A stretch of 64,000 bases of DNA from Rhodococcus spongiicola (GTDB lineage: Bacteria > Actinomycetota > Actinomycetes > Mycobacteriales > Mycobacteriaceae), in assembly GCF_004011835.1 (NCBI RefSeq), contig NZ_RKLN01000001.1, positions 496,001-560,000 of the forward strand. Reading direction: 5' to 3'. The notes under the pieces were generated by a model, which worked only from the letters and a program-made list of their open reading frames with translations, ran no database searches and was not told where the DNA came from. Below are positions 1 through 64,000 of this stretch, in pieces; the stretch's first letter is position 1; each line of letters opens with the position of its first letter. The translations under genes were made by a program, and so were the position numbers.

Positions 1-1
1 C

Positions 2-1000
2 GCCCAGCTGGGTGTGCTGATCAAGGGTCCGGAGGTGCTCGAGACCACGCGGGGCGTCGACACCATCGTGCTCGACAAGACAGGCACCGTCACCACCGGC
101 AAGATGACGCTCGTTGACGTGATCACCACCGATGGCGTCGACCGTGACGAGGCACTGCGACTGGTTGGCGCCCTCGAGAACGCATCCGAGCACCCGATCG
201 CGCAGGCAGTCGCCACCGGCGCAACCGACAACGTCGGACCGCTACCCGCCGTGGAGGACTTCGTCAACGTCGAGGGCAAGGGTGTGCAGGGTGTGGTCGA
301 CGGCCACGCCGTCGTCGCCGGGCGGGAGGCGCTGCTGGCCGACTGGTCACTGCACCTGCCGGACGACCTCGCCCGCGCCAAGCTTGAGGCCGAGAAGCTG
401 GGCCGGACCGCGATCGCGGCCGGATGGGACGGCAGAGCTCGTGCGGTGTTCGTGGTCGCCGACGCCATCAAGGACACCAGCGCCGAAGCGGTGCGACGCT
501 TCAGGGCACTGGGCCTGACCCCGGTGCTGCTGACCGGCGACAACGAAGTGGTCGCCCGGACTGTCGCAGCACAGGTCGGGATCGACAGCGTCATCGCCGA
601 GGTGTTGCCCGGTGACAAGGTCGATGCGGTCAAGGGACTGCAGGCCGACGGCAAGGTGGTCGCGATGGTCGGTGACGGCGTCAACGACGCGGCCGCACTC
701 GCGCAGGCCGACCTGGGCCTGGCGATGGGTACCGGCACCGACGTGGCGATCGAGGCCGCCGACATCACCCTGGTCCGCGGTGACCTTCGGGCGGCCGCCG
801 ACGCGATCGAGTTGTCCCGCAGAACCCTTCGCACGATCAAGGGCAATCTGTTCTGGGCCTTCGCCTACAACGTGGCGGCGATCCCGCTCGCGGCGGCAGG
901 CCTGCTGAACCCAATGCTCGCAGGTGCGGCGATGGCGTTCTCGAGCGTGTTCGTCGTCAGCAACAGCCTGCGGCTGCGGCGATTCAGCCCGTCCGCATAA
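2..1000 (+). CDS. Cu(I)-type P1B ATPase, C-terminal part (5' end cut)
   Basis: The reading frame is open from the first bases, so only the C-terminal half is present. It encodes an inner-membrane ATP-driven metal exporter. The phosphorylation motif [10 protein letters not shown] lies near the start, followed by the SEHPIAQAV nucleotide-binding motif, the TGDN and [10 protein letters not shown] hinge motifs, and two final membrane helices. The penultimate helix carries AYN and the last carries [17 protein letters not shown]; the YN and M-x2-SS residues are those that bind Cu(I) in CopA/CtpV-type (P1B-1) pumps. Copper is therefore the likely substrate, but the N-terminal metal-binding domain and CPC motif lie outside the window. 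A strong hairpin follows the stop. Confidence 0.93.
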
Positions 1001-1014
1001 ACCGCGCGACAGTC

Positions 1015-1048
1015 GAAGGCCCGGAGGGAGCTATCCCTCCGGGCCTTC
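1015..1048. terminator. Perfect 15-bp hairpin, bidirectional terminator
   Basis: Arms 1015-1029 and 1034-1048 are perfectly complementary around a 4-nt loop (GCTA). It sits between the convergent ATPase gene and the first LppU-like gene and could end both transcripts. There is no U-tract, as is usual in high-GC actinobacteria. Confidence 0.8.
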
Positions 1049-1061
1049 CCGCTGTCCGCTG

Positions 1062-1664
1062 CTACGCGCGAACCGTTTCGGCACAGACCGTGAACAGGCG
1101 TTCGTCGTAGACGAACCCTCCCTCCGGGCACACCGTGGGATCGGAGACACCCTCGATGATCTCTGTCACCCGCTCGACGCTGGACGCGTTCGGGTCGTCG
1201 CAGTCCACACGCTGCGGATCGTCGTCGTTGGTGGCGGGCAGGCTCATGCACCCGCCCTCGACCCAATCGACGTCGAGACACAGGACGCCGACATCACTGC
1301 CGAACATGCTCTCGGAGTAGATCTGGTCGACGTCCGACGGACACTGCTCGGAGTCCTTCGCCTTGGCCACCACCTTGTAGTTGGACCCCTCGCTGGCGCA
1401 GACAGCTTCGGCGATCGTTGCGGAATCCATGGTTCCACCCAGACGCACGCAGTCACCGATCTCGACATCGAGGTCGACCCGGCCACCACGGTCGCTGCCT
1501 TCCTGGCCCGCGATTGCCGATTCCGACGTGCTCGGTGAGGAGGACTCAGACGCTGCGTCTGCCGCCGTCGCCGTGCCCTCCGCGGATCCGCCGCAGGCCG
1601 CGGCCAGCATCGTCGCCGCCGCCACAGCGCCGGCACCGACCGATCGTCTCACTAACGTCCACAT
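1062..1664 (-). CDS. LppU-like lipoprotein, copy 1
   Basis: A 200-residue secreted lipoprotein. The N-terminus is a short basic segment, a hydrophobic stretch and the lipobox LAAAC near residue 24, then a Ser/Thr/Ala-rich linker. The mature domain has IGDCVRLGG, SNYKVVAKAK and eight conserved cysteines, a pattern I associate with the actinobacterial LppU/SCO3897 family; the cysteines are probably disulfide-bonded outside the membrane. Function is unknown. It is the promoter-distal of two tandem paralogues (the other is 1904-2503). Start MWTLVRRS matches the start of copy 2. Family assignment rests on remembered motifs. Confidence 0.85.
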   Translation of the reverse strand: MWTLVRRSVGAGAVAAATMLAAACGGSAEGTATAADAASESSSPSTSESAIAGQEGSDRGGRVDLDVEIGDCVRLGGTMDSATIAEAVCASEGSNYKVVAKAKDSEQCPSDVDQIYSESMFGSDVGVLCLDVDWVEGGCMSLPATNDDDPQRVDCDDPNASSVERVTEIIEGVSDPTVCPEGGFVYDERLFTVCAETVRA

Positions 1665-1740
1665 TGCTCGTCAAACCTTCCCCTCAACCACTCCGGCGGA
1701 GACCAAGCCCCGGCGATCGTTCACGCAGCGATCGCGCGCA

Positions 1741-1790
1741 TCATTGTGATAGAAGGAAACCGTTCGGCACGAATCGTGCAGGTCGAGCGG
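1741..1790. repeat. Duplicated upstream element, copy 1
   Basis: About 50 bases here, running from the CATTGTGATAGAAGG segment, recur at 2582-2631, each the same distance upstream of an LppU-like gene. It is the outer part of an approximately 840-bp tandem duplication that also carries gene, leader and terminator. Identity is higher than in much of the coding sequence, so it may include the promoter. Confidence 0.85.
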
Positions 1791-1852
1791 GCTACCAGGT
1801 CGAGCGGCTGGGGGGCGTTCGGTGCGGTTGCGGGGAGCCAAGCGATAAGCGA

Positions 1853-1888
1853 AGGCCCGGAGGGCGACGTTCGATCCCCTCCGGGCCT
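1853..1888 (-). terminator. 12-bp hairpin after LppU copy 2
   Basis: Arms AGGCCCGGAGGG (1853-1864) and its complement (1877-1888) enclose a 12-nt loop directly downstream of copy 2. The stem sequence resembles the one at 1015-1048 after copy 1, so the terminator was part of the duplicated unit. Confidence 0.75.
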
Positions 1889-1903
1889 GCCCACTGGTCG
1901 CGG

Positions 1904-2503
1904 CTACGCGCGAACCGTTTCGAGGCACACCGTGAACCGTCGTTCGTCGTAGATGAATCCTCCCTCCGAACACGGCTCGATGCCGGTAGCACCCTCGACT
2001 ATCTCTGCGACCCGATAGACATCACTCGCGTCCTGGTCGCCGCAGTCCACACGCTGCGGTTCGTCGTTGTCGCTTTCTGGAACGCTCATGCACTCGCCGA
2101 GCACCCAATCGACGTCGAGACACAGGACGCCGAGCTCGTTACCCAAAATGCTCTCGGAGTACCACTGGTCGACGTCCGACGGGCACTGCTCGGTCTCCTT
2201 CGCCTTGGCCACCACCTTGTAGTTGGACTCGACACTGCCGCAGGCAGCTTCGGCGATCGTGGCATCGTCCATGGTCCCACCCAGACGAACGCAGTCACCG
2301 ATCTCGACATCGAGGTCGACACTGCCGCCGCGGTCGCTGCCTTCCTGGCCGGCAGCCAACTCCGACGTGCTCGGCGAGGAGGACTCAGAGGCCGCGTCTG
2401 CCGCCGTCGCAGCGCCGTCCGCGGATCCGCCGCAAGCCGCGGCCAGCATCGTTGTCGCCGCCATGGCGCCTGCACCGGCCGATCTCTTCAGTAACGTCCA
2501 CAT
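1904..2503 (-). CDS. LppU-like lipoprotein, copy 2
   Basis: A 199-residue paralogue of the gene at 1062-1664 with the same layout: signal segment, lipobox LAAAC, Ser-rich linker (ASESSSPSTSE) and a Cys-rich domain with IGDCVRLGG and SNYKVVAKAK. All cysteines of copy 1 are kept. The longest frame starts at 2527, but the start at MWTLLKRS (2503) aligns with copy 1 and puts the basic residues at the very N-terminus. It lies between rsmA and copy 1, where many mycobacterial genomes have ispE after ksgA; no ispE is present here. Function unknown. Confidence 0.85.
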   Translation of the reverse strand: MWTLLKRSAGAGAMAATTMLAAACGGSADGAATAADAASESSSPSTSELAAGQEGSDRGGSVDLDVEIGDCVRLGGTMDDATIAEAACGSVESNYKVVAKAKETEQCPSDVDQWYSESILGNELGVLCLDVDWVLGECMSVPESDNDEPQRVDCGDQDASDVYRVAEIVEGATGIEPCSEGGFIYDERRFTVCLETVRA

Positions 2504-2581
2504 CCGCTCGTCAAACCTTCCCCTCAAACCACTCCGGCGGAGACCAGGCTCCGGCGATCGTTCACTCAGCGATCGCGCGCA

Positions 2582-2631
2582 TCATTGTGATAGAAGGAAA
2601 CCGTTCGGCACGAATCGTGCAGGTCGAGCGG
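2582..2631. repeat. Duplicated upstream element, copy 2
   Basis: Second copy of the element at 1741-1790, offset 841 bp. It abuts the 3' end of rsmA, so the duplication boundary lies close to the rsmA stop codon at 2649. Confidence 0.85.
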
Positions 2632-2648
2632 CCCAGCAGGTCGACCGG

Positions 2649-3548
2649 CTAGGAGGCCTTCGCCGCCGCAGCCAAGCGCACGAAGGCGGCAGCGTCGAGC
2701 TTCTCACCACGCGTGGAAGGTTCGATACTTGCGGCGACCAGACGTCGCTCCGCCTCCGCGGGCGATCCCGCCCACCCGGCGAGCGCAGCGCGAAGTGTCT
2801 TGCGACGCTGCGCAAACGCTGCGTCGATGACCTCGAAGACCCGACGCCGGTGTGCGGCGTCCAACGGCCAGGGCTCCTCGGTGTAGCGGTCGATGCGGAC
2901 CAGACCGGACTCCACCTGCGGCACGGGCCAGAACACGGCCCGTCCCACGGCTCCGGCACGCTTGACCGTGCCGAAGAAGTTGGCCTTCACGCTCGGCACG
3001 CCGTACACCTTGCTGCCCGGCGCTGCAGCGAGCCGGTCCGCAACCTCGGACTGCACCATCACGAGCGCGGTGCGCACCCCGGGGAACTCGGCGAACAGAT
3101 GCAGGAGCACCGGCACCGCGACGTTGTAAGGCAAGTTCGCGACCAGTGCGGTGGGCTCGCCGGGAACGTCTTGGGGCATCACCCGCATCGCATCGGCGCC
3201 GACCACGCTCAGCCGATCGGCCAGTTCGGGCGCACGATCGGCGACGGTCTCGGGTAGGCGCGCCGCCAGTCGGGGATCGATCTCGACGGCAACCACCTTG
3301 TCGACGACGTCGAGCAACGCCAGTGTCAGCGAGCCGAGACCCGGGCCGACCTCGAGCACGGTGTCCTGCGGGCCGACACCGGCCGACGTGACGATCCGGC
3401 GGACAGTGTTGGCGTCATGCACGAAGTTTTGGCCGAGTTGCTTGGTGGGGCGCACCCCGAATTCCTCGGCGAGGGTGCGAACCTCGGCGGGACCGAGCAG
3501 TGCGGCAAGTCCACGCGGTGAGGCAGGGGGCGGTGCGGCGTCTGACAC
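2649..3548 (-). CDS. rsmA: 16S rRNA (A1518/A1519) dimethyltransferase RsmA/KsgA
   Basis: A 299-residue class I SAM methyltransferase that dimethylates two adjacent adenines near the 3' end of 16S rRNA. Visible motifs: [17 protein letters not shown] (about 37-53), SAM-binding [15 protein letters not shown] (64-78), [10 protein letters not shown] (86-95) and the catalytic NLPY (138-141). The GTG start is 29 nt from the rpfB stop, in the conserved tatD-rpfB-ksgA order. A TAGGTT hexamer 6 nt before the GTG suggests it also has its own leaderless promoter. Length is normal for the family. Confidence 0.97.
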
Positions 3549-3554
3549 CCGACG

Positions 3555-3560
3555 AACCTA
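3555..3560 (-). promoter_or_regulatory. Putative -10 of leaderless rsmA
   Basis: TAGGTT on the minus strand, 6 nt before the GTG start, the spacing expected for transcription starting at the start codon. It lies in the short gap after rpfB, so rsmA may be made both by read-through and from its own promoter. Confidence 0.45.
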
Positions 3561-3577
3561 ACGCACGCAGCGAATGG

Positions 3578-5909
<2,332 letters not shown>

Positions 5910-6072
5910 CTATCCCGTGTCGGCCGCCACATTTCTTACACAAAGATCTCTACCACATCGCCTGTCGGCCACGAAATAGCCACGGTATTGCTGGCAGCCT
6001 GGGTGCCCACTCCTCATCCACAGATGCGGGATCCCGTGTGTAACGGTCAGAAATGGGCGGAGCGGCCGAGCG

Positions 6073-6912
6073 TCAGCTGCGCGACGGCAGCCGGTAGACC
6101 CGCTCGGCCGTCGCTGTCGACTCCTTGGCCAGCTCGACCGGATCCTCGCCACGCCCCTCGGCCAGCGCCCGCAACGTATACGGCAGGCAGTAGGGCTGGT
6201 TGGGTGCCCCGCGGAACGGATGAGGGGTCAGGAACGGCGCGTCGGTCTCGACCAACAACTGATCCGACGGGACCAGAAGCGCGGCCTCCCGCAACGCCTT
6301 CGCATTCTTGAAACTGACTGTGCCGGAGAAGCTCAGCACGTAACCGGCCTCGACGCAGGCTCGCGCCATCGCCGCATCGGACGAGAAGCAGTGGAAGATC
6401 ACCGTCTCGGGCGCGCCCTCCTCGTTCAAGACCCGCAGCAGGTCGGCGTCGGCCTCGCGGTTGTGGAGCATCAGCGGCTTTCCGAGACGCTTCGCGAGGT
6501 CGATGTGCCAGCGGAAACCATCTTCCTGCTCTTCCGGTGTGGCACAACCGTCGAGTTTGCCTGGCCAGTAGAGATCCAGCCCGGTCTCTCCGACCGCCAC
6601 CACCCGCGGGTCCGCGGCGAGGCGCTCGACCTCGGCTTTGGTGGCGTCGTCGAGTGCGTTTGCCCGCGTCGGGTGGAGCGCGACAGCCGCGAATACTCGG
6701 CTGTCCCAGTTCGCCGCGTCGACGGCGAACCGCGCGGCAGCCAGATCGTCGGCCACCGTGACAACCCGTTCGACGCCGACGGACTCTGCGCGGTCGACGA
6801 TCTCAGCCACCGTCGCGGCGTCAGTCGCACCACACGCGTCGAGGTGGGTGTGGGCGTCGACGAGTGGGAAGAGCGGCTCAGGCAGGTCCGGGGCAGGACG
6901 ATCTTTAGGCAC
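6073..6912 (-). CDS. tatD: TatD-family metal-dependent DNase
   Basis: A 279-residue TIM-barrel hydrolase of the TatD family (3'-5' exonuclease or deoxyribonuclease activity in studied members). Metal ligands are visible: H21 and H23 in VDAHTHLDA, E in VAVGETGLD, H in MLHNREAD, H in IFHCFSSD, and D in LLVETDAPFLTPHPFRG. The GTG start is separated by only 20 bp from metG on the other strand. A TACTCT hexamer 6 nt before the GTG fits a leaderless transcript. The metG / tatD-rpfB-ksgA neighbourhood is conserved in mycobacteria. Confidence 0.95.
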   Translation of the reverse strand: MPKDRPAPDLPEPLFPLVDAHTHLDACGATDAATVAEIVDRAESVGVERVVTVADDLAAARFAVDAANWDSRVFAAVALHPTRANALDDATKAEVERLAADPRVVAVGETGLDLYWPGKLDGCATPEEQEDGFRWHIDLAKRLGKPLMLHNREADADLLRVLNEEGAPETVIFHCFSSDAAMARACVEAGYVLSFSGTVSFKNAKALREAALLVPSDQLLVETDAPFLTPHPFRGAPNQPYCLPYTLRALAEGRGEDPVELAKESTATAERVYRLPSRS

Positions 6913-6917
6913 GTCGA

Positions 6918-6924
6918 TAGAGTA
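6918..6924. promoter_or_regulatory. Overlapping bidirectional -10 for tatD and metG
   Basis: The seven bases TAGAGTA read as TAGAGT on the plus strand (6918-6923, 9 nt before the metG ATG) and TACTCT on the minus strand (6924-6919, 6 nt before the tatD GTG). Both fit TANNNT. The two start codons are only 20 bp apart, so divergent transcription must begin almost at the start codons. Promoter function is inferred. Confidence 0.55.
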
Positions 6925-6932
6925 GGCGCACC

Positions 6933-8564
6933 ATGACTGCGCCCTCCTCGCCTGCCCAGCCGGCCGTGCCCTCCTCGCCTGCCCAGCCGGCCGTGCCCTC
7001 CTCGCCTGCCCAACCGGACCGGCCCCCGTTCTATCTGACGACCGCCATTGCGTACCCCAACGGCGCCCCCCACATCGGGCATGCCTACGAGTACATCTCG
7101 TCGGACGCGATCGCGCGCTTCAAGCGCCTCGACGGATACGACGTGTTCTTTCTGACCGGTACCGACGAGCACGGGCTGAAGATGCAGCAGACCGCCTCCA
7201 AGGAGGGCATCGACGTCCGCGACCTCGCAGCGCGCAACTCGGACGTGTTCCAGGCGATGGACCAGGCCCTCGACATCTCGTACGACCGGTTCATCCGGAC
7301 GACGGATGCCGATCATCTCGAGGCGAGCAGGGCGATCTGGGAGCGCATGGTCGAGGCGGGCGACATTTACCTCGACACATACTCCGGCTGGTACTCGGTC
7401 CGCGACGAGGCCTTCCATGCCGAGGAAGAGACCACGATCCTCGACGACGGTTCGCGTATAGCCAACGAGACCGGCACACCCGTCGAGTGGACCGAGGAGT
7501 CGAACTACACGTTCCGACTGTCCAAGTACCAGGATCGCCTCCTCGCGCTGTACGAGGAAAACCCCGACTTCATCGCGCCGGCCACGCGCCGCAACGAGAT
7601 CCTCAGTTTCGTCAAGAGCGGACTGAAAGATCTGTCGATCTCGCGTACCACGTTCGACTGGGGCGTCCAGGTACCGGGAAACCCGGAACACGTCATGTAC
7701 GTGTGGGTCGATGCGCTCACCAACTATCTGACGGGCACCGGGTTCCCGGACACCGACTCGGAGACGTTCCGCAAGTACTGGCCGGCGAACCTGCACATCA
7801 TCGGCAAGGACATCACCCGGTTCCACACGGTGTACTGGCCGGCGTTCCTGATGTCGGCGGGCATCGAGCTGCCGGAGCGTGTCTTCGTCCACGGCTTCCT
7901 GTTCAACAGGGGCGAGAAGATGTCGAAGTCGGTCGGCAACGTCGTCGACCCACTCGCGATGGTGGAGCAGTACGGCCTCGACGCGGTCCGTTTCTTCCTG
8001 CTGCGCGAGATCTCGTACGGCCAGGACGGCAGCTACAGCCACGAGGCGATCGTCACCCGGATGAACGCGGACCTGGCGAACGAGCTGGGCAATCTGGCGC
8101 AGCGTTCACTGTCGATGGTCGCGAAGAACTGCGACGCACAGGTCCCGACACCCGGCGAGCTCACCGACGAGGACTGCGCACTGCTGGCGCAGGCGGATGC
8201 GCTACTAGAGAAGGTCCGCGCCGAGATCGACGTGCAGGCACTGCACCTCGCGTTGGACGCCATCTGGCAGGTACTGGGAGAGACCAACCGGTACTTCTCG
8301 CAGCAACAGCCCTGGGTACTGCGCAAGACCGACCCCGCCCGGATGGCGACGGTGCTGTACGTGACGCTCGAGGTGGTGCGCATCGTCGGCCTCCTCGTTC
8401 AGCCCGTGATGCCCGGATCCGCCGAGAAACTCCTCGACCTGGTCGGTCAAGCGCCCGACGCACGCACCTTCGCCGATCTCGGCACGCGCATCGCGCCCGG
8501 CGCGGCGCTGCCCAAACCAGTCGGCGTGTTCCCCCGCTACGTCGAGGAGTCGACTCCCGAGTGA
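6933..8564 (+). CDS. metG: Methionyl-tRNA synthetase
   Basis: A 543-residue class I aminoacyl-tRNA synthetase that charges tRNA-Met. The signature HIGH is at 47-50 ([13 protein letters not shown]) and KMSKS at 329-333, and TGTDEHGLK and [15 protein letters not shown] mark the Met-binding core. No C-terminal dimerisation domain is present; the length is that of the short actinobacterial type. Residues 4-28 are a 9-residue repeat (PSSPAQPAV) present about three times before the catalytic domain starts at [13 protein letters not shown]; this tail is unusual and probably disordered. A start nearer residue 30 is possible, but no better start codon is visible. Confidence 0.96.
6941..7013 (+). repeat. 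27-bp tandem repeat in metG 5' end
   Basis: Two perfect 27-bp units (6941-6967 and 6968-6994) and a third partial unit with one change encode PSSPAQPAV repeats. The unit is in frame, so copy-number changes would only alter the length of the N-terminal tail. Confidence 0.9.
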
Positions 8565-8642
8565 TCACTCCGAGCGGCCGCACCTAGTGGCGGCTCCGAC
8601 TGGCCGCTCCGACTGGCTCTGGGCGGCTCTGAGTGATCATTC
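8559..8642. repeat. Paired palindromes and short repeats between metG and next gene
   Basis: GAGTGATCACTC at 8559-8570 is a perfect palindrome containing the metG stop; GAGTGATCATTC recurs at 8631-8642 over the candidate GTG start of the next gene. Between them GCTCCGACTGGC occurs twice (8593-8604, 8606-8617). No terminator is evident. The role is unknown. Confidence 0.6.
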
Positions 8643-9886
8643 ACCGAAAGTTGTCGGTCCACCCGTGCACACTCGCACGCATGGGGAGAAATAGAACATA
8701 CTTTCGAACAGGGGATCGCCTCACCGACGTACCACCACGGCACCGATCGGCGGCCGGACTCATCACCGCGCTCGCCGGCGCATACGAGCGGGGCTGGCAG
8801 CCGGCCGACATCATGCATGTCACCCGTCGCGCGCTGGGAACCAGAACTGCCCCGACTGCTGCCGCCGCGCTGCTGTTCGAGGCACGCGCATCGCAGACAG
8901 AAGCGCTGGCGCCGCAGGACTGGCGTATGCAACTCTCACGGATCGCGGATGCAGAACCCGACGCGGCACGGTTCGCCGAGGGACTGCCGGCGCGCTGTGA
9001 GCCCGACGACTTCGCAACGGCCCTGGACGCGGTCGACTGGCAGATCGGGGTGCGCGAGTGGGTCGACCTGACGGCGCTTTGGCTCGAGTTCCCCCGCCTG
9101 AACCGGCTGTGCGAACCCCCGTCGGCGTGGCCTGACGTGCGAGTCCAACACCACGCACCCGACGCAAAGGCCACCGACCACAGAGCGCTGAGCAGGATCC
9201 GCCGACTGCTGGCCAAGGCCGAGGCCACCGAATTCGTCGAGGAAGCAGAGACACTCACGGCCAAGGCCCAGGACCTCATGACGCGATACGCCATAAGCGC
9301 CGCGCTCCTCGACAGCGTCGACAACAACGGCGTCGACCCGGTATCCCTCGCGGTGCGCAGCCACCGCATCCATCTCGACAACCCGTACGTACGGGAGAAA
9401 GTGCATCTACTGACGGCGATCGGCGAGGCGAACCGGGTACGGACGGTGTGGTTCGACAGGTTCGCGATCGCGACCGTCGTCGGCAGCCCAGTCGACCTCG
9501 AGCAGGTCGACCTGCTGTTCACGTCGCTGCTGGTCCAGGCGACCCGGGCGATGCATGCGGCTGGCGCGGACGAGCGGGGAACGTCCCGGACAGGGGCATT
9601 TCGCAAGGCGTTCCTATTCGGTTTCGCGGTGCGTATCGGTCAGCGACTAAAGGAGACCGACAGTCGCGCCACCGCCGAAGCCGCCGTGGACGCGAATGTG
9701 CGGATCGACGACCTGCTCCCGGTGTTGGCCATGCGCTCCGCGGCCGTCGACGCCGAGTTCGACCGGTTGTTCCCTGCCACCAGAGCGTCCGTAAGTCGAA
9801 GCGTCGACGCCGACGGATGGTTCGCCGGTCAGTCCGCCGCTGATCGCGCCTCGGTGGCAGCAGGCGAACGCCGGATCACCCGATGA
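8633..9886 (+). CDS. DUF2786-domain protein of unknown function
   Basis: A 417-residue cytoplasmic protein. The recognisable part is a DUF2786 segment at about 185-225 (LSRIRRLLAKAEATEFVEEAETLTAKAQDLMTRY split by short gaps), found in many actinobacterial and phage proteins of unknown role. The N-terminal half has a helical ALAGAYERGWQPADIMHVTRR region and the C-terminal half a region (VHLLTAIGEANRVRTVWFD) usual in this family. No signal peptide or membrane helix. Start is uncertain: GTG 8633 overlaps a palindrome, and ATG 8681 (MGRNRTYF) is an alternative; neither has a clear Shine-Dalgarno. Confidence 0.8.
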   Translation: MIIHRKLSVHPCTLARMGRNRTYFRTGDRLTDVPPRHRSAAGLITALAGAYERGWQPADIMHVTRRALGTRTAPTAAAALLFEARASQTEALAPQDWRMQLSRIADAEPDAARFAEGLPARCEPDDFATALDAVDWQIGVREWVDLTALWLEFPRLNRLCEPPSAWPDVRVQHHAPDAKATDHRALSRIRRLLAKAEATEFVEEAETLTAKAQDLMTRYAISAALLDSVDNNGVDPVSLAVRSHRIHLDNPYVREKVHLLTAIGEANRVRTVWFDRFAIATVVGSPVDLEQVDLLFTSLLVQATRAMHAAGADERGTSRTGAFRKAFLFGFAVRIGQRLKETDSRATAEAAVDANVRIDDLLPVLAMRSAAVDAEFDRLFPATRASVSRSVDADGWFAGQSAADRASVAAGERRITR

Positions 9887-9970
9887 CGCACTGCCGCACC
9901 GGGGGTGCGTGCCGGGTCGCCGCCGCGGACCGGTGCGGGCAGAACCGTCGGCCCATGGAAAGCTGGACCA

Positions 9971-11266
9971 ATGCGGATCGAGCGACTCGGAGACGGTGGT
10001 CGGGCCGCCGACGTGCTCCGGGCGCTGGCTCGGCGGGCTCGGTCGCGGCAGCTTCCACCGCCGGCCGGCCTGATCGGGCGATGGTTCGACACTGCGGCCG
10101 TCATCGCGCCCAGTGTCCGGGCGGAACCATGCGACCCCGACACCGCGTTCGCCCTCCCGCCACGCGTCACGCGTGAAGCTTCGTCAGCCGACGGACCACT
10201 CGTCGGCGGCGGATGGATCGGCTACCTCGGCTACCCCGACCGGAGAGGTGCACTGCCGGCCGCGGCCGGCGGCTGGACCGATCACGTCGTGCGCCTGGAC
10301 TCGTCGGGATGTTGGTGGTTCGAGAGCCTTCTGGACGAGCCGTGCCCCGACGACGTTGCTCGGGCGGTGCTCCGCCCGGAGGTTCCCCCTGCACCGTGGC
10401 ACATCGACTGGACCGAACCTGACCGGCATGCGCACCGCCGAGGCGTCGAGGACTGCCTCGACAGTATCGCCCGCGGAGACGTCTACCAGGCGTGCGTGTG
10501 CGCACGGTTCCACGGCTCGAGTTCGGGTCGACCCGTCGACTTCTTTTCCGAAGCGGTCGATCGGACCCGGCCCGCCCGTGCGGCTTTCGTGCAGGGTCGG
10601 TGGGGCGCCGTCGCCTCGCTGTCACCGGAACTCTTCCTCTCGCGGCGCGGCCGGACCGTCACCTCGAGCCCCATCAAGGGCACCCTCCCCCTCGACGCGG
10701 ATCCCGCGCTGCTGCGCAACTCGGTCAAGGATGTCGCCGAGAACGTGATGATCGTCGACCTCGTCCGCAACGATCTCGGAAGGGTCGCCGAACCGGGATC
10801 GGTCCGCGTGACCGATCTCTTGCGGGTCAAACCAGCTCCGGGGGTGTGGCATCTGGTCTCCACCGTGGCAGCGACGGTTCCCGACTCGGTCGACACCGGG
10901 GAGCTACTGAGGGCCACCTTCCCGCCGGCGTCTGTCACCGGGTGCCCCAAACACTCAGCTCGACAACTCCTCTCGGTCTGGGAACCGGACCCGCGCGGCG
11001 TCTATTGCGGCACGGTCGGAATGCACAGCCCCGTCGCGGGCCTCGAACTCAACGTCGCGATCCGCACGGTCGAGTTCGACGTGAACGGCGACGTGGGACT
11101 CGGCGTCGGCGGCGGGATCACGATCGATTCCGATCCCGACGCCGAATGGCAGGAATGCCTCGACAAAGCGAAGAGCATCGTGACACTCACGGCTCCACGC
11201 ACACACCACGCCCCAACTCAGGCATCTCGATGCTCCCGGACTGATCCGGTTCCGGTTCGGACGTAG
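9971..11266 (+). CDS. pabB: Aminodeoxychorismate synthase component I
   Basis: A 431-residue chorismate-binding enzyme of folate synthesis that aminates chorismate to 4-amino-4-deoxychorismate. The PIKGT motif, whose lysine forms the covalent intermediate in PabB (anthranilate synthase has PIAGT), is present, as are ARGDVYQACVCARF, ENVMIVDLVRNDLGR, SVTGCPK and GLGVGGGITIDSDP. Start ATG 9971 (MRIERLGDGG) is chosen over an upstream ATG-less extension rich in low-complexity codons. No pabA is adjacent. The last 80 nt overlap the 3' end of the convergent STAND-WD40 gene. Its C-terminal 25 residues look like a non-conserved tail. Confidence 0.93.
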   Translation: MRIERLGDGGRAADVLRALARRARSRQLPPPAGLIGRWFDTAAVIAPSVRAEPCDPDTAFALPPRVTREASSADGPLVGGGWIGYLGYPDRRGALPAAAGGWTDHVVRLDSSGCWWFESLLDEPCPDDVARAVLRPEVPPAPWHIDWTEPDRHAHRRGVEDCLDSIARGDVYQACVCARFHGSSSGRPVDFFSEAVDRTRPARAAFVQGRWGAVASLSPELFLSRRGRTVTSSPIKGTLPLDADPALLRNSVKDVAENVMIVDLVRNDLGRVAEPGSVRVTDLLRVKPAPGVWHLVSTVAATVPDSVDTGELLRATFPPASVTGCPKHSARQLLSVWEPDPRGVYCGTVGMHSPVAGLELNVAIRTVEFDVNGDVGLGVGGGITIDSDPDAEWQECLDKAKSIVTLTAPRTHHAPTQASRCSRTDPVPVRT

Positions 11267-14200
11267 CAGTGCAGATCCGGGTGGTGACGGAGTCCGCGTC
11301 GAGTCGCCACGTACGCAACACACCGTCACCGCCACCGGCGACCACCAGATCGACCCGCGGCAGGAACGCCACCTGCCAGCGGCCCTTACCGATCGTCGTC
11401 AGCGGTCCGCCGACTGGCTCGCCGTTGTCGTCCGCGATGTCCCACAATCGGACCGAGCCGTCGACAGCACCGCTGACGACAAGCGAACCGTCGCCGTTGA
11501 ACGCGACGCTGTACACGGTGCCGGTGTGACCGCGCAGGGGTTCGGCACGTTGGGTGAACCCGCCGTCCTCACCGCGATCCCACAGCAGCAGCGTGTGATC
11601 GTCACTCGCGGTGACCAGTGTCGAGCCGTCGGGGCTGAATGCCAGCGCGTTCACGCCACCCTCGTGCCCGGCACCCCGCAGCGGACGCGGAGTCGGGGAA
11701 GACAGGTCGGTGACATCCCATACATGGATGTCGTTGTCGTCCGCGCTTGCCGCCACGAGCAGGTCACCGTCTGGGCTGAACTGTGCGGTGCGCACGAGAT
11801 TGCCCGGACCTGTCAGGCTCGACCCGATCTTGACCGGCGCACGGGGATCCTCGATGTTCCACAGTGCGACGCTGAAGTCGTCGTCGCCGATCGCCAGTGT
11901 CCGGCCGTCCGGGCTGAACGCCATCTCGAACGTGAAACGGGTGTCCGTGGCGATGGGCGGCCCGAACCGCACCGGTCGGCCCGGATCGTGCACGTCCCAC
12001 AACTGGACGTGCCCACCCGAGGTCTGTGTGGTGGCGAGGATCCTGCCGTTCGGAGAGAGTACCGCGACGTTCGCGCCGCCAAACGGACGCGGAACCCTTA
12101 TCGTCCCGGTCGGCTCCACCTGGCCCCGCTTGTCGACCGACCACAGTCTCACCGCTGGGTCGTACCCGGCAGTCACGAGCAGCGATCCGTCCCGATTCAT
12201 CGAGGGCAACGTCATGGCCGCACCGGACACTGGGACTGTGCCGGGCGCCAGTGTCCAGATCCGGACCAGCGAATCCTGGCCGCCGGTCACGATCGTGGAC
12301 CCGTCCGGGGAGAACGCGAGCGCGGGCACACCGCCACCGTTTCCGGTGAGGCCCGGCTTCATCTCGCGCAGCGCGCGCGTCGCCCGATCCACCGACCACA
12401 ATTTCGCGGTCCCGTCCCACGATGCACTCGCGAGCGTCGTCCCGTCAGGAGCGAACGCGATGGTCCAGATCCCGCCGGTATGGGCCGAGACAGGTGCACC
12501 GATCAGCCGGACCTTGGCAAGGTCGGTGGTGTCGAAGATGCGGATCAGTCCGTCGTCGCTGCTGGCGGCGAGGCTGCGACCATCGGGACTGAACGCGACC
12601 GAGTGCACGACATCGTCGAAGCCCGACAGCTCACGCCCGATCTGGACCGGGCGCGCGGGATCGGTGATGTCCCACAACCGGATAGTGCGGTCGTCACTCG
12701 AAGTCGCGAGGATCGTCTCACCCCGGAACGAGACCGTCCGCACCGCGCCGGAATGACCCCGCAGCGTCCAGGTGGGCAGCTCGCCGATAGCGGGGGCGGA
12801 AGTATCGAACAGCGTCACGGAGCCGTCATCGTGGGGAACCGCGAGCAATCGACCCTCGGGGCTGAATCGCACGTTGTGGACCGCGCCGGGCGCGGCCCGA
12901 ACCCCGTCGACGAGCGCTCTCGGTTCCGAAGGGCTGGTGATGTCCCAGATCCAGACCTTCCCATCGCCGCTGCCCGCCGCTAGCAGTCGGCCGTCCGGGC
13001 TGAACGACACCGAGGCCATGTACTGATCGGATCCGCCCAGCTCGGGGCCCACCTGGACGGGGTCGGAGGGATCAGCGAAATCCCACAACCGCACCGTCCG
13101 GTCGTCGCTCGCAGTCGCGAGCAGATGCCCGTCCGGCGAGATAGCCACCCCGTAGATGGGCCCGGTGTGGCCGGCCAGGGCGCGTGAGATCGGGGTGTTC
13201 TCGGTGGCCACCAGCCGGGAGAACGCGTCGTTACTTCCGGGGCGCATCTGCCAGGCCTCGAGCGACAACTGCGCGGACGTGGTCGGGTCGCTCTCGCGGA
13301 GGGCGTCTGCCAGAGCCACGACCTGCTGGAACTGCGCTGTACTGCGCTCGTTCTCGGCACGCGACTTGGCCCCGAGCGCCGCGACGCCCATCACGACCGC
13401 GATGATGGTCGAGAACGTGAGAGCCGCCATAACGGTCCGCTCGAGTCTCACTTGCCGACGAACCTGACGCACGGACGCGTCGAGGAAGTCGGAGGCCGCG
13501 GGCGTCAGAGGTGCCGCGACCTCGCGCAGCAGGGTCTCGGGGGGTGCGATGGTGTCGGACCGCCTGGCGGCGTGCTCGGAGAGCAGGTCGAGCCGTCCGC
13601 GGTGGTACAGCAGGCTGTTACTACGCTTGGCGTTCTCCCAGTGGAGAGCATCGGTCTCGACCTGTTGCCGCAGCGCCGAGTACGAGCGGTCTTCCTGTAT
13701 CCAGTTCGCGAGCCTGGGCCAAGTGACGATCACCGCGTCGTGAATCAACTCGACCTTGTCGCCGTCGACAACGAGCACCCTCGCGTTGACGAAGTGATCG
13801 ATCACTCGGCGTGCGACGCCGGCGTCGTCGCCTTCGGAGGCGACGAGCTGTTCGAGCGTACGACGGTTCTTCACGTCGGTGCCGGTGTTCGTGACATACA
13901 CCAGGCGCACCGTGATCGACCTGGCGAGAGCACGTTCCTGGTGACCGAGTTGCTCCCACGCACGTTCGGCGGCCGACGCGATGGAGCCGCGCACGCCACC
14001 GGTTGCGCGGTAATCCGCGATGGTCAGCTGGCCACCGTGCCGCCGTTCCCACATCGTGTCGAGAAGGTGGGAAACCAGGGGCAGTACGGTGCTGCTCCCC
14101 TCGCCGGCGGCGAGCACACCGAGATCGTTGAGGATCAGGTCGACCAGGCCGGCCTCGAGCTTGAGCCCGATCATCTGGGCGGGCTGTGTGATGACCTCGA

Positions 14201-15242
14201 CGACGTCTTCGTGGCGCAGCGGCGAGACCGTCTTGCTGCGCTGTTCCAGTGCGGACGCGAGCACGGGGTAGGAGAGCGCCTGCGCGTAGAAGTCAGACCG
14301 CATTGTCGCGACGACAGACGCCGTCTCGGACGGCTCCTGACCAGGCAGTTCGATCGCAGCGTGGTCGAGCACCGTCAGAAACCGTGCTCGCTCCTCGGCG
14401 TCGTCACACTGGGTGAAGAGTTCCTCGATCTGATCGACGACGAGGAGTAGTTGCTTGGCACCCACCCGCTCCGCGGCGCGGCGCAGAGCTTGGCCGACCT
14501 GCTCGTGGTCGGGCGCCGCGACGCAATCGCCTATTTCAGGAATCGCGGCGACGAGCACGGCGAGCGGGTGCGCCCCGGGCGCGAACACAACGGGCGCGAA
14601 AGGAGTTTCGTGCTCGCTTCCACCGCTGCGACCACGCAGTTCCGGAATCAGGCCCGCCTGTACCAATGACGACTTGCCGACACCCGACGCTCCGGTGACC
14701 ACGACCATGCCTTGGCCGTGAGCCGCCAACACGGTGCTGACCAGTCTGCGGACGCTGGGTCGTCGTCCGAAGAACAACCGCTCGTCCATTTCCCGATAGG
14801 GCGCGAGTCCTCGATAGGGCCGCGCGCCCGCGGGAAGTTCCTGGACGGTCGGTTCGGCACTGTCGCCGACGGAACGCGCGGAGGTGACTGCGTTGGCATT
14901 CCGCCACCACGCCTCCCACTTCCGCAGCGAGAAGAGCCCGTCCGTCGGCGGCGGGCCATCGTGGAGCGAATCGGCGGTCCGGATGAGGACCGTGAGGACC
15001 GGCCGAACCGACTCGAACGTGGCCGGTACCCGCTTGCCGGACCGCCAGTCGCTCAGCCGCTGGACCGACGCAGGCTTGTCTCCTCCCATCGACCGGGTGA
15101 GTGCCGCAGCTTCGGATACGACTTTCTTGAGCGGTGGGCCGCCGGCGGTCGCGAACAACAGCCGTAGTTGGTCGGCGAAGAACAAGCGCGCCGGCGAGAC
15201 GGCCGGGTTCGTGCCGGACTCCAGTTTCTTCTCGGACGCCAT
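11187..15242 (-). CDS. HTH-STAND NTPase-WD40 repeat protein
   Basis: A very large (1351-residue) signalling or conflict-type protein. Residues about 15-95 form an XRE-like domain with LSDWRSGKRVP. RPYRGLAPYREMDERLFFGRR leads into a STAND NTPase (nSTAND1 type) with Walker A GASGVGKSS (184-192), Walker B LLLVVDQIEELF (D270), and the HDAVIVTWPRLANWI winged-helix signature near 501-515. A membrane helix lies at about 603-623. From about 690 to 1330 I count fourteen WD40 repeats (SPDGxxLATxSDDxTVRLWD), enough for two seven-bladed propellers. Start 15242 has GGAGGAG 8 nt upstream. Such proteins are common in actinomycetes, mostly uncharacterised; some STAND relatives act in phage defence. No obvious effector domain or partner gene. 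Confidence 0.92.
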   Translation of the reverse strand: MASEKKLESGTNPAVSPARLFFADQLRLLFATAGGPPLKKVVSEAAALTRSMGGDKPASVQRLSDWRSGKRVPATFESVRPVLTVLIRTADSLHDGPPPTDGLFSLRKWEAWWRNANAVTSARSVGDSAEPTVQELPAGARPYRGLAPYREMDERLFFGRRPSVRRLVSTVLAAHGQGMVVVTGASGVGKSSLVQAGLIPELRGRSGGSEHETPFAPVVFAPGAHPLAVLVAAIPEIGDCVAAPDHEQVGQALRRAAERVGAKQLLLVVDQIEELFTQCDDAEERARFLTVLDHAAIELPGQEPSETASVVATMRSDFYAQALSYPVLASALEQRSKTVSPLRHEDVVEVITQPAQMIGLKLEAGLVDLILNDLGVLAAGEGSSTVLPLVSHLLDTMWERRHGGQLTIADYRATGGVRGSIASAAERAWEQLGHQERALARSITVRLVYVTNTGTDVKNRRTLEQLVASEGDDAGVARRVIDHFVNARVLVVDGDKVELIHDAVIVTWPRLANWIQEDRSYSALRQQVETDALHWENAKRSNSLLYHRGRLDLLSEHAARRSDTIAPPETLLREVAAPLTPAASDFLDASVRQVRRQVRLERTVMAALTFSTIIAVVMGVAALGAKSRAENERSTAQFQQVVALADALRESDPTTSAQLSLEAWQMRPGSNDAFSRLVATENTPISRALAGHTGPIYGVAISPDGHLLATASDDRTVRLWDFADPSDPVQVGPELGGSDQYMASVSFSPDGRLLAAGSGDGKVWIWDITSPSEPRALVDGVRAAPGAVHNVRFSPEGRLLAVPHDDGSVTLFDTSAPAIGELPTWTLRGHSGAVRTVSFRGETILATSSDDRTIRLWDITDPARPVQIGRELSGFDDVVHSVAFSPDGRSLAASSDDGLIRIFDTTDLAKVRLIGAPVSAHTGGIWTIAFAPDGTTLASASWDGTAKLWSVDRATRALREMKPGLTGNGGGVPALAFSPDGSTIVTGGQDSLVRIWTLAPGTVPVSGAAMTLPSMNRDGSLLVTAGYDPAVRLWSVDKRGQVEPTGTIRVPRPFGGANVAVLSPNGRILATTQTSGGHVQLWDVHDPGRPVRFGPPIATDTRFTFEMAFSPDGRTLAIGDDDFSVALWNIEDPRAPVKIGSSLTGPGNLVRTAQFSPDGDLLVAASADDNDIHVWDVTDLSSPTPRPLRGAGHEGGVNALAFSPDGSTLVTASDDHTLLLWDRGEDGGFTQRAEPLRGHTGTVYSVAFNGDGSLVVSGAVDGSVRLWDIADDNGEPVGGPLTTIGKGRWQVAFLPRVDLVVAGGGDGVLRTWRLDADSVTTRICTATSEPEPDQSGSIEMPELGRGVCVEP

Positions 15243-15545
15243 CGCCCGTACTCCTCCTCGATCCTCGCTCCCCCGTTCCGCGCCCAGTTCCGCGGCCAAT
15301 TTCGTGCTCCCCGAGGGCGCGGATATCCGCTCTAGTTCCGCTGCGGAAAAATTCCTCGCCGCACGCGAGCAGCGATGATAGCGCCCCGTGCGGACCCTTC
15401 GGTTTCGGGGCCATGGGCGAACGAGGCAAAGTCGACGTCGAGGCACAACGGCCCCGAGCCGGAGCGTGTTGCCTGTCGGGGCTGAAGAAAACGAGGGGTA
15501 GCCCCAGCGGGAACACGTGGCGATCGTGGGGCTGACGTTGCTATT
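15243..15545. other. Non-coding leader region of the STAND-WD40 gene
   Basis: About 300 bp with no supported gene. A minus-strand TATCAT at 15380-15375 is a possible -10 for the STAND-WD40 gene, but no convincing -35 is present 17 bp further up. Confidence 0.4.
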
Positions 15546-15600
15546 GGGTGCGGCCCCGCCGATCCGGATACGTCGGCAGGGGGACGGCAGGGCCGCACCC
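15546..15600 (-). terminator. Long-loop hairpin after rsmI
   Basis: GGGTGCGGCCC (15546-15556) and its exact complement (15590-15600) flank a 33-nt loop that has its own small GCCGA/TCGGC pairing. It lies 44 bp beyond the rsmI stop and is the best terminator candidate. Confidence 0.6.
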
Positions 15601-15620
15601 CAGTCTCACAGCCCGGCAGC

Positions 15621-15664
15621 CTCAGTCCCGGCGCGCAGCAAGCTCAGTCCCGGCGCGCAGCAAG
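15621..15664. repeat. 22-bp tandem duplication over the rsmI stop codon
   Basis: CTCAGTCCCGGCGCGCAGCAAG occurs twice head-to-tail (15621-15642, 15643-15664). The inner copy encodes the last residues LAARRD and the stop of rsmI; the outer copy is a duplicated end. A 22-bp step is not a multiple of three, but the stop codon stays first in frame. Confidence 0.85.
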
Positions 15665-16474
15665 CACCGTCTGGTAGAGCTCTCTCTTGGAGACGCCATT
15701 GGTTGCTACCTGTGCACACGCATCCTTGAGTCGGACCCCGTCGGCAACGAGACCTTCTACCTCCGCAATCAGATCCTCGGGAGCCACCGCGGCCGGGCGC
15801 GCGCCCTCGAGGACCACCGTGATCTCGCCGCGGGCACCTTCGACCGCCCAGTCCGCCAACTCGGCAAGGGATCCGCGGCGGACCTCTTCGTAGGTCTTCG
15901 TCAGCTCCCGACAGACGGCCGCACGACGCTCCCCGCCGAGGACGTCCACTGCGTCGGCGAGGCAGCTGGCCAACCGGTGCGGCGCCTCGAAGAACACGCA
16001 TGCTCGCGACTCGGTCCGCAACGTCTCCAGCCACGCGCGACGCTGCCCCTTCTTGCGCGGAGGGAACCCGTCGAAACAGAATCGCTCGACCGGGAGCCCC
16101 GACAGCGCCAGCGCCGTCGTGACCGCGGACGGTCCCGGTAAGCACGTCACCGAAAGGTCGCGCCCGACACACGCCGCAACGAGTCGGTAGCCGGGATCAC
16201 TCACCGACGGCATCCCCGCGTCGGTGACGAGCAAGACAGTGCGCCCCTGTTCGATGTCCGCGACGAGCGCAGGCAACCGGGTGACCTCGACTTGGTCGTA
16301 GAAGCTCACGACTCGACCGGTAACAGTGACCCCCAGGGCTGCCGCGAGGGCCTTGGTCCGCCGGGTGTCCTCCGCCGCGACGACGTCGGCGGATCCGAGC
16401 GCGGCGCGCAACCGATCGGAGGCGTCACCGATGTCGCCCATCGGCGTCGCGGCGAGGATGAGACGACCAGCCAT
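15644..16474 (-). CDS. rsmI: 16S rRNA (cytidine-2'-O)-methyltransferase RsmI
   Basis: A 276-residue tetrapyrrole-methylase-fold enzyme that 2'-O-methylates C1402 of 16S rRNA. Motifs: LILAATPMGDIGDAS (N-terminus), AAEDTRRT, LLVTDAGMPSVSDPGYRLV, LPGPSAVTTALALSGLP, FDGFPPRKKGQRR, and YEEVRRGSLAEL. Full length. It is divergent from the mannosyltransferase gene with 23 bp between start codons. A minus-strand TAGGCT lies 7 nt before the ATG, consistent with leaderless expression. Confidence 0.96.
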   Translation of the reverse strand: MAGRLILAATPMGDIGDASDRLRAALGSADVVAAEDTRRTKALAAALGVTVTGRVVSFYDQVEVTRLPALVADIEQGRTVLLVTDAGMPSVSDPGYRLVAACVGRDLSVTCLPGPSAVTTALALSGLPVERFCFDGFPPRKKGQRRAWLETLRTESRACVFFEAPHRLASCLADAVDVLGGERRAAVCRELTKTYEEVRRGSLAELADWAVEGARGEITVVLEGARPAAVAPEDLIAEVEGLVADGVRLKDACAQVATNGVSKRELYQTVLAARRD

Positions 16475-16481
16475 GGGTGAC

Positions 16482-16491
16482 AGCCTACGAT
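16482..16491. promoter_or_regulatory. Overlapping -10 hexamers for rsmI and pmt
   Basis: Minus-strand TAGGCT (16487-16482) is 7 nt before the rsmI ATG; plus-strand TACGAT (16486-16491) is 6 nt before the GTG at 16498. The hexamers share two bases, the same back-to-back arrangement as at tatD/metG. Confidence 0.5.
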
Positions 16492-16497
16492 CGACAC

Positions 16498-18057
16498 GTG
16501 ACCCAACTGACGGACGAGCGCCCCGTGCCGTCGTCCGGCAGCGCTCATTTGGTCAGTCCGGCACCGCTCGCACCCACCCCCGACTTCGGGCCCACCGACC
16601 GCATGCGCGGCTGGATAGTCACCTTGGTGGTGACGGCTCTCGCCGCGATCACGCGGTTCGCGATGCTCAACTACCCGACCGACGGCGGAACGCCCGTCTT
16701 CGACGAGAAGCACTACGCACCACAGGCCTGGCAAGTCCTCACCGGTGGCGGGCTCGAGGACAACCCGGCCTATGGGCTGGTGGTGCATCCCCCGGTCGGC
16801 AAGCAGTTGATCGCGATCGGCGAGGCACTCTTCGGCTACAACGCATGGGGCTGGCGCTTCGCGTCGGCTCTCGCCGGGACGATCCTGGTGCTGCTGGTGG
16901 TCCGGATCGTCCGGCGCCTGAGTCGATCGACTCTGATCGGCGCGGTCGCCGGCCTTCTTCTGATCGTCGACGGCGTCACGTTCGTCTCGTCGCGGCTCGG
17001 GATGCTCGACATCTTCCTGGCACTGTTCGCCGTCGCAGCGCTCGGCTGCCTTGTCGTCGATCGCGATCAGGTACGGGAGCGAATGGCCAGGGTCCACTCA
17101 GAGGGCCGAATCGCCGTCTCGGCCTTCGGTCCTCGCCTCGGCGTGCGGTGGTGGCGGTTCGGCGCGGGCATCATGCTCGGACTTGCGTGCGGCACCAAGT
17201 GGTCCGGCCTGTACTTCATCGCCTTCTTCGGACTGATGTGTGTCGGCTTCGACATCGCCGCGCGCCGCGCGTACGGGGTTCGCCGAGCATGGGTGGGGAC
17301 CGCCGTCCGGGACATCGGCCCGTCCTTGTACGCGCTGGTGCTCGTACCCCTCGCCGTCTACCTGGCGACCTACGGCCCGTGGTTCGCGAGCGAAACCGGT
17401 GTGGACCGGCATGCGGTCGGCAACCAGATCGGTACCGGCGGATCGTTCGCGTTCGTACCGGACGCCCTGCGGTCGCTGTGGTACTACAGCGGGAAGGTAC
17501 TCGAGTTCCATTCGGGCCTGACGAATTCGGCGGGCAACCACCACCCGTGGGAGTCGAAACCGTGGACGTGGCCGATGGGTCTGCGCCCGATGCTGTACTA
17601 CTTCGCCGAAGGCGACCACGTGTCCGGATGTGGCGGATCAGACTGCGTCAAGGCAGTGATGCTGATCGGCACGCCCGCGATGTGGTGGCTGGCGGTGCCG
17701 GTGCTCGCGTGGGGGCTCTGGCGCACGTTCATCAGCCGCGATTGGCGGTACGCGACGGTGCTCACCGGCTACGCCGCCGCGCTCCTGCCTTGGTTCGCGA
17801 CACTGGACCGGCAGATGTACTACTTCTACGCGGTCCCACTTGCTCCGTTCTTCGTGATGGCGATCGCGCTCATCCTCGGCGAGATCCTCGGCAGCGCGAG
17901 TGCCTCACCCGAGCGACGGGGCACCGGACTGCTCGCCGTCTGCTTGTACCTGGGGCTCGCGGTCGCGAATTTCGTGTGGCTGTTCCCGATCCTCACGGCC
18001 TTGCCGATCACCCCGGAGATATGGCAATGGCAGCTGTGGCTGCCGAGCTGGCGTTGA
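16498..18057 (+). CDS. pmt: Polyprenyl-phosphate-mannose protein O-mannosyltransferase
   Basis: A 519-residue multi-pass membrane glycosyltransferase (GT39, PMT family) that moves mannose from polyprenyl-phosphate-mannose to exported proteins. Visible: cytosolic N-tail, first helix MRGWIVTLVVTALAAITRFA, the catalytic extracytoplasmic loop with FDEKHYAPQAW (acidic DE pair) and NPAYGLVVHPPVGKQLI, and further helices through LYLGLAVANFVWLFPILTAL. The later loop HHPWESKPWTWPMGLRPM is typical of actinobacterial PMTs. GTG 16498 is preferred over GTG 16477 because of the TACGAT hexamer 6 nt upstream. Order rsmI/pmt matches Rv1003/Rv1002c. Confidence 0.94.
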   Translation: MTQLTDERPVPSSGSAHLVSPAPLAPTPDFGPTDRMRGWIVTLVVTALAAITRFAMLNYPTDGGTPVFDEKHYAPQAWQVLTGGGLEDNPAYGLVVHPPVGKQLIAIGEALFGYNAWGWRFASALAGTILVLLVVRIVRRLSRSTLIGAVAGLLLIVDGVTFVSSRLGMLDIFLALFAVAALGCLVVDRDQVRERMARVHSEGRIAVSAFGPRLGVRWWRFGAGIMLGLACGTKWSGLYFIAFFGLMCVGFDIAARRAYGVRRAWVGTAVRDIGPSLYALVLVPLAVYLATYGPWFASETGVDRHAVGNQIGTGGSFAFVPDALRSLWYYSGKVLEFHSGLTNSAGNHHPWESKPWTWPMGLRPMLYYFAEGDHVSGCGGSDCVKAVMLIGTPAMWWLAVPVLAWGLWRTFISRDWRYATVLTGYAAALLPWFATLDRQMYYFYAVPLAPFFVMAIALILGEILGSASASPERRGTGLLAVCLYLGLAVANFVWLFPILTALPITPEIWQWQLWLPSWR

Positions 18058-18116
18058 CGGTCGGTACCAACCTGCGCCTCGATCGTGGCGGGCCCCCAAT
18101 CACGACGGGGCATAGA

Positions 18117-18545
18117 TCATGAGGGGGAAAGGATGCGGGAGTTCTTGCCGGCGAATGCATCGACGCTGAAACGACCGGCTCCCACTCCGGCGATCATCAG
18201 CGACCCGGCGCCCAGCGCAAGCACCAACTCATAGCCGCCGTCGACGACGAAGATGCCGTTTCCGACGTGAACGAACCAGAACGCTCCCAGCATGACCAGA
18301 AACAACAGGACGCCGGCGATACGGGCCGCGAATCCGATCAGCAGTGCCACTCCGCCGACCAACTCGAATGTCGCGGCAATGATCGCGGCGATGTCGGCGA
18401 GTGGGACGCTCATGTCCGTGAACATGGCCTGAGTGCCGCTGATGCCCAAGTCGAAGAACTTCTGCCAACCGTGAGCGATGAAGATGACACCGATTCCGAT
18501 TCGGCCGAGAAGCAGGGTAACGTCGCGGAACGTTGCCGAGTTCAT
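18117..18545 (-). CDS. DoxX-family membrane protein
   Basis: A 142-residue protein with four membrane helices (GRIGIGVIFIAHGWQKFF; AAIIAATFELVGGVALLIGF; IAGVLLFLVMLGAFWFVHVG; ALGAGSLMIAGVGAGRFSVD). The GxxxHGWQKF motif is diagnostic of DoxX; mycobacterial relatives take part in redox or thiol stress membrane complexes, but the role here is not shown. Start ATG 18545 is chosen because GGAGGA sits 5 nt upstream; the frame extends nine codons further without support. Confidence 0.88.
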   Translation of the reverse strand: MNSATFRDVTLLLGRIGIGVIFIAHGWQKFFDLGISGTQAMFTDMSVPLADIAAIIAATFELVGGVALLIGFAARIAGVLLFLVMLGAFWFVHVGNGIFVVDGGYELVLALGAGSLMIAGVGAGRFSVDAFAGKNSRILSPS

Positions 18546-18612
18546 GAGAGTCCTCCGGATGAGAATGGACACGCGGAGCAGCTGTCCGCTCGAGACCTAC
18601 GGACTGAACCTA

Positions 18613-18650
18613 CTGATTCGACCCGCGGATTCTGATTCGACCCGCGGATT
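18613..18650. repeat. Two 19-bp direct repeats
   Basis: CTGATTCGACCCGCGGATT is present twice head-to-tail (18613-18631, 18632-18650), between doxX and the gntR 3' end. Confidence 0.9.
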
Positions 18651-18660
18651 CCCCTTCGAC

Positions 18661-18696
18661 TCGAGAGTCCGCTTCGATTCGAGAGTCCGCTTCGAT
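18661..18696. repeat. Two 18-bp direct repeats
   Basis: TCGAGAGTCCGCTTCGAT is present twice head-to-tail (18661-18678, 18679-18696) with a partial third copy beginning at 18697, directly before the gntR stop codon. Confidence 0.9.
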
Positions 18697-18703
18697 TCGA
18701 GAT

Positions 18704-19063
18704 TCAGGGCCCCTTGAGTGCGGTCAGGACAAAGGTCGCCGCGTCCTCGTCGGAAATCCCCATCCGACGTACCGCTGCAACGTACTCCGTAGCCGCCTGC
18801 TGCGCCTTCGCCCGCGTCGGATCGCCGCACGTGGCGACGAAGGACCCGAGCCGCCCTCGTGTCTCGATCACCCCGAGTTGCTCGAGTTCTCGATACGTTC
18901 GGGCCACCGTGTTGGGCGCGATGCCCAGGTCGGCGGCCAATTTGCGCACGGTGGGGATCTTCGTCCCCGCGACCAGCTCTTCACTTCGGACGAGTTCGAG
19001 GATGCGCACCCGCAACTGCTCGAACGGCGGTACACCCGAGTCGTGGTCGATCTCGATCTCCAC
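18704..19063 (-). CDS. GntR-family (YtrA-type) transcriptional regulator
   Basis: A 119-residue regulator: an N-terminal winged helix (VPPFEQLRVRILELVRSEELVAGTKIPTVRKLAADLGIAPNTVARTYRELEQLGVIETRGRLGSFV in order) and a short helical tail, the compact YtrA arrangement with no ligand domain. Start is uncertain. GTG 19063 has GAAAGGGG 5 nt upstream; GTG 19069 and the frame start at 19108 are alternatives. It lies between doxX and an SDR gene on the same strand. Its target is not evident. Confidence 0.85.
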   Translation of the reverse strand: MEIEIDHDSGVPPFEQLRVRILELVRSEELVAGTKIPTVRKLAADLGIAPNTVARTYRELEQLGVIETRGRLGSFVATCGDPTRAKAQQAATEYVAAVRRMGISDEDAATFVLTALKGP

Positions 19064-19104
19064 GGACACCCCTTTCGTCGCAGCCGCCGTTAGAACGCAT
19101 GGAT

Positions 19105-19791
19105 TCACGGTAACGCGGCCACGGCGTCGTGGACTGGCGTCGTGCCTTCGGTCAGCATCAACGTACGGCCCACCGCCACGGGCGGGTGGCTGTCCTGTCC
19201 CGACCCGAGGAGGGCCGCGACGACCGCGGCGACGTCGGCCCGTGACACGGTCCCACGCTCGAGCGGTGGCTCGGTGAGCGTCACCTCATCGGTCGGATCC
19301 TCGTCGGTGAGACCACCCGGACGCAGGATCGTCCAGTCCAAGCCGTCGCGTCGGCGCAGGTCCTCCTCGGCCGCCGTCTTCGCCTGAAGATAAGCGGCGA
19401 ACACCTCGTCGATGCCCTCCGGGACGGTCTCCCCGGCACCGAAGGAGCTGACCTGCACGTAGCGCCGCACCCCGGCACGCTCGGCGGCCTCCGCGGTCAG
19501 CACCGCCGCGCCACGATCGACCGTGTCCTTGCGAGCGGAACCGCTGCCCGGTCCGGCGCCAGCGGCAAAAACCACGGCATCGGCACCGCGCATCAATTCC
19601 GCGACCTCGTCGACGGTGGCGTTCTCGAGGTCCACGATCGCCGGATATGCCCCGAGCGCACGCACTGGACCCTCGTGTTCGGGATTTCGGATCAGCGCCA
19701 CTGCTCGGTCTCCCGAGGCGGTGAGCAACTTGATCAGGTGCCGGGCGATCTTGCCGTGGCCGCCTGCGATGACGATCCGTCGATCGGTCAT
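19105..19791 (-). CDS. NAD(P)-binding atypical SDR
   Basis: A 228-residue Rossmann protein of the atypical SDR5/YwnB type. The nucleotide motif is IVIAGGHGKIARHLIKLL at the N-terminus; VVFAAGAGPGSG, RYVQVSSFGAGE and TILRPGGLTDEDPT follow the family pattern. The canonical Tyr-x3-Lys is present only as YLQAK. Substrate is unknown; relatives act as NAD(P)H-dependent reductases or regulators. It is upstream of gntR on the same strand. Confidence 0.88.
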   Translation of the reverse strand: MTDRRIVIAGGHGKIARHLIKLLTASGDRAVALIRNPEHEGPVRALGAYPAIVDLENATVDEVAELMRGADAVVFAAGAGPGSGSARKDTVDRGAAVLTAEAAERAGVRRYVQVSSFGAGETVPEGIDEVFAAYLQAKTAAEEDLRRRDGLDWTILRPGGLTDEDPTDEVTLTEPPLERGTVSRADVAAVVAALLGSGQDSHPPVAVGRTLMLTEGTTPVHDAVAALP

Positions 19792-19862
19792 GGTGGACTC
19801 CTTGGGTCGGGTTCGACATGGTGCACGCGCTCACTGCCCATTGTCCCGTGGACAATGGCTGC

Positions 19863-20258
19863 ATGGCAGGCACAGGCGACAACACGAAGACGGACACCAC
19901 GAAGACGGGCACCGCGAAGACCGCGACGATCTACCACAACCCCCGCTGCAGCACGTCGCGGAACACGCTGAAGCTCATCGAGGAAGCCGGCGTCACGGCG
20001 ACCGTCGTCAAGTACCTCGACACGCCGCCCTCCCGAGACGGCCTGCGCAAACTCCTCGACGACGCCGGCCTGCGCCCGAGCGAGGCCATCCGCAAGAAGG
20101 AAGCACTGTACAAAGAACTCGGGCTGGCGACGGCTACGGAAGACGAACTGCTCGAAGCGATGGTCGACCACCCGATCCTCATCGAGCGGCCGATCGTCGT
20201 AACCGATCGTGGCACCGTCCTGGCGCGCCCCTACGAGAAGGTGCGCGAGATCCTCTAG
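19863..20258 (+). CDS. arsC: ArsC-type arsenate reductase
   Basis: A 131-residue glutaredoxin-coupled arsenate reductase-like protein. The catalytic cysteine is C29 in IYHNPRCSTSRNTL; the anion-binding arginine region is IERPIVVTDRG. The first 20 residues are a Lys/Thr/Asp/Gly tail encoded by a 15-bp repeat. No arsR, arsB or acr3 is nearby, so a role in arsenic resistance is not supported by context. The stop is 8 nt from the convergent arginine deiminase stop. ATG 19863 is chosen over the unsupported upstream extension. Confidence 0.9.
   Translation: MAGTGDNTKTDTTKTGTAKTATIYHNPRCSTSRNTLKLIEEAGVTATVVKYLDTPPSRDGLRKLLDDAGLRPSEAIRKKEALYKELGLATATEDELLEAMVDHPILIERPIVVTDRGTVLARPYEKVREIL
19884..19913 (+). 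repeat. 15-bp tandem repeat in arsC 5' end
   Basis: ACGAAGACGGACACC and ACGAAGACGGGCACC are adjacent and followed by a partial third unit, encoding the TKTDTTKTGTAKT tail. Confidence 0.8.
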
Positions 20259-20266
20259 ATCGGTAG

Positions 20267-21493
20267 TCAGCCCAACGGATCGCGAGCGAGTGGGCACGCC
20301 ATGCACCTTGGTCCGCCCCGGCCTGACCCCAGTTCGGACCCCGCTATCCGTACCACTTCGATGTCGGACGCCTCCATCCGGGCATTCGTCTCGGCGTTTC
20401 GCTCGTACGCCACAACGACACCGGGCGCCAGGGCGAGGGTGTTGTTCCCGTCGTCCCACTGCTCACGTTCGGCGACAACATGATCGAGCCCCGTGTCGAT
20501 CACCCGAAGCTTGTCGATGCCCATCGCGACCGCGGCGGCCTCGAGGAACGGCTCCGGCCCACCGATGGCGACCAGCCCGTCCTTGTATCTAATTGTGTAC
20601 GCCGACAATGTATCCCGCACTACCGGATACATCACCACAGTGTCGGAGTCGACCATGGTCAGCACCGTGTCGAGGTGCATCGACGCTCGGGTCTGCTCGA
20701 TCGGTACCGCAAGCACGGTGTGCGCGAGCCCGTCCTCGAACACACTGCGTGCCAACGCTTCCGCACCTGCCGGCGTGGTACGTTCCCCAACTCCCACTGC
20801 AATCACGCCGGGTGCCAGCAGCAACACGTCTCCGCCCTCAACCGGTGCGGTGTGCGATTCGTATGCGCGCCGCACTCCGCGAAATCGCGGATGGTGCGCG
20901 TAGATCAGATCGGTCAACGACGCCTCCCGCACCCGCGCCGCGAGTGCAAGCGAGGTGATCGCGAACCGGCCACCGACCCAGAACGACGAGTCCCGCGTGA
21001 AGAGCAGATTGGGCAGGGGGTCGATGACGAAGTCGGCACCGTGATGCATCAGACGAACCAACGAGGGCGTCGCAGCGCCAGTGCCGATCGGCAACTCGTC
21101 GAACGTCATGCCGGCGGTGAGGATCGCGGACAATTCGACGGCGGGTACACCTCGCAGGTGGGCAGCCAGGTCCTCGGCCAGCGCGTGTCCGAGCTTGCGT
21201 GGGTCCACTGCAGCCGCGATACCCTGCATGCGCGCCGCCCCGCTCGTCGTCAGGGTTTCGGTGAGCAGGTCGGCTAGTAGCAGCACCTCAACGCCATGGC
21301 CGCGCAGCACGTCGGCGAAGGCGTCGTGCTCGTCCTGGGCGCGATCAACCCAGGGCAGTCCGTCGAACAGAAGTTGATCATTGTTGCGGGGCGTGAGGCG
21401 TTTGAGCTCGTCGCCGGGGCGATGCAGCAGCACCGCCCGCAGCGTTCCCACTTCGGTATCGACGCCCAACGCGGGTCGCTCTCGCGCGCTCAT
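20267..21493 (-). CDS. arcA: Arginine deiminase
   Basis: A 408-residue enzyme that hydrolyses arginine to citrulline and ammonia. Guanidino-group motifs are [55 protein letters not shown] and C-terminal [10 protein letters not shown], with C397 the likely nucleophile. Start ATG 21493 has a TACCGT hexamer 6 nt upstream (leaderless). No arcB, arcC or arginine/ornithine antiporter is adjacent, so it is not a classical ADI operon; the mycobacterial homologue Rv1001 is likewise alone. Confidence 0.96.
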
Positions 21494-21499
21494 GGCTAA

Positions 21500-21505
21500 A
21501 CGGTA
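21500..21505 (-). promoter_or_regulatory. Putative -10 of leaderless arcA
   Basis: Minus-strand TACCGT followed by 6 nt and the ATG of arcA. Confidence 0.45.
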
Positions 21506-21580
21506 GTCCCGCACACGACTCTCGGCACCCCACAATCCTCGACTATCGTCGGGGCTATCGGCACTGGGAGGCCCGACGCC

Positions 21581-22042
21581 GTGGACATGCAGGATTGGAA
21601 CGCCAAAGAGCTCACCCCGGCACAGCTGTCCGACCGCAGCGGAGTGGCGGTCTCGGCGCTGCTGTTCTACGAGCGTGAGGGCCTGATCTCGAGCCGTCGG
21701 ACGAGCGGCAACCAGCGTCGGTACAAGCGCGACGTGCTGCGCAGAGTCGCGTTCATCCGGGTGTCACAGCGTGTCGGTATCCCGCTCGCGGAGATACGCG
21801 ACGCGCTCGCGATCTTGCCCGACGGCCACACGCCTACCCGCAACGACTGGGCCCGCCTGTCCGACCACTGGCACTCCGACCTCAACCGCCGGATAGAACA
21901 GCTCACGCGACTGCGTGACGATCTGACCAACTGCATCGGGTGCGGATGTCTCTCCCTCCCGAATTGCGCGCTGGCGAATCCGCACGACGAACTGGGAGAG
22001 GAAGGACCGGGCGCCCGAGACCTCGATGTCGAGCTTGAATGA
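21581..22042 (+). CDS. soxR: SoxR-type redox-sensing MerR regulator
   Basis: A 153-residue MerR-family activator. The N-terminal winged helix begins at [25 protein letters not shown]; a dimerisation helix follows; the [2Fe-2S] ligands are C118, C121, C123 and C129 ([12 protein letters not shown]), exactly the SoxR CX2CXCX5C spacing. In actinobacteria SoxR responds to redox-active compounds and often controls nearby oxidoreductases; the convergent SDR at 22152 could be such a target, but no binding site was verified. GTG start with GGGAGG upstream. Confidence 0.94.
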
Positions 22043-22151
22043 ACCCACTCGAGCCGGTTCAGGTGCGGAAGCCCCGTTCGCGAGAAGTGTTGTCGTAATT
22101 GTCGTTTCGTCGCCCGACGCGGTCCCTGGGACCGGTGGCAAGCCCCGGTGA

Positions 22152-22991
22152 CTACAGCAGCTTACTGAACTGGTCGTTGGCCTTCTGCATCACGAACTCG
22201 TACGGGGGCGCGAACTTTCGGGCCCACCAATACCCGAAGCGGATGTCCGTCGACGTGTACACCATGAAGCGGTTCTTCTCTATGCCGGCGAGGATGCAAT
22301 CGGCCACCCGCTCGGGCGTGACGGCTCGCTTCTCGAACAGACCGGTGAGCTTCATGATCCGTGGATCGGAGCGGTCCACGCCCGCGATCTCGACCGTGCC
22401 CACAAGGGGCGTACGAACCCCTCCGGGAACGACGAGGCTCACACCGATGCCGTGTCGCTTGAGGTCGAAGCGCAGCACCTCGGACACACCCCTCAATCCG
22501 AACTTGCTGGCGCTGTATGCGGCATGCCATGGCAGCGCTAGAAGGCCCGCCGCCGACGAGACATTGACCAGATGACCGCCCCGTCCAGCCGCGATCATCG
22601 GAGGCACGAATCGTTCGATGATATGGATCGGCCCCATCAGATTCACATCAACCATCGACTTCCAGTGGCGATGCTCGAGATTCTCGACGGTGCCCCACGC
22701 GGAGATCCCAGCGACGTTCATCACGACGTCGAGGCTGCCGAACTGCTCGTGGATCGTGTCCGCGAAGGCGGTGACCGCGTCGAAGTCGGAGATATCGAAC
22801 GCGCGCGAGAAACTCACCGTGCCGCCCGCGTGGCCGACTGCCGCGACCGTCTCCGCCAGGCCTACCTCGTTGACGTCGGTTAGGAACAGTTCCGCACCCT
22901 GGGCGGCCGCAGCGAGCGCGGTGGCGCGCCCGATACCGCTGGCAGCCCCCGTGACCAGACACTTCCTACCGTCGAGCGTTTTGATCGCCAT
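22152..22991 (-). CDS. Short-chain dehydrogenase/reductase
   Basis: A 279-residue classical SDR. Cofactor motif VTGAASGIGRATALAAAAQG, then NVAGI, catalytic S in LVNVSSAAGLLALPWH, and Y-x3-K in YSASKFGLRG. The C-terminal extension ending in ARKFAPPYEFVMQKAND is shared with mycobacterial SDRs of unknown substrate. Start ATG 22991 (MAIKTLDGRKCLVTG) is preferred over the 30-codon longer frame. A purine-rich GGGGGGAA lies upstream. Confidence 0.93.
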   Translation of the reverse strand: MAIKTLDGRKCLVTGAASGIGRATALAAAAQGAELFLTDVNEVGLAETVAAVGHAGGTVSFSRAFDISDFDAVTAFADTIHEQFGSLDVVMNVAGISAWGTVENLEHRHWKSMVDVNLMGPIHIIERFVPPMIAAGRGGHLVNVSSAAGLLALPWHAAYSASKFGLRGVSEVLRFDLKRHGIGVSLVVPGGVRTPLVGTVEIAGVDRSDPRIMKLTGLFEKRAVTPERVADCILAGIEKNRFMVYTSTDIRFGYWWARKFAPPYEFVMQKANDQFSKLL

Positions 22992-23106
22992 CGCGTGCTG
23001 TTCCCCCCGCCTTCGTCGATCGGTTTCGATCCGTGCCCGGCAGTGTACGTGCCGCGGCCGGTGCCGGGCGATCTTCGGCACCGATCCAAGACGAAGAGCG
23101 GAAGCT

Positions 23107-23262
23107 TCAGAGGCGGTGTGTCATTTCGTCCTGATAGTCGCGGATGGTCTTTTCGATTCCCTCCGCGTCCTCGGGACGCCCGTGGCTGCGGGCTTCATCC
23201 GCCCGCTCACGAAGCACGCGAATCGCCCTGCGCAATTCGTTGTCGCTCATTCTGCGGTCCAT
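23107..23262 (-). CDS. Small 51-residue hypothetical protein
   Basis: A short ORF in the gap between the SDR and the EspR-like gene. It begins MDRRMSDNELRRAIRVLR and ends DYQDEMTHRL. It is highly charged and predicted helical (heptad-like Leu/Ile/Ala spacing), with no membrane helix or cysteine. The second Met at 23250 is an alternative start. GC-rich third positions agree with real coding. I do not recognise a family. It may be a small coiled-coil partner or regulator, which is only a guess. Confidence 0.55.
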   Translation of the reverse strand: MDRRMSDNELRRAIRVLRERADEARSHGRPEDAEGIEKTIRDYQDEMTHRL

Positions 23263-23470
23263 GGATCCAATTTTCCCTTACGGACACCTCCATTTTCCAG
23301 ACCTCCGACTCGCCACGCGGTCGTCGCCACACCCCAGAGCCTGTCGAGCTATCGCAAGGCTATTGAGCTTTCAAAGGGCTGTTGCACCGTCGCGGGCGGA
23401 GTGAGGCATTGGCGGATCGAACAATCGATCAATCACCATTCTCGAGCTACCCTATGGCTATCTGCGGTGT

Positions 23471-23476
23471 TACTAT
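23471..23476 (+). promoter_or_regulatory. Putative -10 of the leaderless EspR-like gene
   Basis: TACTAT followed by 7 nt and the ATG at 23484. Confidence 0.5.
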
Positions 23477-23483
23477 CGTCGCG

Positions 23484-23900
23484 ATGTCTGACTTCGCTGA
23501 GCGGCTCAACAGGCTCTTCGAGAGCGTCCATCCCCCGGGACGGAAGCCACACACGAACGCGGAGGTGGCGAATGCGCTCATCGCGGATGGCCACAAGATT
23601 TCGAAGCCGTACATCTCGCAATTGCGTTCGGGACAGCGGAGCAACCCCTCCGACGAGACGGTCGCGGCCTTCGCGAAGTTCTTCAAGGTGAAGCCGGCGT
23701 ACTTCTTCAACGACATCTACGCCGCGAAGGTCGACCACGACCTCGAACTCCTGTCACAGCTGCAGGGCTACGCGCTGCGCAGGCTCACGACCCGCGCATT
23801 CGACCTGTCCGAGGAATCACAGTCCCTGCTGACCACGCTCGCGGAGAAGTTGCGAGCAGCGGAGGGCCTCCCCGAGATTCCACCAGACGCATCGACCTGA
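23484..23900 (+). CDS. EspR-like nucleoid-associated HTH regulator
   Basis: A 138-residue protein with an N-terminal XRE-type helix-turn-helix (AERLNRLFESVHPPGRKPHTNAEVANAL, then KPYISQLRSGQRSNPSDETVAAFAKFFKV) and a C-terminal helical dimerisation segment (ELLSQLQGYALRRLTTRAFDL). The RLNRLFxxVxPPGRxPHT and SQLRSGxRxNPS blocks match what I recall of mycobacterial EspR (Rv3849), a DNA-bridging nucleoid protein that also controls the ESX-1 accessory operon. No ESX genes are nearby. ATG 23484 is favoured over the longer frame by the hexamer upstream. Confidence 0.88.
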   Translation: MSDFAERLNRLFESVHPPGRKPHTNAEVANALIADGHKISKPYISQLRSGQRSNPSDETVAAFAKFFKVKPAYFFNDIYAAKVDHDLELLSQLQGYALRRLTTRAFDLSEESQSLLTTLAEKLRAAEGLPEIPPDAST

Positions 23901-23954
23901 ACAGGGGAAGCGCGGATACACTCCACAGCGCGCGAAAGATGCTACGAAACACGC

Positions 23955-23988
23955 AAAGAGGCCCCCTCCTACCGGAGGGGGCCTCTTT
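23955..23988. terminator. Perfect 15-bp terminator shared by EspR-like gene and tRNA
   Basis: AAAGAGGCCCCCTCC (23955-23969) pairs perfectly with 23974-23988 around a 4-nt loop. A T-run follows on the plus strand and on the minus strand, so it can terminate both convergent transcripts. Confidence 0.9.
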
Positions 23989-23993
23989 TCCAG

Positions 23994-24066
23994 TGGAGCT
24001 GAGGGGAATCGAACCCCTGACCTCTTCGATGCGAACGAAGCGCGCTACCAACTGCGCCACAGCCCC
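23994..24066 (-). tRNA. tRNA-Ala, anticodon CGC
   Basis: A complete 73-nt cloverleaf on the minus strand. Acceptor stem GGGGCTG pairs with CAGCTCC and includes the G3-U70 wobble that identifies alanine tRNAs; discriminator A73. Anticodon stem CTTCG/CGAAG encloses loop TTCGCAT, so the anticodon is CGC (codon GCG). The T-arm is AGGGG-TTCGATT-CCCCT. CCA is not encoded. A strong terminator lies immediately downstream. Confidence 0.97.
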
Positions 24067-24249
24067 GAGCTGCGGCCCCACTAGCGCTGACCGCTCGCAA
24101 ACTCTAACAGGACACGACGGCGGACGACGAATCACCTGCTCAGGCTACGCACGCCGGCCGGGAGCGGAATGCCGCGTCACCGTAATAGCCGTCACCGTAA
24201 TGGCCAAGGCCGCCACAGCAAACGGGGCTATGTCGTTGCGGCGACCGGA

Positions 24250-25074
24250 TCACATGCCGGACGCACGCCGCATCGCGTCGCCGTATTCGTCGTAGACGTC
24301 ATACTCCTCGTACTCGTCAGCCCCCTCGAAATGCTCGAGGTGGTCGAAGACCGGATCTTCGTCGTCGACCTCGAGCACCACGGCGCCGGGACGACGCAGT
24401 CGGGACGGCACAAGGCGCAATTCCTCATCGGAGTCCGATTCCACCCCGAGTCGGGAGCGGACCAGGCGTGCTGAACGGCGGCGGCGGATCTCCTGCTCCA
24501 GATTGACCTGACGGCGCAAGTAGCCCAGGTAGCCGACGAGACTGCAGCTGAAGGCCGCAAAGGCCCACCACATTACGGCGCTGACAGCCATCGCCAGCGC
24601 TGCCGTGAGAATCGCTGCGAACATGAGTCCGAGGACTGCGCGCTGCCGAAACTGGTACCGCGCCGCGCTCGCGATCGCGTCGGCCTCAGGGTCGAATCCT
24701 CCGCGACCGCGCCGGCTCGGCACGAAATCCCGCGCTGTGTCGCGCTCGTAGTCGTCGTTCATCATCTCGGAATCCATCAACTCGGAATCCATCAACTCGG
24801 AATCGGCGTGAACGTCCATTCCGTCCTCCGCGTGTGTCGCGTACATGTCGTCACCATCGTGATCGGTGGGTTCGTAGTGCCAATTCGGATCGCTGCGATG
24901 TCCGACGGCCGGACCGCGTGCCAGGCGCTCGCGGCCCCCGTGAAACAGCACCCGGGTGGCGAGCGCCGCATCCGTCGTCTGACGGATTCGAGGTCGCTTG
25001 TTGACGAGCATCGGAACCAGGACGAACAGCCAGACGGCGACCAGCGCGATCCAGATGATCGAAGAACTCGGCAT
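24250..25074 (-). CDS. SepX/GlpR-like divisome membrane protein
   Basis: A 274-residue membrane protein. An N-terminal helix (MPSSSIIWIALVAVWLFVLVPMLV) is followed by NKRPRIRQTTDAALATRVL, a cytoplasmic acidic linker with a SELMD repeat, two adjacent helices (VLGLMFAAILTAALAMAVSAV and MWWAFAAFSCSLVGYLGYL), a basic stretch (EIRRRRSARLVRSR) and an acidic Glu/Asp/Tyr-rich tail. This layout and the galU-glp-rimJ neighbourhood match SepX (Streptomyces) and GlpR (Corynebacterium), the membrane receptor of the gephyrin-like protein Glp in division and polar growth. ATG 25074 has GGAGGAGG upstream. Here a porin gene separates it from rimJ. Confidence 0.87.
   Translation of the reverse strand: MPSSSIIWIALVAVWLFVLVPMLVNKRPRIRQTTDAALATRVLFHGGRERLARGPAVGHRSDPNWHYEPTDHDGDDMYATHAEDGMDVHADSELMDSELMDSEMMNDDYERDTARDFVPSRRGRGGFDPEADAIASAARYQFRQRAVLGLMFAAILTAALAMAVSAVMWWAFAAFSCSLVGYLGYLRRQVNLEQEIRRRRSARLVRSRLGVESDSDEELRLVPSRLRRPGAVVLEVDDEDPVFDHLEHFEGADEYEEYDVYDEYGDAMRRASGM
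24766..24806 (-). repeat. 15-bp repeat encoding SELMD in sepX/glpR
   Basis: Two perfect 15-bp units (24766-24780, 24781-24795) and a partial third encode SELMD-SELMD-SEMMN in the acidic linker. Confidence 0.85.
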
Positions 25075-25484
25075 ACCGGCGACCTCCTCCCATTCGTCGA
25101 CCAGCACTGATGATGCCAAGACCCTGCTCACAGTAGTGGCATCCAGCCACCCGTTGCCGCAGGCGCGCCGACTCAGATTTCGCAGAAACCACACCCATCA
25201 CTGACTTATCATTCGTCGAAACGAGATTGCGGGCTCGAGATCCGGTGGGTCGACCCCGGGTCTCCGATACGGCAAACCGGATAAAGCACACGAGGGGGAG
25301 GTATCGGACAGTTGCGTTCGAAAACGTGCCGGTTCCTTGATCGAATTAGCGACAACACGTAGCTGAAATCATACGAAGCTGTGACAAAGAATGGATACTG
25401 AACCCGACGAAAGCCGCTCGGCAGCCGTCCCGACTATGGCCTAGGCCGACGCCTGTCGGCCGAAACTCAAGACAAGGAATTCCA
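25075..25484. other. Divergent intergenic region, sepX/glpR and porin
   Basis: About 410 bp without a supported gene. A 7-bp hairpin (25444-25461, GGCCGAC-GCCT-GTCGGCC) sits just before the porin Shine-Dalgarno, so the porin has a structured leader. GATACT at 25394-25399 is a weak -10 candidate without a clear -35. Confidence 0.4.
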
Positions 25485-26186
25485 ATGCGCGTGAATCACC
25501 GGTCTTCTCTCCGCCGTAGGCTCACCAAATCCGGCACCGCCGTCATCGCGGGGGCCGCGGCGCTCATGCTGACGGTCTCCGTCGGCACCGCAGGCGCCGG
25601 GATCACCTATCAGCCGGACAGTTTCAACTCACTCGAAACCCTGGACGGCTGGACACTCAACCTCGCACAGCTAGGACAATCCATCAACAGCGTTCCCCCG
25701 CTGTCGGGTGTCGCCACGTCGCGGGACATGTTCGCCAGCCAGCGAGCCATCGCGACCGTCACCGGTCAGGGCAGCGCCCCATTGACCGGCGGCGTGCTCG
25801 AGGTCGGCTACCAGATCGGCTACCAGGTGGACTTCGCAGGTGCCATTCTCGAAGCCGGTGCGGGAGTCGTACCGGCCGCGGCCGTCGCCATCGACTTCGG
25901 GAGCATCGACTTCAACCCATTCGACAACGTGGCGGTCGAGTTCGCCGTCGAGACCCCGATCGAAGGCGCGATCGCCTTGGAGGTCCTCCCCGGCGAGATC
26001 GCGACGGTCGCGGTACAGCAGAAGGAGTGCGTGTACACGCAGTGCGCGATCACCCTTCGTGACATCCACCTCGATCTCGACGGCGCAGTCGGGTTGGTGT
26101 CGGTGCGCTCGTACGCACTGTTCACCTCGACCACCGACCTCTCTGACGACGTCCTCATGAGCTACGGAGAAGCAATCATCGTCTGA
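25485..26186 (+). CDS. MspA-family outer-membrane porin
   Basis: A 233-residue exported protein. Residues 1 to about 39 form a long signal peptide (basic start, then TAVIAGAAALMLTVSVGTAGA). The mature part has WTLNLAQLGQSINSVPPLSGVATSRDMFASQRAIATVTGQG and GGVLEVGYQIGYQVD, the diagnostic MspA pattern. MspA octamers form hydrophilic channels in the mycolic-acid outer membrane, which implies a mycolate-bearing host. Two cysteines (KECVYTQC) late in the protein may form a disulfide. AAGGA lies 8 nt before the ATG. It is inserted, on the opposite strand, into the rimJ-sepX junction. Confidence 0.92.
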   Translation: MRVNHRSSLRRRLTKSGTAVIAGAAALMLTVSVGTAGAGITYQPDSFNSLETLDGWTLNLAQLGQSINSVPPLSGVATSRDMFASQRAIATVTGQGSAPLTGGVLEVGYQIGYQVDFAGAILEAGAGVVPAAAVAIDFGSIDFNPFDNVAVEFAVETPIEGAIALEVLPGEIATVAVQQKECVYTQCAITLRDIHLDLDGAVGLVSVRSYALFTSTTDLSDDVLMSYGEAIIV

Positions 26187-26209
26187 CGGTCATCGTGTGA
26201 CACGGCCCA

Positions 26210-26243
26210 ACGGCCCCGCCGGAAGCGAACCCGGCGGGGCCGT
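26210..26243. terminator. 13-bp hairpin between porin and rimJ
   Basis: ACGGCCCCGCCGG (26210-26222) and its complement (26231-26243) enclose an 8-nt loop, between the convergent porin and rimJ ends. Confidence 0.85.
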
Positions 26244-26256
26244 TCCGCGCCCGGGA

Positions 26257-26892
26257 CTACGCCCAGCTGGCGCGTCCGGCGCGCACCAATCGATCGGAAA
26301 CCGACCCGGGGACCTCCTCGACAGTCATCGCCACCAGCAAGTGATCTCGCCATTGGCCGTCGACGTCGAGGTATCGCCGCAACAGTCCCTCCTCGCGGAA
26401 GCCGACGTGTTGCAGGACGGCGCGGCTCGCGAGGTTCTCAGGCCGCACGGTGGCCTCGACCCGGTGCAGACCCATCGGACCGAAGCAGTGGTCCAGGCCG
26501 AGGGCGAGCGCCGCCGTCGCGACCCCGTGGCCACTCACCGACTTGTCCACCCAGTAGCCGATCCACGCCGAGAACAACGCTCCGCGGACAATGTTGCCGA
26601 CCGTGATCTGGCCACGGAAGGAGCCGTCGACGTCGATGACCATCGGCAGCATCCGGCCCCGGCGTGCCTCCGCTCGCAGGCTCGAGCACAGCCCCGGCCA
26701 CGCCGTGACGTGGTGCCGGTCGGCCCATGAGGCCTGCCCGGTCGGTTCCCACGGCTCGAGGTCCTCACGATTCTCGATGCGCAACCTGCTCCATACGGCG
26801 GCGTCCCGTAACCGAATGGGACGCAGGGTCACTCGGCCGGCGCGGACCCGCAGTGGGCCGACCCTGGCCGGCCAACCCGGATGAACGGACAC
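26257..26892 (-). CDS. rimJ: GNAT N-acetyltransferase, RimJ-like
   Basis: A 211-residue GNAT enzyme; RimJ-type members acetylate protein N-termini or small amines using acetyl-CoA. Visible: VTLRPIRLRDAAVWSRLR at the N-terminus, GQITVGNIVRGALFSAWIGYWVDKSVSGHGVATAALAL with the acetyl-CoA loop, and the C-terminal LHRVEATVRPENLASRAVLQHVGFREEGLLRRYL. The product aligns from VHPGWPARVGPL, so GTG 26892, 8 nt after the glp stop, is preferred to the ATG at 26931 inside glp. It is part of the conserved galU-glp-rimJ-sepX order. Confidence 0.92.
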   Translation of the reverse strand: MSVHPGWPARVGPLRVRAGRVTLRPIRLRDAAVWSRLRIENREDLEPWEPTGQASWADRHHVTAWPGLCSSLRAEARRGRMLPMVIDVDGSFRGQITVGNIVRGALFSAWIGYWVDKSVSGHGVATAALALGLDHCFGPMGLHRVEATVRPENLASRAVLQHVGFREEGLLRRYLDVDGQWRDHLLVAMTVEEVPGSVSDRLVRAGRASWA

Positions 26893-26899
26893 TTTCCGC

Positions 26900-28159
26900 T
26901 CAGCCCCGTTGTGCAAGGAAGGCGACTTCAACCTCTTCTCCGGCGCGAATCTCGGTTACCTCCGGCTCCAAGTGAACCAGACAATTGGCCTCGGCCAAGG
27001 TCGCCAGCAGGTGCGACGAGGCGCCAGGTGCCCCGCCGAGCGCCTGGACGAGGTACTCCCCCGTCTCTTCGTCCCGCATGAGCTGGCCACGCAGGAATCC
27101 TTTCCGGTTCGCGATGGAGGTGATCGGAGCCACCGCGCGAGCGGTGACAATCCTCCGCATCGGGTGACGACGACCCAGCGCGATCCGGATGATCGGTCGC
27201 ACCATGACCTCGAACACCACGAGCGCGCTCACCGGGTTCGACGGCAACAGGAAGGTGGGCACCTCGTCGCGGCCGAGCTGACCGAATCCCTGAACCGACC
27301 CCGGATGCATGGCCACGCGGTCGACCGTCAGATCGCCGAGGTCGGACAGTGCTTCGCGGACCTCGTCGGAGGCTCCTCCACCGACGGCACCTGCGATCAC
27401 CACGATCTCCGAGCGAATCAACTGGCCCTCGACGACCTCCCGAAGATGCCGGGGGTCCATCATCGCGATGCCGACCCGGTTGACGTCGGCTCCGGCGTCG
27501 CGAGCCGCGGCAGCGAGCGCGTAGGAATTGACGTCGTACACCTGGCCCGGTCCCGGTGTCCGGTGGATGTCGACGAGTTCACCTCCGACCGAGATGACCG
27601 ACAGGCGCGGACGTGGATGCACCAGCACCTTGTCGCGGCCGACGGCAGCGAGCAGTCCCACCTGAGCCGCGCCGATGATCGTGCCCGCCCGCACCGCGAC
27701 GTCGCCGGGCTGAACATCGTCGCCGGCACGGCGCACGTAGTCGCCGGAACGGACCGGCTTGTAGACCTTGATACGGGCGTGCCCGCCGTCGGTGCGGTCC
27801 ATCGGGAGCACCGCATCCGCCAGTGTCGGCAGTGGAGCGCCCGTGTTGACCCGCACGGCCTGACGCGGCTGCAACCGGATCGGCCGCCGCGATCCTGCCG
27901 CCACCTCCCCGACAACCGGGAGGGTCAGTTCGGTGGGCTCACCATCCTCGCCGCGGATGTCCGTGCCCGCGGCGAGGACGTCGACGCTGCGCACCGCGTA
28001 GCCGTCGATGGCGGCTTGGTCGAAGCCGGGCAGCGGCCTTTCGGTCACCACTTCTTCGGCGCACAACAATCCTTGGGCCTCGGAGATCGCAACCCGGACT
28101 GGCCGGGGCGCCACCGCGGCGGCTGTCACTCGCGATTGCTGCTCCTCAACCGAGCGCAT
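26900..28159 (-). CDS. glp: Glp/MoeA-family protein (gephyrin-like)
   Basis: A 419-residue MoeA-fold protein: N-terminal EEQQSRVTAAAVAPRP, ERPLPGFDQAAIDGYAVR, GTGAPLPTLADAVLP-type loop (here NTGAPLPTLADAVLPMD), and the MogA-like domain with SVISVGGELV and PSNPVSALVVFE. The family can insert molybdate into molybdopterin, but the copy located between galU and rimJ is, in Corynebacterium, the division protein Glp that binds FtsZ and GlpR. Context therefore favours a divisome role; MoeA activity cannot be excluded. Several catalytic loops look altered (AGAVGGGASDEV where MoeA has GGVSxGxxD). ATG 28159 has GAGG upstream. Confidence 0.85.
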   Translation of the reverse strand: MRSVEEQQSRVTAAAVAPRPVRVAISEAQGLLCAEEVVTERPLPGFDQAAIDGYAVRSVDVLAAGTDIRGEDGEPTELTLPVVGEVAAGSRRPIRLQPRQAVRVNTGAPLPTLADAVLPMDRTDGGHARIKVYKPVRSGDYVRRAGDDVQPGDVAVRAGTIIGAAQVGLLAAVGRDKVLVHPRPRLSVISVGGELVDIHRTPGPGQVYDVNSYALAAAARDAGADVNRVGIAMMDPRHLREVVEGQLIRSEIVVIAGAVGGGASDEVREALSDLGDLTVDRVAMHPGSVQGFGQLGRDEVPTFLLPSNPVSALVVFEVMVRPIIRIALGRRHPMRRIVTARAVAPITSIANRKGFLRGQLMRDEETGEYLVQALGGAPGASSHLLATLAEANCLVHLEPEVTEIRAGEEVEVAFLAQRG

Positions 28160-28211
28160 GTGGTACCTCGTCCTCCCCACCCCGTCCACCCGCCCCTGTG
28201 CTACCGGAGTC

Positions 28212-29135
28212 TCACTCGCCGGACGGCTGGTTCAGACGATCGATCAGCCACTGGCGCAGAGACGGGCCGTACTCCTCGCTGTCCAATGCAAAGTCAACCG
28301 CAGCGCGCAGGTAGCCGCCGGGATTTCCCAGATCGTGTCGGGATCCACGGTGCACGACGACGTGAACCGGGTGACCCTCCTCGATCAACAGCGCGATGGC
28401 GTCGGTGAGCTGCAATTCACCACCGGCGCCGGGTGCGATCCGGCGCAGCGCGTCGAAGATGGCGCGATCGAGCAGATAACGGCCTGCCGCCGCATACGTA
28501 GACGGCGCGTCCTCCATCGCGGGTTTCTCGACCATGCCGGTGACCTTGAGGACGTCCGGGTTGGTCGCGTCCGGCACGGTCTCGACCTCGAAGACGCCGT
28601 AGGCGCTGACCTGTTCTTTGGGCACGTCGATCGCGCACAGAACCGTGCCGCCACGCTTGGCCCGGACCCGACCCATCGTCTCGAGCACACCACGCGGCAT
28701 CACCAGGTCATCTGGCAGCAGGACAGCGATGGAGTCCTCGTCGTCGTCGAGCACCGACTCGGCACAACCGACTGCGTGCCCCAGTCCGAGGGGCTGCTCC
28801 TGGACGACAGACTCGACCTCGAGCAAACCCGGCGCCTTCCGGACCTTCTCGAGCAGATGGTGTTTCCCACTGGCCTCGAGCTTGCTCTCCAAGACGAGGT
28901 CCTCGACGAAGTGAGCGACCACACCGTCCTTGCCTGGCGATGTCACGATGACGAGACGATTCGCCCCGGAGTCGGCCGCTTCTCCCGCCACCAGTTCGAT
29001 ACCCGGCGTGTCGACCACCGGGAGCAGCTCCTTCGGAACGGTCTTCGTCGCAGGCAGGAACCGTGTTCCCATGCCCGCAGCGGGAACGACCGCCGTCCGA
29101 AAGTACCTGTTGTCATTGGTGACGGGATTTGTCAT
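28212..29135 (-). CDS. galU: UTP-glucose-1-phosphate uridylyltransferase
   Basis: A 307-residue nucleotidyltransferase making UDP-glucose for cell-wall sugars and trehalose. Signature VVPAAGMGTRFLPATK with KTVPKELLPVVDTPGIELV near the N-terminus; EQPLGLGHAV, VLLPDDLV, GMVEKPAMEDAPSTYAAAGRY and HVVVHRGSRHDLGNPGGYL follow. A minus-strand TAGGGT lies 8 nt before the ATG. It leads the galU-glp-rimJ group and is divergent from the cyclo-ligase gene. Confidence 0.97.
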   Translation of the reverse strand: MTNPVTNDNRYFRTAVVPAAGMGTRFLPATKTVPKELLPVVDTPGIELVAGEAADSGANRLVIVTSPGKDGVVAHFVEDLVLESKLEASGKHHLLEKVRKAPGLLEVESVVQEQPLGLGHAVGCAESVLDDDEDSIAVLLPDDLVMPRGVLETMGRVRAKRGGTVLCAIDVPKEQVSAYGVFEVETVPDATNPDVLKVTGMVEKPAMEDAPSTYAAAGRYLLDRAIFDALRRIAPGAGGELQLTDAIALLIEEGHPVHVVVHRGSRHDLGNPGGYLRAAVDFALDSEEYGPSLRQWLIDRLNQPSGE

Positions 29136-29143
29136 AACTCAAC

Positions 29144-29149
29144 ACCCTA
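29144..29149 (-). promoter_or_regulatory. Putative -10 of galU
   Basis: Minus-strand TAGGGT, 8 nt before the galU ATG. Confidence 0.4.
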
Positions 29150-29190
29150 TCCACCAGCCTCCGCCGGCCCCGCAGCCAGTGGAGTGGTCC

Positions 29191-29196
29191 TAAGGT
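29191..29196 (+). promoter_or_regulatory. Putative -10 of leaderless cyclo-ligase gene
   Basis: TAAGGT, 7 nt before ATG 29204. It overlaps the alternative GTG at 29195, which favours the ATG as the true start. Confidence 0.5.
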
Positions 29197-29203
29197 GACG
29201 ATC

Positions 29204-29830
29204 ATGCAATTGCCCTCCAAGGAGGAATGGCGAACACGCGTGCTCGCCGCACGCCGTGGGCTCGACGGCAGCACCCGCGCGGCCGAGACAGCCGCCTTGG
29301 TCTCGTCGATCACATCAGTGGTCGCGGAACTTGCCGGCGCTCATCGCAACCGAACCGTGTGCGCGTACGTCCCCGTGGGTTCGGAACCCGGCTCGGTCGA
29401 GATGCTCGCGTCGCTCCGTGACGCCGGATGGCGGGTGCTGCTACCCGTCACGGGAGAACCGGGGCCGCTGGAATGGGCCGAGTTCACCGGATCAGACAAT
29501 CTGGTCCCGGCAAGCTACGGACTGCGTGAGCCGAGTGGACCGGTGTTGCCGTCGGGCGAGGTCGGAGCAGCGTCGGTGGTCTTCGTTCCCGCCCTGGCGG
29601 TCGACGAGCGCGGGGTCCGCCTCGGCCGCGGTGCCGGGTTCTACGATCGCACCCTGGGGTTGGCCGCCCGCGACGCCGCGCTCGTAGCCGTGGTCCGCGA
29701 CAGCGAACTCGTCGCGTCCTTGCCGGCCGACCCGCACGACGTGGCGATGACTCACGCTCTGACGCCGGTGCGGGGATTGGTACGCCTGTCACCAGGCAAG
29801 CCCGACGAGGGCATCGCGTCGTCGGAATAG
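29204..29830 (+). CDS. 5-formyltetrahydrofolate cyclo-ligase
   Basis: A 208-residue enzyme that uses ATP to convert 5-formyl-THF to 5,10-methenyl-THF. Motifs: KEEWRTRVLAARR (N-terminal substrate region), CAYVPVGSEPGS, VFVPALAVDERGVRLGRGAGFYDRTL (the conserved RLGxGxGFYDR ATP/Mg site) and a C-terminal ALTPVRG. Divergent from galU, as in mycobacteria (Rv0992c/Rv0993), followed by an FmdB-type gene. Confidence 0.95.
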   Translation: MQLPSKEEWRTRVLAARRGLDGSTRAAETAALVSSITSVVAELAGAHRNRTVCAYVPVGSEPGSVEMLASLRDAGWRVLLPVTGEPGPLEWAEFTGSDNLVPASYGLREPSGPVLPSGEVGAASVVFVPALAVDERGVRLGRGAGFYDRTLGLAARDAALVAVVRDSELVASLPADPHDVAMTHALTPVRGLVRLSPGKPDEGIASSE

Positions 29831-29917
29831 CCGACTGGCTCGCGCTGTTGGCACTGTCGACTGTAGAGTGCCGACACCTGCCGTCTACTCAATGCGCTAC
29901 ACCTGCGGAGGACCCCT

Positions 29918-30226
29918 GTGCCCACCTACTCCTACGCCTGCACCGAGTGTGACAACCGGTTCGACATCGTGCAGTCGTTCACCGACGACACGCTGACCGC
30001 CTGCCCGGAGTGCTCCGGCAAGCTCCGCAAACTGTTCAATTCGGTCGGCATCGTCTTCAAGGGCAGCGGCTTCTACCGCACCGACAGTCGGGGCGGCTCG
30101 AGCACTGCGAGCGAGTCGGCCACAGCGAGCAACTCATCTACGAGCAAGGCGAGCGGCTCACCTGCGAGCACCTCCACATCGACCCCCGGCGCCTCGTCCA
30201 GCTCGACCACCCCCGCCGCCGGCTAG
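29918..30226 (+). CDS. FmdB-family zinc-ribbon protein
   Basis: A 102-residue protein. The N-terminal half is a zinc ribbon (MPTYSYACTECDNRF, then TACPECSGKLRKLF) with four cysteines in two CxxC pairs, the FmdB/CxxC_CXXC_SSSS family. The C-terminal 45 residues are almost only Ser, Thr, Ala, Gly and Pro, presumably disordered. GTG start with GGAGGA 6-8 nt upstream. Family members have been linked to gene regulation, without a firm function. Confidence 0.92.
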   Translation: MPTYSYACTECDNRFDIVQSFTDDTLTACPECSGKLRKLFNSVGIVFKGSGFYRTDSRGGSSTASESATASNSSTSKASGSPASTSTSTPGASSSSTTPAAG

Positions 30227-30315
30227 CCCGCTTCGGGGTTCTCCACAGCCCGCCGTTCGTCCACAGGTGGGTTCCGAACACCGGTCGAGGCGGGTTCCAG
30301 GCCCGTTCCCAGGCC

Positions 30316-30321
30316 TATGGT
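30316..30321 (+). promoter_or_regulatory. Putative -10 of leaderless SAF gene
   Basis: TATGGT, 7 nt before ATG 30329; this decides the start over the in-frame ATG at 30317. Confidence 0.5.
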
Positions 30322-30328
30322 TCCGGTC

Positions 30329-31024
30329 ATGCCCCGCGACGTGTTCCGTCGGCGCGACACCGGATCCCTGGCGCCGACTCTCAGTGGTCGGATCGGCCGG
30401 TTCTTGCGCCCGGACTGGGCTCGGGCGGACACCGCTCGAAGGGTCACCGCCGGACTCCTCGCGCTGCTGGCGCTCGTCATGCTGATACGCGACGGCCGCG
30501 GGGAGACGGGTGAACCCGTCGTCGTCGCGGCCCGCGATCTCACGCCGGGCCACGTTCTCGCCGCCGAGGATGTCCGGACCGTCGACCGTGCCCGCACCGA
30601 AGTTCCCGGCGCTGCAGTACAGGATCAGGAGGCTGCGGTCGGACGCACCGTGTCCTCGCCGGTCCGGAGCGGCGAGATCCTCACCGACGTCCGGTTACTC
30701 GGCCCCCGTCTCGCCGAGGCCGCCGTCGGGTCCTCCGACGCCCGCGTCGTCCCCGTCCGACTGTCGGACTCCGGTCTCGCCGAGCTGATCCGGGAAGGCG
30801 ACCGCGTGGACGTCCTGACGGTCGGCCGTGCCCGGGACGTCGACGCCTCCCAGCCGACAGTGGCTACCGTCCTGGCCTCCGGTGCGACCGTGGTGCTGGT
30901 AGCGTCCGAGCACCCGTCGGCAGGCCGTCGGGACCCGGTCGTGATGCTTGCACTCCCTGCGCCCGCTGCGAGCGCGGTTGCGGCAGCGTCGCTGACCGAC
31001 GCGATTACCGTGACACTGCACTAG
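30329..31024 (+). CDS. SAF-domain protein, CpaB/RcpC-like
   Basis: A 231-residue protein with a basic N-terminus, one membrane helix (VTAGLLALLALVMLI), and a SAF domain (EPVVVAARDLTPGHVLAAEDVRTV ... VSSPVRSGEILTDVRL). The C-terminal half has the RcpC-type LIREGDRVDVLTV and ATVLASGATVVLV strands. Relatives help assemble Flp/Tad pili, but no other pilus gene is in the window, so the cell-envelope role is open. Confidence 0.88.
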   Translation: MPRDVFRRRDTGSLAPTLSGRIGRFLRPDWARADTARRVTAGLLALLALVMLIRDGRGETGEPVVVAARDLTPGHVLAAEDVRTVDRARTEVPGAAVQDQEAAVGRTVSSPVRSGEILTDVRLLGPRLAEAAVGSSDARVVPVRLSDSGLAELIREGDRVDVLTVGRARDVDASQPTVATVLASGATVVLVASEHPSAGRRDPVVMLALPAPAASAVAAASLTDAITVTLH

Positions 31025-31092
31025 TTCCGCTATGACCACAGTCCCGCCATGACCACGGATCCAATCGGCCGAACTCAACCGTGATGCCGAAG

Positions 31093-31308
31093 TCAACCGT
31101 GGTGTGGCGGCACCTGACGCCGCAACCATTCGTCCTGCCCGCCATCCGACGACGGTGCGCGGTCGGGGGAACGTTCGTCCGTGGTCTGCTCCGGCAGGAT
31201 CACCCCGAAAACGGCGTCCAGGCGTGCCCGGTCGATTCGACGCCGACCCGACGACGGAGACTGCCTTGTCCCCGCCGCCGCGGCGGATCCGTTCTCTTCC
31301 CCGGGCAT
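31093..31308 (-). CDS. Small conserved protein downstream of moaB2
   Basis: A 71-residue protein, 10 nt after the MoaB/MogA stop and with a GAGG element upstream, so probably in the mprA-mprB-pepD-moaB2 operon. The core is RRIDRARLDAVFGVILPEQTTDER and the end is DEWLRRQVPPHHG; I recall a similar WLRxxVPPHHG tail in other Mycobacteriales, which favours a real gene. No membrane segment. Function unknown. Confidence 0.7.
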   Translation of the reverse strand: MPGEENGSAAAAGTRQSPSSGRRRIDRARLDAVFGVILPEQTTDERSPDRAPSSDGGQDEWLRRQVPPHHG

Positions 31309-31318
31309 GCCTGCCGCC

Positions 31319-31813
31319 TCAATCCTCGATGCTCGACAGCTGCCCGATGACGTGGCTGGCCAACGGGGTGAGTGTGGCCATCCCGTCCCGCACGGCGGCC
31401 CTCGACGACGCGAGGTTCACCACCAGGGTGCTACCCGAGATCCCGGCGAGCCCACGCGAGAGGACCGCGTCGACAGCGCCGCTCACGAGCCCGGATGAGC
31501 GAAGTGCCTCACAGATGCCGGGCAGTTCCCGATCGAGCACGTCCGCGGTGGCATCGGGCGTCACGTCACGTGGCGAGACGCCGGTACCGCCGACCGAGAT
31601 CACCAAATCGACGCCACCGATCACCGCGGTGTTGAGCGCGTTGCGGATCTCCACCTCATCAGCCGCCACTGCGACAGTCGCGTCGACCAGGAATCCGGCT
31701 TCGGTGAGTAGTTCGGTCACGAGCGGGCCGGTCGAGTCGACGTCGCCGTGCGCGGTCCGATCGTCGACGATTACCACGAGCGCACGTCCGACCAGCGGTG
31801 CTTCGAGTTCCAT
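31319..31813 (-). CDS. moaB2: MogA/MoaB-type molybdopterin protein
   Basis: A 164-residue MoCF-fold protein; relatives adenylylate molybdopterin. Motifs: GRALVVIVDDRTAHGDVDSTGPLVTELL, VDLVISVGGTGVSPRDVTPDAT and STLVVNLASSRAAVRDGM. ATG 31813 is favoured because TACGGT lies 7 nt upstream and the protein aligns from there; the frame extends to the pepD stop. Same position as moaB2 (Rv0984) after pepD. Confidence 0.93.
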   Translation of the reverse strand: MELEAPLVGRALVVIVDDRTAHGDVDSTGPLVTELLTEAGFLVDATVAVAADEVEIRNALNTAVIGGVDLVISVGGTGVSPRDVTPDATADVLDRELPGICEALRSSGLVSGAVDAVLSRGLAGISGSTLVVNLASSRAAVRDGMATLTPLASHVIGQLSSIED

Positions 31814-31820
31814 GGCCCCT

Positions 31821-31826
31821 ACCGTA
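31821..31826 (-). promoter_or_regulatory. Putative -10 of moaB2
   Basis: Minus-strand TACGGT, 7 nt before the ATG at 31813, inside the 95-bp gap after pepD. Confidence 0.45.
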
Positions 31827-31908
31827 GTGGCCGCGTCCTCCGCTGCACCCGCCACCGTCGGAACCTGCTGAAGAATACTTCGCAACATCATCCGTTGTCC
31901 GTCCTTCA

Positions 31909-33336
31909 TCAGCGGCCACCCTGGGGCTGTGCGGCGAGCTGAACGTCGACGGTCTTCGTCTCGCCCGACTGATCCTTGTAGGCCACCTTCACCGTGTCAC
32001 CGGGGGCATGGGACCGGATGGCCGCGATGAGGGAATCACCGGTCGTCACGACACGATCATCGACCTTCGTCACCACGGCTCCGGCCGGAATGCCGGCCTT
32101 CTCCGCTGGGCCGCCGGGGGTGACGTCCAGCACGACCGCACCATCCGAATCGGTGCCCCTCGCAGAGACCTGGACTCCGATGATCGGTTGTGTCGCGGTG
32201 CCGGTCTTGGAGAGTTCGTCCGCTATCCGGCGGGCCTGGTCGACCGGAATCGCGAAGCCGAGGCCGATCGAACCGCCCTGACCACCCGCAGTGGCGATCG
32301 CGGTGTTGACGCCGATGAGCTGGCCCTCCATGTTGACCAGGGCACCACCCGAGTTACCGGGGTTGATCGCGGCGTCGGTCTGGATCGCGTCGATGACGGT
32401 GTTCTGGTTCCCGGCCTCCCCGCTGGTCGAGACTGGCCGGTCGACTGCCGAGATGATGCCGGAGGTGACTGTGCCGGCCAGGCCGAGCGGCGAGCCGACC
32501 GCGAGCACCTGCTCACCGACCGCGACACTGTCGGAGGCCCCCAATTCGATCGGGGTCAGATCGGACCTGCCATCGGCCTTGATCACCGCGATGTCCGACG
32601 TTGGATCCGTTCCCACCAGCGTGGCGGGAGCGGTCGTGCCGTCGGAGAACGCGACCAACAGCTGGCTCCCGGGTCCGCCACCGGTGACCACGTGGTTGTT
32701 GGTCATGATCAGACCGTCGGAGGAGAGGATGACACCCGACCCCTCACCCTGGCCGCGGGTTCCGGCGACCTGGATCTGGACGACACTCGGGACGACCTTC
32801 GCGGCAACCGCTTCGATGGAGTCCGCCGGCGCGGTCGATGCGTTGCTCATGGGGGGCTTGGAGGCGTCCAGTGCGTTCGTCACCGGGACGGTGGTCTGGT
32901 TGTTCGACGTCGCCAGCGAACCGACGATGCCACCGATGCCACCGCTCACCAGGGCCAGGGCGATCGCACCGGCGATCAGCGCGGTCCTGCCCACCCGACG
33001 TGGTTCGTCGGTCGTGGTCGCGCCGGTGGCCGGTTGCACGCCGGTCGCACCGACGTTGGGGAATTGTTCGGTGGGCGGGTGCTCGGACCGATACCCGTGC
33101 TGCGGATATCCCTGAACCGGAGCTCCGGGGTAGCCCTGGTTCTGCGGCTGGTAGGCACCGCCCGGCTGCCACGGGTTATGAGGCGCGAACTGGTGCCCCG
33201 AGCCCTGATGGGGAGTTCCCTGCTGTGGGCTGCCGGGCTGCGGGCTGCCGTGCTGCTGCGGGTTGTCCTGCTGCGGGGCTCCGTGGTCGGGGCCACCGTG
33301 CGGGTTGCCACCGTGCGGGTTACGGTCGTCGGTCAT
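31909..33336 (-). CDS. pepD: HtrA-family serine protease PepD
   Basis: A 475-residue membrane-anchored quality-control protease. A long His/Gly/Gln/Pro-rich cytoplasmic tail (1 to about 112) precedes one helix (118-141). The trypsin-like domain has the triad H215 (NNHVVTGG), D248 (SDIAVIKAD) and S329 (NPGNSGGAL); a single PDZ domain (PIIGVQVSARGTDSDGAVVLDV) ends the protein. AAGGTGG precedes ATG 33336. In mycobacteria MprAB controls pepD and PepD feeds back on envelope stress; the same operon order is kept here. Confidence 0.96.
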   Translation of the reverse strand: MTDDRNPHGGNPHGGPDHGAPQQDNPQQHGSPQPGSPQQGTPHQGSGHQFAPHNPWQPGGAYQPQNQGYPGAPVQGYPQHGYRSEHPPTEQFPNVGATGVQPATGATTTDEPRRVGRTALIAGAIALALVSGGIGGIVGSLATSNNQTTVPVTNALDASKPPMSNASTAPADSIEAVAAKVVPSVVQIQVAGTRGQGEGSGVILSSDGLIMTNNHVVTGGGPGSQLLVAFSDGTTAPATLVGTDPTSDIAVIKADGRSDLTPIELGASDSVAVGEQVLAVGSPLGLAGTVTSGIISAVDRPVSTSGEAGNQNTVIDAIQTDAAINPGNSGGALVNMEGQLIGVNTAIATAGGQGGSIGLGFAIPVDQARRIADELSKTGTATQPIIGVQVSARGTDSDGAVVLDVTPGGPAEKAGIPAGAVVTKVDDRVVTTGDSLIAAIRSHAPGDTVKVAYKDQSGETKTVDVQLAAQPQGGR

Positions 33337-33497
33337 TGCACCACCTTCTGTCATGACCGCCTGTGTAGGGCTCTGTCCGGTCGTGGACTTCAGATTGCCT
33401 GTCGCAGCTGAGAAGCCCCTGAGACCCTGCTTCCAGTTTCCCGTGCACTCGCTTCGGATTCCACCCACACCGTTCACAGGGGCCGGAAACACCCAGC

Positions 33498-34970
33498 TCA
33501 GCGGGCTTCGTCGGTGTCCGGTTCCCCCGGTAGGACGATGCGGATGAGCGCACCACCACGCTCGGACGTCTCGACGGCGATCGTGCCGCCGTGCTTGACG
33601 ACGACCTGCCGGACGATGGCCAGACCCAGACCCGATCCGGGCATCGAACGTGACGCGGTGGACCGATAGAAGCGCTCGAAGACGAGTTCACGTTCCTCGG
33701 GTGGGATCCCGGGACCGGCGTCGTCGACGGTCAGCTCGAGCAGGCGGTCACCCACCTGCCGCATCCTCACGTCGACCCGTTCGCCCGACGGACTCCACTT
33801 CGCGGCGTTGTCGAGGACGTTGAGCACCGCACGGGACAGTCCGGCCTGATCGCCGTAGATGTACCAGGGGGTGGTGGCGGCCTCGAAGTCGATCTCGTTT
33901 CGTCGCCGTCGGGCCTTCTCGAGCGACCGGTCCACTACCTCGCTGAGATCGACGAGTTCGAAGACCGTCTCGGGTGCATCCTCGCGGGCGAGATCCACGA
34001 GATCACCTACGAGAGTAGACAACTCTTCGATCTGCGCCATGACGTCGGCGCGGAGCTCCGCCATGTCCTGATCCGGAATGGTAGGCGCCCCAGGACGACT
34101 CGAAGCGATCAACAGCTCCATGTTGGTACGTAGTGACGTGAGCGGTGTTCGCAACTCGTGCCCGGCGTCGGCTACCAGCCGGCCCTGTCGCGCCCGAGAC
34201 TCCGAGAGCGCCCGGAGCATCGTATTGAAACTTGTTGTCAAACGGGCCAGTTCGTCGTTGCCGGTTACGGGAATAGGCGTGAGGTCGTCGGTACGGGCCA
34301 CGCGTTCCGTCGCTGCGGTCAACCGTGCAATGGGTCTCAAACCGGTGCGCCCGACCGTGGTTCCGGCAGCCGCCGCCAGCACGACACCGCACCCGCCGAC
34401 CACGAACAGCACCCAGGCAAGGCGGTCGAGGACGTCCCTGGTGGGCTGGAGTCGCTGCGCGATCACCAGTGTGCTGCCGTCGCGGGTTCGCTCGGCAAGG
34501 ACCCTGTTTCCCCCGACGGTTCGCAACGACACGTCGCGCTGACCACTGGCGACCGCCAGCTCGGGCGGACCGATCGGGACCACGGAACCCGGTGGGACGT
34601 ACTTGTTCAAATCCGAAAAAATAAGCGCCACACTGATATCGCTCGTGTACAGCGTCGCGCCCGCGATGTACCGCGGATCAAAGGTGATCAGGTCGTTGTC
34701 GACGATTGCCGCGGCCCTCGACTGCAGCTGTTTGTCGACGTCGGCGTAGAGCGCACGCGATACGACCGCGTAAGCAGCGACGGCCATTACAGCAACGGCG
34801 ACGGCGACAACCGTTGCCGCGAGCAGCGTAACCCGCCACCGCAGGGACACCGATCGGGTCAACGGCATCGGCGGGCGCATCTCCTGCCGACTCGGCCGCA
34901 TCGAACCGCTCGGCTTGCCCCGACCGTTCGGACGGCCGGCCCCCGCGTTCCCGAAGGGAGCAGTCATCAC
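33498..34970 (-). CDS. mprB: Sensor histidine kinase MprB
   Basis: A 490-residue sensor. Helix 1 at about 46-68, an extracytoplasmic sensing loop, helix 2 at about 184-206, then HAMP ([17 protein letters not shown]), the phospho-acceptor H271 in [13 protein letters not shown], and the ATPase domain with N ([11 protein letters not shown]), DAGPGIP and GSGLGLAIV boxes. Its start overlaps the mprA stop by 4 nt, so translation is coupled. MprB senses envelope stress in mycobacteria. Confidence 0.96.
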
Positions 34971-35653
34971 GGTGGCGTCTCCCGCAGGACGTAACCGACT
35001 CCGCGCACGGTGTGGATCAACCGCGACTCACCATCGGACTCGGTCTTGCGCCGGAGGTAACCGACGTACACCTCGAGCGCGTTGCCCGACGTCGGGAAGT
35101 CGTAGCCCCACACCTCCTCGAGGATCCGGCTACGCGAAAGTACCCGACGCGGGTTCGCCATCAACATCTCCAGGAGGGCGAACTCGGTGCGGGTGAGGCT
35201 GATCGACCGGCCGCCGCGCGTCACCTCGCGCGTCACCGGGTCGAGGGTCAGGTCCTCGAATCGCATCGTCTCGGAGTCGTCACCGACGGTGGGGGCCGCG
35301 CGCCGAAGCAGTGCCCGTAACCGGGCCAGTAGTTCCTCGAGGGCGAAAGGCTTCGGCAGGTAGTCGTCAGCACCGGCGTCGAGCCCGGCCACTCGCTCGG
35401 ACACGGAATCGCGGGCCGTGAGAACGAGAATAGGCAAGTCGTCGCCCGTGCTCCGCAGCCGTCGGCACACCTCGAGCCCATCGAGACGAGGCATCATGAC
35501 GTCGAGTACGAGCGCGTCGGGGCGTGACGCGGCGACCTTCTCGAGCGCATCGGCACCGTCGACGGCGAGGTCGATCGTGTAGCCGTTGAAGCTCAAGGAC
35601 CGCCGTAGCGACTCTCGGACCGCCCGATCGTCGTCGACCACTAGAACGCGCAT
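34967..35653 (-). CDS. mprA: Response regulator MprA
   Basis: A 228-residue OmpR-type regulator. Receiver domain [18 protein letters not shown] with phospho-acceptor D51 (LVLDVMMP) and K in LPKPF; C-terminal winged helix with [14 protein letters not shown] and [32 protein letters not shown] 35653 aligns with the family start; the upstream frame is unsupported. First gene of mprA-mprB-pepD-moaB2, which it probably autoregulates, although I could not confirm an MprA box. Confidence 0.97.
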
Positions 35654-35863
35654 ACCGACATTTTGGCCCGAACTGCTGAGATCCCGCTGAGAGGTCGCCG
35701 GTGAAGCACACGGCGTGTCGGCTCGGTCCAGTGCGATCCGGACCCCGGCAGGGTCCAATTCCCCCCATCGAAGCGTCCGCTCGCCCCGACCGGATCTCCC
35801 GATGTGGCGAACGCCACAGTGTCCACAGCGGTCTACGGCGCGGCACGGACCAGCCGCCGAGTG

Positions 35864-36037
35864 TCACAGGCGCGACGGATCGATCACGCCGAGTTGGATG
35901 CCGCGCACCAGTCGGCGCGGAACGCGAAACGTCTGGCCACCGACGGTGACGGTCACCAGGTCCGGCACGGACGCCTTCCACTGGGCCCGGCGGCTGTGGG
36001 TGTTGGCGCGGGACATGCGCCGCTTGGGTACCGCCAT
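35864..36037 (-). CDS. rpmF: 50S ribosomal protein bL32
   Basis: A 57-residue protein, [20 protein letters not shown] at the start, ending GVIDPSRL. No cysteine, so no zinc ribbon. Only 3 nt after the rpmE2 stop, making it the last gene of the mrf-rpmE2-rpmF group. rpmF also sits next to mprA in M. tuberculosis, so its place is ancestral, and the zinc-independent genes may have gathered around it. Confidence 0.96.
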
Positions 36038-36040
36038 TGC

Positions 36041-36310
36041 TCAGACCTCCCGGGTCCCGCGACGCACCCGCCGCCCGTAGCGGCGCTCGAACTTCTCGAC
36101 CCGACCCGCGGTGTCGACGAGGCGGTCCGTGCCGGTCCAGAACGGGTGGGATGCGCTGGTGACGTCGACGACGACGAGCGGGTAGGTGTGCCCATCCTCC
36201 CATTCCACGGTTTGCCCGGTCCGGGCCGTGGACCTGGTGAGGAAAGCGGTACCGGTGGTGGCGTCCCGGAACACGACGGGGCGGTAGTCAGGGTGAATGC
36301 CGGGTTTCAC
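36041..36310 (-). CDS. rpmE2: Zinc-independent ribosomal protein bL31B
   Basis: An 89-residue type B L31: [19 protein letters not shown], then [48 protein letters not shown]. The CxxC zinc ligands of the housekeeping form are absent. The GTG at 36310 overlaps the mrf stop by 4 nt, so expression is translationally coupled to mrf. Confidence 0.95.
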
Positions 36311-37575
36311 GATGCGATTTCTCCGTTCTTCTCGACTTCTCTGGTCATCTCGGCTTCTTTGTTCTCGAGGGCGCCGGGCGGTATGTCGGCGCACGGATCG
36401 GTATGGAACTCGCCGAACGGGTCGTCCCAGGTGGACCACGACAGCTGGTCGACGAGTTCGCGCTCGGTGAGCAATGCCCAGCCGAGCGCCGCGCTGATCG
36501 CCTCAGGTTCAGCGTCGTGGACCAGAATCACCAGCGAGGTGTCCCGGTCGCCGAAGCGCTCGTCCCAGCCCACGGAGGCGAGCGCCCGCCGTTCGGGATC
36601 CACGTCGAGCAGTTCGTCGTCCGTCATGTCGGCGAGCCAACGGTCGGCGGCGGCCACCCGCAGTCCTTCACCGGCGGATTCGAGCCATAGCGCGATGTCG
36701 GGCCGGGTAGCGAGCCAGAACCTGCCGCGCGCGGCCACGACGCCGTCGAGCAGGACGTCGATAGCCTCGTGCAACCGTCCCGGGTGGAACGGTCGCCGCG
36801 CGGTGAACTCGACCAGTGCGACTCCGTGGTCGGCGTCCAGGGGTGGGTGGCCTCGCAGCAGCGGCGAGTGGGCTCCGTCGACGCGACCGCGCCGGGCATC
36901 GACCCCGACACGCGACAGCAGGTCAGGACCGTCCGGCACGGCAGAGGTCGGGGCGCCGGGAGCGAGCCTCGTGAGCACCGCAGACACCTTGTCCGCGAGC
37001 CAGGGATCCGCGGTGTGGCTGTCGACGACGAGCGCGTCGGCGAACGCCACCTGCCCGACGGCGACCTGTGCGACGGTCCGGTCGTCGTCGAGGTCCTCGT
37101 CACCGGTCACCTCCTCCCACCACGGCTCGACATCGAGGCAGGTCACGACTGCCTCGATGCGGACGTCCCGGCCGGCGGGACCGTCGATCTGCCCGACCAC
37201 ATCGACCACCGGCACATGTTCGACCGCCCAGCACACAGCTTCCGGCTCGAGCGCGGAGTCGAGTTCGAGGACGATGCGGTCGACGGAGCTGCGCGAGTGC
37301 AGCCTCCGCAGCAGCGGCAGCAGGTCGTGGCGAAGCGTGCACGACACGCAACCGTGGGCCAGTTCGAGCACCTCGGTGGTTGTCTCCTGCGCATCCACCG
37401 ACCCCGTCGTGAGGGTGCGACGCACGATGCCCTGACCTAGATCTCCTAGGTCGTGACGCACCACCACGGTGGATGCCTCCCGGTCGCCGAGGAAGGACCG
37501 CGCCGTCGCCTCTACCGGTCCACTCCGCCCGCTCACCACGATCAGCGGGGTGCGGCTCTTCGGATCAGCAGCCAC
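36307..37575 (-). CDS. mrf: Mrf-like COG0523 protein (hibernation-factor recruitment)
   Basis: A 422-residue CobW-like protein. It resembles Mrf (Rv0106), which in mycobacteria recruits the hibernation factor Mpy to zinc-depleted C-minus ribosomes. Visible: [83 protein letters not shown] and [19 protein letters not shown]. The usual Walker A GKT is replaced by GRSGPVEAT and the metal CxCC motif by CVSC, so classical GTPase activity is doubtful. GTG 37575 has AAAGGTG 7 nt upstream; an in-frame ATG at 37605 lies in the Zur-like box and is less likely. Confidence 0.9.
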
Positions 37576-37590
37576 AAGCGAGCACCTTTC

Positions 37591-37603
37591 GAAAACGATT
37601 GTC
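37591..37603 (-). promoter_or_regulatory. Zur-like operator, mrf side
   Basis: On the minus strand GACAAT-C-GTTTTC, a degenerate inverted repeat around one central base, 15 nt before the mrf start. It shares GACAAT and TTTTC with the box at 37643-37655. Confidence 0.75.
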
Positions 37604-37642
37604 ATTACCGACTGAAGACATTACACTCGACCCTCGGCTAAC

Positions 37643-37655
37643 GACAATGATTTTC
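37643..37655 (+). promoter_or_regulatory. Zur-like operator, rpmB side
   Basis: GACAAT-G-ATTTTC, an inverted repeat with one mismatch (GACAAT against GAAAAT), matching the actinobacterial Zur box form. With the box at 37591-37603 it brackets the divergent promoters of two operons made of zinc-independent ribosomal proteins, the classical Zur regulon. Confidence 0.8.
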
Positions 37656-37698
37656 ATCAACTGTGCTTTTCATCAGCTCGGATTTTCATCAACTCGGC
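37651..37698 (+). repeat. Three 16-bp tandem repeats in the rpmB leader
   Basis: TTTTCATCAACTGTGC, TTTTCATCAGCTCGGA and TTTTCATCAACTCGGC follow each other without gap (37651-37666, 37667-37682, 37683-37698). The first overlaps the right half of the Zur-like box, so each unit repeats a TTTTCATCA half-site. Confidence 0.85.
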
Positions 37699-37722
37699 CG
37701 CCCAGGCCGGAAAGGAGCACCC

Positions 37723-37959
37723 GTGTCCGCTCGCTGCCAGGTGACCGGCAGGCAACCCGGCTTCGGACGATCCGTCTCGCACTCCCACAAACGGACCACC
37801 CGGCGCTGGAACCCGAACCTGCAATCCAAGACGTACTTCCTGCCGGGAGAGGGCCGCCGGATCACCCTGCGCCTGACGCCGAAGGGCATCCGGACCATCG
37901 ACCGCGACGGCATCGAGGCCGTCGTCGCCCGCATGCGGGCCGCTGGAGAGAAGATCTGA
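37723..37959 (+). CDS. rpmB: Zinc-independent ribosomal protein bL28
   Basis: A 78-residue L28 paralogue: [39 protein letters not shown], then [19 protein letters not shown]. Only one cysteine remains of the zinc-binding set. GTG 37723 has AAAGGAG 6 nt upstream. First gene of rpmB-rpmG-rpsN-rpsR behind the Zur-like box. Confidence 0.96.
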
Positions 37960-37964
37960 AAACC

Positions 37965-38129
37965 ATGGCACGCAACGAAATCCGACCTCTGGTCAAGCTC
38001 GTCTCGACGGCTGGAACCGGCTACCGGTACTACACGCGGAAGAACCGGCGCAACGATCCCGACCGCTTGGTGCTGCGCCGGTACGACCCGGTGCTGCGCC
38101 GGCACGTCGACTTCCGAGAGGAGCGCTGA
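37965..38129 (+). CDS. rpmG: Zinc-independent ribosomal protein bL33
   Basis: A 54-residue L33 that begins [20 protein letters not shown] and contains [21 protein letters not shown]. No cysteine, so it is the C-minus form. It lies 5 nt after rpmB and 4 nt before rpsN. Confidence 0.96.
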
Positions 38130-38133
38130 GCAG

Positions 38134-38439
38134 GTGGCCAAGAAGTCGAAGATCGCCAAGAACGAGCAGCGCAAGCAAATCGTCGCCCGGTACGCCCCAC
38201 TGCGGGCGGAGCTGAAGGAGACGATCCGGCGACCATCCAGCACACCCGAGGAGCGCGCCGCAGCACAGTCCCGGTTGGCCCGGCTGCCGCGGGACGCGTG
38301 TCCGGTACGATTGCGCAATCGAGACGCCACGGATGGACGTCCGCGCGGCCACCTGCGAAAGTTCGGCCTCTCCCGTGTGCGGGTACGCGAGATGGCTCAC
38401 CGCGGGGAGCTGCCAGGCGTACACAAGTCGAGCTGGTGA
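38134..38439 (+). CDS. rpsN: Zinc-independent ribosomal protein uS14
   Basis: A 101-residue long-form S14 ([62 protein letters not shown]). The zinc form is about 61 residues with two CxxC pairs; here a single cysteine remains. GTG start. Confidence 0.96.
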
Positions 38440-38449
38440 AGGAAGAACA

Positions 38450-38704
38450 ATGGCAGTCAAGAGGGCACCGTCGAAGAAGGCTCGCAGCGAGCAGGGCCGC
38501 CGCCCCAAGAAGAACCCGCTGATCGCGGCCGGCATCGACACCGTCGACTACAAGGACATCAACCTCCTGCGCACGTTCATCTCGGATCGCGGCAAGATTC
38601 GCAGCCGCCGTGTCACGGGCCTGACCCCTCAGCAACAGCGTCAGGTCGCCACCGCCGTGAAGAACGCCCGCGAGATGGCACTGCTGCCGTTCACCAGCAG
38701 ATAG
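38450..38704 (+). CDS. rpsR: Zinc-independent ribosomal protein bS18
   Basis: An 84-residue S18 with no cysteine ([47 protein letters not shown] in order). GAAGGAA lies before the ATG. Last gene of the Zur-box operon; a weak hairpin (TCGGCGCA/TGCGCCGA, 38740-38761) follows. Confidence 0.96.
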
Positions 38705-38827
38705 GTCGCGGCACCGCGCAGATCCCGGCCGGCGGACGGTCGGCGCAACGGCGTGCGCCGATCCCGCCCCCGGGGTCGGGTCTAGACTCTCGCCGAGTTC
38801 TCGTTCGGTTTTGGAGGTGCCCGCCGC

Positions 38828-39754
38828 GTGTCGGGTGTGGTCGCCGGCTTCACGGTCATCTTCGTCGTCATCGCGGTCGGGTTCTTCCTCGGACGCAGTG
38901 GCACCCTCGGAGACCACGGACAGTTCGTCCTGAGCCGGCTGGTGTTCTTCGTCGCGACTCCGGCGCTGTTGTTCGACACCCTCGTGAACTCCGACCTGTC
39001 GGTCGTCTTCTCCCCCATCCTCGCGGTCGCGGCCGCTACCGCGTTCGCGGTCGCCGGAATCTATTTGCTGATCGTGCGCCTGTGGCTGCGCCGGCCACTA
39101 CCGGAACTCACGATCGGCGCGCTCGCGTCGTCGTATGTGAACTCGGCGAACCTCGGCATCCCGATCGCCGTCTTCGTCCTCGGCAACGCATCGTTCGTCG
39201 CGCCACTGCTGCTGTTCCAGATCATGATCTTCTCGCCGATCGCACTGACCGTGCTCGACATCAGCACGATGCAACAGACCTCCTCGCGGATCGAGACGAT
39301 CACCGCGCCGCTCAAGAACCCGATCGTGCTGGCGGGCGCGGCCGGGCTCGCGGTGGCGGTGTCGGGCTGGACCCCGCCGCAGGCGTTGATGCAGCCGTTC
39401 AGCTTGATCGGCGGCGCCTCGGTTCCCGGCGCGCTCCTGGCATTCGGGTTGTCCCTGTACGGAGTACGGGTGCTCGAGAAGGGGTCCAGTCCCCGCCGAG
39501 ATGTCGCTCTGGCTTCGGTACTGAAGATCTGCGTCCAACCGGTTCTCGGGTACCTGATGGCCCGATACCTGTTCGGGCTCGACGGCCACGAGCTGTTCGC
39601 CATCGTCGTCGTCTCGACCCTGCCCACCGCGCAGAACGTCTTCGTCTTCGCCAGCCGCTATCAGCGCGGCACGGTGCTCGCTCGCGATGCCGCGTTCGTC
39701 ACGACCCTCGCGTCGATCCCCGCCATCGCCCTCGTCGCAGTGCTGCTGACCTGA
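38828..39754 (+). CDS. AEC-family (auxin-efflux-carrier-like) transporter
   Basis: A 308-residue membrane protein with about ten helices in two five-helix repeats. Family marks are the N-terminal FTVIFVVIAVGFFLGRSG, SSYVNSANLGIPIAVFVLGN, and the C-terminal VVVSTLPTAQNVFVFASRYQ. Bacterial members export or import organic anions such as malate; the substrate here is unknown. GTG start with GGAGG about 10 nt upstream. Confidence 0.92.
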   Translation: MSGVVAGFTVIFVVIAVGFFLGRSGTLGDHGQFVLSRLVFFVATPALLFDTLVNSDLSVVFSPILAVAAATAFAVAGIYLLIVRLWLRRPLPELTIGALASSYVNSANLGIPIAVFVLGNASFVAPLLLFQIMIFSPIALTVLDISTMQQTSSRIETITAPLKNPIVLAGAAGLAVAVSGWTPPQALMQPFSLIGGASVPGALLAFGLSLYGVRVLEKGSSPRRDVALASVLKICVQPVLGYLMARYLFGLDGHELFAIVVVSTLPTAQNVFVFASRYQRGTVLARDAAFVTTLASIPAIALVAVLLT

Positions 39755-39800
39755 GCAGTGCTGCTTGACCTGAGTCGAGCCTGGGGCACGCTCAGCCCGA

Positions 39801-41747
39801 TTACCGCCCTGGCCGGCGCAGCCGCATGTAGTCGCTGACGAGCGCGGCCCCCAGGCCGTCGAGGTCGGGCGCGACGACCCGGCCCCCGACGCGTTGCGCC
39901 ATCCGGTCGACCACACGCGCCAGGCCGGGGTCGTCACCGAGCCGAAAGATCGTCACCTGCGCACCCAGTCGGGCGAGGTTGTCGAGTTCGCGCACCGTCA
40001 ACCCCAGGGTCCGAACGCTGGGCGGGTAGTCGAAGAACGCCTCCCCGCCGGGTTCGAGGTGGGCGGTCGGTTCGCCGTCGGTGACGATGAGCACCACCGG
40101 CTGCGCGTTCGGGTGCCGGCGCAGGTGCCGGGCCGCCAGCAGCAGAGCGTGGTGCAGGTTGGTGCCCTGATCCCATGCCCCGTCCAGGCCCGCGAGTTCC
40201 GCCGCCGACAGCGTCTCGGCGTAGCGACCGAACCCGATGAGCTGCAACGCATCTCCTCGGAACCGCGTAGTCACCAGGTGGTTCAGGGCGAGCGCGGTGC
40301 GTTTCATCGGCACCCAGCGTCCGTCCATCACCATCGAGAACGAGGTGTCGACCAGCAGAGCCACCGCGGCCTGCGCCCGCTGCTCGGTCTCCACGATCTC
40401 GACGTCGGCCACCGTCATCCGCACCGGCATCCGGCCCGGCTCCCGCAGGATCGCGTTGGTCAGCGTCCGCGTGACGTCCCAGGACTCGGTGTCGCCGAAC
40501 TCCCATGGCCGTGACGCCCCGGTCGGCTCGCCCATCGCGCCGGCGCGGCGGGTCTCCCGTTGTCCGCCGCGGTCCGACAGACGTCCGGCCACGTCCCGCA
40601 GGGCCGTCTGGCCGAGTTGCCGCATCGCCTTGGGCGACAGCCGCCACTGCCCGTCCGAACCACGATCGAAGAACCCCTGCTGCTGCAACGCCCGCTCGAG
40701 GTCCGCGAGGGTGCGAGCATCCACGACCGCCTGTTCTCCGACGTGGCGGGCCAGTGCCTCGGTGTCGATATCGTCGAGTTGCGCACCCGGATACTGTTGC
40801 GACAGTTGCTCTGACAGTCGTTCGAGTTCGGCGACATCCTCGACGGCCGACGTCCCCTCTCCCAGACCGAGGCTCTCGTCCCCTCGGAACCGTGCCGAAC
40901 CGTTCCAGTCCTCGGCCGGGCGGGCGGCCTGCAGGTGCGCATCCAACCGGTTCAGCTGGTCCATGAGGGAGGGATCGCCGAAAGCCTGCTGTGCCAATGC
41001 ATCCAGTTCGGCTCGCTGGTCGGGTGTGAGCGAGTTCCGTAATCGCTGGGCAGCGGCAGCTCGGCGCGACAGCGAGTCCAGCAATTCCTCGGTGTTCCGG
41101 GGGTTCTCGGGGAAGTACTCACCATGCTTGTCCATGAAGTCGTCGAACTGCTGGGTGGTGTCCTCACCACGAGTATGACTGTCCAACAGGGAGTTCAGAT
41201 CCTCGAGCATCTCCCGAATCCGCTGGCGGTCTGCGTCGGTGGCACCCTCGAGCTGTCGCTTCATACCCGCGAACCGCTGGTCGAGCAGCTCCCGACCCAG
41301 CAGATCGCGGATCTTCTCGTAGTCCTCCCGGGCCGCGCTGCTGCGCCAGTCGTAGTCTGCGAGGTCTGCGACCGCCTGCGCGGTCGACGGTGGCAGTTCC
41401 TCGATCCGCATCTCCGCGAACCGCGCGTCCTCGTCGAGGGCACGGGCCAGGGTCTTGCGTTCCTCGAGCACGGCGTGGTCGAGCAACTCGCGAACCTCGT
41501 CGAGTGTTCCACCGAGATTGTTGCGCGACAGCAGTTCTCGCCGCCGCTGGTTGGCTCGCGCCGCGAGGTCGTCGAGGCCGCGCCGGCCGTCGAATCCGCG
41601 CCGCAACAACTCCCGCAGGGCCTGCCGCGGCGAGGCACCCTCGAGGACGTCGTCACCGATGACGGCCAACGCCTCCCGCAGGTCCACCGGAGGGGCCAGC
41701 GGATCGCCACCCTCGTACGGTCCGTACCGCGCGCCGCGGGACATCAT
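39801..41747 (-). CDS. VWA-domain protein paired with an AAA+ ATPase
   Basis: A 648-residue cytoplasmic protein. The N-terminal 400 residues are charged and helical (RRELLSRNN, EDTTQQFDDFMDKHGEYFPENP). The C-terminal von Willebrand A domain has the metal site DTSFSM (DxSxS), then a T in WDQGTNLHHAL and VTDGEPTAHLEPGG. It follows the AAA+ gene by 33 nt; such MoxR-VWA pairs act as metal-insertion or remodelling chaperones. Corresponds by position to Rv0959. Confidence 0.9.
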   Translation of the reverse strand: MMSRGARYGPYEGGDPLAPPVDLREALAVIGDDVLEGASPRQALRELLRRGFDGRRGLDDLAARANQRRRELLSRNNLGGTLDEVRELLDHAVLEERKTLARALDEDARFAEMRIEELPPSTAQAVADLADYDWRSSAAREDYEKIRDLLGRELLDQRFAGMKRQLEGATDADRQRIREMLEDLNSLLDSHTRGEDTTQQFDDFMDKHGEYFPENPRNTEELLDSLSRRAAAAQRLRNSLTPDQRAELDALAQQAFGDPSLMDQLNRLDAHLQAARPAEDWNGSARFRGDESLGLGEGTSAVEDVAELERLSEQLSQQYPGAQLDDIDTEALARHVGEQAVVDARTLADLERALQQQGFFDRGSDGQWRLSPKAMRQLGQTALRDVAGRLSDRGGQRETRRAGAMGEPTGASRPWEFGDTESWDVTRTLTNAILREPGRMPVRMTVADVEIVETEQRAQAAVALLVDTSFSMVMDGRWVPMKRTALALNHLVTTRFRGDALQLIGFGRYAETLSAAELAGLDGAWDQGTNLHHALLLAARHLRRHPNAQPVVLIVTDGEPTAHLEPGGEAFFDYPPSVRTLGLTVRELDNLARLGAQVTIFRLGDDPGLARVVDRMAQRVGGRVVAPDLDGLGAALVSDYMRLRRPGR

Positions 41748-41780
41748 GCCTCCCTGTACGAGTTCCGACTACGAATAGAT

Positions 41781-43175
41781 CTACGAATAGATCGTCTGCC
41801 CATTGTCATCCGGGTTCTTCGAGATCCGCCGGGCTAGATAAAGACCCTCGAGGGCGAGTTCTGCGGCCGACGCCCGTTCCCCGTCGGTCGCGGACCCGAG
41901 CCGGTCCGCTATCTGGTCGAGCACCTCGAGTTCCGGCAATTCTCCGAGCAGTGCCTTCGCCGTGACGCGTTCGCCGGTCACCACCGGATGGCCACCTTCG
42001 ATGGTGGTCACCAACGGCGCGAGGTCGATTCCGCCCAGTTGGGCGCGGACGGTGTCGGCGGTGGCGCGCCGGAGCAGGTGCTCGAGGATCTCGAGTTCGC
42101 GCCCCTCCTCCCCCGACTCGAACTCCACCTTGCCGCGCAGCACCTCGACGATCGTGCCGAGGTCGATCGGCCTGGCAACGGCGTCGGCCTCGCCGAGCAC
42201 CGCACTGCGATGCACGGCGGCTGCGCTCACCGTCTCGGCACCGGCGACCGCGAAGCGAGCCGAGACTCCCGATCGCTGATCCACCGACGTCGATTCGCGC
42301 AGCAGCCGGGTGAACCGGGCCAGCACCTCGAGCAGATGGTGCGGCACGACGGCGTGCAGGTTCGCCTCCTGTTGGATCACCGCGATCTCGTCCCCGAGCA
42401 GCGACGGGTAGTGGGTGTGAATCTCCGCTCCGAAACGGTCCTTCAGCGGGGTGATGATTCGGCCGCGATTGGTGTAGTCCTCCGGGTTCGCGCTCGCGAC
42501 CAACAGCACGTCCAACGGCAGCCGCAGCGTGTACCCACGAACCTGGATGTCGCGTTCCTCCATCACATTCAACAGCGACACCTGGATTCGCTCGGCGAGG
42601 TCAGGCAGCTCGTTGATCGCAACGATGCCGCGGTGGGCTCGCGGCACCAGGCCGAAGTGAATGGTCTCCGGATCGCCGAGGCTGCGTCCCTCCGCGACCT
42701 TGACGGGGTCGACGTCACCGACGAGGTCAGCCACCGACGTGTCCGGCGTCGCGAGCTTTTCGGCATACCGCTCGCTCCGATGTCGCCATGCGACCGGCAG
42801 GGTGTCCCCCAGCTCCGCGGCCCGGCGCAGCGAGATCGGGGTGATCGGCTCGTACGGGTGCTCGCCCAACTCGGAGCCGGCGATCACGGGCGTCCATTCG
42901 TCGAGCAAAAGGTACAGGGTTCGCAGCAGCCGCGTCTTACCCTGGCCGCGCTCACCGAGCAGGACGACGTCGTGTCCCGCGATGAGCCCCCGCTCCAGCT
43001 GGGGCAGGACCGTTTCCTCGAAACCCACGATGCCGGGCCACGGATCGACCCCGTCACGCAGGGCTGCGAGGAGGTTCTCCCGCATCTCGTCCTTGACCGA
43101 GCGCTGGATGTGGCCGGACGTGCGGAGGTCGCCGACGGTCCGGGCCAGGTGGGCGGGCGGTGTGGCAGTCACCAC
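41781..43175 (-). CDS. MoxR/Mg-chelatase-like AAA+ ATPase
   Basis: A 464-residue AAA+ protein: Walker A GERGQGKTR (about 74-82), sensor and pore motifs GIVAINELPDLAERIQVSLLNVMEERDIQVRGY and VLLVASANPEDYTNRGRIITPLKDRFGAEI, then a helical lid. The usual Walker B DE appears as AINELPD. Works with the VWA protein downstream; position equals Rv0958. Divergent from the hydrolase gene. Confidence 0.92.
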   Translation of the reverse strand: MVTATPPAHLARTVGDLRTSGHIQRSVKDEMRENLLAALRDGVDPWPGIVGFEETVLPQLERGLIAGHDVVLLGERGQGKTRLLRTLYLLLDEWTPVIAGSELGEHPYEPITPISLRRAAELGDTLPVAWRHRSERYAEKLATPDTSVADLVGDVDPVKVAEGRSLGDPETIHFGLVPRAHRGIVAINELPDLAERIQVSLLNVMEERDIQVRGYTLRLPLDVLLVASANPEDYTNRGRIITPLKDRFGAEIHTHYPSLLGDEIAVIQQEANLHAVVPHHLLEVLARFTRLLRESTSVDQRSGVSARFAVAGAETVSAAAVHRSAVLGEADAVARPIDLGTIVEVLRGKVEFESGEEGRELEILEHLLRRATADTVRAQLGGIDLAPLVTTIEGGHPVVTGERVTAKALLGELPELEVLDQIADRLGSATDGERASAAELALEGLYLARRISKNPDDNGQTIYS

Positions 43176-43260
43176 TCCAAGTTACGAGTGTTCTTGCAAT
43201 TCGGCACCTGGTCGGCAATCCCGTGCGCTGCGGTCTGCCCGCTCTGATAGACACAGGGTC

Positions 43261-44226
43261 ATGGGCGACAACGAAATCACGTTCACCACAGGTGACATCA
43301 CCCTGCACGGCAGCCTGCGCCTCCCGGCAGGTTCCGGTCCCGACACACCCGCGCCGGCGGTGCTGCTGCTCGCCGGTAGTGGACCGACCGATCGCAACGG
43401 CGACAGCGCGCTCCTTCCCGGTTCGATCGGCACCCTCGGGTACCTTGCGGACCTGCTCGAACGACACGGCTTCGCGAGCCTGCGCTACGACAAACTCGGC
43501 AGCGGGGCCACCGGGCTCGGCCCGTACGAAGTCGAGGACATCGGTGATCTCGGGTTCTCCGTGTTCGTCGACGCCGCGGCCAGTGGACTCGAATTCCTCG
43601 GTGACCGGGCCGCGGTCGACCCGAAGCGGATGTACGTCGTCGGCCACAGTGAGGGCGCACTCATCGCACTCGCACTCGCCGACAGAGGAGTAGACATCGC
43701 CGGTCTCGGCCTCCTCGAGCCCATGGGCGTGCGGTTGCTGGATCTGCTGACGACCCAGATCGACACCCAGCTGGCCGCGGTTGTCGCATCCGGACAGCTC
43801 CCTGTCGAACTGGCCGACGAACTGCGTCTGGCCCTCGCCGGCGCGGTCGATTCGCTGCGCACCGAAGCGACGCTGAGCGACGACCTGCCCGATCCACTGC
43901 GCGCCGCCGGTCTGGTGCCGACGAACGCTCGGACGCTCGCGGAGGAGGATGCGCTCGACCCGCGTGAGCTCGCCGGGCGGCTGCCCGCCGGCCTGCCCGT
44001 CGTCACGAGTTCCTCTGCCAAGGACATCCAGCTGATTCCCGGCGACATCGACGCGCTCGACGCGGCCCTCGGCCACACCACGCTGACATCGGTGCGCATG
44101 ACGACCTCGAATCACGTGCTCAAGGAGATCGGTCACGCGGTCTCCACCGGCGCCGACTACGTGCAGGCGCTGCCGTGGTCGACCGAGTTCACCGATGGAT
44201 TCGAGGGCTGGCTCGGCACGCTCTGA
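43261..44226 (+). CDS. Alpha/beta-hydrolase
   Basis: A 321-residue serine hydrolase. The oxyanion region is VLLLAGSGPTDRNGDS; the nucleophile elbow is VVGHSEGALIALALAD (Ser in GHSEG); an acid in SSAKDIQLIPGDID and the C-terminal His in TSNHVLKEIGH complete a plausible triad. No signal peptide. The GSGPTDRDG-type motif resembles the BAAT/EstA-like S9 group. Substrate unknown. Confidence 0.9.
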   Translation: MGDNEITFTTGDITLHGSLRLPAGSGPDTPAPAVLLLAGSGPTDRNGDSALLPGSIGTLGYLADLLERHGFASLRYDKLGSGATGLGPYEVEDIGDLGFSVFVDAAASGLEFLGDRAAVDPKRMYVVGHSEGALIALALADRGVDIAGLGLLEPMGVRLLDLLTTQIDTQLAAVVASGQLPVELADELRLALAGAVDSLRTEATLSDDLPDPLRAAGLVPTNARTLAEEDALDPRELAGRLPAGLPVVTSSSAKDIQLIPGDIDALDAALGHTTLTSVRMTTSNHVLKEIGHAVSTGADYVQALPWSTEFTDGFEGWLGTL

Positions 44227-44232
44227 GCGCGA

Positions 44233-45846
44233 TCAGTGCGCGAAGTGGCGCGCACCGGTCAAGTAGAGCGCGACGCCAGCCTCGCGGGCCGCCTCGATCA
44301 CCTCGTTGTCACGGACCGAACCACCCGGCTGGACCACGGCGCGGACACCGGCATCGAGCAGGACCTGGAGTCCGTCCGGGAACGGGAAGAACGCGTCCGA
44401 GGCGGCCACCGACCCCTTTGCGCGATCACCGGCACGCTGAACGGCCAGGTGCGCGGAGTCGACGCGGTTGACCTGGCCCATTCCGACACCCACCGAAGCC
44501 CCGTCGTGCGCGAGCAGGATCGCGTTGGACTTGACGGCGCGACATGCGCGCCACGCGAATTCGAGATCCGCGAGGGTCTTCTCGTCGGTGGCCTCACCCG
44601 CGACGAGCGTCCAGTCGGCCGCGTCGTCGCCATCGGCGTCGAGGACGTCACGGTCCTGCAGCAGCGCACCGCCGGAGATCGGACGCAGTTCGACACCGGT
44701 CGCGATGGGTGCGACGGCCTCGAGCACCCGGATGTTCTTCTTCCGCGTGAGCACCTCGATGGCACCCGGCGCGTACGACGGGGCGATGACGACCTCGGTG
44801 AAGATGTCGGCGACCTGCTCGGCCATCTCGACCGTCACCGTGCGGTTGGCGGCGACGACCCCGCCGAACGCGCTGACCGGATCGCACGCGTGTGCCTTGC
44901 GGTGTGCCTCGGCGATGTCGGCGCCGACCGCGATCCCGCACGGGTTGGCGTGCTTGATGATCGCAACGGCCGGCTCGGAGTGGTCGTAGGCGGCGCGCCA
45001 CGCAGCGTCACCGTCGGTGTAGTTGTTGTACGACATCTCCTTGCCGTGCAGTTGCTTCGCCTGCGCAAGGCCCGCCGGGCCGGCTGGGCTGTCGTACAGG
45101 GCTGCCGCCTGATGCGGGTTCTCTCCGTAGCGCAGCACGGCCGAACGGTCCCACGTAACACCGACCCAGGCGGGCAAACGCGACAGTGCAGAGTCCGCCC
45201 CCGCAGAATCCGCCCCCGCAGAATCCGCAGTAGCGTCGTCCGCGACGGACTCGACCATCGTCGACGTCATCCAGGTGGCGACCGCGACGTCATACGAAGC
45301 GGTGTGCTGGAAGGCCTGCGCGGCCAGCGCGGTGCGTTCGGCCAGTGTGAATCCACCGGCCGCAACCGAAGCGAGCACGTCGTCGTACTTGGTCGGGTCG
45401 ACGACCACCGCGACGGACGGGTGGTTCTTGGCGGCTGCGCGCACCATTGACGGGCCGCCGATGTCGATCTGCTCGACACAGTCGTCCGGGGTGGCGCCCG
45501 ACGCCACGGTCTGGGTGAACGGGTACAGGTTGACGACCACCAACTCGAACGCCTCGATGCCCAACTCCTCGAGCTGCGCCAGGTGCTCCGGCTTTCGCGT
45601 ATCGGCGAGGACGCCGGCGTGTACACGCGGGTGCAACGTCTTGACCCGTCCCTCGAGGCACTCCGGGAAGCCGGTCAGGTCTTCGACCCTGGTGACCGGA
45701 ACGCCGGCCCCGGCGATGGTGGCGGCGGTGGAGCCGGTGGACACCAGCTCGACACCGGCCTGGTGCAGGCCGCTAGCCAGTTCGACCAGGCCGGTCTTGT
45801 CGTAGACGCTGACAAGTGCTCGGCGCACAGCCTTGCGTTCACTCAC
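44233..45846 (-). CDS. purH: AICAR transformylase/IMP cyclohydrolase
   Basis: A 537-residue bifunctional enzyme for the last two steps of IMP synthesis. The N-terminal IMP cyclohydrolase domain has [18 protein letters not shown] and [13 protein letters not shown]; the C-terminal AICAR transformylase domain has [41 protein letters not shown] and the end GARHFAH. Residues about 205-225 contain a [12 protein letters not shown] repeat. The GTG start overlaps purN by 8 nt. Confidence 0.98.
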
Positions 45847-46519
45847 TTGGGATCACGGCCTTTCGTCCGTCTGAAACAACACCTCGAAGAGCGACGGCAG
45901 CCACGACCTCGGCCAACAGTCGTCGCTCGACAGTCTTGATGCGCTCGTGCAACGTGGCCTCGTCGTCGTCGGCCCGGACCTCGACCGGCTCCTGCGCCAG
46001 GATCGGTCCGGTGTCGATGCCGTTGTCGACGAGGTGAACCGTCGCCCCGGTCACCCTGACGCCATATGCGAGCGCGTCACGCACCGCGCGTGCGCCGGGA
46101 AACGACGGCAGCAGCGCGGGATGCGCGTTGAGGATGCGGCCCCCGAAACGCTCCAGGAACGCGGGCCCCAGGATCTTCATGAAACCGGCGCTGACCACAA
46201 GGTCGGGTGCGTGTGCGGCGACAGCTTCGGTCAATGCGACGTCCCACGCACCTCGGTCGGCGTGGTCGTGCAGCGCGACGCAGAAGTTCGGGATGCTCGC
46301 GTCGGCCGCGTGCTCCGCTGCCGCGCAGTCCCGATCGACCGCGACCGCGACGATGGTCGCGGGATAGCCCTCGGTCTGCGTGGCGGCGATGAGCGCCTGC
46401 AGCAGGCTGCCCGTCCCCGACGCGAGTACGACGATCCGGGCGGGCACTGCAGGCCGCAACTGGTCACGAGTGGCAGTCAGCGCACTACTCCTGGTTTCGC
46501 AAGACGGTTCCGGCCTCAT
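45839..46519 (-). CDS. purN: Phosphoribosylglycinamide formyltransferase
   Basis: A 226-residue GAR transformylase (10-formyl-THF dependent). Motifs: [60 protein letters not shown] with N and H of the catalytic triad, and [20 protein letters not shown] carrying the aspartate. The first 20 residues precede the conserved core. Upstream TAGGCT (46540-46535) lies in the perM 3' end and could give a 9-nt leader. Confidence 0.97.
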
Positions 46520-46537
46520 CGCAGGCCGGGTAAGAGC

Positions 46538-48019
46538 CTAGTCTCCCCGGGATGCGGGACCGTCCGGCAGGTCGTCGTCAACCGACGGTGGAGTCGCCGT
46601 CTCGTCGACGACCTCGGTTTCGGCGGCCGTCTCGGGCGGTGACTGCGAGGTGGTCTCCGCCGTCGTCTCTGGTGTCTCGGTGTCCGCCGGCTCCGACTTC
46701 GTGCCCGCCTGCGCCGGTTCCTGTTCGCCAGCCGCGCGGAACCGCATCGTGGGCCGCTCGAGGCGCTTGACCTCGAAGACGGGGTCGTCACCGTCGGCGG
46801 GTGCCCCGTCCTTCGTAGCGGTTGCCCCCTCCGTCGACCCCGTCCAGCGTCCGTCGGACCCGATGCGGTTGCGTCGGGCGACAAGGGCGCCTACCAGCAG
46901 CCCGGGCACGACCAGCCAGGCGAACGTGATCAATCCGAGGACGCCGGGAACCACCCCGACATATCCGAAGGACCCGATATCGCCGCCGGCCAGGAATCCC
47001 ACCAGGGCGGCGAGCACACCGACGCCGGCCGCTGCAGACGCGACCATGTACGCGGTTTCCTGCATGGGCAGTCTCGAACGCCCGCAGTCACGCCCGAGCA
47101 GTGCGCCAACCACCACCGGCACGACGAGCAGAACGGGCCACGCGCTGCCCACCATCTCGGCGGGAGTTCCTCCCAGAACCGGAACGGGCGGCACCGCCCC
47201 GGGGACGACCTCGAACAAGCTGAGTGACGTCCCGCCAACCTGCGCCGTGCCGCCGACGATCACCGCCGCCGCCCCGACCGCAACGTTGGGCAGATACAAC
47301 ACCGACAGCACGGTCTGTCCGAACACCCCGACGATGCCGAAGTCGCCATCCATCAGTGCGCCGACCTCGGACCACGACCACACCAGGGACGCGACCGTCG
47401 CCGCGGCACCAGCCGCGAGCAGCAGTCCGGCTGCCCGCGCTGCTGGGCGTACCGCCTCGGGAACCCAATCCGGTACCCCCAACCGGACACACTCGGACCG
47501 CCCGACGACCGACGCGACACCTGCGCAGGAGGCGCCGAGGTGGACACCGCCGACCAACGCGAGCGCCAGCAACGCGTTCGGCGACTCCAGCGCGGTCACC
47601 GCCGACGCATCGGAGATGACGGCGAGTGCGACGAGCGTCGCCGCGAGCGGTCCGGCGACTGCCGCTCCAACCACCCAGCTCGCCTCGCGTAGATCGGTCT
47701 CCCGCGTCACCGCACGCGCACAACCACGCCAGACAGCCCACACCAGCAACGCCGTGGGCAACAGAGGCAGGATCCCCAGCGGTGCATCAGCGATGCTGAG
47801 CGAAACCTGATGCAACGCAAGCCAACTCGCGGCAGCAGCCCCTGCCGCACCGGTCAGGTCACTGTTCGACGACACCAACGTAGCCACGACTGCAACGCAG
47901 ATCAGGGCGACGGCGACGCCAGTCGGGCGCAACGCCACCGAGAGCAGGGCCCGGGTCCGGTCCGAGCCGGGACGGCTGGGGGTGTCACGGCGGTCGCCGC
48001 GAGCAAGCAGAGAAGTCAT
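46538..48019 (-). CDS. perM: PerM-like integral membrane protein (DUF6350)
   Basis: A 493-residue protein with about ten to twelve helices over residues 25-390 and a cytoplasmic tail of about 100 residues very rich in Glu, Thr, Ala and Pro. Position before purN-purH matches Rv0955 (PerM), required by M. tuberculosis for cell division under magnesium limitation and for persistence. Family marks include ASWLALHQVSLSIADAPLGILPLLPTALL. Function here is inferred from synteny. Confidence 0.88.
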   Translation of the reverse strand: MTSLLARGDRRDTPSRPGSDRTRALLSVALRPTGVAVALICVAVVATLVSSNSDLTGAAGAAAASWLALHQVSLSIADAPLGILPLLPTALLVWAVWRGCARAVTRETDLREASWVVGAAVAGPLAATLVALAVISDASAVTALESPNALLALALVGGVHLGASCAGVASVVGRSECVRLGVPDWVPEAVRPAARAAGLLLAAGAAATVASLVWSWSEVGALMDGDFGIVGVFGQTVLSVLYLPNVAVGAAAVIVGGTAQVGGTSLSLFEVVPGAVPPVPVLGGTPAEMVGSAWPVLLVVPVVVGALLGRDCGRSRLPMQETAYMVASAAAGVGVLAALVGFLAGGDIGSFGYVGVVPGVLGLITFAWLVVPGLLVGALVARRNRIGSDGRWTGSTEGATATKDGAPADGDDPVFEVKRLERPTMRFRAAGEQEPAQAGTKSEPADTETPETTAETTSQSPPETAAETEVVDETATPPSVDDDLPDGPASRGD

Positions 48020-48089
48020 CGGATCGAGGGTCGCACCCGCGCTCAGCTACACCGCTCAGGCGCGCCGAGCCGTGGTGTGCCCCACACGA

Positions 48090-49022
48090 TCACTTGTTCT
48101 GGTCGTCCGTCTTCTCGTCCTTGACGTCCGTCTTGTCGGCCTCGGCGCCCGTCTTGTCGGCCTTGCCCTCCTGCGCGGGCCGTGTATCGAATGCCTCCGT
48201 CGGTGCAGAGACCGCGTCCGGCGACGGCGCACCCGGCTGCGACGGCGGCTGCTGCCCCACCGGCGGTGTCGGCGACTGCTGCGGCATCTGGTGTGTGGGC
48301 TGCTGCGCCTGGTACGCCTGGAACTGTCCGTACGGTGTGGTCGGCTGCTGCGGATAGCCCGGCGGGGGCTCCTGCGCGGAGTGACCCCCGGCCTGACCGT
48401 ATCCTGGCATCTGCTGCGAATACCCCTGCGGGGCAGGATAACCCGAGGAACCGCCGTAGCCCTGAGGAGCGCCGTAACCTGGTGGCGTCTGGGGAACGCT
48501 GTAGCCCTGCGGGTGACCGTAGGCTGCCGGATGTACGTGCGTGCTCGACGGTCGCCCCTGCGGCATCTTCACAATTCCCGTGGCGAACAGGAAGACCAAT
48601 ACCGCAGCGACAGCCTGGATGAACCCGATAACCAGGATCGCGATCCCTCCGCCTGCCAGACTGCGGCCATCAGGAAGGCTGAGCGTGAAGACGAACGACA
48701 CCAGGAAGCCGACAAGCGACGCAACCGCCGCCGGAGCCACATAGTCCTGCTCGGGCAGTAGCGAGATTCCGGCCAGCAAGCCACCCGTCAGAAGGAACGC
48801 CAGTGGGATGCCTCCAATACTTTGGAACGCGCTCACCGTGACGTAGAACGGAGAGCCGACGTTGGGCGAACTCTCCAGGTACGGCGCGAACCCGAGCAGG
48901 AAGCTCACCACACCGAGCACCAGCACGCCTAGGCCGAGGTAGAACGACAGCCCCCGCGCCCCGCTCATGGCCGGCGGCTGCGGGGGCTGACCGAAGCTCG
49001 ACCCTCCGTCGGAATAAGTCAT
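48090..49022 (-). CDS. DUF5336 (34-kDa antigen-like) membrane protein
   Basis: A 310-residue protein with four helices in the first 160 residues (FYLGLGVLVLGVVSFLLGFAPYL first, VLVFLFATGIVKM last), then a long Gly/Tyr/Pro/Gln-rich tail (YGAPQGYGGSSGYPAPQGY style) and a final Lys/Asp/Thr stretch. Similar to the mycobacterial 34-kDa antigen family and to Rv0954, which sits beside perM. GGAG lies 5 nt before ATG 49022. Function unknown; the tail resembles low-complexity segments of division proteins. Confidence 0.87.
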   Translation of the reverse strand: MTYSDGGSSFGQPPQPPAMSGARGLSFYLGLGVLVLGVVSFLLGFAPYLESSPNVGSPFYVTVSAFQSIGGIPLAFLLTGGLLAGISLLPEQDYVAPAAVASLVGFLVSFVFTLSLPDGRSLAGGGIAILVIGFIQAVAAVLVFLFATGIVKMPQGRPSSTHVHPAAYGHPQGYSVPQTPPGYGAPQGYGGSSGYPAPQGYSQQMPGYGQAGGHSAQEPPPGYPQQPTTPYGQFQAYQAQQPTHQMPQQSPTPPVGQQPPSQPGAPSPDAVSAPTEAFDTRPAQEGKADKTGAEADKTDVKDEKTDDQNK

Positions 49023-49113
49023 GTCTGCTCCTAGTACGGGAACCACGGGTCCCATGAACGCTACCCGCAACGTCGGCAAAGCTGCCGCTTCTGCCTGTAA
49101 AGAGCCATTGTTC

Positions 49114-49164
49114 CAACAGGCGAGTCTTCCCAACAGGCGAGTCTTCCCGACAGGGCGGTCTCCC
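49114..49164. repeat. 17-bp tandem repeats in divergent promoter region
   Basis: CAACAGGCGAGTCTTCC occurs twice (49114-49130, 49131-49147) and a degenerate third unit follows (49148-49164), between the DUF5336 gene and yigZ. Confidence 0.85.
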
Positions 49165-49203
49165 CCACAGGGAGCTCGGGCGGGCGGACAGGGAAGATGA
49201 ATC

Positions 49204-49839
49204 ATGCCTTTCACCCTGACCGCAGGTTCGGACGTGGTCGTGGAGACCGTGGTCAAGCATTCCCGGTTCGTCGCGACCCTGCGGCGGGTAGACAGCCCGA
49301 CAGACGCTCAGGACTTCGTCGATGAGCAGCGGCAGTTGCATCCAAATGCGCGGCACCACTGCCGGGCGTACGTCACGGGCAACGGACCATCCGAACGTGC
49401 GGAGCGATCGAGTGACGACGGGGAACCCAGCGGGACTGCCGGGGTGCCGATGCTGCAGGTGCTACGGGCCCGCGAGTTGGTCGACGTCGCGGCGGTCGTG
49501 GCACGGTATTTCGGCGGTATCAAGCTCGGCGCCGGTGGGCTCGTTCGCGCCTATTCGGGCGCTGTGGCGGTGGCGGTGGACACTGCGACCGAGGCATCGC
49601 GGTTACGGAGCCGAGAACGTCTCGACTTGATGTCGCTCGTGGTCGGACACGACACCGCCGGCCGCGTCGAGGCCGAACTCCGCAGCCGAGGGGTCACGGT
49701 GGTCGCCACGGACTACGCCACCGCGGTGACCTTCACCCTCGCGACGCGGGATCCCGGGTACCTGGCCGCTGTCGTCGCCGAGCTCACCGTCGGCAGGAGC
49801 GAACTGGTGCCGGCGGGCGTTCGTTGGGTGGATACCTGA
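49204..49839 (+). CDS. YigZ/IMPACT-family protein
   Basis: A 211-residue protein with the IMPACT N-terminal domain: HSRFVATLRRV, HHCRAYV, DDGEPSGTAGVPMLQVL and ARYFGGIKLGAGGLVRAYSGAV, followed by the C-terminal DUF1949 ferredoxin-like domain. Eukaryotic IMPACT regulates GCN2, and bacterial YigZ binds nucleic acid; the exact role is unknown. Divergent from the DUF5336 gene. Confidence 0.93.
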   Translation: MPFTLTAGSDVVVETVVKHSRFVATLRRVDSPTDAQDFVDEQRQLHPNARHHCRAYVTGNGPSERAERSSDDGEPSGTAGVPMLQVLRARELVDVAAVVARYFGGIKLGAGGLVRAYSGAVAVAVDTATEASRLRSRERLDLMSLVVGHDTAGRVEAELRSRGVTVVATDYATAVTFTLATRDPGYLAAVVAELTVGRSELVPAGVRWVDT

Positions 49840-49844
49840 GACGT

Positions 49845-49892
49845 GAACGGCGCCCACCGTCGAGCGAAATGCCCTGGCGGCGAGCGCCGTTC
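49845..49892. terminator. Long-loop hairpin between yigZ and sucD
   Basis: GAACGGCGC (49845-49853) pairs with 49884-49892 across a 30-nt loop, between the convergent stop codons. Confidence 0.5.
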
Positions 49893-49908
49893 GTGTGATC
49901 TAGTTCGA

Positions 49909-50811
49909 TCAGAGGTTCTTCAGGATCTCCCGAGCGAGAGCCGCGGTCTCGGACGGCGTCTTGCCGACCTTGACGCCGGCCGCCTCGAGGGCATCCTTCT
50001 TGGCCTGCGCGGTGCCCGAGGAACCGGAGACGATGGCACCGGCGTGGCCCATGGTCTTGCCCTCCGGAGCGGTGAAGCCCGCAACGTAGCCGACGACCGG
50101 CTTGGTGACGTTCGCCTTGATGTAGTCGGCCGCACGCTCCTCGGCATCGCCACCGATCTCACCGATCATCACGATGACCTTGGTCTCGGGATCCTTCTCG
50201 AATGCCTCGATCGCGTCGATGTGAGTGGTACCGATGACCGGGTCACCGCCGATACCGATGGCGGTGGAGAAGCCGAACTCACGCAGCTCGAACATCATCT
50301 GGTAGGTCAGGGTGCCCGACTTGGAGACGAGACCGACCGGCCCCTTGCCCGTGATGTTGGCCGGGGTGATGCCGACGAGCGCCTCGCCCGGGGTGATGAT
50401 TCCGGGGCAGTTGGGGCCGATGATGCGGGTCTTGTTGCCCTTCTCGACGTTGTAGGCCCACGCGTACGCGGAGTCCTGCACCGGGATGCCCTCGGTGATG
50501 ACCACGAGCAGCGGGATCTCCGCGTCGATGGCCTCGACGATGGCGTCCTTCGAGAAAGCCGGGGGAACGAACGCGATCGACACGTCCGCGCCGGTCTCCT
50601 TCATGGCCTCCGCGACGGTTGCGAAGACCGGCAGCTCGACCGGGTTGCCGTCCTTGTCGGTGTGCGAGACCACGGTTCCGGCCTTGCGAGCGTTGACGCC
50701 ACCGACGACCTGGGTGCCGGCCTTCAACATCAGGGCGGTGTGCTTGGTGCCCTCGCCGCCGGTGATGCCCTGGACGATGACCTTGGAGTCCTTGGTCAGG
50801 AAGATAGCCAT
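49909..50811 (-). CDS. sucD: Succinyl-CoA synthetase alpha subunit
   Basis: A 300-residue subunit that binds CoA and carries the phospho-histidine. CoA-binding Rossmann motif [19 protein letters not shown] and [20 protein letters not shown]; phosphorylated H256 in [27 protein letters not shown] end. It is 15 nt downstream of sucC, in one operon (Rv0951-Rv0952 order). Confidence 0.98.
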
Positions 50812-50826
50812 TGTTCTGTGTGTCCC

Positions 50827-51996
50827 TTACTTCGCGGCGAACGCGAGCTCGGCAGCCTTGTCGGCGGCCTCGTCCATGGTTGCGACGACCGTTACCAGCG
50901 GGTGGTTGGCCTCGGCGAGGATGCGACGACCCTCTTCGACGTTGTTGCCGTCCAGGCGCACGACGAGCGGCTTGTTGGCCTCGTCGCCCAGGGTCTTCAG
51001 CGCGCCGACGATGCCATTGGCGACCGCGTCGCACGCGGTGATGCCGCCGAAGACGTTCACGAACACGCTCTTGACCTGCTGGTCACCGAGGATGACGTCC
51101 AGGCCCGCTGCCATGACCTCGGCGGATGCGCCGCCGCCGATGTCGAGGAAGTTGGCCGGCTTGACGTTGCCGTGCTTTTCGCCGGCGTACGCGACGACGT
51201 CCAGGGTCGACATGACCAGACCTGCACCGTTACCGATGACACCGACCTCGCCGTCGAGCTTGACGTAGTTGAGGTCGTGCTCCTTGGCCTTGAGTTCGAG
51301 CGGATCCGTCGCGTCCTTGTCCTCGAACTCGAGATGTCCGGGCTGACGGAAGTCGGCATTGGCGTCCAGCGTGACCTTGCCGTCGAGGGCGAGGATCTGG
51401 TCGTCGGGTGTGCGGACGAGAGGGTTGACCTCGACGAGGAGCGCGTCCTCCTTGACGAAGACCTCCCAGAGCTTCTGGATGGTGACCGCTGCGGCGTCGA
51501 GCACCTCGGCGGGCAGGTGTCCCTGCTCGGCGATGCTGCGCGCGAACGCGAGATCGACACCCTTGACTGCGTCGACGGGGACCTTGGCGAGGCGCTCTGG
51601 CTTGGTGGCGGCGACCTCTTCGATCTCCACGCCGCCCTCGACCGAGCACATCGCCAGGTAGGTGCGGTTGGTGCGGTCGAGCAAGAAGGAGATGTAGTAC
51701 TCCTCCGCGATGTCACTGGCCTCGGCGACGAGGAGCTTCTTGACGAGGTGGCCCTTGATGTCGAGCCCGAGGATGTTCTCGGCGTGGGTCTGCGCATCGT
51801 CCGCGGTGGCGGCGTACTTCACGCCACCGGCCTTGCCACGGCCGCCGACCTTGACCTGCGCCTTGACCATCACGGGCTTGCCGATTTCCTCGGCGATCGC
51901 GCGAGCACCGGCAACGGTGTCGGTGACACGTCCGGCGGACGTCGGTACGTCATGCTTGGCGAAGAGTTCCTTCGCCTGGTATTCGAAGAGATCCAT
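50827..51996 (-). CDS. sucC: Succinyl-CoA synthetase beta subunit
   Basis: A 389-residue ATP-grasp subunit: [35 protein letters not shown] (nucleotide lid), [12 protein letters not shown] and [14 protein letters not shown]; the C-terminal domain has [19 protein letters not shown] 51996 matches the invariant N-terminus. Together with SucD it makes ATP from succinyl-CoA in the TCA cycle. A CRP-like site lies about 105 bp upstream. Confidence 0.98.
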
Positions 51997-52100
51997 CTGC
52001 TCACCGTCTCGTCTGCGTTGACGCCCGCTCAGGGGTAGGAGCGGGTCCGTGTCGGACTCTAACGAGTTCAATCAATCAGCTATCGCTCGCCCACATGCTA

Positions 52101-52116
52101 TGTGGCATATGTCACG
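52101..52116. promoter_or_regulatory. CRP/GlxR-like site upstream of sucC
   Basis: TGTGG-CATATG-TCACG keeps TGTG and TCAC of TGTGAN6TCACA, with one change per half, about 105 bp before the sucC start. Confidence 0.4.
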
Positions 52117-52299
52117 CGACGGCCGCTGCACCCTCTGAGAATCCGATGAACTCCGGTAGCCTCAACCCCCACGACGCACCCGTCCGGCCGGGCGTTCTTC
52201 CAACGGCGCGACCGGATGCAGATCGGGAAGCAACGCAGCGAGGTAGCCCGCTAGATGAACGGGACCATTTGGGATGTTTGACATCCTCCCAGCTGACGT

Positions 52300-52315
52300 T
52301 GTGACGACAGTCACA
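52300..52315. promoter_or_regulatory. Perfect CRP/GlxR box upstream of M23 peptidase
   Basis: TGTGA-CGACAG-TCACA is an exact match to the cAMP-receptor consensus TGTGAN6TCACA, about 106 bp before the peptidase ATG. In Mycobacteriales the regulator would be Crp (Rv3676) or GlxR. Confidence 0.75.
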
Positions 52316-52420
52316 TCCTCCCATTTGTCCGGTCCTACAGGTTGCTCCATCGCAACCATTTCGTTACCGTCGGCTCGTCTAAGTCACAGACAGGTCACGG
52401 GCAGGAGGACGGCAGGGCAA

Positions 52421-53530
52421 ATGCGCCACCGCACTCAGTTCAGCGCCAGCCGCTTCGCTCAGACTGCCCCGGACACCAAGATGTCCCCGGCTACACCAGT
52501 TCACGAGTTCAAGCGCCTTCACGAGTTCGAGCATCGCAATCCGGCGGCGGAGCAATCTCCGGACGGGCTTACGGACGGGGTCACGACCAGTTATCCGACT
52601 GTCTCGTCGGTTCGTTACACCGAAACCGAAATTCCTGAGCACAACTCCGTAGTCGACAGCGACGCCGACCCTGAGATCGTCGGCCACAGTGGAACCGAGA
52701 ACATCGGGGGACCCGAGAACTCCGAGGGACCCGAGCGCCCGACCGCAAACGTCACCGCCCCCCGCCGCGGTGGCCAGCACCGCCTCCCCGCTCCACCCTC
52801 CGCCCTCAAGGGCCGTGCCGCTGTCGTTGCAGTCGCCGCTGGCGCAGTCGTCGCCGCCGGCCAGGCAGCGACCGATGGCCCAGCGAAGAAATCCGACCAA
52901 ACCGAGGTCGAACTCACCGCCGCCAACTCCGTCGCCGCTACCGCCGCTCCGCAGGCCGCCCAGTTCAGCGACATCGCGCAGTCCTCCACGGACGAACAGT
53001 CCTCCACGGACGAATCCGCACCGCAGGTGCTCGCGCTCGCAAAGCCGACCGATCTGGGCCAGTTCTCGAACCTGCTCGCCAAGGGCCAGCGCTTCAGCGA
53101 GGAGCGGGCCGCCCGAGAGGCCGCCGCCCGCCGCCCGCTGTTCGTGCTACCCGCGACGGGCACCCTCACCTCGAATTTCGGCGCCCGATGGGGAAGCCTG
53201 CACGCCGGCGTCGACATCGCGAACGCGCTCGGCACCCCGATCTACGCGGCGGCCGACGGCGAGGTCATCGACTCGGGCCCGGTTTCCGGCTTCGGCATTT
53301 GGGTTCGTATCCTGCACGCCGACGGCACCATCACGCTCTACGGCCATCTCAACTCCACGCTGGTCACGGTCGGCCAGAAGGTCATGGCCGGCGACCAGAT
53401 CGCCACCATGGGCAACACCGGCTTCTCCACTGGCCCCCACCTTCACTTCGAGGTCCACCTCGGCGGCGCGAACAAGATCGACCCGGTTCCGTGGCTTGCT
53501 ACACGCGGGATCAGCCTCGGCTCCTCCTAG
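52421..53530 (+). CDS. M23 (LytM-type) peptidoglycan endopeptidase
   Basis: A 369-residue envelope protein. After a disordered charged N-terminal region there is one hydrophobic helix (AAVVAVAAGAVVAAGQAAT), a linker with repeated SSTDEQSSTDES, then the M23 domain with zinc ligands in HAGVDIAN (HxxxD) and GPHLHFEVH (HxH). Both metal motifs are intact, so it is probably an active D,D-endopeptidase. ATG 52421 is chosen because AGGAGG lies about 12 nt upstream; the longer frame crosses the CRP box. Position equals Rv0950c. Confidence 0.92.
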   Translation: MRHRTQFSASRFAQTAPDTKMSPATPVHEFKRLHEFEHRNPAAEQSPDGLTDGVTTSYPTVSSVRYTETEIPEHNSVVDSDADPEIVGHSGTENIGGPENSEGPERPTANVTAPRRGGQHRLPAPPSALKGRAAVVAVAAGAVVAAGQAATDGPAKKSDQTEVELTAANSVAATAAPQAAQFSDIAQSSTDEQSSTDESAPQVLALAKPTDLGQFSNLLAKGQRFSEERAAREAAARRPLFVLPATGTLTSNFGARWGSLHAGVDIANALGTPIYAAADGEVIDSGPVSGFGIWVRILHADGTITLYGHLNSTLVTVGQKVMAGDQIATMGNTGFSTGPHLHFEVHLGGANKIDPVPWLATRGISLGSS

Positions 53531-53608
53531 CAAGAGGCTCAGCCCCCTAGCAGGAACGCCGGTGCCGTAGAGCCCTGACGCTCGGGGCACCCCTTCCCCC
53601 ATCCCGCC

Positions 53609-56005
53609 TCAGAGCTTGACCATCGGCACGCCGCCGATCAGCATCAACCGGACCTTGCCGGCGGACCCGAAGTCGATCGTGACGGTGGCGGTCGGTCCGC
53701 TCCCCTTCGTCTCGAGCACCTTGCCGAGACCGTACTTGTCGTGGCTGACCCGGTCGCCGACCGCGAGAACGAGATTGTTGCTGCGTCCGCGCGGAGCTCC
53801 GAATCCCGAACCGCCGGACGCGCCGAGACCCTGCCCACGCGGGCGACCGCCACCGATCGCTCCGCCGCCGAGTACGCCCGGATCCTCGCGTCGCCAGTTC
53901 ACCAGCTCCGCCGGAATCTCTTGCAGGAAACGTGACTCCGGATTCGTGACCGGTTGCCCCCACGCCGAGCGGACAACGGCACGGGTGAGGTACAGCCGAT
54001 GACGTGCCCGGGTTATACCCACGTAGGCCAGGCGCCGCTCCTCCGACAGCTCGGCTGGATCTCCGAGCGCCCGCATATGCGGGAACTGGCCGTCCTCCCA
54101 GCCCGTGACGAACACGACGGGGAACTCGAGACCCTTCGCGGTGTGCAGTGTCATCAGGGTGACGACACCCTCGCCCTCGTCGGGCAGTTGATCGGAGTCC
54201 GCTACCAGCGACACCCGTTCGAGGAATGCCGCGAGCGAGCCCGGGTCAGGCAGACCCTCACCCTCGACGCCCTCGCCGGAATCCGCATCATCCGCGGCGA
54301 ACGCGGCCGCGTTGCGCGCATCGGAACTGAATTCTCTCGCAACGCTCACTAATTCGTTGAGATTGTCGATACGGGTGCCGTCCTGCGGGTCGCTGCTGGC
54401 TTGGAGCACCCGCAAGTACCCGGTTCGGTCGAGAACCGCCTCGATGATCTCGCCGATGTCGGTGAGATCGTTGCCGTCCGCATCGCTGGTCACCATCAGA
54501 GCGCGCAACCCGTCGACCAACTCGAGGAACGACGCGATCGCCTTCTGCGCCCGAGTGCCGAGCAGCGGCACGGTGCCGTCGGCTCCGGCGCGCAGGGCCT
54601 GCGCGAAGCCGATCCCCTTCTGCTCTGCGTACACCGACACGCACGCCTCGGCGCGGTCGCCGATTCCACGGCGCGGGGTGTTGAGGATGCGACGCAGGCT
54701 GACCGCGTCGTCCTCGTTGGCGAGCACCCGCAGGTACGCCACGATGTCGCGTACCTCCTTGCGTTCGTAGAAGCGCGTTCCGCCGACCACCTTGTAGGGG
54801 ATGCCGAGGCGGATGAAGATCTCCTCCAGTGAGCGTGACGAGTTATTGGTCCGGTAGAACACCGCAACGTCGTTGAACTTCACCTCACCGGCGTCGACCA
54901 GACGGTCGATCTCCGATGCCACGAACTGTGCCTCGTCGTGCTCGTTGTCGGCGACATAGCCGATGATGAGTTCACCCTCGCCGGAGTCGGTCCACAGCCG
55001 CTTCTCACGACGCCCGGTATTGCGGGAGATGACCGAGTTGGCGGCTGACAGGATGTTCTGCGTCGACCGGTAGTTCTGTTCGAGCAGGATGGTCTCGGCC
55101 TGGGGGTAGTCGCGCTCGAACTCCTCGATGTTGCGGATCGTCGCACCACGGAAGGCGTAGATCGACTGGTCGGCGTCGCCGACGACGCACAGTTCGGCAG
55201 GCGTCACGGAGTGCGGGTCGTCGGTCGGCTCGCCCACCAGCTCACGCACCAGCACGTACTGAGCGTGGTTGGTGTCCTGGTACTCGTCGACGAGGACGTG
55301 CCGGAACCTGCGCCGGTAGTACTCGGCGACCTGTGGGTGCGATTGCAGCAGCGAGACCGTCTCACCGATCAGGTCGTCGAAATCGAGCGCATTCGCGGCC
55401 CGTAGACGCTCCTGGTACTGCGTGTACACGCGCGCTACGAGCTTGTCGAGGTCGTTGGAGTCCCCGTCGTCCGAGCCACGGTCGGCGGCTGCCGCCGCCT
55501 CCTGCGGGCCGATCAGCTCGTTCTTGAGGCTCGAGATCTTGGTGGCGAACAGCCGCGCGGAGTAGCGCTTGGTGTCGATGTCGAGATCCTTCGAGATCAT
55601 CGCCAGCAGGCGGCGCGAGTCATCGGCGTCGTAGATCGAGAAGTTCGAGTTCAAGCCGGGCAGCAGACCCGACTGGGCGCGCAGGATCCGCACGCAGCTG
55701 GAATGGAACGTCGACACCCACATGCTGTTTGCGCGCAAACCCACCAGTCCCGCAACCCGCTCGCGCATCTCTGCGGCAGCTTTGTTGGTGAACGTGATCG
55801 CCAGGATCTGTCCCGGCCCCACGCCCCGCTCAGCCAGCAGGTAAGCGATTCGGCGGGTCAGGACGGCAGTCTTGCCGGACCCCGCGCCCGCAACGATGAG
55901 TAGCGGCGATCCCGAATGCAGGACGGCCTCCCGCTGCTGGGGATTGAGACCTTCGAGCAGGGACGCAGACGACGGCACCGCTGGGGAGCCCGAAATCGTG
56001 TTCAT
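53609..56005 (-). CDS. uvrD1: ATP-dependent DNA helicase UvrD1/PcrA
   Basis: A 798-residue superfamily 1A helicase for excision repair. Motif I GAGSGKTAVLTRRIAYL (40-56), Ia ITFTNKAAAEMRERV, II DEYQDTNHAQY, III VGDADQSIYAFRGA, IV ILLEQNYRS, V TLHTAKGLEFPVVFVTG and VI EERRLAYVGITRARHRLYLTRA are all present. A Gly-rich stretch (GGGAIGGGRPRGQGLGASGG) precedes the C-terminal Tudor-like KGSGPTATVTIDF domain that binds RNA polymerase or Ku in relatives. Confidence 0.97.
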   Translation of the reverse strand: MNTISGSPAVPSSASLLEGLNPQQREAVLHSGSPLLIVAGAGSGKTAVLTRRIAYLLAERGVGPGQILAITFTNKAAAEMRERVAGLVGLRANSMWVSTFHSSCVRILRAQSGLLPGLNSNFSIYDADDSRRLLAMISKDLDIDTKRYSARLFATKISSLKNELIGPQEAAAAADRGSDDGDSNDLDKLVARVYTQYQERLRAANALDFDDLIGETVSLLQSHPQVAEYYRRRFRHVLVDEYQDTNHAQYVLVRELVGEPTDDPHSVTPAELCVVGDADQSIYAFRGATIRNIEEFERDYPQAETILLEQNYRSTQNILSAANSVISRNTGRREKRLWTDSGEGELIIGYVADNEHDEAQFVASEIDRLVDAGEVKFNDVAVFYRTNNSSRSLEEIFIRLGIPYKVVGGTRFYERKEVRDIVAYLRVLANEDDAVSLRRILNTPRRGIGDRAEACVSVYAEQKGIGFAQALRAGADGTVPLLGTRAQKAIASFLELVDGLRALMVTSDADGNDLTDIGEIIEAVLDRTGYLRVLQASSDPQDGTRIDNLNELVSVAREFSSDARNAAAFAADDADSGEGVEGEGLPDPGSLAAFLERVSLVADSDQLPDEGEGVVTLMTLHTAKGLEFPVVFVTGWEDGQFPHMRALGDPAELSEERRLAYVGITRARHRLYLTRAVVRSAWGQPVTNPESRFLQEIPAELVNWRREDPGVLGGGAIGGGRPRGQGLGASGGSGFGAPRGRSNNLVLAVGDRVSHDKYGLGKVLETKGSGPTATVTIDFGSAGKVRLMLIGGVPMVKL

Positions 56006-56342
56006 CGTCTGTCAACGCTACCGGCGAAGGCCGACACCGTGGCACAAGACCGATACCACTGGGCGAGAACGCGGCAACCCGCTTGGGTTGCACTCGTTCG
56101 CGTGGCAAACTGGAGCGGTGATCTCCGCTGTGCAGGAACCCCGGCCGGGCGCCCGATGGTGCTCGTCCCAGGAGCACTGGCGATTTCCCAGCGGGTACCG
56201 ACCGACGGTGCCCGCGACTTGATCCCCCGCGAGCCCCGAGGTCCACACCGGATCCCGGGGCGTTCTTGTGTGAACGGGACCCGGATTCGTAACGGTCCGA
56301 GGGACTCGAACGAACCTAAGTTCTGACACGAGGAGAAAACTT
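56006..56342. other. Divergent uvrD1 / chorismate mutase intergenic region
   Basis: About 340 bp without a supported gene. TAAGTT at 56317-56322 is a possible -10 for the chorismate mutase, which also has a GAGGAG Shine-Dalgarno. Confidence 0.4.
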
Positions 56343-56636
56343 ATGAGCAGCCCGACCGCAACGCCTTCATCCCAGTCACCGGTGCCCTCGAGCAAGGCCG
56401 AAATCGACGAACTCCGCAAGGAGATCGACCGGCTCGATGCCGAGATCCTCGCTGCCATCAAGCGGCGCAGCGAGGTCTCCCAGATGATCGGCCGCACCCG
56501 CATGGCGTCCGGTGGCCCGCGCCTGGTGCACAGCCGGGAGATGAAGGTGCTCGAGCGCTTCAGCGAGCTCGGCCAGGAGGGCCATACCCTCGCGATGCTG
56601 CTGCTGCGCCTCGGACGCGGGCGGCTGGGGCACTGA
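56343..56636 (+). CDS. Chorismate mutase, AroQ-delta type
   Basis: A 97-residue all-helical enzyme that converts chorismate to prephenate for Phe/Tyr synthesis. EIDELRKEIDRLDAEILAAIKRRSEVSQMIG is helix 1 of the AroQ fold and GGPRLVHSREMKVLERFSELG the loop and second helix. Short actinobacterial versions such as Rv0948c are weakly active alone and are activated by binding DAHP synthase; the same position after uvrD1 supports that type. Confidence 0.94.
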   Translation: MSSPTATPSSQSPVPSSKAEIDELRKEIDRLDAEILAAIKRRSEVSQMIGRTRMASGGPRLVHSREMKVLERFSELGQEGHTLAMLLLRLGRGRLGH

Positions 56637-56684
56637 CGACTGGGGCACTGACCAGGGGCTCCTTCGCGGGACTCCCCGATCCGC

Positions 56685-58136
56685 TCAGGTGAGCGCTATG
56701 TACTTGGTGTCGAGATACTCTGCGATACCCTCGCTACCGCCCTCCCGGCCGAAGCCGGACGACTTGACGCCACCGAAGGGCGCCGCGGTGTCGGAGATGA
56801 CACCACGGTTGACGCCGACCATCCCGGTCTCGAGGGCGTCGCAGACCCGTAGTGCACGGTCGAGGTCGCGGGTGTAGATGTACGCGGTGAGCCCGAACTC
56901 GGTGTCGTTCGCGGCGGCAATCGCCTCCTCCTCGGTGTCGAACCCGGTGATCGCCGCGACAGGACCGAACACCTCCTCACGCAGTATCCGTGCCCACGCG
57001 GGCACGTCGGCCAGCACGGTCGCGGGATAGAACCACCCCGGGCCGGCGGGGGCGGTCCCGCCGAGCAGGACCTTCGCACCGGCCTGTACCGCATCGTCGA
57101 CCAGGTCGGTGACGGTGGCGAGTTGGTCGGCATTGACCAGAGGCCCGAGTGTCGTCTCGGGGTCGATTCCGGGCCCCAGCTTCGACGCCGCCATCCGTTC
57201 GGTGAGCTTCGTGGTGAACTCTTCGAGAACGGCGTTTGCGACGTGGAAACGGTTTGCCGCGGTACACGCCTCTCCCCCGTTGCGGAGCTTTGCGAGCATG
57301 GCCCCCTCGACGGCCGCATCGACGTCGGCGTCGTCGAACACGACGAACGGTGCATTGCCGCCGAGTTCCATCGAGGTGCGAAGCAGGCCTTTGGCGGACT
57401 TCTCCACCAGTTGCCGCCCGACGGCCGTGGATCCGGTGAACGTGAGCTTGCGCAGCCTCGGGTCCTCGAGCAAGGGCTCGGTGAACGCGCCCGCGCGCGA
57501 CGTCGGCAGCACCGAGAGCACGCCCTGCGGCAGCCCCGCCTCGACGAACAGTTCGGCGAGCGCGAGCATCGTCAGCGGCGTCTCCGCCGCGGGCTTGACG
57601 ATCATCGTGCAACCGGCGGCGAGCGCCGGTCCTATCTTCCGGGTGCCCATCGCGAGTGGGAAGTTCCACGGGGTGATCGCCAGGCAAGGGCCGACGGGCT
57701 GCTTGCTCACGAGAATGCGCCCGTTGCCTGCCGGGGCCGACTGGTACCGACCCGACATCCGGACGGCTTCCTCGGCGAACCAGCGGAAGAACTCGGCACC
57801 GTACTTCACCTCGGCTCGGCTCTCGGGCAGGGCCTTGCCCATCTCGAGCGTCATCAGTTGCGCGAACGTCTCGGCGCGGGCGGTGATCTTCTCGAACACT
57901 GCGCGGAGCAGTTCGGCGCGGTCGCGGGGCGGGACCCGGGCCCAGCTCGGCTGCGCGGCAGCGGCCGCGTCGAGTGCCCTGACCGCGTCGGCGGGGCCGG
58001 CGTCGGCGACCTCGGTCAGGACCTGTCCGGTTGCCGGGTCGTGAACGGGGTACGCGGCACCGTTCTCGGCATCGACCGGGGTTCCTCCGATCCAGAGTTT
58101 GGTGGGGACGGCGCGAATCAGTTGGGCTGGGTCCAT
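56685..58136 (-). CDS. gabD: NAD(P)-dependent succinate-semialdehyde dehydrogenase
   Basis: A 483-residue aldehyde dehydrogenase. Cofactor motif ITPWNFPLAMGTRKIGPALAAG, FTGSTAVGRQL, the general base in MELGGNAPFVV and nucleophile C291 in GGEACTAANRF. Sequence pattern (PVNADQLATV, GMVGVNRGVISDTAAPFGGVKSSGFGREGG) fits the GabD1/SSADH subgroup, giving succinate from succinic semialdehyde. ATG 58136 has GGGGAAT directly upstream. Divergent from pgi. No GABA transaminase is nearby. Confidence 0.93.
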   Translation of the reverse strand: MDPAQLIRAVPTKLWIGGTPVDAENGAAYPVHDPATGQVLTEVADAGPADAVRALDAAAAAQPSWARVPPRDRAELLRAVFEKITARAETFAQLMTLEMGKALPESRAEVKYGAEFFRWFAEEAVRMSGRYQSAPAGNGRILVSKQPVGPCLAITPWNFPLAMGTRKIGPALAAGCTMIVKPAAETPLTMLALAELFVEAGLPQGVLSVLPTSRAGAFTEPLLEDPRLRKLTFTGSTAVGRQLVEKSAKGLLRTSMELGGNAPFVVFDDADVDAAVEGAMLAKLRNGGEACTAANRFHVANAVLEEFTTKLTERMAASKLGPGIDPETTLGPLVNADQLATVTDLVDDAVQAGAKVLLGGTAPAGPGWFYPATVLADVPAWARILREEVFGPVAAITGFDTEEEAIAAANDTEFGLTAYIYTRDLDRALRVCDALETGMVGVNRGVISDTAAPFGGVKSSGFGREGGSEGIAEYLDTKYIALT

Positions 58137-58201
58137 ATTCCCCATCATGCGCCAGCTTCCTGCCGGGTGAGAGTTGCCGAGAATGTCGGGTGTCGTGGCG
58201 A

Positions 58202-58207
58202 TAAGCT
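58202..58207 (+). promoter_or_regulatory. Putative -10 of pgi
   Basis: TAAGCT, 8 nt before the pgi ATG. Confidence 0.45.
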
Positions 58208-58215
58208 GATCTTCC

Positions 58216-59865
58216 ATGAGCACAGACATCGCCGGTACCGCGGCCTGGACGACCCTGGATGCGCATCATCGAGTGATCCAATCTGCCCATCTGCGAGACT
58301 TGTTCGCTCAGGATCCTCAGCGCGGAACCGAGATGACCGTGTCGGCGGGCGACCTGTACATCGACTACAGCAAGCACCGCGTAACCCGCGAAACCGTTGC
58401 TCTTCTAGTCGATCTGGCGCGTACTGCACGGGTCGAGCAGAGACGCGACGAGATGTTCGCCGGTGCCCACATCAACACGTCCGAGGACCGCGCGGTGTTG
58501 CATACCGCGCTTCGACTCCCCGCCGACGCCGAGTTGACGGTCGACGGCCAGGACGTCGTCAGCGACGTGCATGCGGTGCTCAGGCGCATGGGCGAGTTCA
58601 CCGATCGTCTGCGGTCCGGCGAGTGGCGCGGTGCGACCGGCGAGCGAATCCGCACGGTCGTCAACATCGGGATCGGGGGCTCCGATCTCGGGCCGGCCAT
58701 GGTGTGCGGCGCACTGCGCCACTACGCCGACGCCGGGATCTCGGCCCGGTTCGTCTCGAATGTCGACCCGGCGGACCTGGTGGGAACGCTCGCGGACCTC
58801 GATCCGGCCACGACATTGTTCGTCGTGGCATCGAAGACCTTTTCGACGCTCGAGACGCTGACGAACGCGTCGGCGGCCCGGCGATGGCTCGTCGACGAAC
58901 TCGGCGAGGAAGCCGTGCCGAAGCACTTCGTCGCGGTTTCCACACATGCGGATCGGGTCGCCGAGTTCGGCATCGACACCGCCAACATGTTCGGCTTCTG
59001 GGACTGGGTCGGCGGGCGCTACTCGGTGGACTCGGCGATCGGCCTGTCGGTGATGGCGGTGATCGGCAAGGAACGGTTCGCGGAGTTCCTGGGCGGCTTC
59101 CACGCGATCGACGAGCACTTCCGTACCGCGCCGCTCGAGCAGAACGCGCCGGTGCTCCTCGGCATGATAGGGCTCTGGTATTCAAGTTTCTTCGACGCCG
59201 AATCCCGTGCGGTGCTCCCCTATTCGAACGATTTGGCGCGGTTCGCGGCGTACCTGCAACAGCTGACGATGGAGTCCAACGGCAAGTCGGTGCGCGCGGA
59301 CGGTACCCCGGTCACCACCAAGACCGGCGAAATCTTCTGGGGTGAGCCCGGCACCAACGGCCAGCATGCGTTCTACCAACTGCTCCATCAGGGCACCCGC
59401 CTGGTGCCGGCGGACTTCATCGGCTTCGCCGAACCGACCGACGACCTGGCGACGTCCGATGGCACCGGCAGCATGCACGACATACTGATGAGCAACCTGT
59501 TCGCCCAGACCAAGGTGCTCGCGTTCGGGAAGACCGCCGGGGAGATCGCAGCGGAGGGCACTGCTGCGGAGCTGGTGCCACACAAGGTAATGCCGGGCAA
59601 CCGTCCATCGACGACAATCCTGGCACCGCAGCTCACACCGTCGACGATCGGCCAACTCATCGCGCTCTACGAGCACCAGGTGTTCGTGGCCGGCACGGTC
59701 TGGGGCATCGACTCGTTCGACCAATGGGGTGTGGAACTCGGCAAGGCTCAGGCACTCGAACTCGGTCCGGTGCTGACGTCGACGCAGGCGCCTCGTCGGC
59801 AGTACGACTCGTCGACCGATGCCCTGGTGCGGTGGTACCGCGCGCAGCGCGGCCGGGTCGTCTGA
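58216..59865 (+). CDS. pgi: Glucose-6-phosphate isomerase
   Basis: A 549-residue enzyme interconverting glucose-6-P and fructose-6-P. Motifs: [51 protein letters not shown] (the PGI signature), [12 protein letters not shown] and [20 protein letters not shown]. Full length. Matches Rv0946c, two genes from the chorismate mutase. Confidence 0.98.
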
Positions 59866-59874
59866 ACCGCACAG

Positions 59875-60675
59875 CTACGCCGCGTACGGGCGGCTCCAAC
59901 CATCGGTCATGTAGACCCGCCCCGCGCGATCAACCAGGCGGGCGGCGAGGTCTTGCTCCTCGAGCCAGGTCACGGCACCTACACCGCGTTGGATCGCCGC
60001 GGCTGCCGCTCCGTAGGCCCACAGCGCGTCGTCGTCGATCACGGATACCTGCTCCCATTCCCCTCCGACCGGATTGTCGCGCCCGTAGCTGTCATCTGCG
60101 TGGACCGTGGCCATTGCGGTCCCCGCGTGCAACTCCACCGCTCCGTCCCCGGGGACGGGAATCTGCCAGCCGCCGGCCGGGGGGTGTCCGGCCGTGGCGA
60201 CGACGGATCCGATCCGAACCATGACGCCGCACTCGAGGTCACTTGCAACCAGTGCAGCCGCCCGGTCCGCGGTGTCGGCCTTGGCGGTGTCGGCGATGTC
60301 GAAGAACACGCCCCACGGCGCGAGGACGGTTGCGTTATCGACCTGCACGTCGGCGAACGTGGGTTCGGGATGAATGGGAGGGATGCCCGAAGGCGAATCC
60401 TCGACCGCGAGTGGGCTCACGGCGCCATCGGTCATCCGGGCGACCCACAGGGCAGACCGCAACAACCGGGCCAACCGCGTGCTTACCTGTACAGGTGATC
60501 CTTGAGCCAGGTTGACCGCGTGGATCTCGGCGTCACCGCGTTGCAGACTGCACGCGGACTCCGCCTCGGCGAGCACCGTCACCACAAGATCCTCCGCAGG
60601 TCCCAGGGCAGCACCCTCAGTCACCTGGACTTCGATCTCCTCGTTCCAGGCGCTCCACCGGGTGACGACCATCAT
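59875..60675 (-). CDS. ApbE-like protein (divergent FMN-transferase fold)
   Basis: A 266-residue protein related to FAD:protein FMN transferases: ESACSLQRGDAEIHAVNLAQGSPVQVSTRLARLLRSALWVARMTDGAVSPLAV follows the ApbE pattern up to the TDGAFDP position, here TDGAVSP. Lacking the usual FDP aspartate and a lipobox, it may be inactive or have another substrate. GGAG lies about 8 nt before ATG 60675. Convergent with pgi (9 nt apart) and directly downstream of a tetR gene. Confidence 0.72.
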   Translation of the reverse strand: MMVVTRWSAWNEEIEVQVTEGAALGPAEDLVVTVLAEAESACSLQRGDAEIHAVNLAQGSPVQVSTRLARLLRSALWVARMTDGAVSPLAVEDSPSGIPPIHPEPTFADVQVDNATVLAPWGVFFDIADTAKADTADRAAALVASDLECGVMVRIGSVVATAGHPPAGGWQIPVPGDGAVELHAGTAMATVHADDSYGRDNPVGGEWEQVSVIDDDALWAYGAAAAAIQRGVGAVTWLEEQDLAARLVDRAGRVYMTDGWSRPYAA

Positions 60676-60741
60676 GACCGTGCTCCGTCCCTCTCGGAAC
60701 TGTGCTGCACCCAGTATGCGCTTACGTCGCAAATGTCATGG

Positions 60742-61344
60742 TCAGGTCTTTTTGCCCCCGACCGCGGTGAGGGCGAACCGCACCAGGTCGTCGATCACGC
60801 CCGGATCGTCCCGGCCGGACGCGAGCGGGCCGGCCAGCACCTCAGCGGTGGCGCCGACCAACGACGCTGCGACGAGCGGCGCGTTCTGCGGCTCGAGTTC
60901 GCCATCCGCGATGCCGTCGACGACGGCAGCCTCGAAGGCGTCGGCGAATGTTCGCCGGAAGGTCAGCCGTTCGGTGTCGACGGCGGCGTCGACTGGTTCG
61001 GCCAGCAACGTGTACGCGAGTTTCGGATTCCGCATCGCACGTCTGCCGAACGTCTCGATGACCGCGGTGATCCGCTGGGCTGCTGACTGTCCGGGGCCCG
61101 CCGCGGCGTTCACCGCCGCCACCTCCCGACCGACGATCTCCCGGAATACCGCGACGACCAGATCCGACTTGCCGGAGAAGTGTGAGTACACGCTGCCCGT
61201 CGCCACCCCAGCGTGGGTGGCAACGGCGGCGATCGTCAGCCCCTGATAGCCCGACTCGGACAGTAGGGCGACCGCAGCCTGGAAGATCGCTTCCCGCTGT
61301 GCCGCGAGTCGCGCCTCGACGGCGGGCGTTCGACGATAGGCCAT
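60742..61344 (-). CDS. TetR-family regulator
   Basis: A 200-residue repressor: helix-turn-helix REAIFQAAVALLSESGYQGLTIAAVATHAGVATGSVYSHFSGKSDLVVAVFREIVGR in order, then a ligand domain. Divergent from the enoyl-CoA hydratase with 78 bp between starts, which suggests control of it, and upstream of the ApbE-like gene on the same strand. ATG 61344 is favoured over a Cys-rich upstream extension. Confidence 0.94.
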   Translation of the reverse strand: MAYRRTPAVEARLAAQREAIFQAAVALLSESGYQGLTIAAVATHAGVATGSVYSHFSGKSDLVVAVFREIVGREVAAVNAAAGPGQSAAQRITAVIETFGRRAMRNPKLAYTLLAEPVDAAVDTERLTFRRTFADAFEAAVVDGIADGELEPQNAPLVAASLVGATAEVLAGPLASGRDDPGVIDDLVRFALTAVGGKKT

Positions 61345-61409
61345 GCAATTAGTGAACCAGCACGAGCAGCGAACTTGCGATTCCACCTAGCCCGGCCCGC
61401 TAGCGCGGG

Positions 61410-61415
61410 TAGCGT
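61410..61415 (+). promoter_or_regulatory. Putative -10 of leaderless enoyl-CoA hydratase gene
   Basis: TAGCGT, 7 nt before ATG 61423. Confidence 0.5.
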
Positions 61416-61422
61416 CGAGAGC

Positions 61423-62187
61423 ATGCCGGTGCGCAGCGAACGGTCTGGGCCGGTGACGACGATCGTGTTGTCACGGCCCGAGGCGCGCAACGCGGTCGAC
61501 GGCCCCACCGCCGCGGCGCTGGCCGACGCTTTCCGCGCATTCGACGCCGACCCCGGCGCGGCCGTTGCGGTCCTGTGGGGCGAGGGTGGCACGTTCTGTG
61601 CGGGTGCCGACCTCAAAGCACTCGGCACGGAACGCTCCAACAATGTCACCCCGGACGGGGAGGGCCCGATGGGTCCCACCCGGATGCGATTGTCCAAGCC
61701 TGTAATCGCCGCCGTCTCCGGCCACGCGGTCGCCGGTGGACTCGAACTCGCGCTGTGGGCAGATCTGCGAATCGCGGAGTCCGACAGTGTGTTCGGGGTG
61801 TTCTGTCGACGGTGGGGCGTTCCGCTGATCGACGGTGGGACCGTCCGACTACCGCGGATCGTCGGGGCCGGACGGGCAATGGACCTGATCTTGACCGGAC
61901 GCGCGGTGGGCGCTGACGAAGCCCTCGCGATCGGCCTGGTGAATCGTGTGGTTCCGGCCGGAGAGGCCCGAAATGCCTCCGAGGAGTTGGCCGCCGAACT
62001 TGCCCGCTTCCCGCAGACGTGCCTGCGGGAGGACCGGATGTCTCTCCTCGAACAGGAGGGCATGTGCGAGGACGAGGCCCTGGCGTCGGAGTTCCGGCAC
62101 GGAATGGTTGCGGCCGCGGTCGACGCGCTCACCGGTGCGGCCCGGTTCACGGCCGGCCAGGGACGACACGGACGATTCGATCGGTGA
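61423..62187 (+). CDS. Enoyl-CoA hydratase/isomerase-family protein
   Basis: A 254-residue crotonase: LSRPEARNAVDGPTAAALADAF, oxyanion segment GTFCAGADLKALG, VIAAVSGHAVAGGLELALWADLRIA and GVPLIDGGTVRLPRIVGAGRAMDLILTGR. The second catalytic acid position is D in PLIDGG where hydratases have E, so it may be a decarboxylase, isomerase or thioesterase instead. Probably controlled by the divergent TetR. Confidence 0.92.
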   Translation: MPVRSERSGPVTTIVLSRPEARNAVDGPTAAALADAFRAFDADPGAAVAVLWGEGGTFCAGADLKALGTERSNNVTPDGEGPMGPTRMRLSKPVIAAVSGHAVAGGLELALWADLRIAESDSVFGVFCRRWGVPLIDGGTVRLPRIVGAGRAMDLILTGRAVGADEALAIGLVNRVVPAGEARNASEELAAELARFPQTCLREDRMSLLEQEGMCEDEALASEFRHGMVAAAVDALTGAARFTAGQGRHGRFDR

Positions 62188-62193
62188 GACCGA

Positions 62194-62199
62194 TAGCTT
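62194..62199 (+). promoter_or_regulatory. Putative -10 of condensation-fold gene
   Basis: TAGCTT, 8 nt before the ATG at 62208, in the 20-bp gap after the hydratase gene. Confidence 0.4.
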
Positions 62200-62207
62200 C
62201 CAACCGC

Positions 62208-63506
62208 ATGGACCGATTGACCACGGTCGACGAGATCTTCCTGCGCAGGCATCACGGCTATGGGGTCCCGATCGTGATGCAGGGCATTTGGCGCACCGCG
62301 GGCGTCGTGGACCCAGCAGTCCTCGGGTCGGTGCATGAGGAACTTGCTCTGGGCCCCCTGGGTCGCCGCGTCGTGCGTCCCAGGATGCCGGGTGCCCGGC
62401 TCCGATGGGAGGCGAGCACCACCGCCTACCCCCTGCGCTACGAGACCGACCCCGTCGACGACGTGGTGCGGTGGGCCGATGACCAATCCAATGCCAACGT
62501 CGATCCGGAGGTCGGCCCAGCGTGGGCACTGTCCGCCGCGCCGGTGGTGGGCGGTGGGACCGTGATCTCGCTGGTGTGCTCGCACGTCGTCGCCGACGCT
62601 CGTGGTCTGGTGTCGGCAGTCGAGACCGCGCTCAGCGGCCGCCCCCCGACCCCCGCGCCGCCGCGGACTTCGGACGTCGCGGACGCGGTACGCACCGTGG
62701 GCACTGTCCTGATCGGGGGCGCCAAGGCGTCCTCGAGGCTCGCTTTCAGCGCGAAACGGCGCCGCGAACTACGCGAGCACACCGACGCCAACCCGAGGCC
62801 GCAACCGGGCCGCACCCACGTCGTGACCGGGACGTGCACCACGATCCTCGATGTCGACGCGGCCGCGTGGGATGCGGCCGCGACCGCCGAGGATGGCACC
62901 GCGAACGGGTTGTTCATCGCCGTCGTCACCGGGATCGCGGGCGTGGCCGGTGTCCCGATGCCGCTTCACATCAGCGTGCCGGTCGATACTCGCAACGTCG
63001 ATGCTGCTGGCAGAGGCGCAGTGGACAACAGCGCTGCGGACAATGCGGTGGTCATGACGGAAGTGGTTGCGAAACCAGAGGATTCCCTCGCCGACATCCG
63101 TCGGCGGAACCGGGACGCGTTCGAACGCCCGCCGATGGGCGCTCCGCCCGGATTCCCGGAAGAGACCTTGCAGATCCTGACCGATCGGGTCGCCCACCGC
63201 TTGACCTCCGGAGCCGGGGAGCGTGACGCGCTCTGCTCGAACATCGGCCGTCTGCCGGACACGCTCACGTCCCTGGGGCCGTACCGGACCACCGGCGTCG
63301 CCACCCGCGCGATGCACCCGGGACTGACTGCGGACCGGACCCCAACAACGACGACCCGGCTGTCGGCCTACCTCTGCTCCTACGGCGACACGTACACGTT
63401 GTCGCTGGTCGGGATGGATCAGCAGTACTTCGACGATCCCGAGCGGTTGCGCGATCTCGCGATCGTGGAACTGCGGAAGTGGGGGCTGTCGGCGCGGCCG
63501 TGGTGA
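62208..63506 (+). CDS. Condensation-fold (HxxxD) acyltransferase-like protein
   Basis: A 432-residue soluble protein of the CoA-dependent acyltransferase/condensation fold. The motif CSHVVADARGLV carries the HxxxD catalytic pair near residue 128 and MPLHISVPVDTRN a structural strand. A GTCTTILDVDAAAWDAAA segment starts the second half-domain. Substrate unknown; relatives esterify lipids in mycobacteria (Pap/WES-like). It overlaps no gene and follows the enoyl-CoA hydratase by 20 bp. Confidence 0.75.
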   Translation: MDRLTTVDEIFLRRHHGYGVPIVMQGIWRTAGVVDPAVLGSVHEELALGPLGRRVVRPRMPGARLRWEASTTAYPLRYETDPVDDVVRWADDQSNANVDPEVGPAWALSAAPVVGGGTVISLVCSHVVADARGLVSAVETALSGRPPTPAPPRTSDVADAVRTVGTVLIGGAKASSRLAFSAKRRRELREHTDANPRPQPGRTHVVTGTCTTILDVDAAAWDAAATAEDGTANGLFIAVVTGIAGVAGVPMPLHISVPVDTRNVDAAGRGAVDNSAADNAVVMTEVVAKPEDSLADIRRRNRDAFERPPMGAPPGFPEETLQILTDRVAHRLTSGAGERDALCSNIGRLPDTLTSLGPYRTTGVATRAMHPGLTADRTPTTTTRLSAYLCSYGDTYTLSLVGMDQQYFDDPERLRDLAIVELRKWGLSARPW

Positions 63507-63525
63507 CATCCACCAGGGGAAACGG

Positions 63526-63596
63526 TGGCACCACATCTGGCTCCCATTGGCACCACCTGGTCGACACTGAGCCAGTTTGGTGCCATACTGGTGCCA
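63526..63596 (+). promoter_or_regulatory. Operator array of four TGGYRCCA sites with promoter
   Basis: TGGCACCA at 63526 and 63548, and its complement TGGTGCCA at 63578 and 63589. Centre spacings are 22, 30 and 11 bp. TCGACA (63561-63566) and CATACT (63584-63589) form a -35/-10 with 17-bp spacing; the start would be near the ATG at 63596. The last site covers the -10 and first base of the ATG, as expected for a repressor. Confidence 0.7.
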
Positions 63597-64000
63597 TGGA
63601 CCTTTCGCCGTATGTAGCGGCTATCAGACGAGATCTCGCCATCGCGGCCGAAGCGGGCGGCGACGATGCGCGAGCACTCGCGGAACGGCTCACCGCCCCG
63701 TTGGAGCCCGCGCTACGACTGGCTTTGCTGGGCGTGCTGTCCGACGCCGCTGCCGAGATCAGTCGCGAGTTGGCTCCCAGATCAGTCGATCTGCTTCTAA
63801 GAGAGCACGAGCCGACGTTCTTCGTCTCCCCCCCGGCCCCCGAGTCGGCGTCCGATTCACCTCGGGGGGCGGACCTTCCGCCCGCCCCCACGTCGCTGGT
63901 TGACGACGGGCCGATGACACGCATCAATCTTCGTCTCCCACAACCGCTCAAGGATCGCGTCGAGGAAGCAGCTGAGGCAGCGGGAGTGTCCGTCAACTCC
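63596..64000 (+). CDS. Ribbon-helix-helix-like protein, 3' end beyond window
   Basis: An ORF open to the window end (135 residues seen). The first part is helical (MDLSPYVAAIRRDLAIAAEA, then ALAERLTAPLEPALRLALLG) and a Pro/Ser/Asp-rich linker follows. Near residue 105 MTRINLRLPQPLKDRVEEAAEAAGVSVNS begins, the signature of HicB/CopG ribbon-helix-helix DNA-binding proteins. In actinobacteria such a gene often precedes DUF4097 genes. The operator array just upstream suggests autoregulation. The gene partner is outside the window. Confidence 0.8.
   Translation, partial: MDLSPYVAAIRRDLAIAAEAGGDDARALAERLTAPLEPALRLALLGVLSDAAAEISRELAPRSVDLLLREHEPTFFVSPPAPESASDSPRGADLPPAPTSLVDDGPMTRINLRLPQPLKDRVEEAAEAAGVSVNS

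Follow-up and report, generated by a model that had tools for sequence, protein, structure and literature searches.

An HTH-nSTAND1-TM-WD40 protein is encoded between pabB and rsmI in a 64,000-nucleotide stretch of the Rhodococcus spongiicola genome (the window). Judged from sequence, and with a confidence that barely passes even for the model as a whole, it is best read as an envelope-sensing, autoregulated, membrane-spanning STAND transcription regulator. Its WD40 sensor would face outward, and its N-terminal helix-turn-helix (HTH) would act on a palindrome that recurs upstream of STAND genes.

Domain organization of the STAND protein

The coordinates and length given in the earlier note were confirmed, and the gene was assigned to the minus strand (Table 1). 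A purine-rich stretch resembling a ribosome-binding site, recognized by eye, precedes its ATG. The central region matched PF20703 with 365 bits against a curated cut-off of 27.1, which places it in nSTAND1, and both Walker motifs are intact as previously claimed. The membrane helix and the fourteen WD40 repeats of the earlier note were likewise recovered, the repeats starting near residue 685 with a spacing of about 46 residues; they would form two seven-bladed propellers. The mycobacterial gene order by which that note had framed the locus proved inappropriate: the genome resembles Prescottella, the genus of Rhodococcus equi, and not Mycobacterium. The closest named relative is R. xishaensis (86%), followed by Prescottella and R. 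hoagii, at 70-79% over the best segment.

No Pfam family matched residues 1-139 directly at E values up to 10. A profile alignment (hhalign probability 78, P 1.8e-5) relates residues 15-74 to the N-terminal regions of nine distant relatives, and HTH_31 was matched at the corresponding place in all nine. These were drawn from ten non-orthologous relatives, with L097 omitted because its N-terminus differs. The XRE-like domain proposed earlier is upheld as a profile relation to HTH_31 relatives and not as a direct Pfam match. No effector domain, the lack of which the earlier note had also remarked, was found among the 25 best of 59 Pfam matches, by the N-terminal scan or by PADLOC; the lone PADLOC match with E <0.001 in the protein falls on the WD40 repeats.

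Table 1. Features of the STAND locus in the window, with strand and position.
Feature	Position	Strand	Details
pabB-like chorismate-binding enzyme	9905..11266	+	convergent neighbour; end overlaps STAND gene by 80 bp
HTH-nSTAND1-TM-WD40 gene	11187..15242	-	1351 aa; ATG at 15242, stop 11187-11189
C-terminal tail with conserved cysteine pair	11199..11273	-	C1324 and C1348
Fourteen WD40 repeats	11256..13190	-	residues about 685-1329; C-terminal half; cysteine-free before tail
Single strongly hydrophobic helix	13371..13433	-	residues about 604-624; N-terminal flank slightly more positive
nSTAND1 NTPase	13617..14819	-	residues 142-542; PF20703, E 8.3e-109
Walker B LLLVVDQIE	14424..14450	-	residues 265-273
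Walker A GASGVGKS	14670..14693	-	residues 184-191
XRE-like HTH domain	14883..15191	-	residues about 18-120; recognition-helix region SVQRLSDWRSGKRVPA
Conserved 44-bp upstream element	15337..15380	-	94 bp before start codon; TATCAT, CTGCTC box, palindrome TCCGCAGCGGA at 15337-15347
rsmI	15644..16474	-	upstream neighbour, same strand as STAND gene

Membrane topology and cysteine distribution

Topology was recounted in 57 related proteins after removal of duplicates, including L200, L201 and L210; 56 of them carry the helix, whose N-terminal flank was the more positive one in 47, matched the other flank in 6 and was the less positive one in 3, with a mean net charge of +3.7 against +0.2 for the other flank; the bias is slight in the window's protein (+2 versus +1). 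Per 100 residues, the same 56 proteins have 0.67 cysteines in the NTPase part against 0.04, or 15-fold less, in the propeller part, and exactly two were located within the last 40 residues in 54. An earlier count of 52 proteins, made with a WD-motif filter that excluded L200, L201 and L210, gave 0.70 versus 0.05 and the tail pair in 51; L213 and incomplete loci were left out of both cysteine counts.

The one relative without the helix, L059, has eight propeller cysteines, and nine wider helix-less WD40 relatives showed little depletion (1.15 against 1.34). Counter-cases were also observed: L021 bears the HTH and has no tail cysteine, two or four propeller cysteines occur in L200, L201, L210 and L211, at least two are present in 8 of the 23 wider WD40 proteins that carry a hydrophobic helix, and L063 lacks the helix, yet has zero propeller cysteines. 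Taken family-wide, the positive-inside bias, the cysteine depletion and the confinement of C-terminal-half cysteines to the tail pair suggest an extracellular WD40 sensor, and the propellers of the window's protein probably lie outside the cell.

A palindrome recurs upstream of STAND genes

The upstream element of the window differs from the family pattern by two mismatches, and its CTGCTC box reads CAGNTC in most relatives. The element with its palindrome TCCGC-N-GCGGA was found at all 25 orthologous loci, being kept even at the broken L047 and L050. With up to three mismatches allowed, it occurred once per genome in 15 of 61 genomes, always just upstream of the STAND gene, and was absent from the other 46; a reversed-pattern control never matched. 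Since the pattern was built from the same loci that match it, what informs is that it is absent elsewhere. An RNA element was rejected, with no Rfam match and a weak consensus fold (-6.5). A loose palindrome search (N5, 3 mismatches) matched 60 of 61 genomes and was dropped as uninformative.

An initial strict regular expression for the palindrome, which matched 5 of 30 paralogues, was superseded by an unbiased scan of 1024 half-sites. TCCGC was recovered in 25 of 25 orthologues, which are related by descent. Among the paralogues at other loci TCCGG ranked top, present as TCCGG-N-CCGGA within 300 bp in 9 of 26 versus a chance expectation of about 0.08 loci at the highest genome-wide density, and every other half-site was found at one locus at most. 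When 17 paralogue palindromes were read in both directions, 9 of the 34 orientations had a CAGNTC starting 24-26 bp ahead of the palindrome, the same layout as in the orthologues. A perfect site was missing within 450 bp in 16 of 26 paralogues and from the entire 12-kb locus in 4 of 18, and the dyad symmetry of single orthologue elements was not above that of shuffles (P 0.17-0.29). The case for a putative operator comes from its recurrence across loci: an operator-like site recurs at STAND genes, the pattern looked for in a STAND transcription regulator.

The palindrome is also frequent genome-wide. In each of eight genomes TCCGGNCCGGA was counted 18-47 times, with 20 occurrences in the genome of the window, and it exceeds the reversed-pattern control there, so another regulator may own it. 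Such a regulator, perhaps of envelope stress, would control STAND and other genes, with the STAND protein acting as a membrane receptor and its HTH as a protein adaptor that does not bind DNA. The abundance in all eight genomes fits this explanation; among them is the genome of the window, in which no TCCGG-type paralogue was detected at the threshold used. So do sites near other genes: one separating the STAND gene from a Tle1-like phospholipase gene (L203), a CAGNTC-palindrome composite pointing toward a divergent phosphoesterase gene (L210) and one where a PspC-histidine kinase gene begins (L200). We nevertheless consider it unlikely, if worth keeping in view, as the site recurs next to STAND genes at unrelated loci and both subfamilies share the HTH, with the recognition-helix region QRISDW kept in most members.

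Inheritance, neighbours and selection

The STAND gene was present in 14 of 14 genomes of the genus, in 12 of them as one open frame. Its place between pabB and rsmI, correctly given in the earlier note, was constant wherever both flanks were visible, and its tree agreed with those of its neighbours. Whole-gene omega was 0.13-0.26 in nine pairs, some of which share a member; the HTH had the lowest value among five domains in 6 of the 9, and the propellers ranged from 0.11 to 0.31. The gene is a vertically inherited, long-kept chromosomal gene and no recent insertion, and purifying selection acts on all its domains, propellers included. Because pabB and rsmI adjoin in several relatives without it, the gene can be called inserted, as it had been, only in the sense of an old event.

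No match was obtained by PADLOC in the ten nearest tested neighbours, and among the neighbours of 18 paralogue and 2 orthologue loci no family was common to at least 3 of the 20. The simple gene caller used in this partner search missed the STAND gene in 5 of the 20 loci and took a wrong frame in L195, so a partner could have escaped detection. PADLOC matches in ten neighbours from these loci were limited to a TRCF-type helicase and a LuxR protein, both read as cross-hits. The DUF2786 gene at 8633-9886 was rejected as a partner, since in G025, G032 and G036 it still adjoins pabB where the STAND gene is absent, and in G035 and G027 it adjoins rsmI.

The earlier note had leaned toward a phage sensor. 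A cytosolic NLR-like protein of the Avs or bNACHT kind, with propellers recognising a phage protein, an NTPase oligomerising to cause growth arrest or death and the HTH region as an uncharacterised effector, would agree with the STAND-repeat architecture, with the naming of nSTAND1 in work on bacterial conflict systems (PMC8195603, in the sections available) and with an omega of 0.72 in the propeller versus 0.23 in the NTPase of two Lentzea proteins, a single distant pair. We regard it as improbable: the gene is present throughout the genus and vertically inherited at one fixed locus instead of being patchy, mobile or in a defence island, the propellers are constrained in all nine pairs, none of the ten nearest tested neighbours gave a PADLOC match, no effector domain was found in the searches above, and the cysteine and charge pattern fits an external propeller. 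A phage-defence island was set aside on conservation, neighbours and selection. Strict vertical conservation with a housekeeping phenotype and no defence association had been named in advance as what would speak against the phage-sensor proposal; the strict vertical conservation was observed, and defence association was absent as far as tested. Still more improbable is a decaying sensor, lineage-specific and dispensable, that does little at present. Frames broken in R. equi DSM 20307 (L047), R. coprophilus (L050), P. defluvii (L051) and the draft contig L053 would point to it, as would the lack of both pabB and the STAND gene beside rsmI in G035; the gene's presence across the genus, mostly in one open frame, the selection on every domain and the element retained even at two of the broken loci speak against it.

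Discussion

In the envelope-sensing regulator that we favour, which would work in the manner of MalT and AfsR, two WD40 propellers outside the membrane would be closed by a C1324-C1348 disulfide, and ligand binding or ligand loss would be relayed via the single helix to the cytosolic nSTAND1 NTPase. The NTPase would then change its nucleotide state, oligomerise and alter DNA binding by the XRE-like HTH, which would bind TCCGS-N-SCGGA palindromes, among them the one before its own gene; autoregulation is proposed on that ground. We infer the external propeller, the disulfide, the oligomerisation, the HTH-palindrome binding and the sign of regulation. The likely external propeller and the family-wide upstream palindrome lend support to the sensing system with an unusual signal path that the earlier note had envisaged.

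Tentatively, and with slightly less than even confidence, a sensor-outside class of STAND proteins may be proposed, in which a single chain runs from an XRE DNA-binding head through an NTPase switch and a membrane helix to a WD40 receptor. It would occur as scattered Mycobacteriaceae paralogues and, throughout Prescottella and in part of Rhodococcus, as a fixed core gene, each protein controlling its own gene through a predicted conserved operator of CAGNTC, about 19 bp and TCCGS-N-SCGGA.

CadC and ToxR are membrane-spanning one-component regulators with a DNA-binding domain inside, a single helix and a sensor outside, the layout proposed for the STAND protein, and they are not known to have an NTPase switch or a propeller. 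The nSTAND1 clade, matched by the full-length NTPase with both Walker motifs, is named in PMC8195603, the available part of which describes it in conflict systems, together with effector or adaptor domains. In the window's protein the HTH stands where such a domain would be, and the sensor is set apart by a membrane helix. In the available portions of the respective papers, MalT is a STAND transcription regulator (PMC10427625, PMC6468293, PMC4381067) and AfsR a STAND protein with a DNA-binding domain (PMC10936776). Both resemble the window's protein in combining a DNA-binding domain, a STAND NTPase and a repeat sensor, with nucleotide-gated control of DNA binding proposed, whereas the latter has another HTH type, a WD40 instead of a TPR sensor and a helix between NTPase and sensor. 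APAF-1, with an NTPase followed by two WD40 propellers (PMC13174449, available excerpt), and TEP1/NWD1-type NTPase-WD40 proteins share the NTPase-propeller order, and the WD40 part was matched in sequence; in contrast, no CARD or TIR-like domain was detected in the window's protein, which has the intervening helix and whose sensor is probably external. Multi-propeller proteins of prokaryotes (Hu et al. 2017, PMC5587647, as far as the accessible text goes) are similarly large bacterial proteins with multiple WD40 repeats and SPDG motifs. The mean internal identity of the window's repeats, 0.33 by our own 44-residue method, is under the 0.4 line used there for moderately repetitive proteins, and they do not form a young array.

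No description of an HTH-nSTAND1-TM-WD40 protein or its operator was found in the open-licence papers searched, which is weak evidence of novelty. STAND proteins have mostly been discussed as cytosolic immune or metabolic switches, and the present case cautions against taking every STAND-WD40 gene for phage defence. Through the predicted operator and the cysteine pair, the function of this uncharacterised group can be tested directly. If the reading is correct, receptor, switch and transcription factor would be joined in one chain, providing an outside-to-DNA signalling route that uses an apoptosome-type switch.

Domain architecture of the STAND protein

The anatomy read in the earlier note (length, intact Walker motifs, membrane helix and fourteen WD40 repeats) was confirmed throughout, and by its profile match the window's protein is a member of nSTAND1, a clade named in PMC8195603.

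Features of the STAND gene, its product and adjoining genes (positions in the window or in the protein).
Feature	Position	Remarks
STAND gene, 1351 residues	15242 down to 11187	minus strand
nSTAND1 NTPase	residues 142-542	PF20703, E 8.3e-109
Walker A GASGVGKS	residue 184	intact
Walker B LLLVVDQIE	residue 265	intact
Single strongly hydrophobic helix	residues about 604-624	
Fourteen WD40 repeats, ~46 residues each	C-terminal of helix	
Overlap of STAND gene and pabB	11187-11266	80 bp, convergent
DUF2786/DUF7168 gene	8633-9886	between metG and pabB

The WD40 repeats showed a mean identity among themselves of 0.33, and the WD40 region was the best-aligning part in all PDB matches listed (60 of 267 chains). 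The N-terminus, previously read as XRE-like, gave no Pfam match within residues 1-139, and that reading holds through relatives only. A profile of 17 orthologous N-termini aligned over residues 15-74 to the HTH region of distant relatives (probability 78, P 1.8e-5), and HTH_31 was matched at the corresponding N-terminal position in 9/9 of these, representing nine of the 10 non-orthologous relatives compared (L097, whose N-terminus differs, was omitted). The recognition-helix region was almost without variation among the orthologues.

Predicted membrane topology

Topology was recounted in 57 related proteins after removal of duplicates, 56 of which have a hydrophobic helix separating the NTPase from the propeller; the counts given for this set are not independent, as many of its members are close relatives. 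Of the two sides of the helix, the N-terminal one carried more positive charge in 47 proteins, the same in 6 and less in 3 (means +3.7 vs +0.2); the window's own protein showed only +2 vs +1. Cysteines per 100 residues were 0.67 in the NTPase part and 0.04 in the propeller part, with none in the propellers of 45 proteins, one in 7, two in 3 and four in one. Exactly two cysteines were found within the last 40 residues in 54/56 proteins, the exceptions being L025 (one) and L021 (none), the latter an HTH-nSTAND1-WD40 relative in G021 without cysteine in propeller or tail. L059, the sole protein without a helix (hydropathy 1.05), has eight propeller cysteines. Among wider WD40 relatives, those lacking the helix (n = 9) had 1.15 cysteines per 100 residues in the propeller vs 1.34 before it, and those bearing it (n = 23) had 0.41 vs 0.81, with at most one propeller cysteine in 15 and two or more in 8; four were intermediate, and the helix-less L063 had no propeller cysteine. 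These sequence patterns suggest propellers outside the membrane and a disulfide in the tail.

Position, distribution and descent of the gene

The closest named relative was R. xishaensis (86%), followed by Prescottella and R. hoagii (70-79%, best segment); the mycobacterial order named in the earlier note is not the fitting reference, and the window's genome appears to lie outside the mycobacteria in the narrow sense. The placement between pabB and rsmI was upheld, since both genes flank the STAND gene at L005-L017, L035-L051 and L053; at L018 and L019 pabB alone was seen, the locus ending there. Among the non-orthologous loci listed in the same comparison, none has either gene beside it. The overlap with pabB recurs at L035 and similar loci. 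In 7/8 Rhodococcus ruber-group loci examined (L039-L044 and L046, L050 being the exception), rsmI and the STAND gene are separated by what looks by eye like a transporter gene.

The gene was present in 14/14 genus genomes, the window's own counted, as a single open frame in 12, in 6/6 genomes of a second genus in the family (neighbours checked in G033) and at the named Rhodococcus ruber-group loci. Among 23 other family genomes (G014-G036), one (G033) carries it; pabB and rsmI are at most 141 bp apart or overlapping in 11, separated by 0.8 and 2.4 kb without a STAND gene in two, and in nine no close pabB was seen beside rsmI (six loci fetched; G015, G017 and G026 judged from the matches listed, which map elsewhere). 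The simplest account is a single, ancient entry into a compact pabB-rsmI site. The term "inserted" is appropriate only for such an old event, as the two genes adjoin in 11 of these 23 genomes, and inappropriate for a recent one, given the presence of the gene in 14/14 genus genomes.

Across 25 loci, STAND distances tracked pabB distances (r 0.95) and rsmI distances (r 0.88) over 300 pairs, which are not independent and in which broken copies are represented by one piece only. Small groups were identical in the three trees, and branching order between groups differed. Omega was 0.13-0.26 for the whole gene and 0.11-0.31 for both propeller halves in nine orthologous pairs, some sharing a member; among five domains, the lowest value fell on the HTH in 6/9 pairs and the highest on a propeller half in 4/9, by a small margin except in L039/L040 and L040/L046. 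The frame is interrupted near residue 582 in R. equi DSM 20307 (L047) and near residue 359 in R. coprophilus (L050), each giving two reading frames with flanking pabB and rsmI each matching as a single piece. The copies at L051 and L053 are broken too. Such interruptions may be real breaks or sequencing errors.

A conserved element upstream of the orthologues

A 44-bp block with a CAGNTC box and the palindrome TCCGC-N-GCGGA ends 28-145 bp before the start codon and is gapless in 25/25 loci, the surrounding sequence not being kept; it remains with the STAND gene where transporter-like genes part the latter from rsmI. The window's own element has CTGCTC at the CAGNTC position. With up to three mismatches, the pattern occurred once each in 15/61 genomes (G033 and 14 genus genomes), always just before the STAND gene, and the reversed pattern in none of the 61. 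As the pattern was derived from these loci, the informative part is its absence elsewhere. As RNA the element folds weakly, and the dyad symmetry of single elements was not higher than that of shuffles (P 0.17-0.29).

A related palindrome upstream of paralogues

The N-terminal 546 residues of the G064 paralogue were used as query at a threshold of E 1e-70, giving 30 loci in 28/251 family genomes. Removal of two pabB-rsmI orthologues (G090 and G246) and two loci matching only beyond the HTH left 26. When each of the 1024 five-base half-sites was scanned for without bias, at a spacer of one base, TCCGG was found in 9 loci within 300 bp upstream and every other half-site in at most one; within 450 bp the counts were 10 vs at most two, and TCCGG still ranked first with spacers of 0-10. 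The identical scan of 25 orthologues, loci related by descent, gave TCCGC in 25, one base apart from TCCGG. No perfect site was present within 450 bp in 16/26 paralogues.

A set of 20 loci, each about 12 kb long (240 kb in all; 18 paralogues, two orthologues), contained 15 TCCGG-N-CCGGA sites, every one near a STAND gene: 9 no more than 170 bp upstream, 3 (L200, L201, L210) about 960 bp upstream, past one preceding gene, and 3 about 210-370 bp beyond the stop; 4/18 paralogue loci had none. Genome-wide, the palindrome numbered 18-47 sites per genome (eight genomes), and the highest of these densities predicts about 0.08 loci with a site vs 9 observed. For 17 palindromes, read in 34 orientations, CAGNTC starts 24-26 bp before the palindrome in 9, as it does in the orthologous element. 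This composite was absent from 875 kb surrounding other WD40 relatives, where the palindrome alone occurred twice. Although no TCCGG-type paralogue reached the E 1e-70 threshold in the window's own genome, this genome contains TCCGGNCCGGA 20 times vs 3 for the reversed-pattern control; because of this excess, other proteins may use the palindrome.

Several sites adjoin further genes. At L203 (2005-3264 and 3932) an operator-like site is flanked by the STAND paralogue and, on the same strand, a gene for a Tle1-like phospholipase, and at L210 a site is near a divergent phosphoesterase gene. At L200 (8170-10788) and L201 an MspA-porin gene (by Pfam and as a homologue, respectively) precedes the paralogue, with the palindrome upstream of it, in L200 at a divergent PspC-histidine kinase gene. 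The sites at L203, L210 and L200 could be regulatory targets or signs of another regulator.

Discussion

The earlier leaning towards a phage sensor was not sustained. Placement in the anti-phage STAND group failed on effector, location and conservation: no effector family appeared among the best 25 of 59 Pfam matches, in the N-terminal scan or in PADLOC, none of 10 window neighbours tested had a PADLOC match, and the gene is present in 14/14 genus genomes and lies between pabB and rsmI wherever both flanks were seen. Neighbours named by Pfam are ordinary genes, e.g. metG, pabB, rsmI and arginine deiminase, and the single PADLOC hit of the protein with E < 0.001 lies on the WD40 repeats. The window's own genome has one further nSTAND1 match (27.7 bits, barely above cut-off). 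Genomes that lack the STAND gene still have the DUF2786/DUF7168 gene next to pabB or rsmI, and it is not read as a partner; at L213 a DUF2786 gene directly precedes a STAND paralogue.

The best-supported picture is that of a receptor, in which WD40 propellers outside the membrane would form the receptor part, the NTPase would act as switch and the DNA-binding head would control its own gene. MalT and AfsR are STAND transcription regulators (PMC10936776, PMC10427625, PMC6468293), and the proposed way of working is alike; the window's protein adds a membrane to the signal path and is not classed as their kin by descent. Prokaryotic WD40 proteins are surveyed in PMC5587647. Searches of open-licence literature gave no account of the HTH-nSTAND1-TM-WD40 topology or operator. 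Unlike in the Rhodococcus group, propeller omega in one distant pair of Lentzea relatives (L054 and L060) was 0.72 and 0.42 vs 0.23 for the NTPase, and because of this excess other members of the family may have diversifying sensors.
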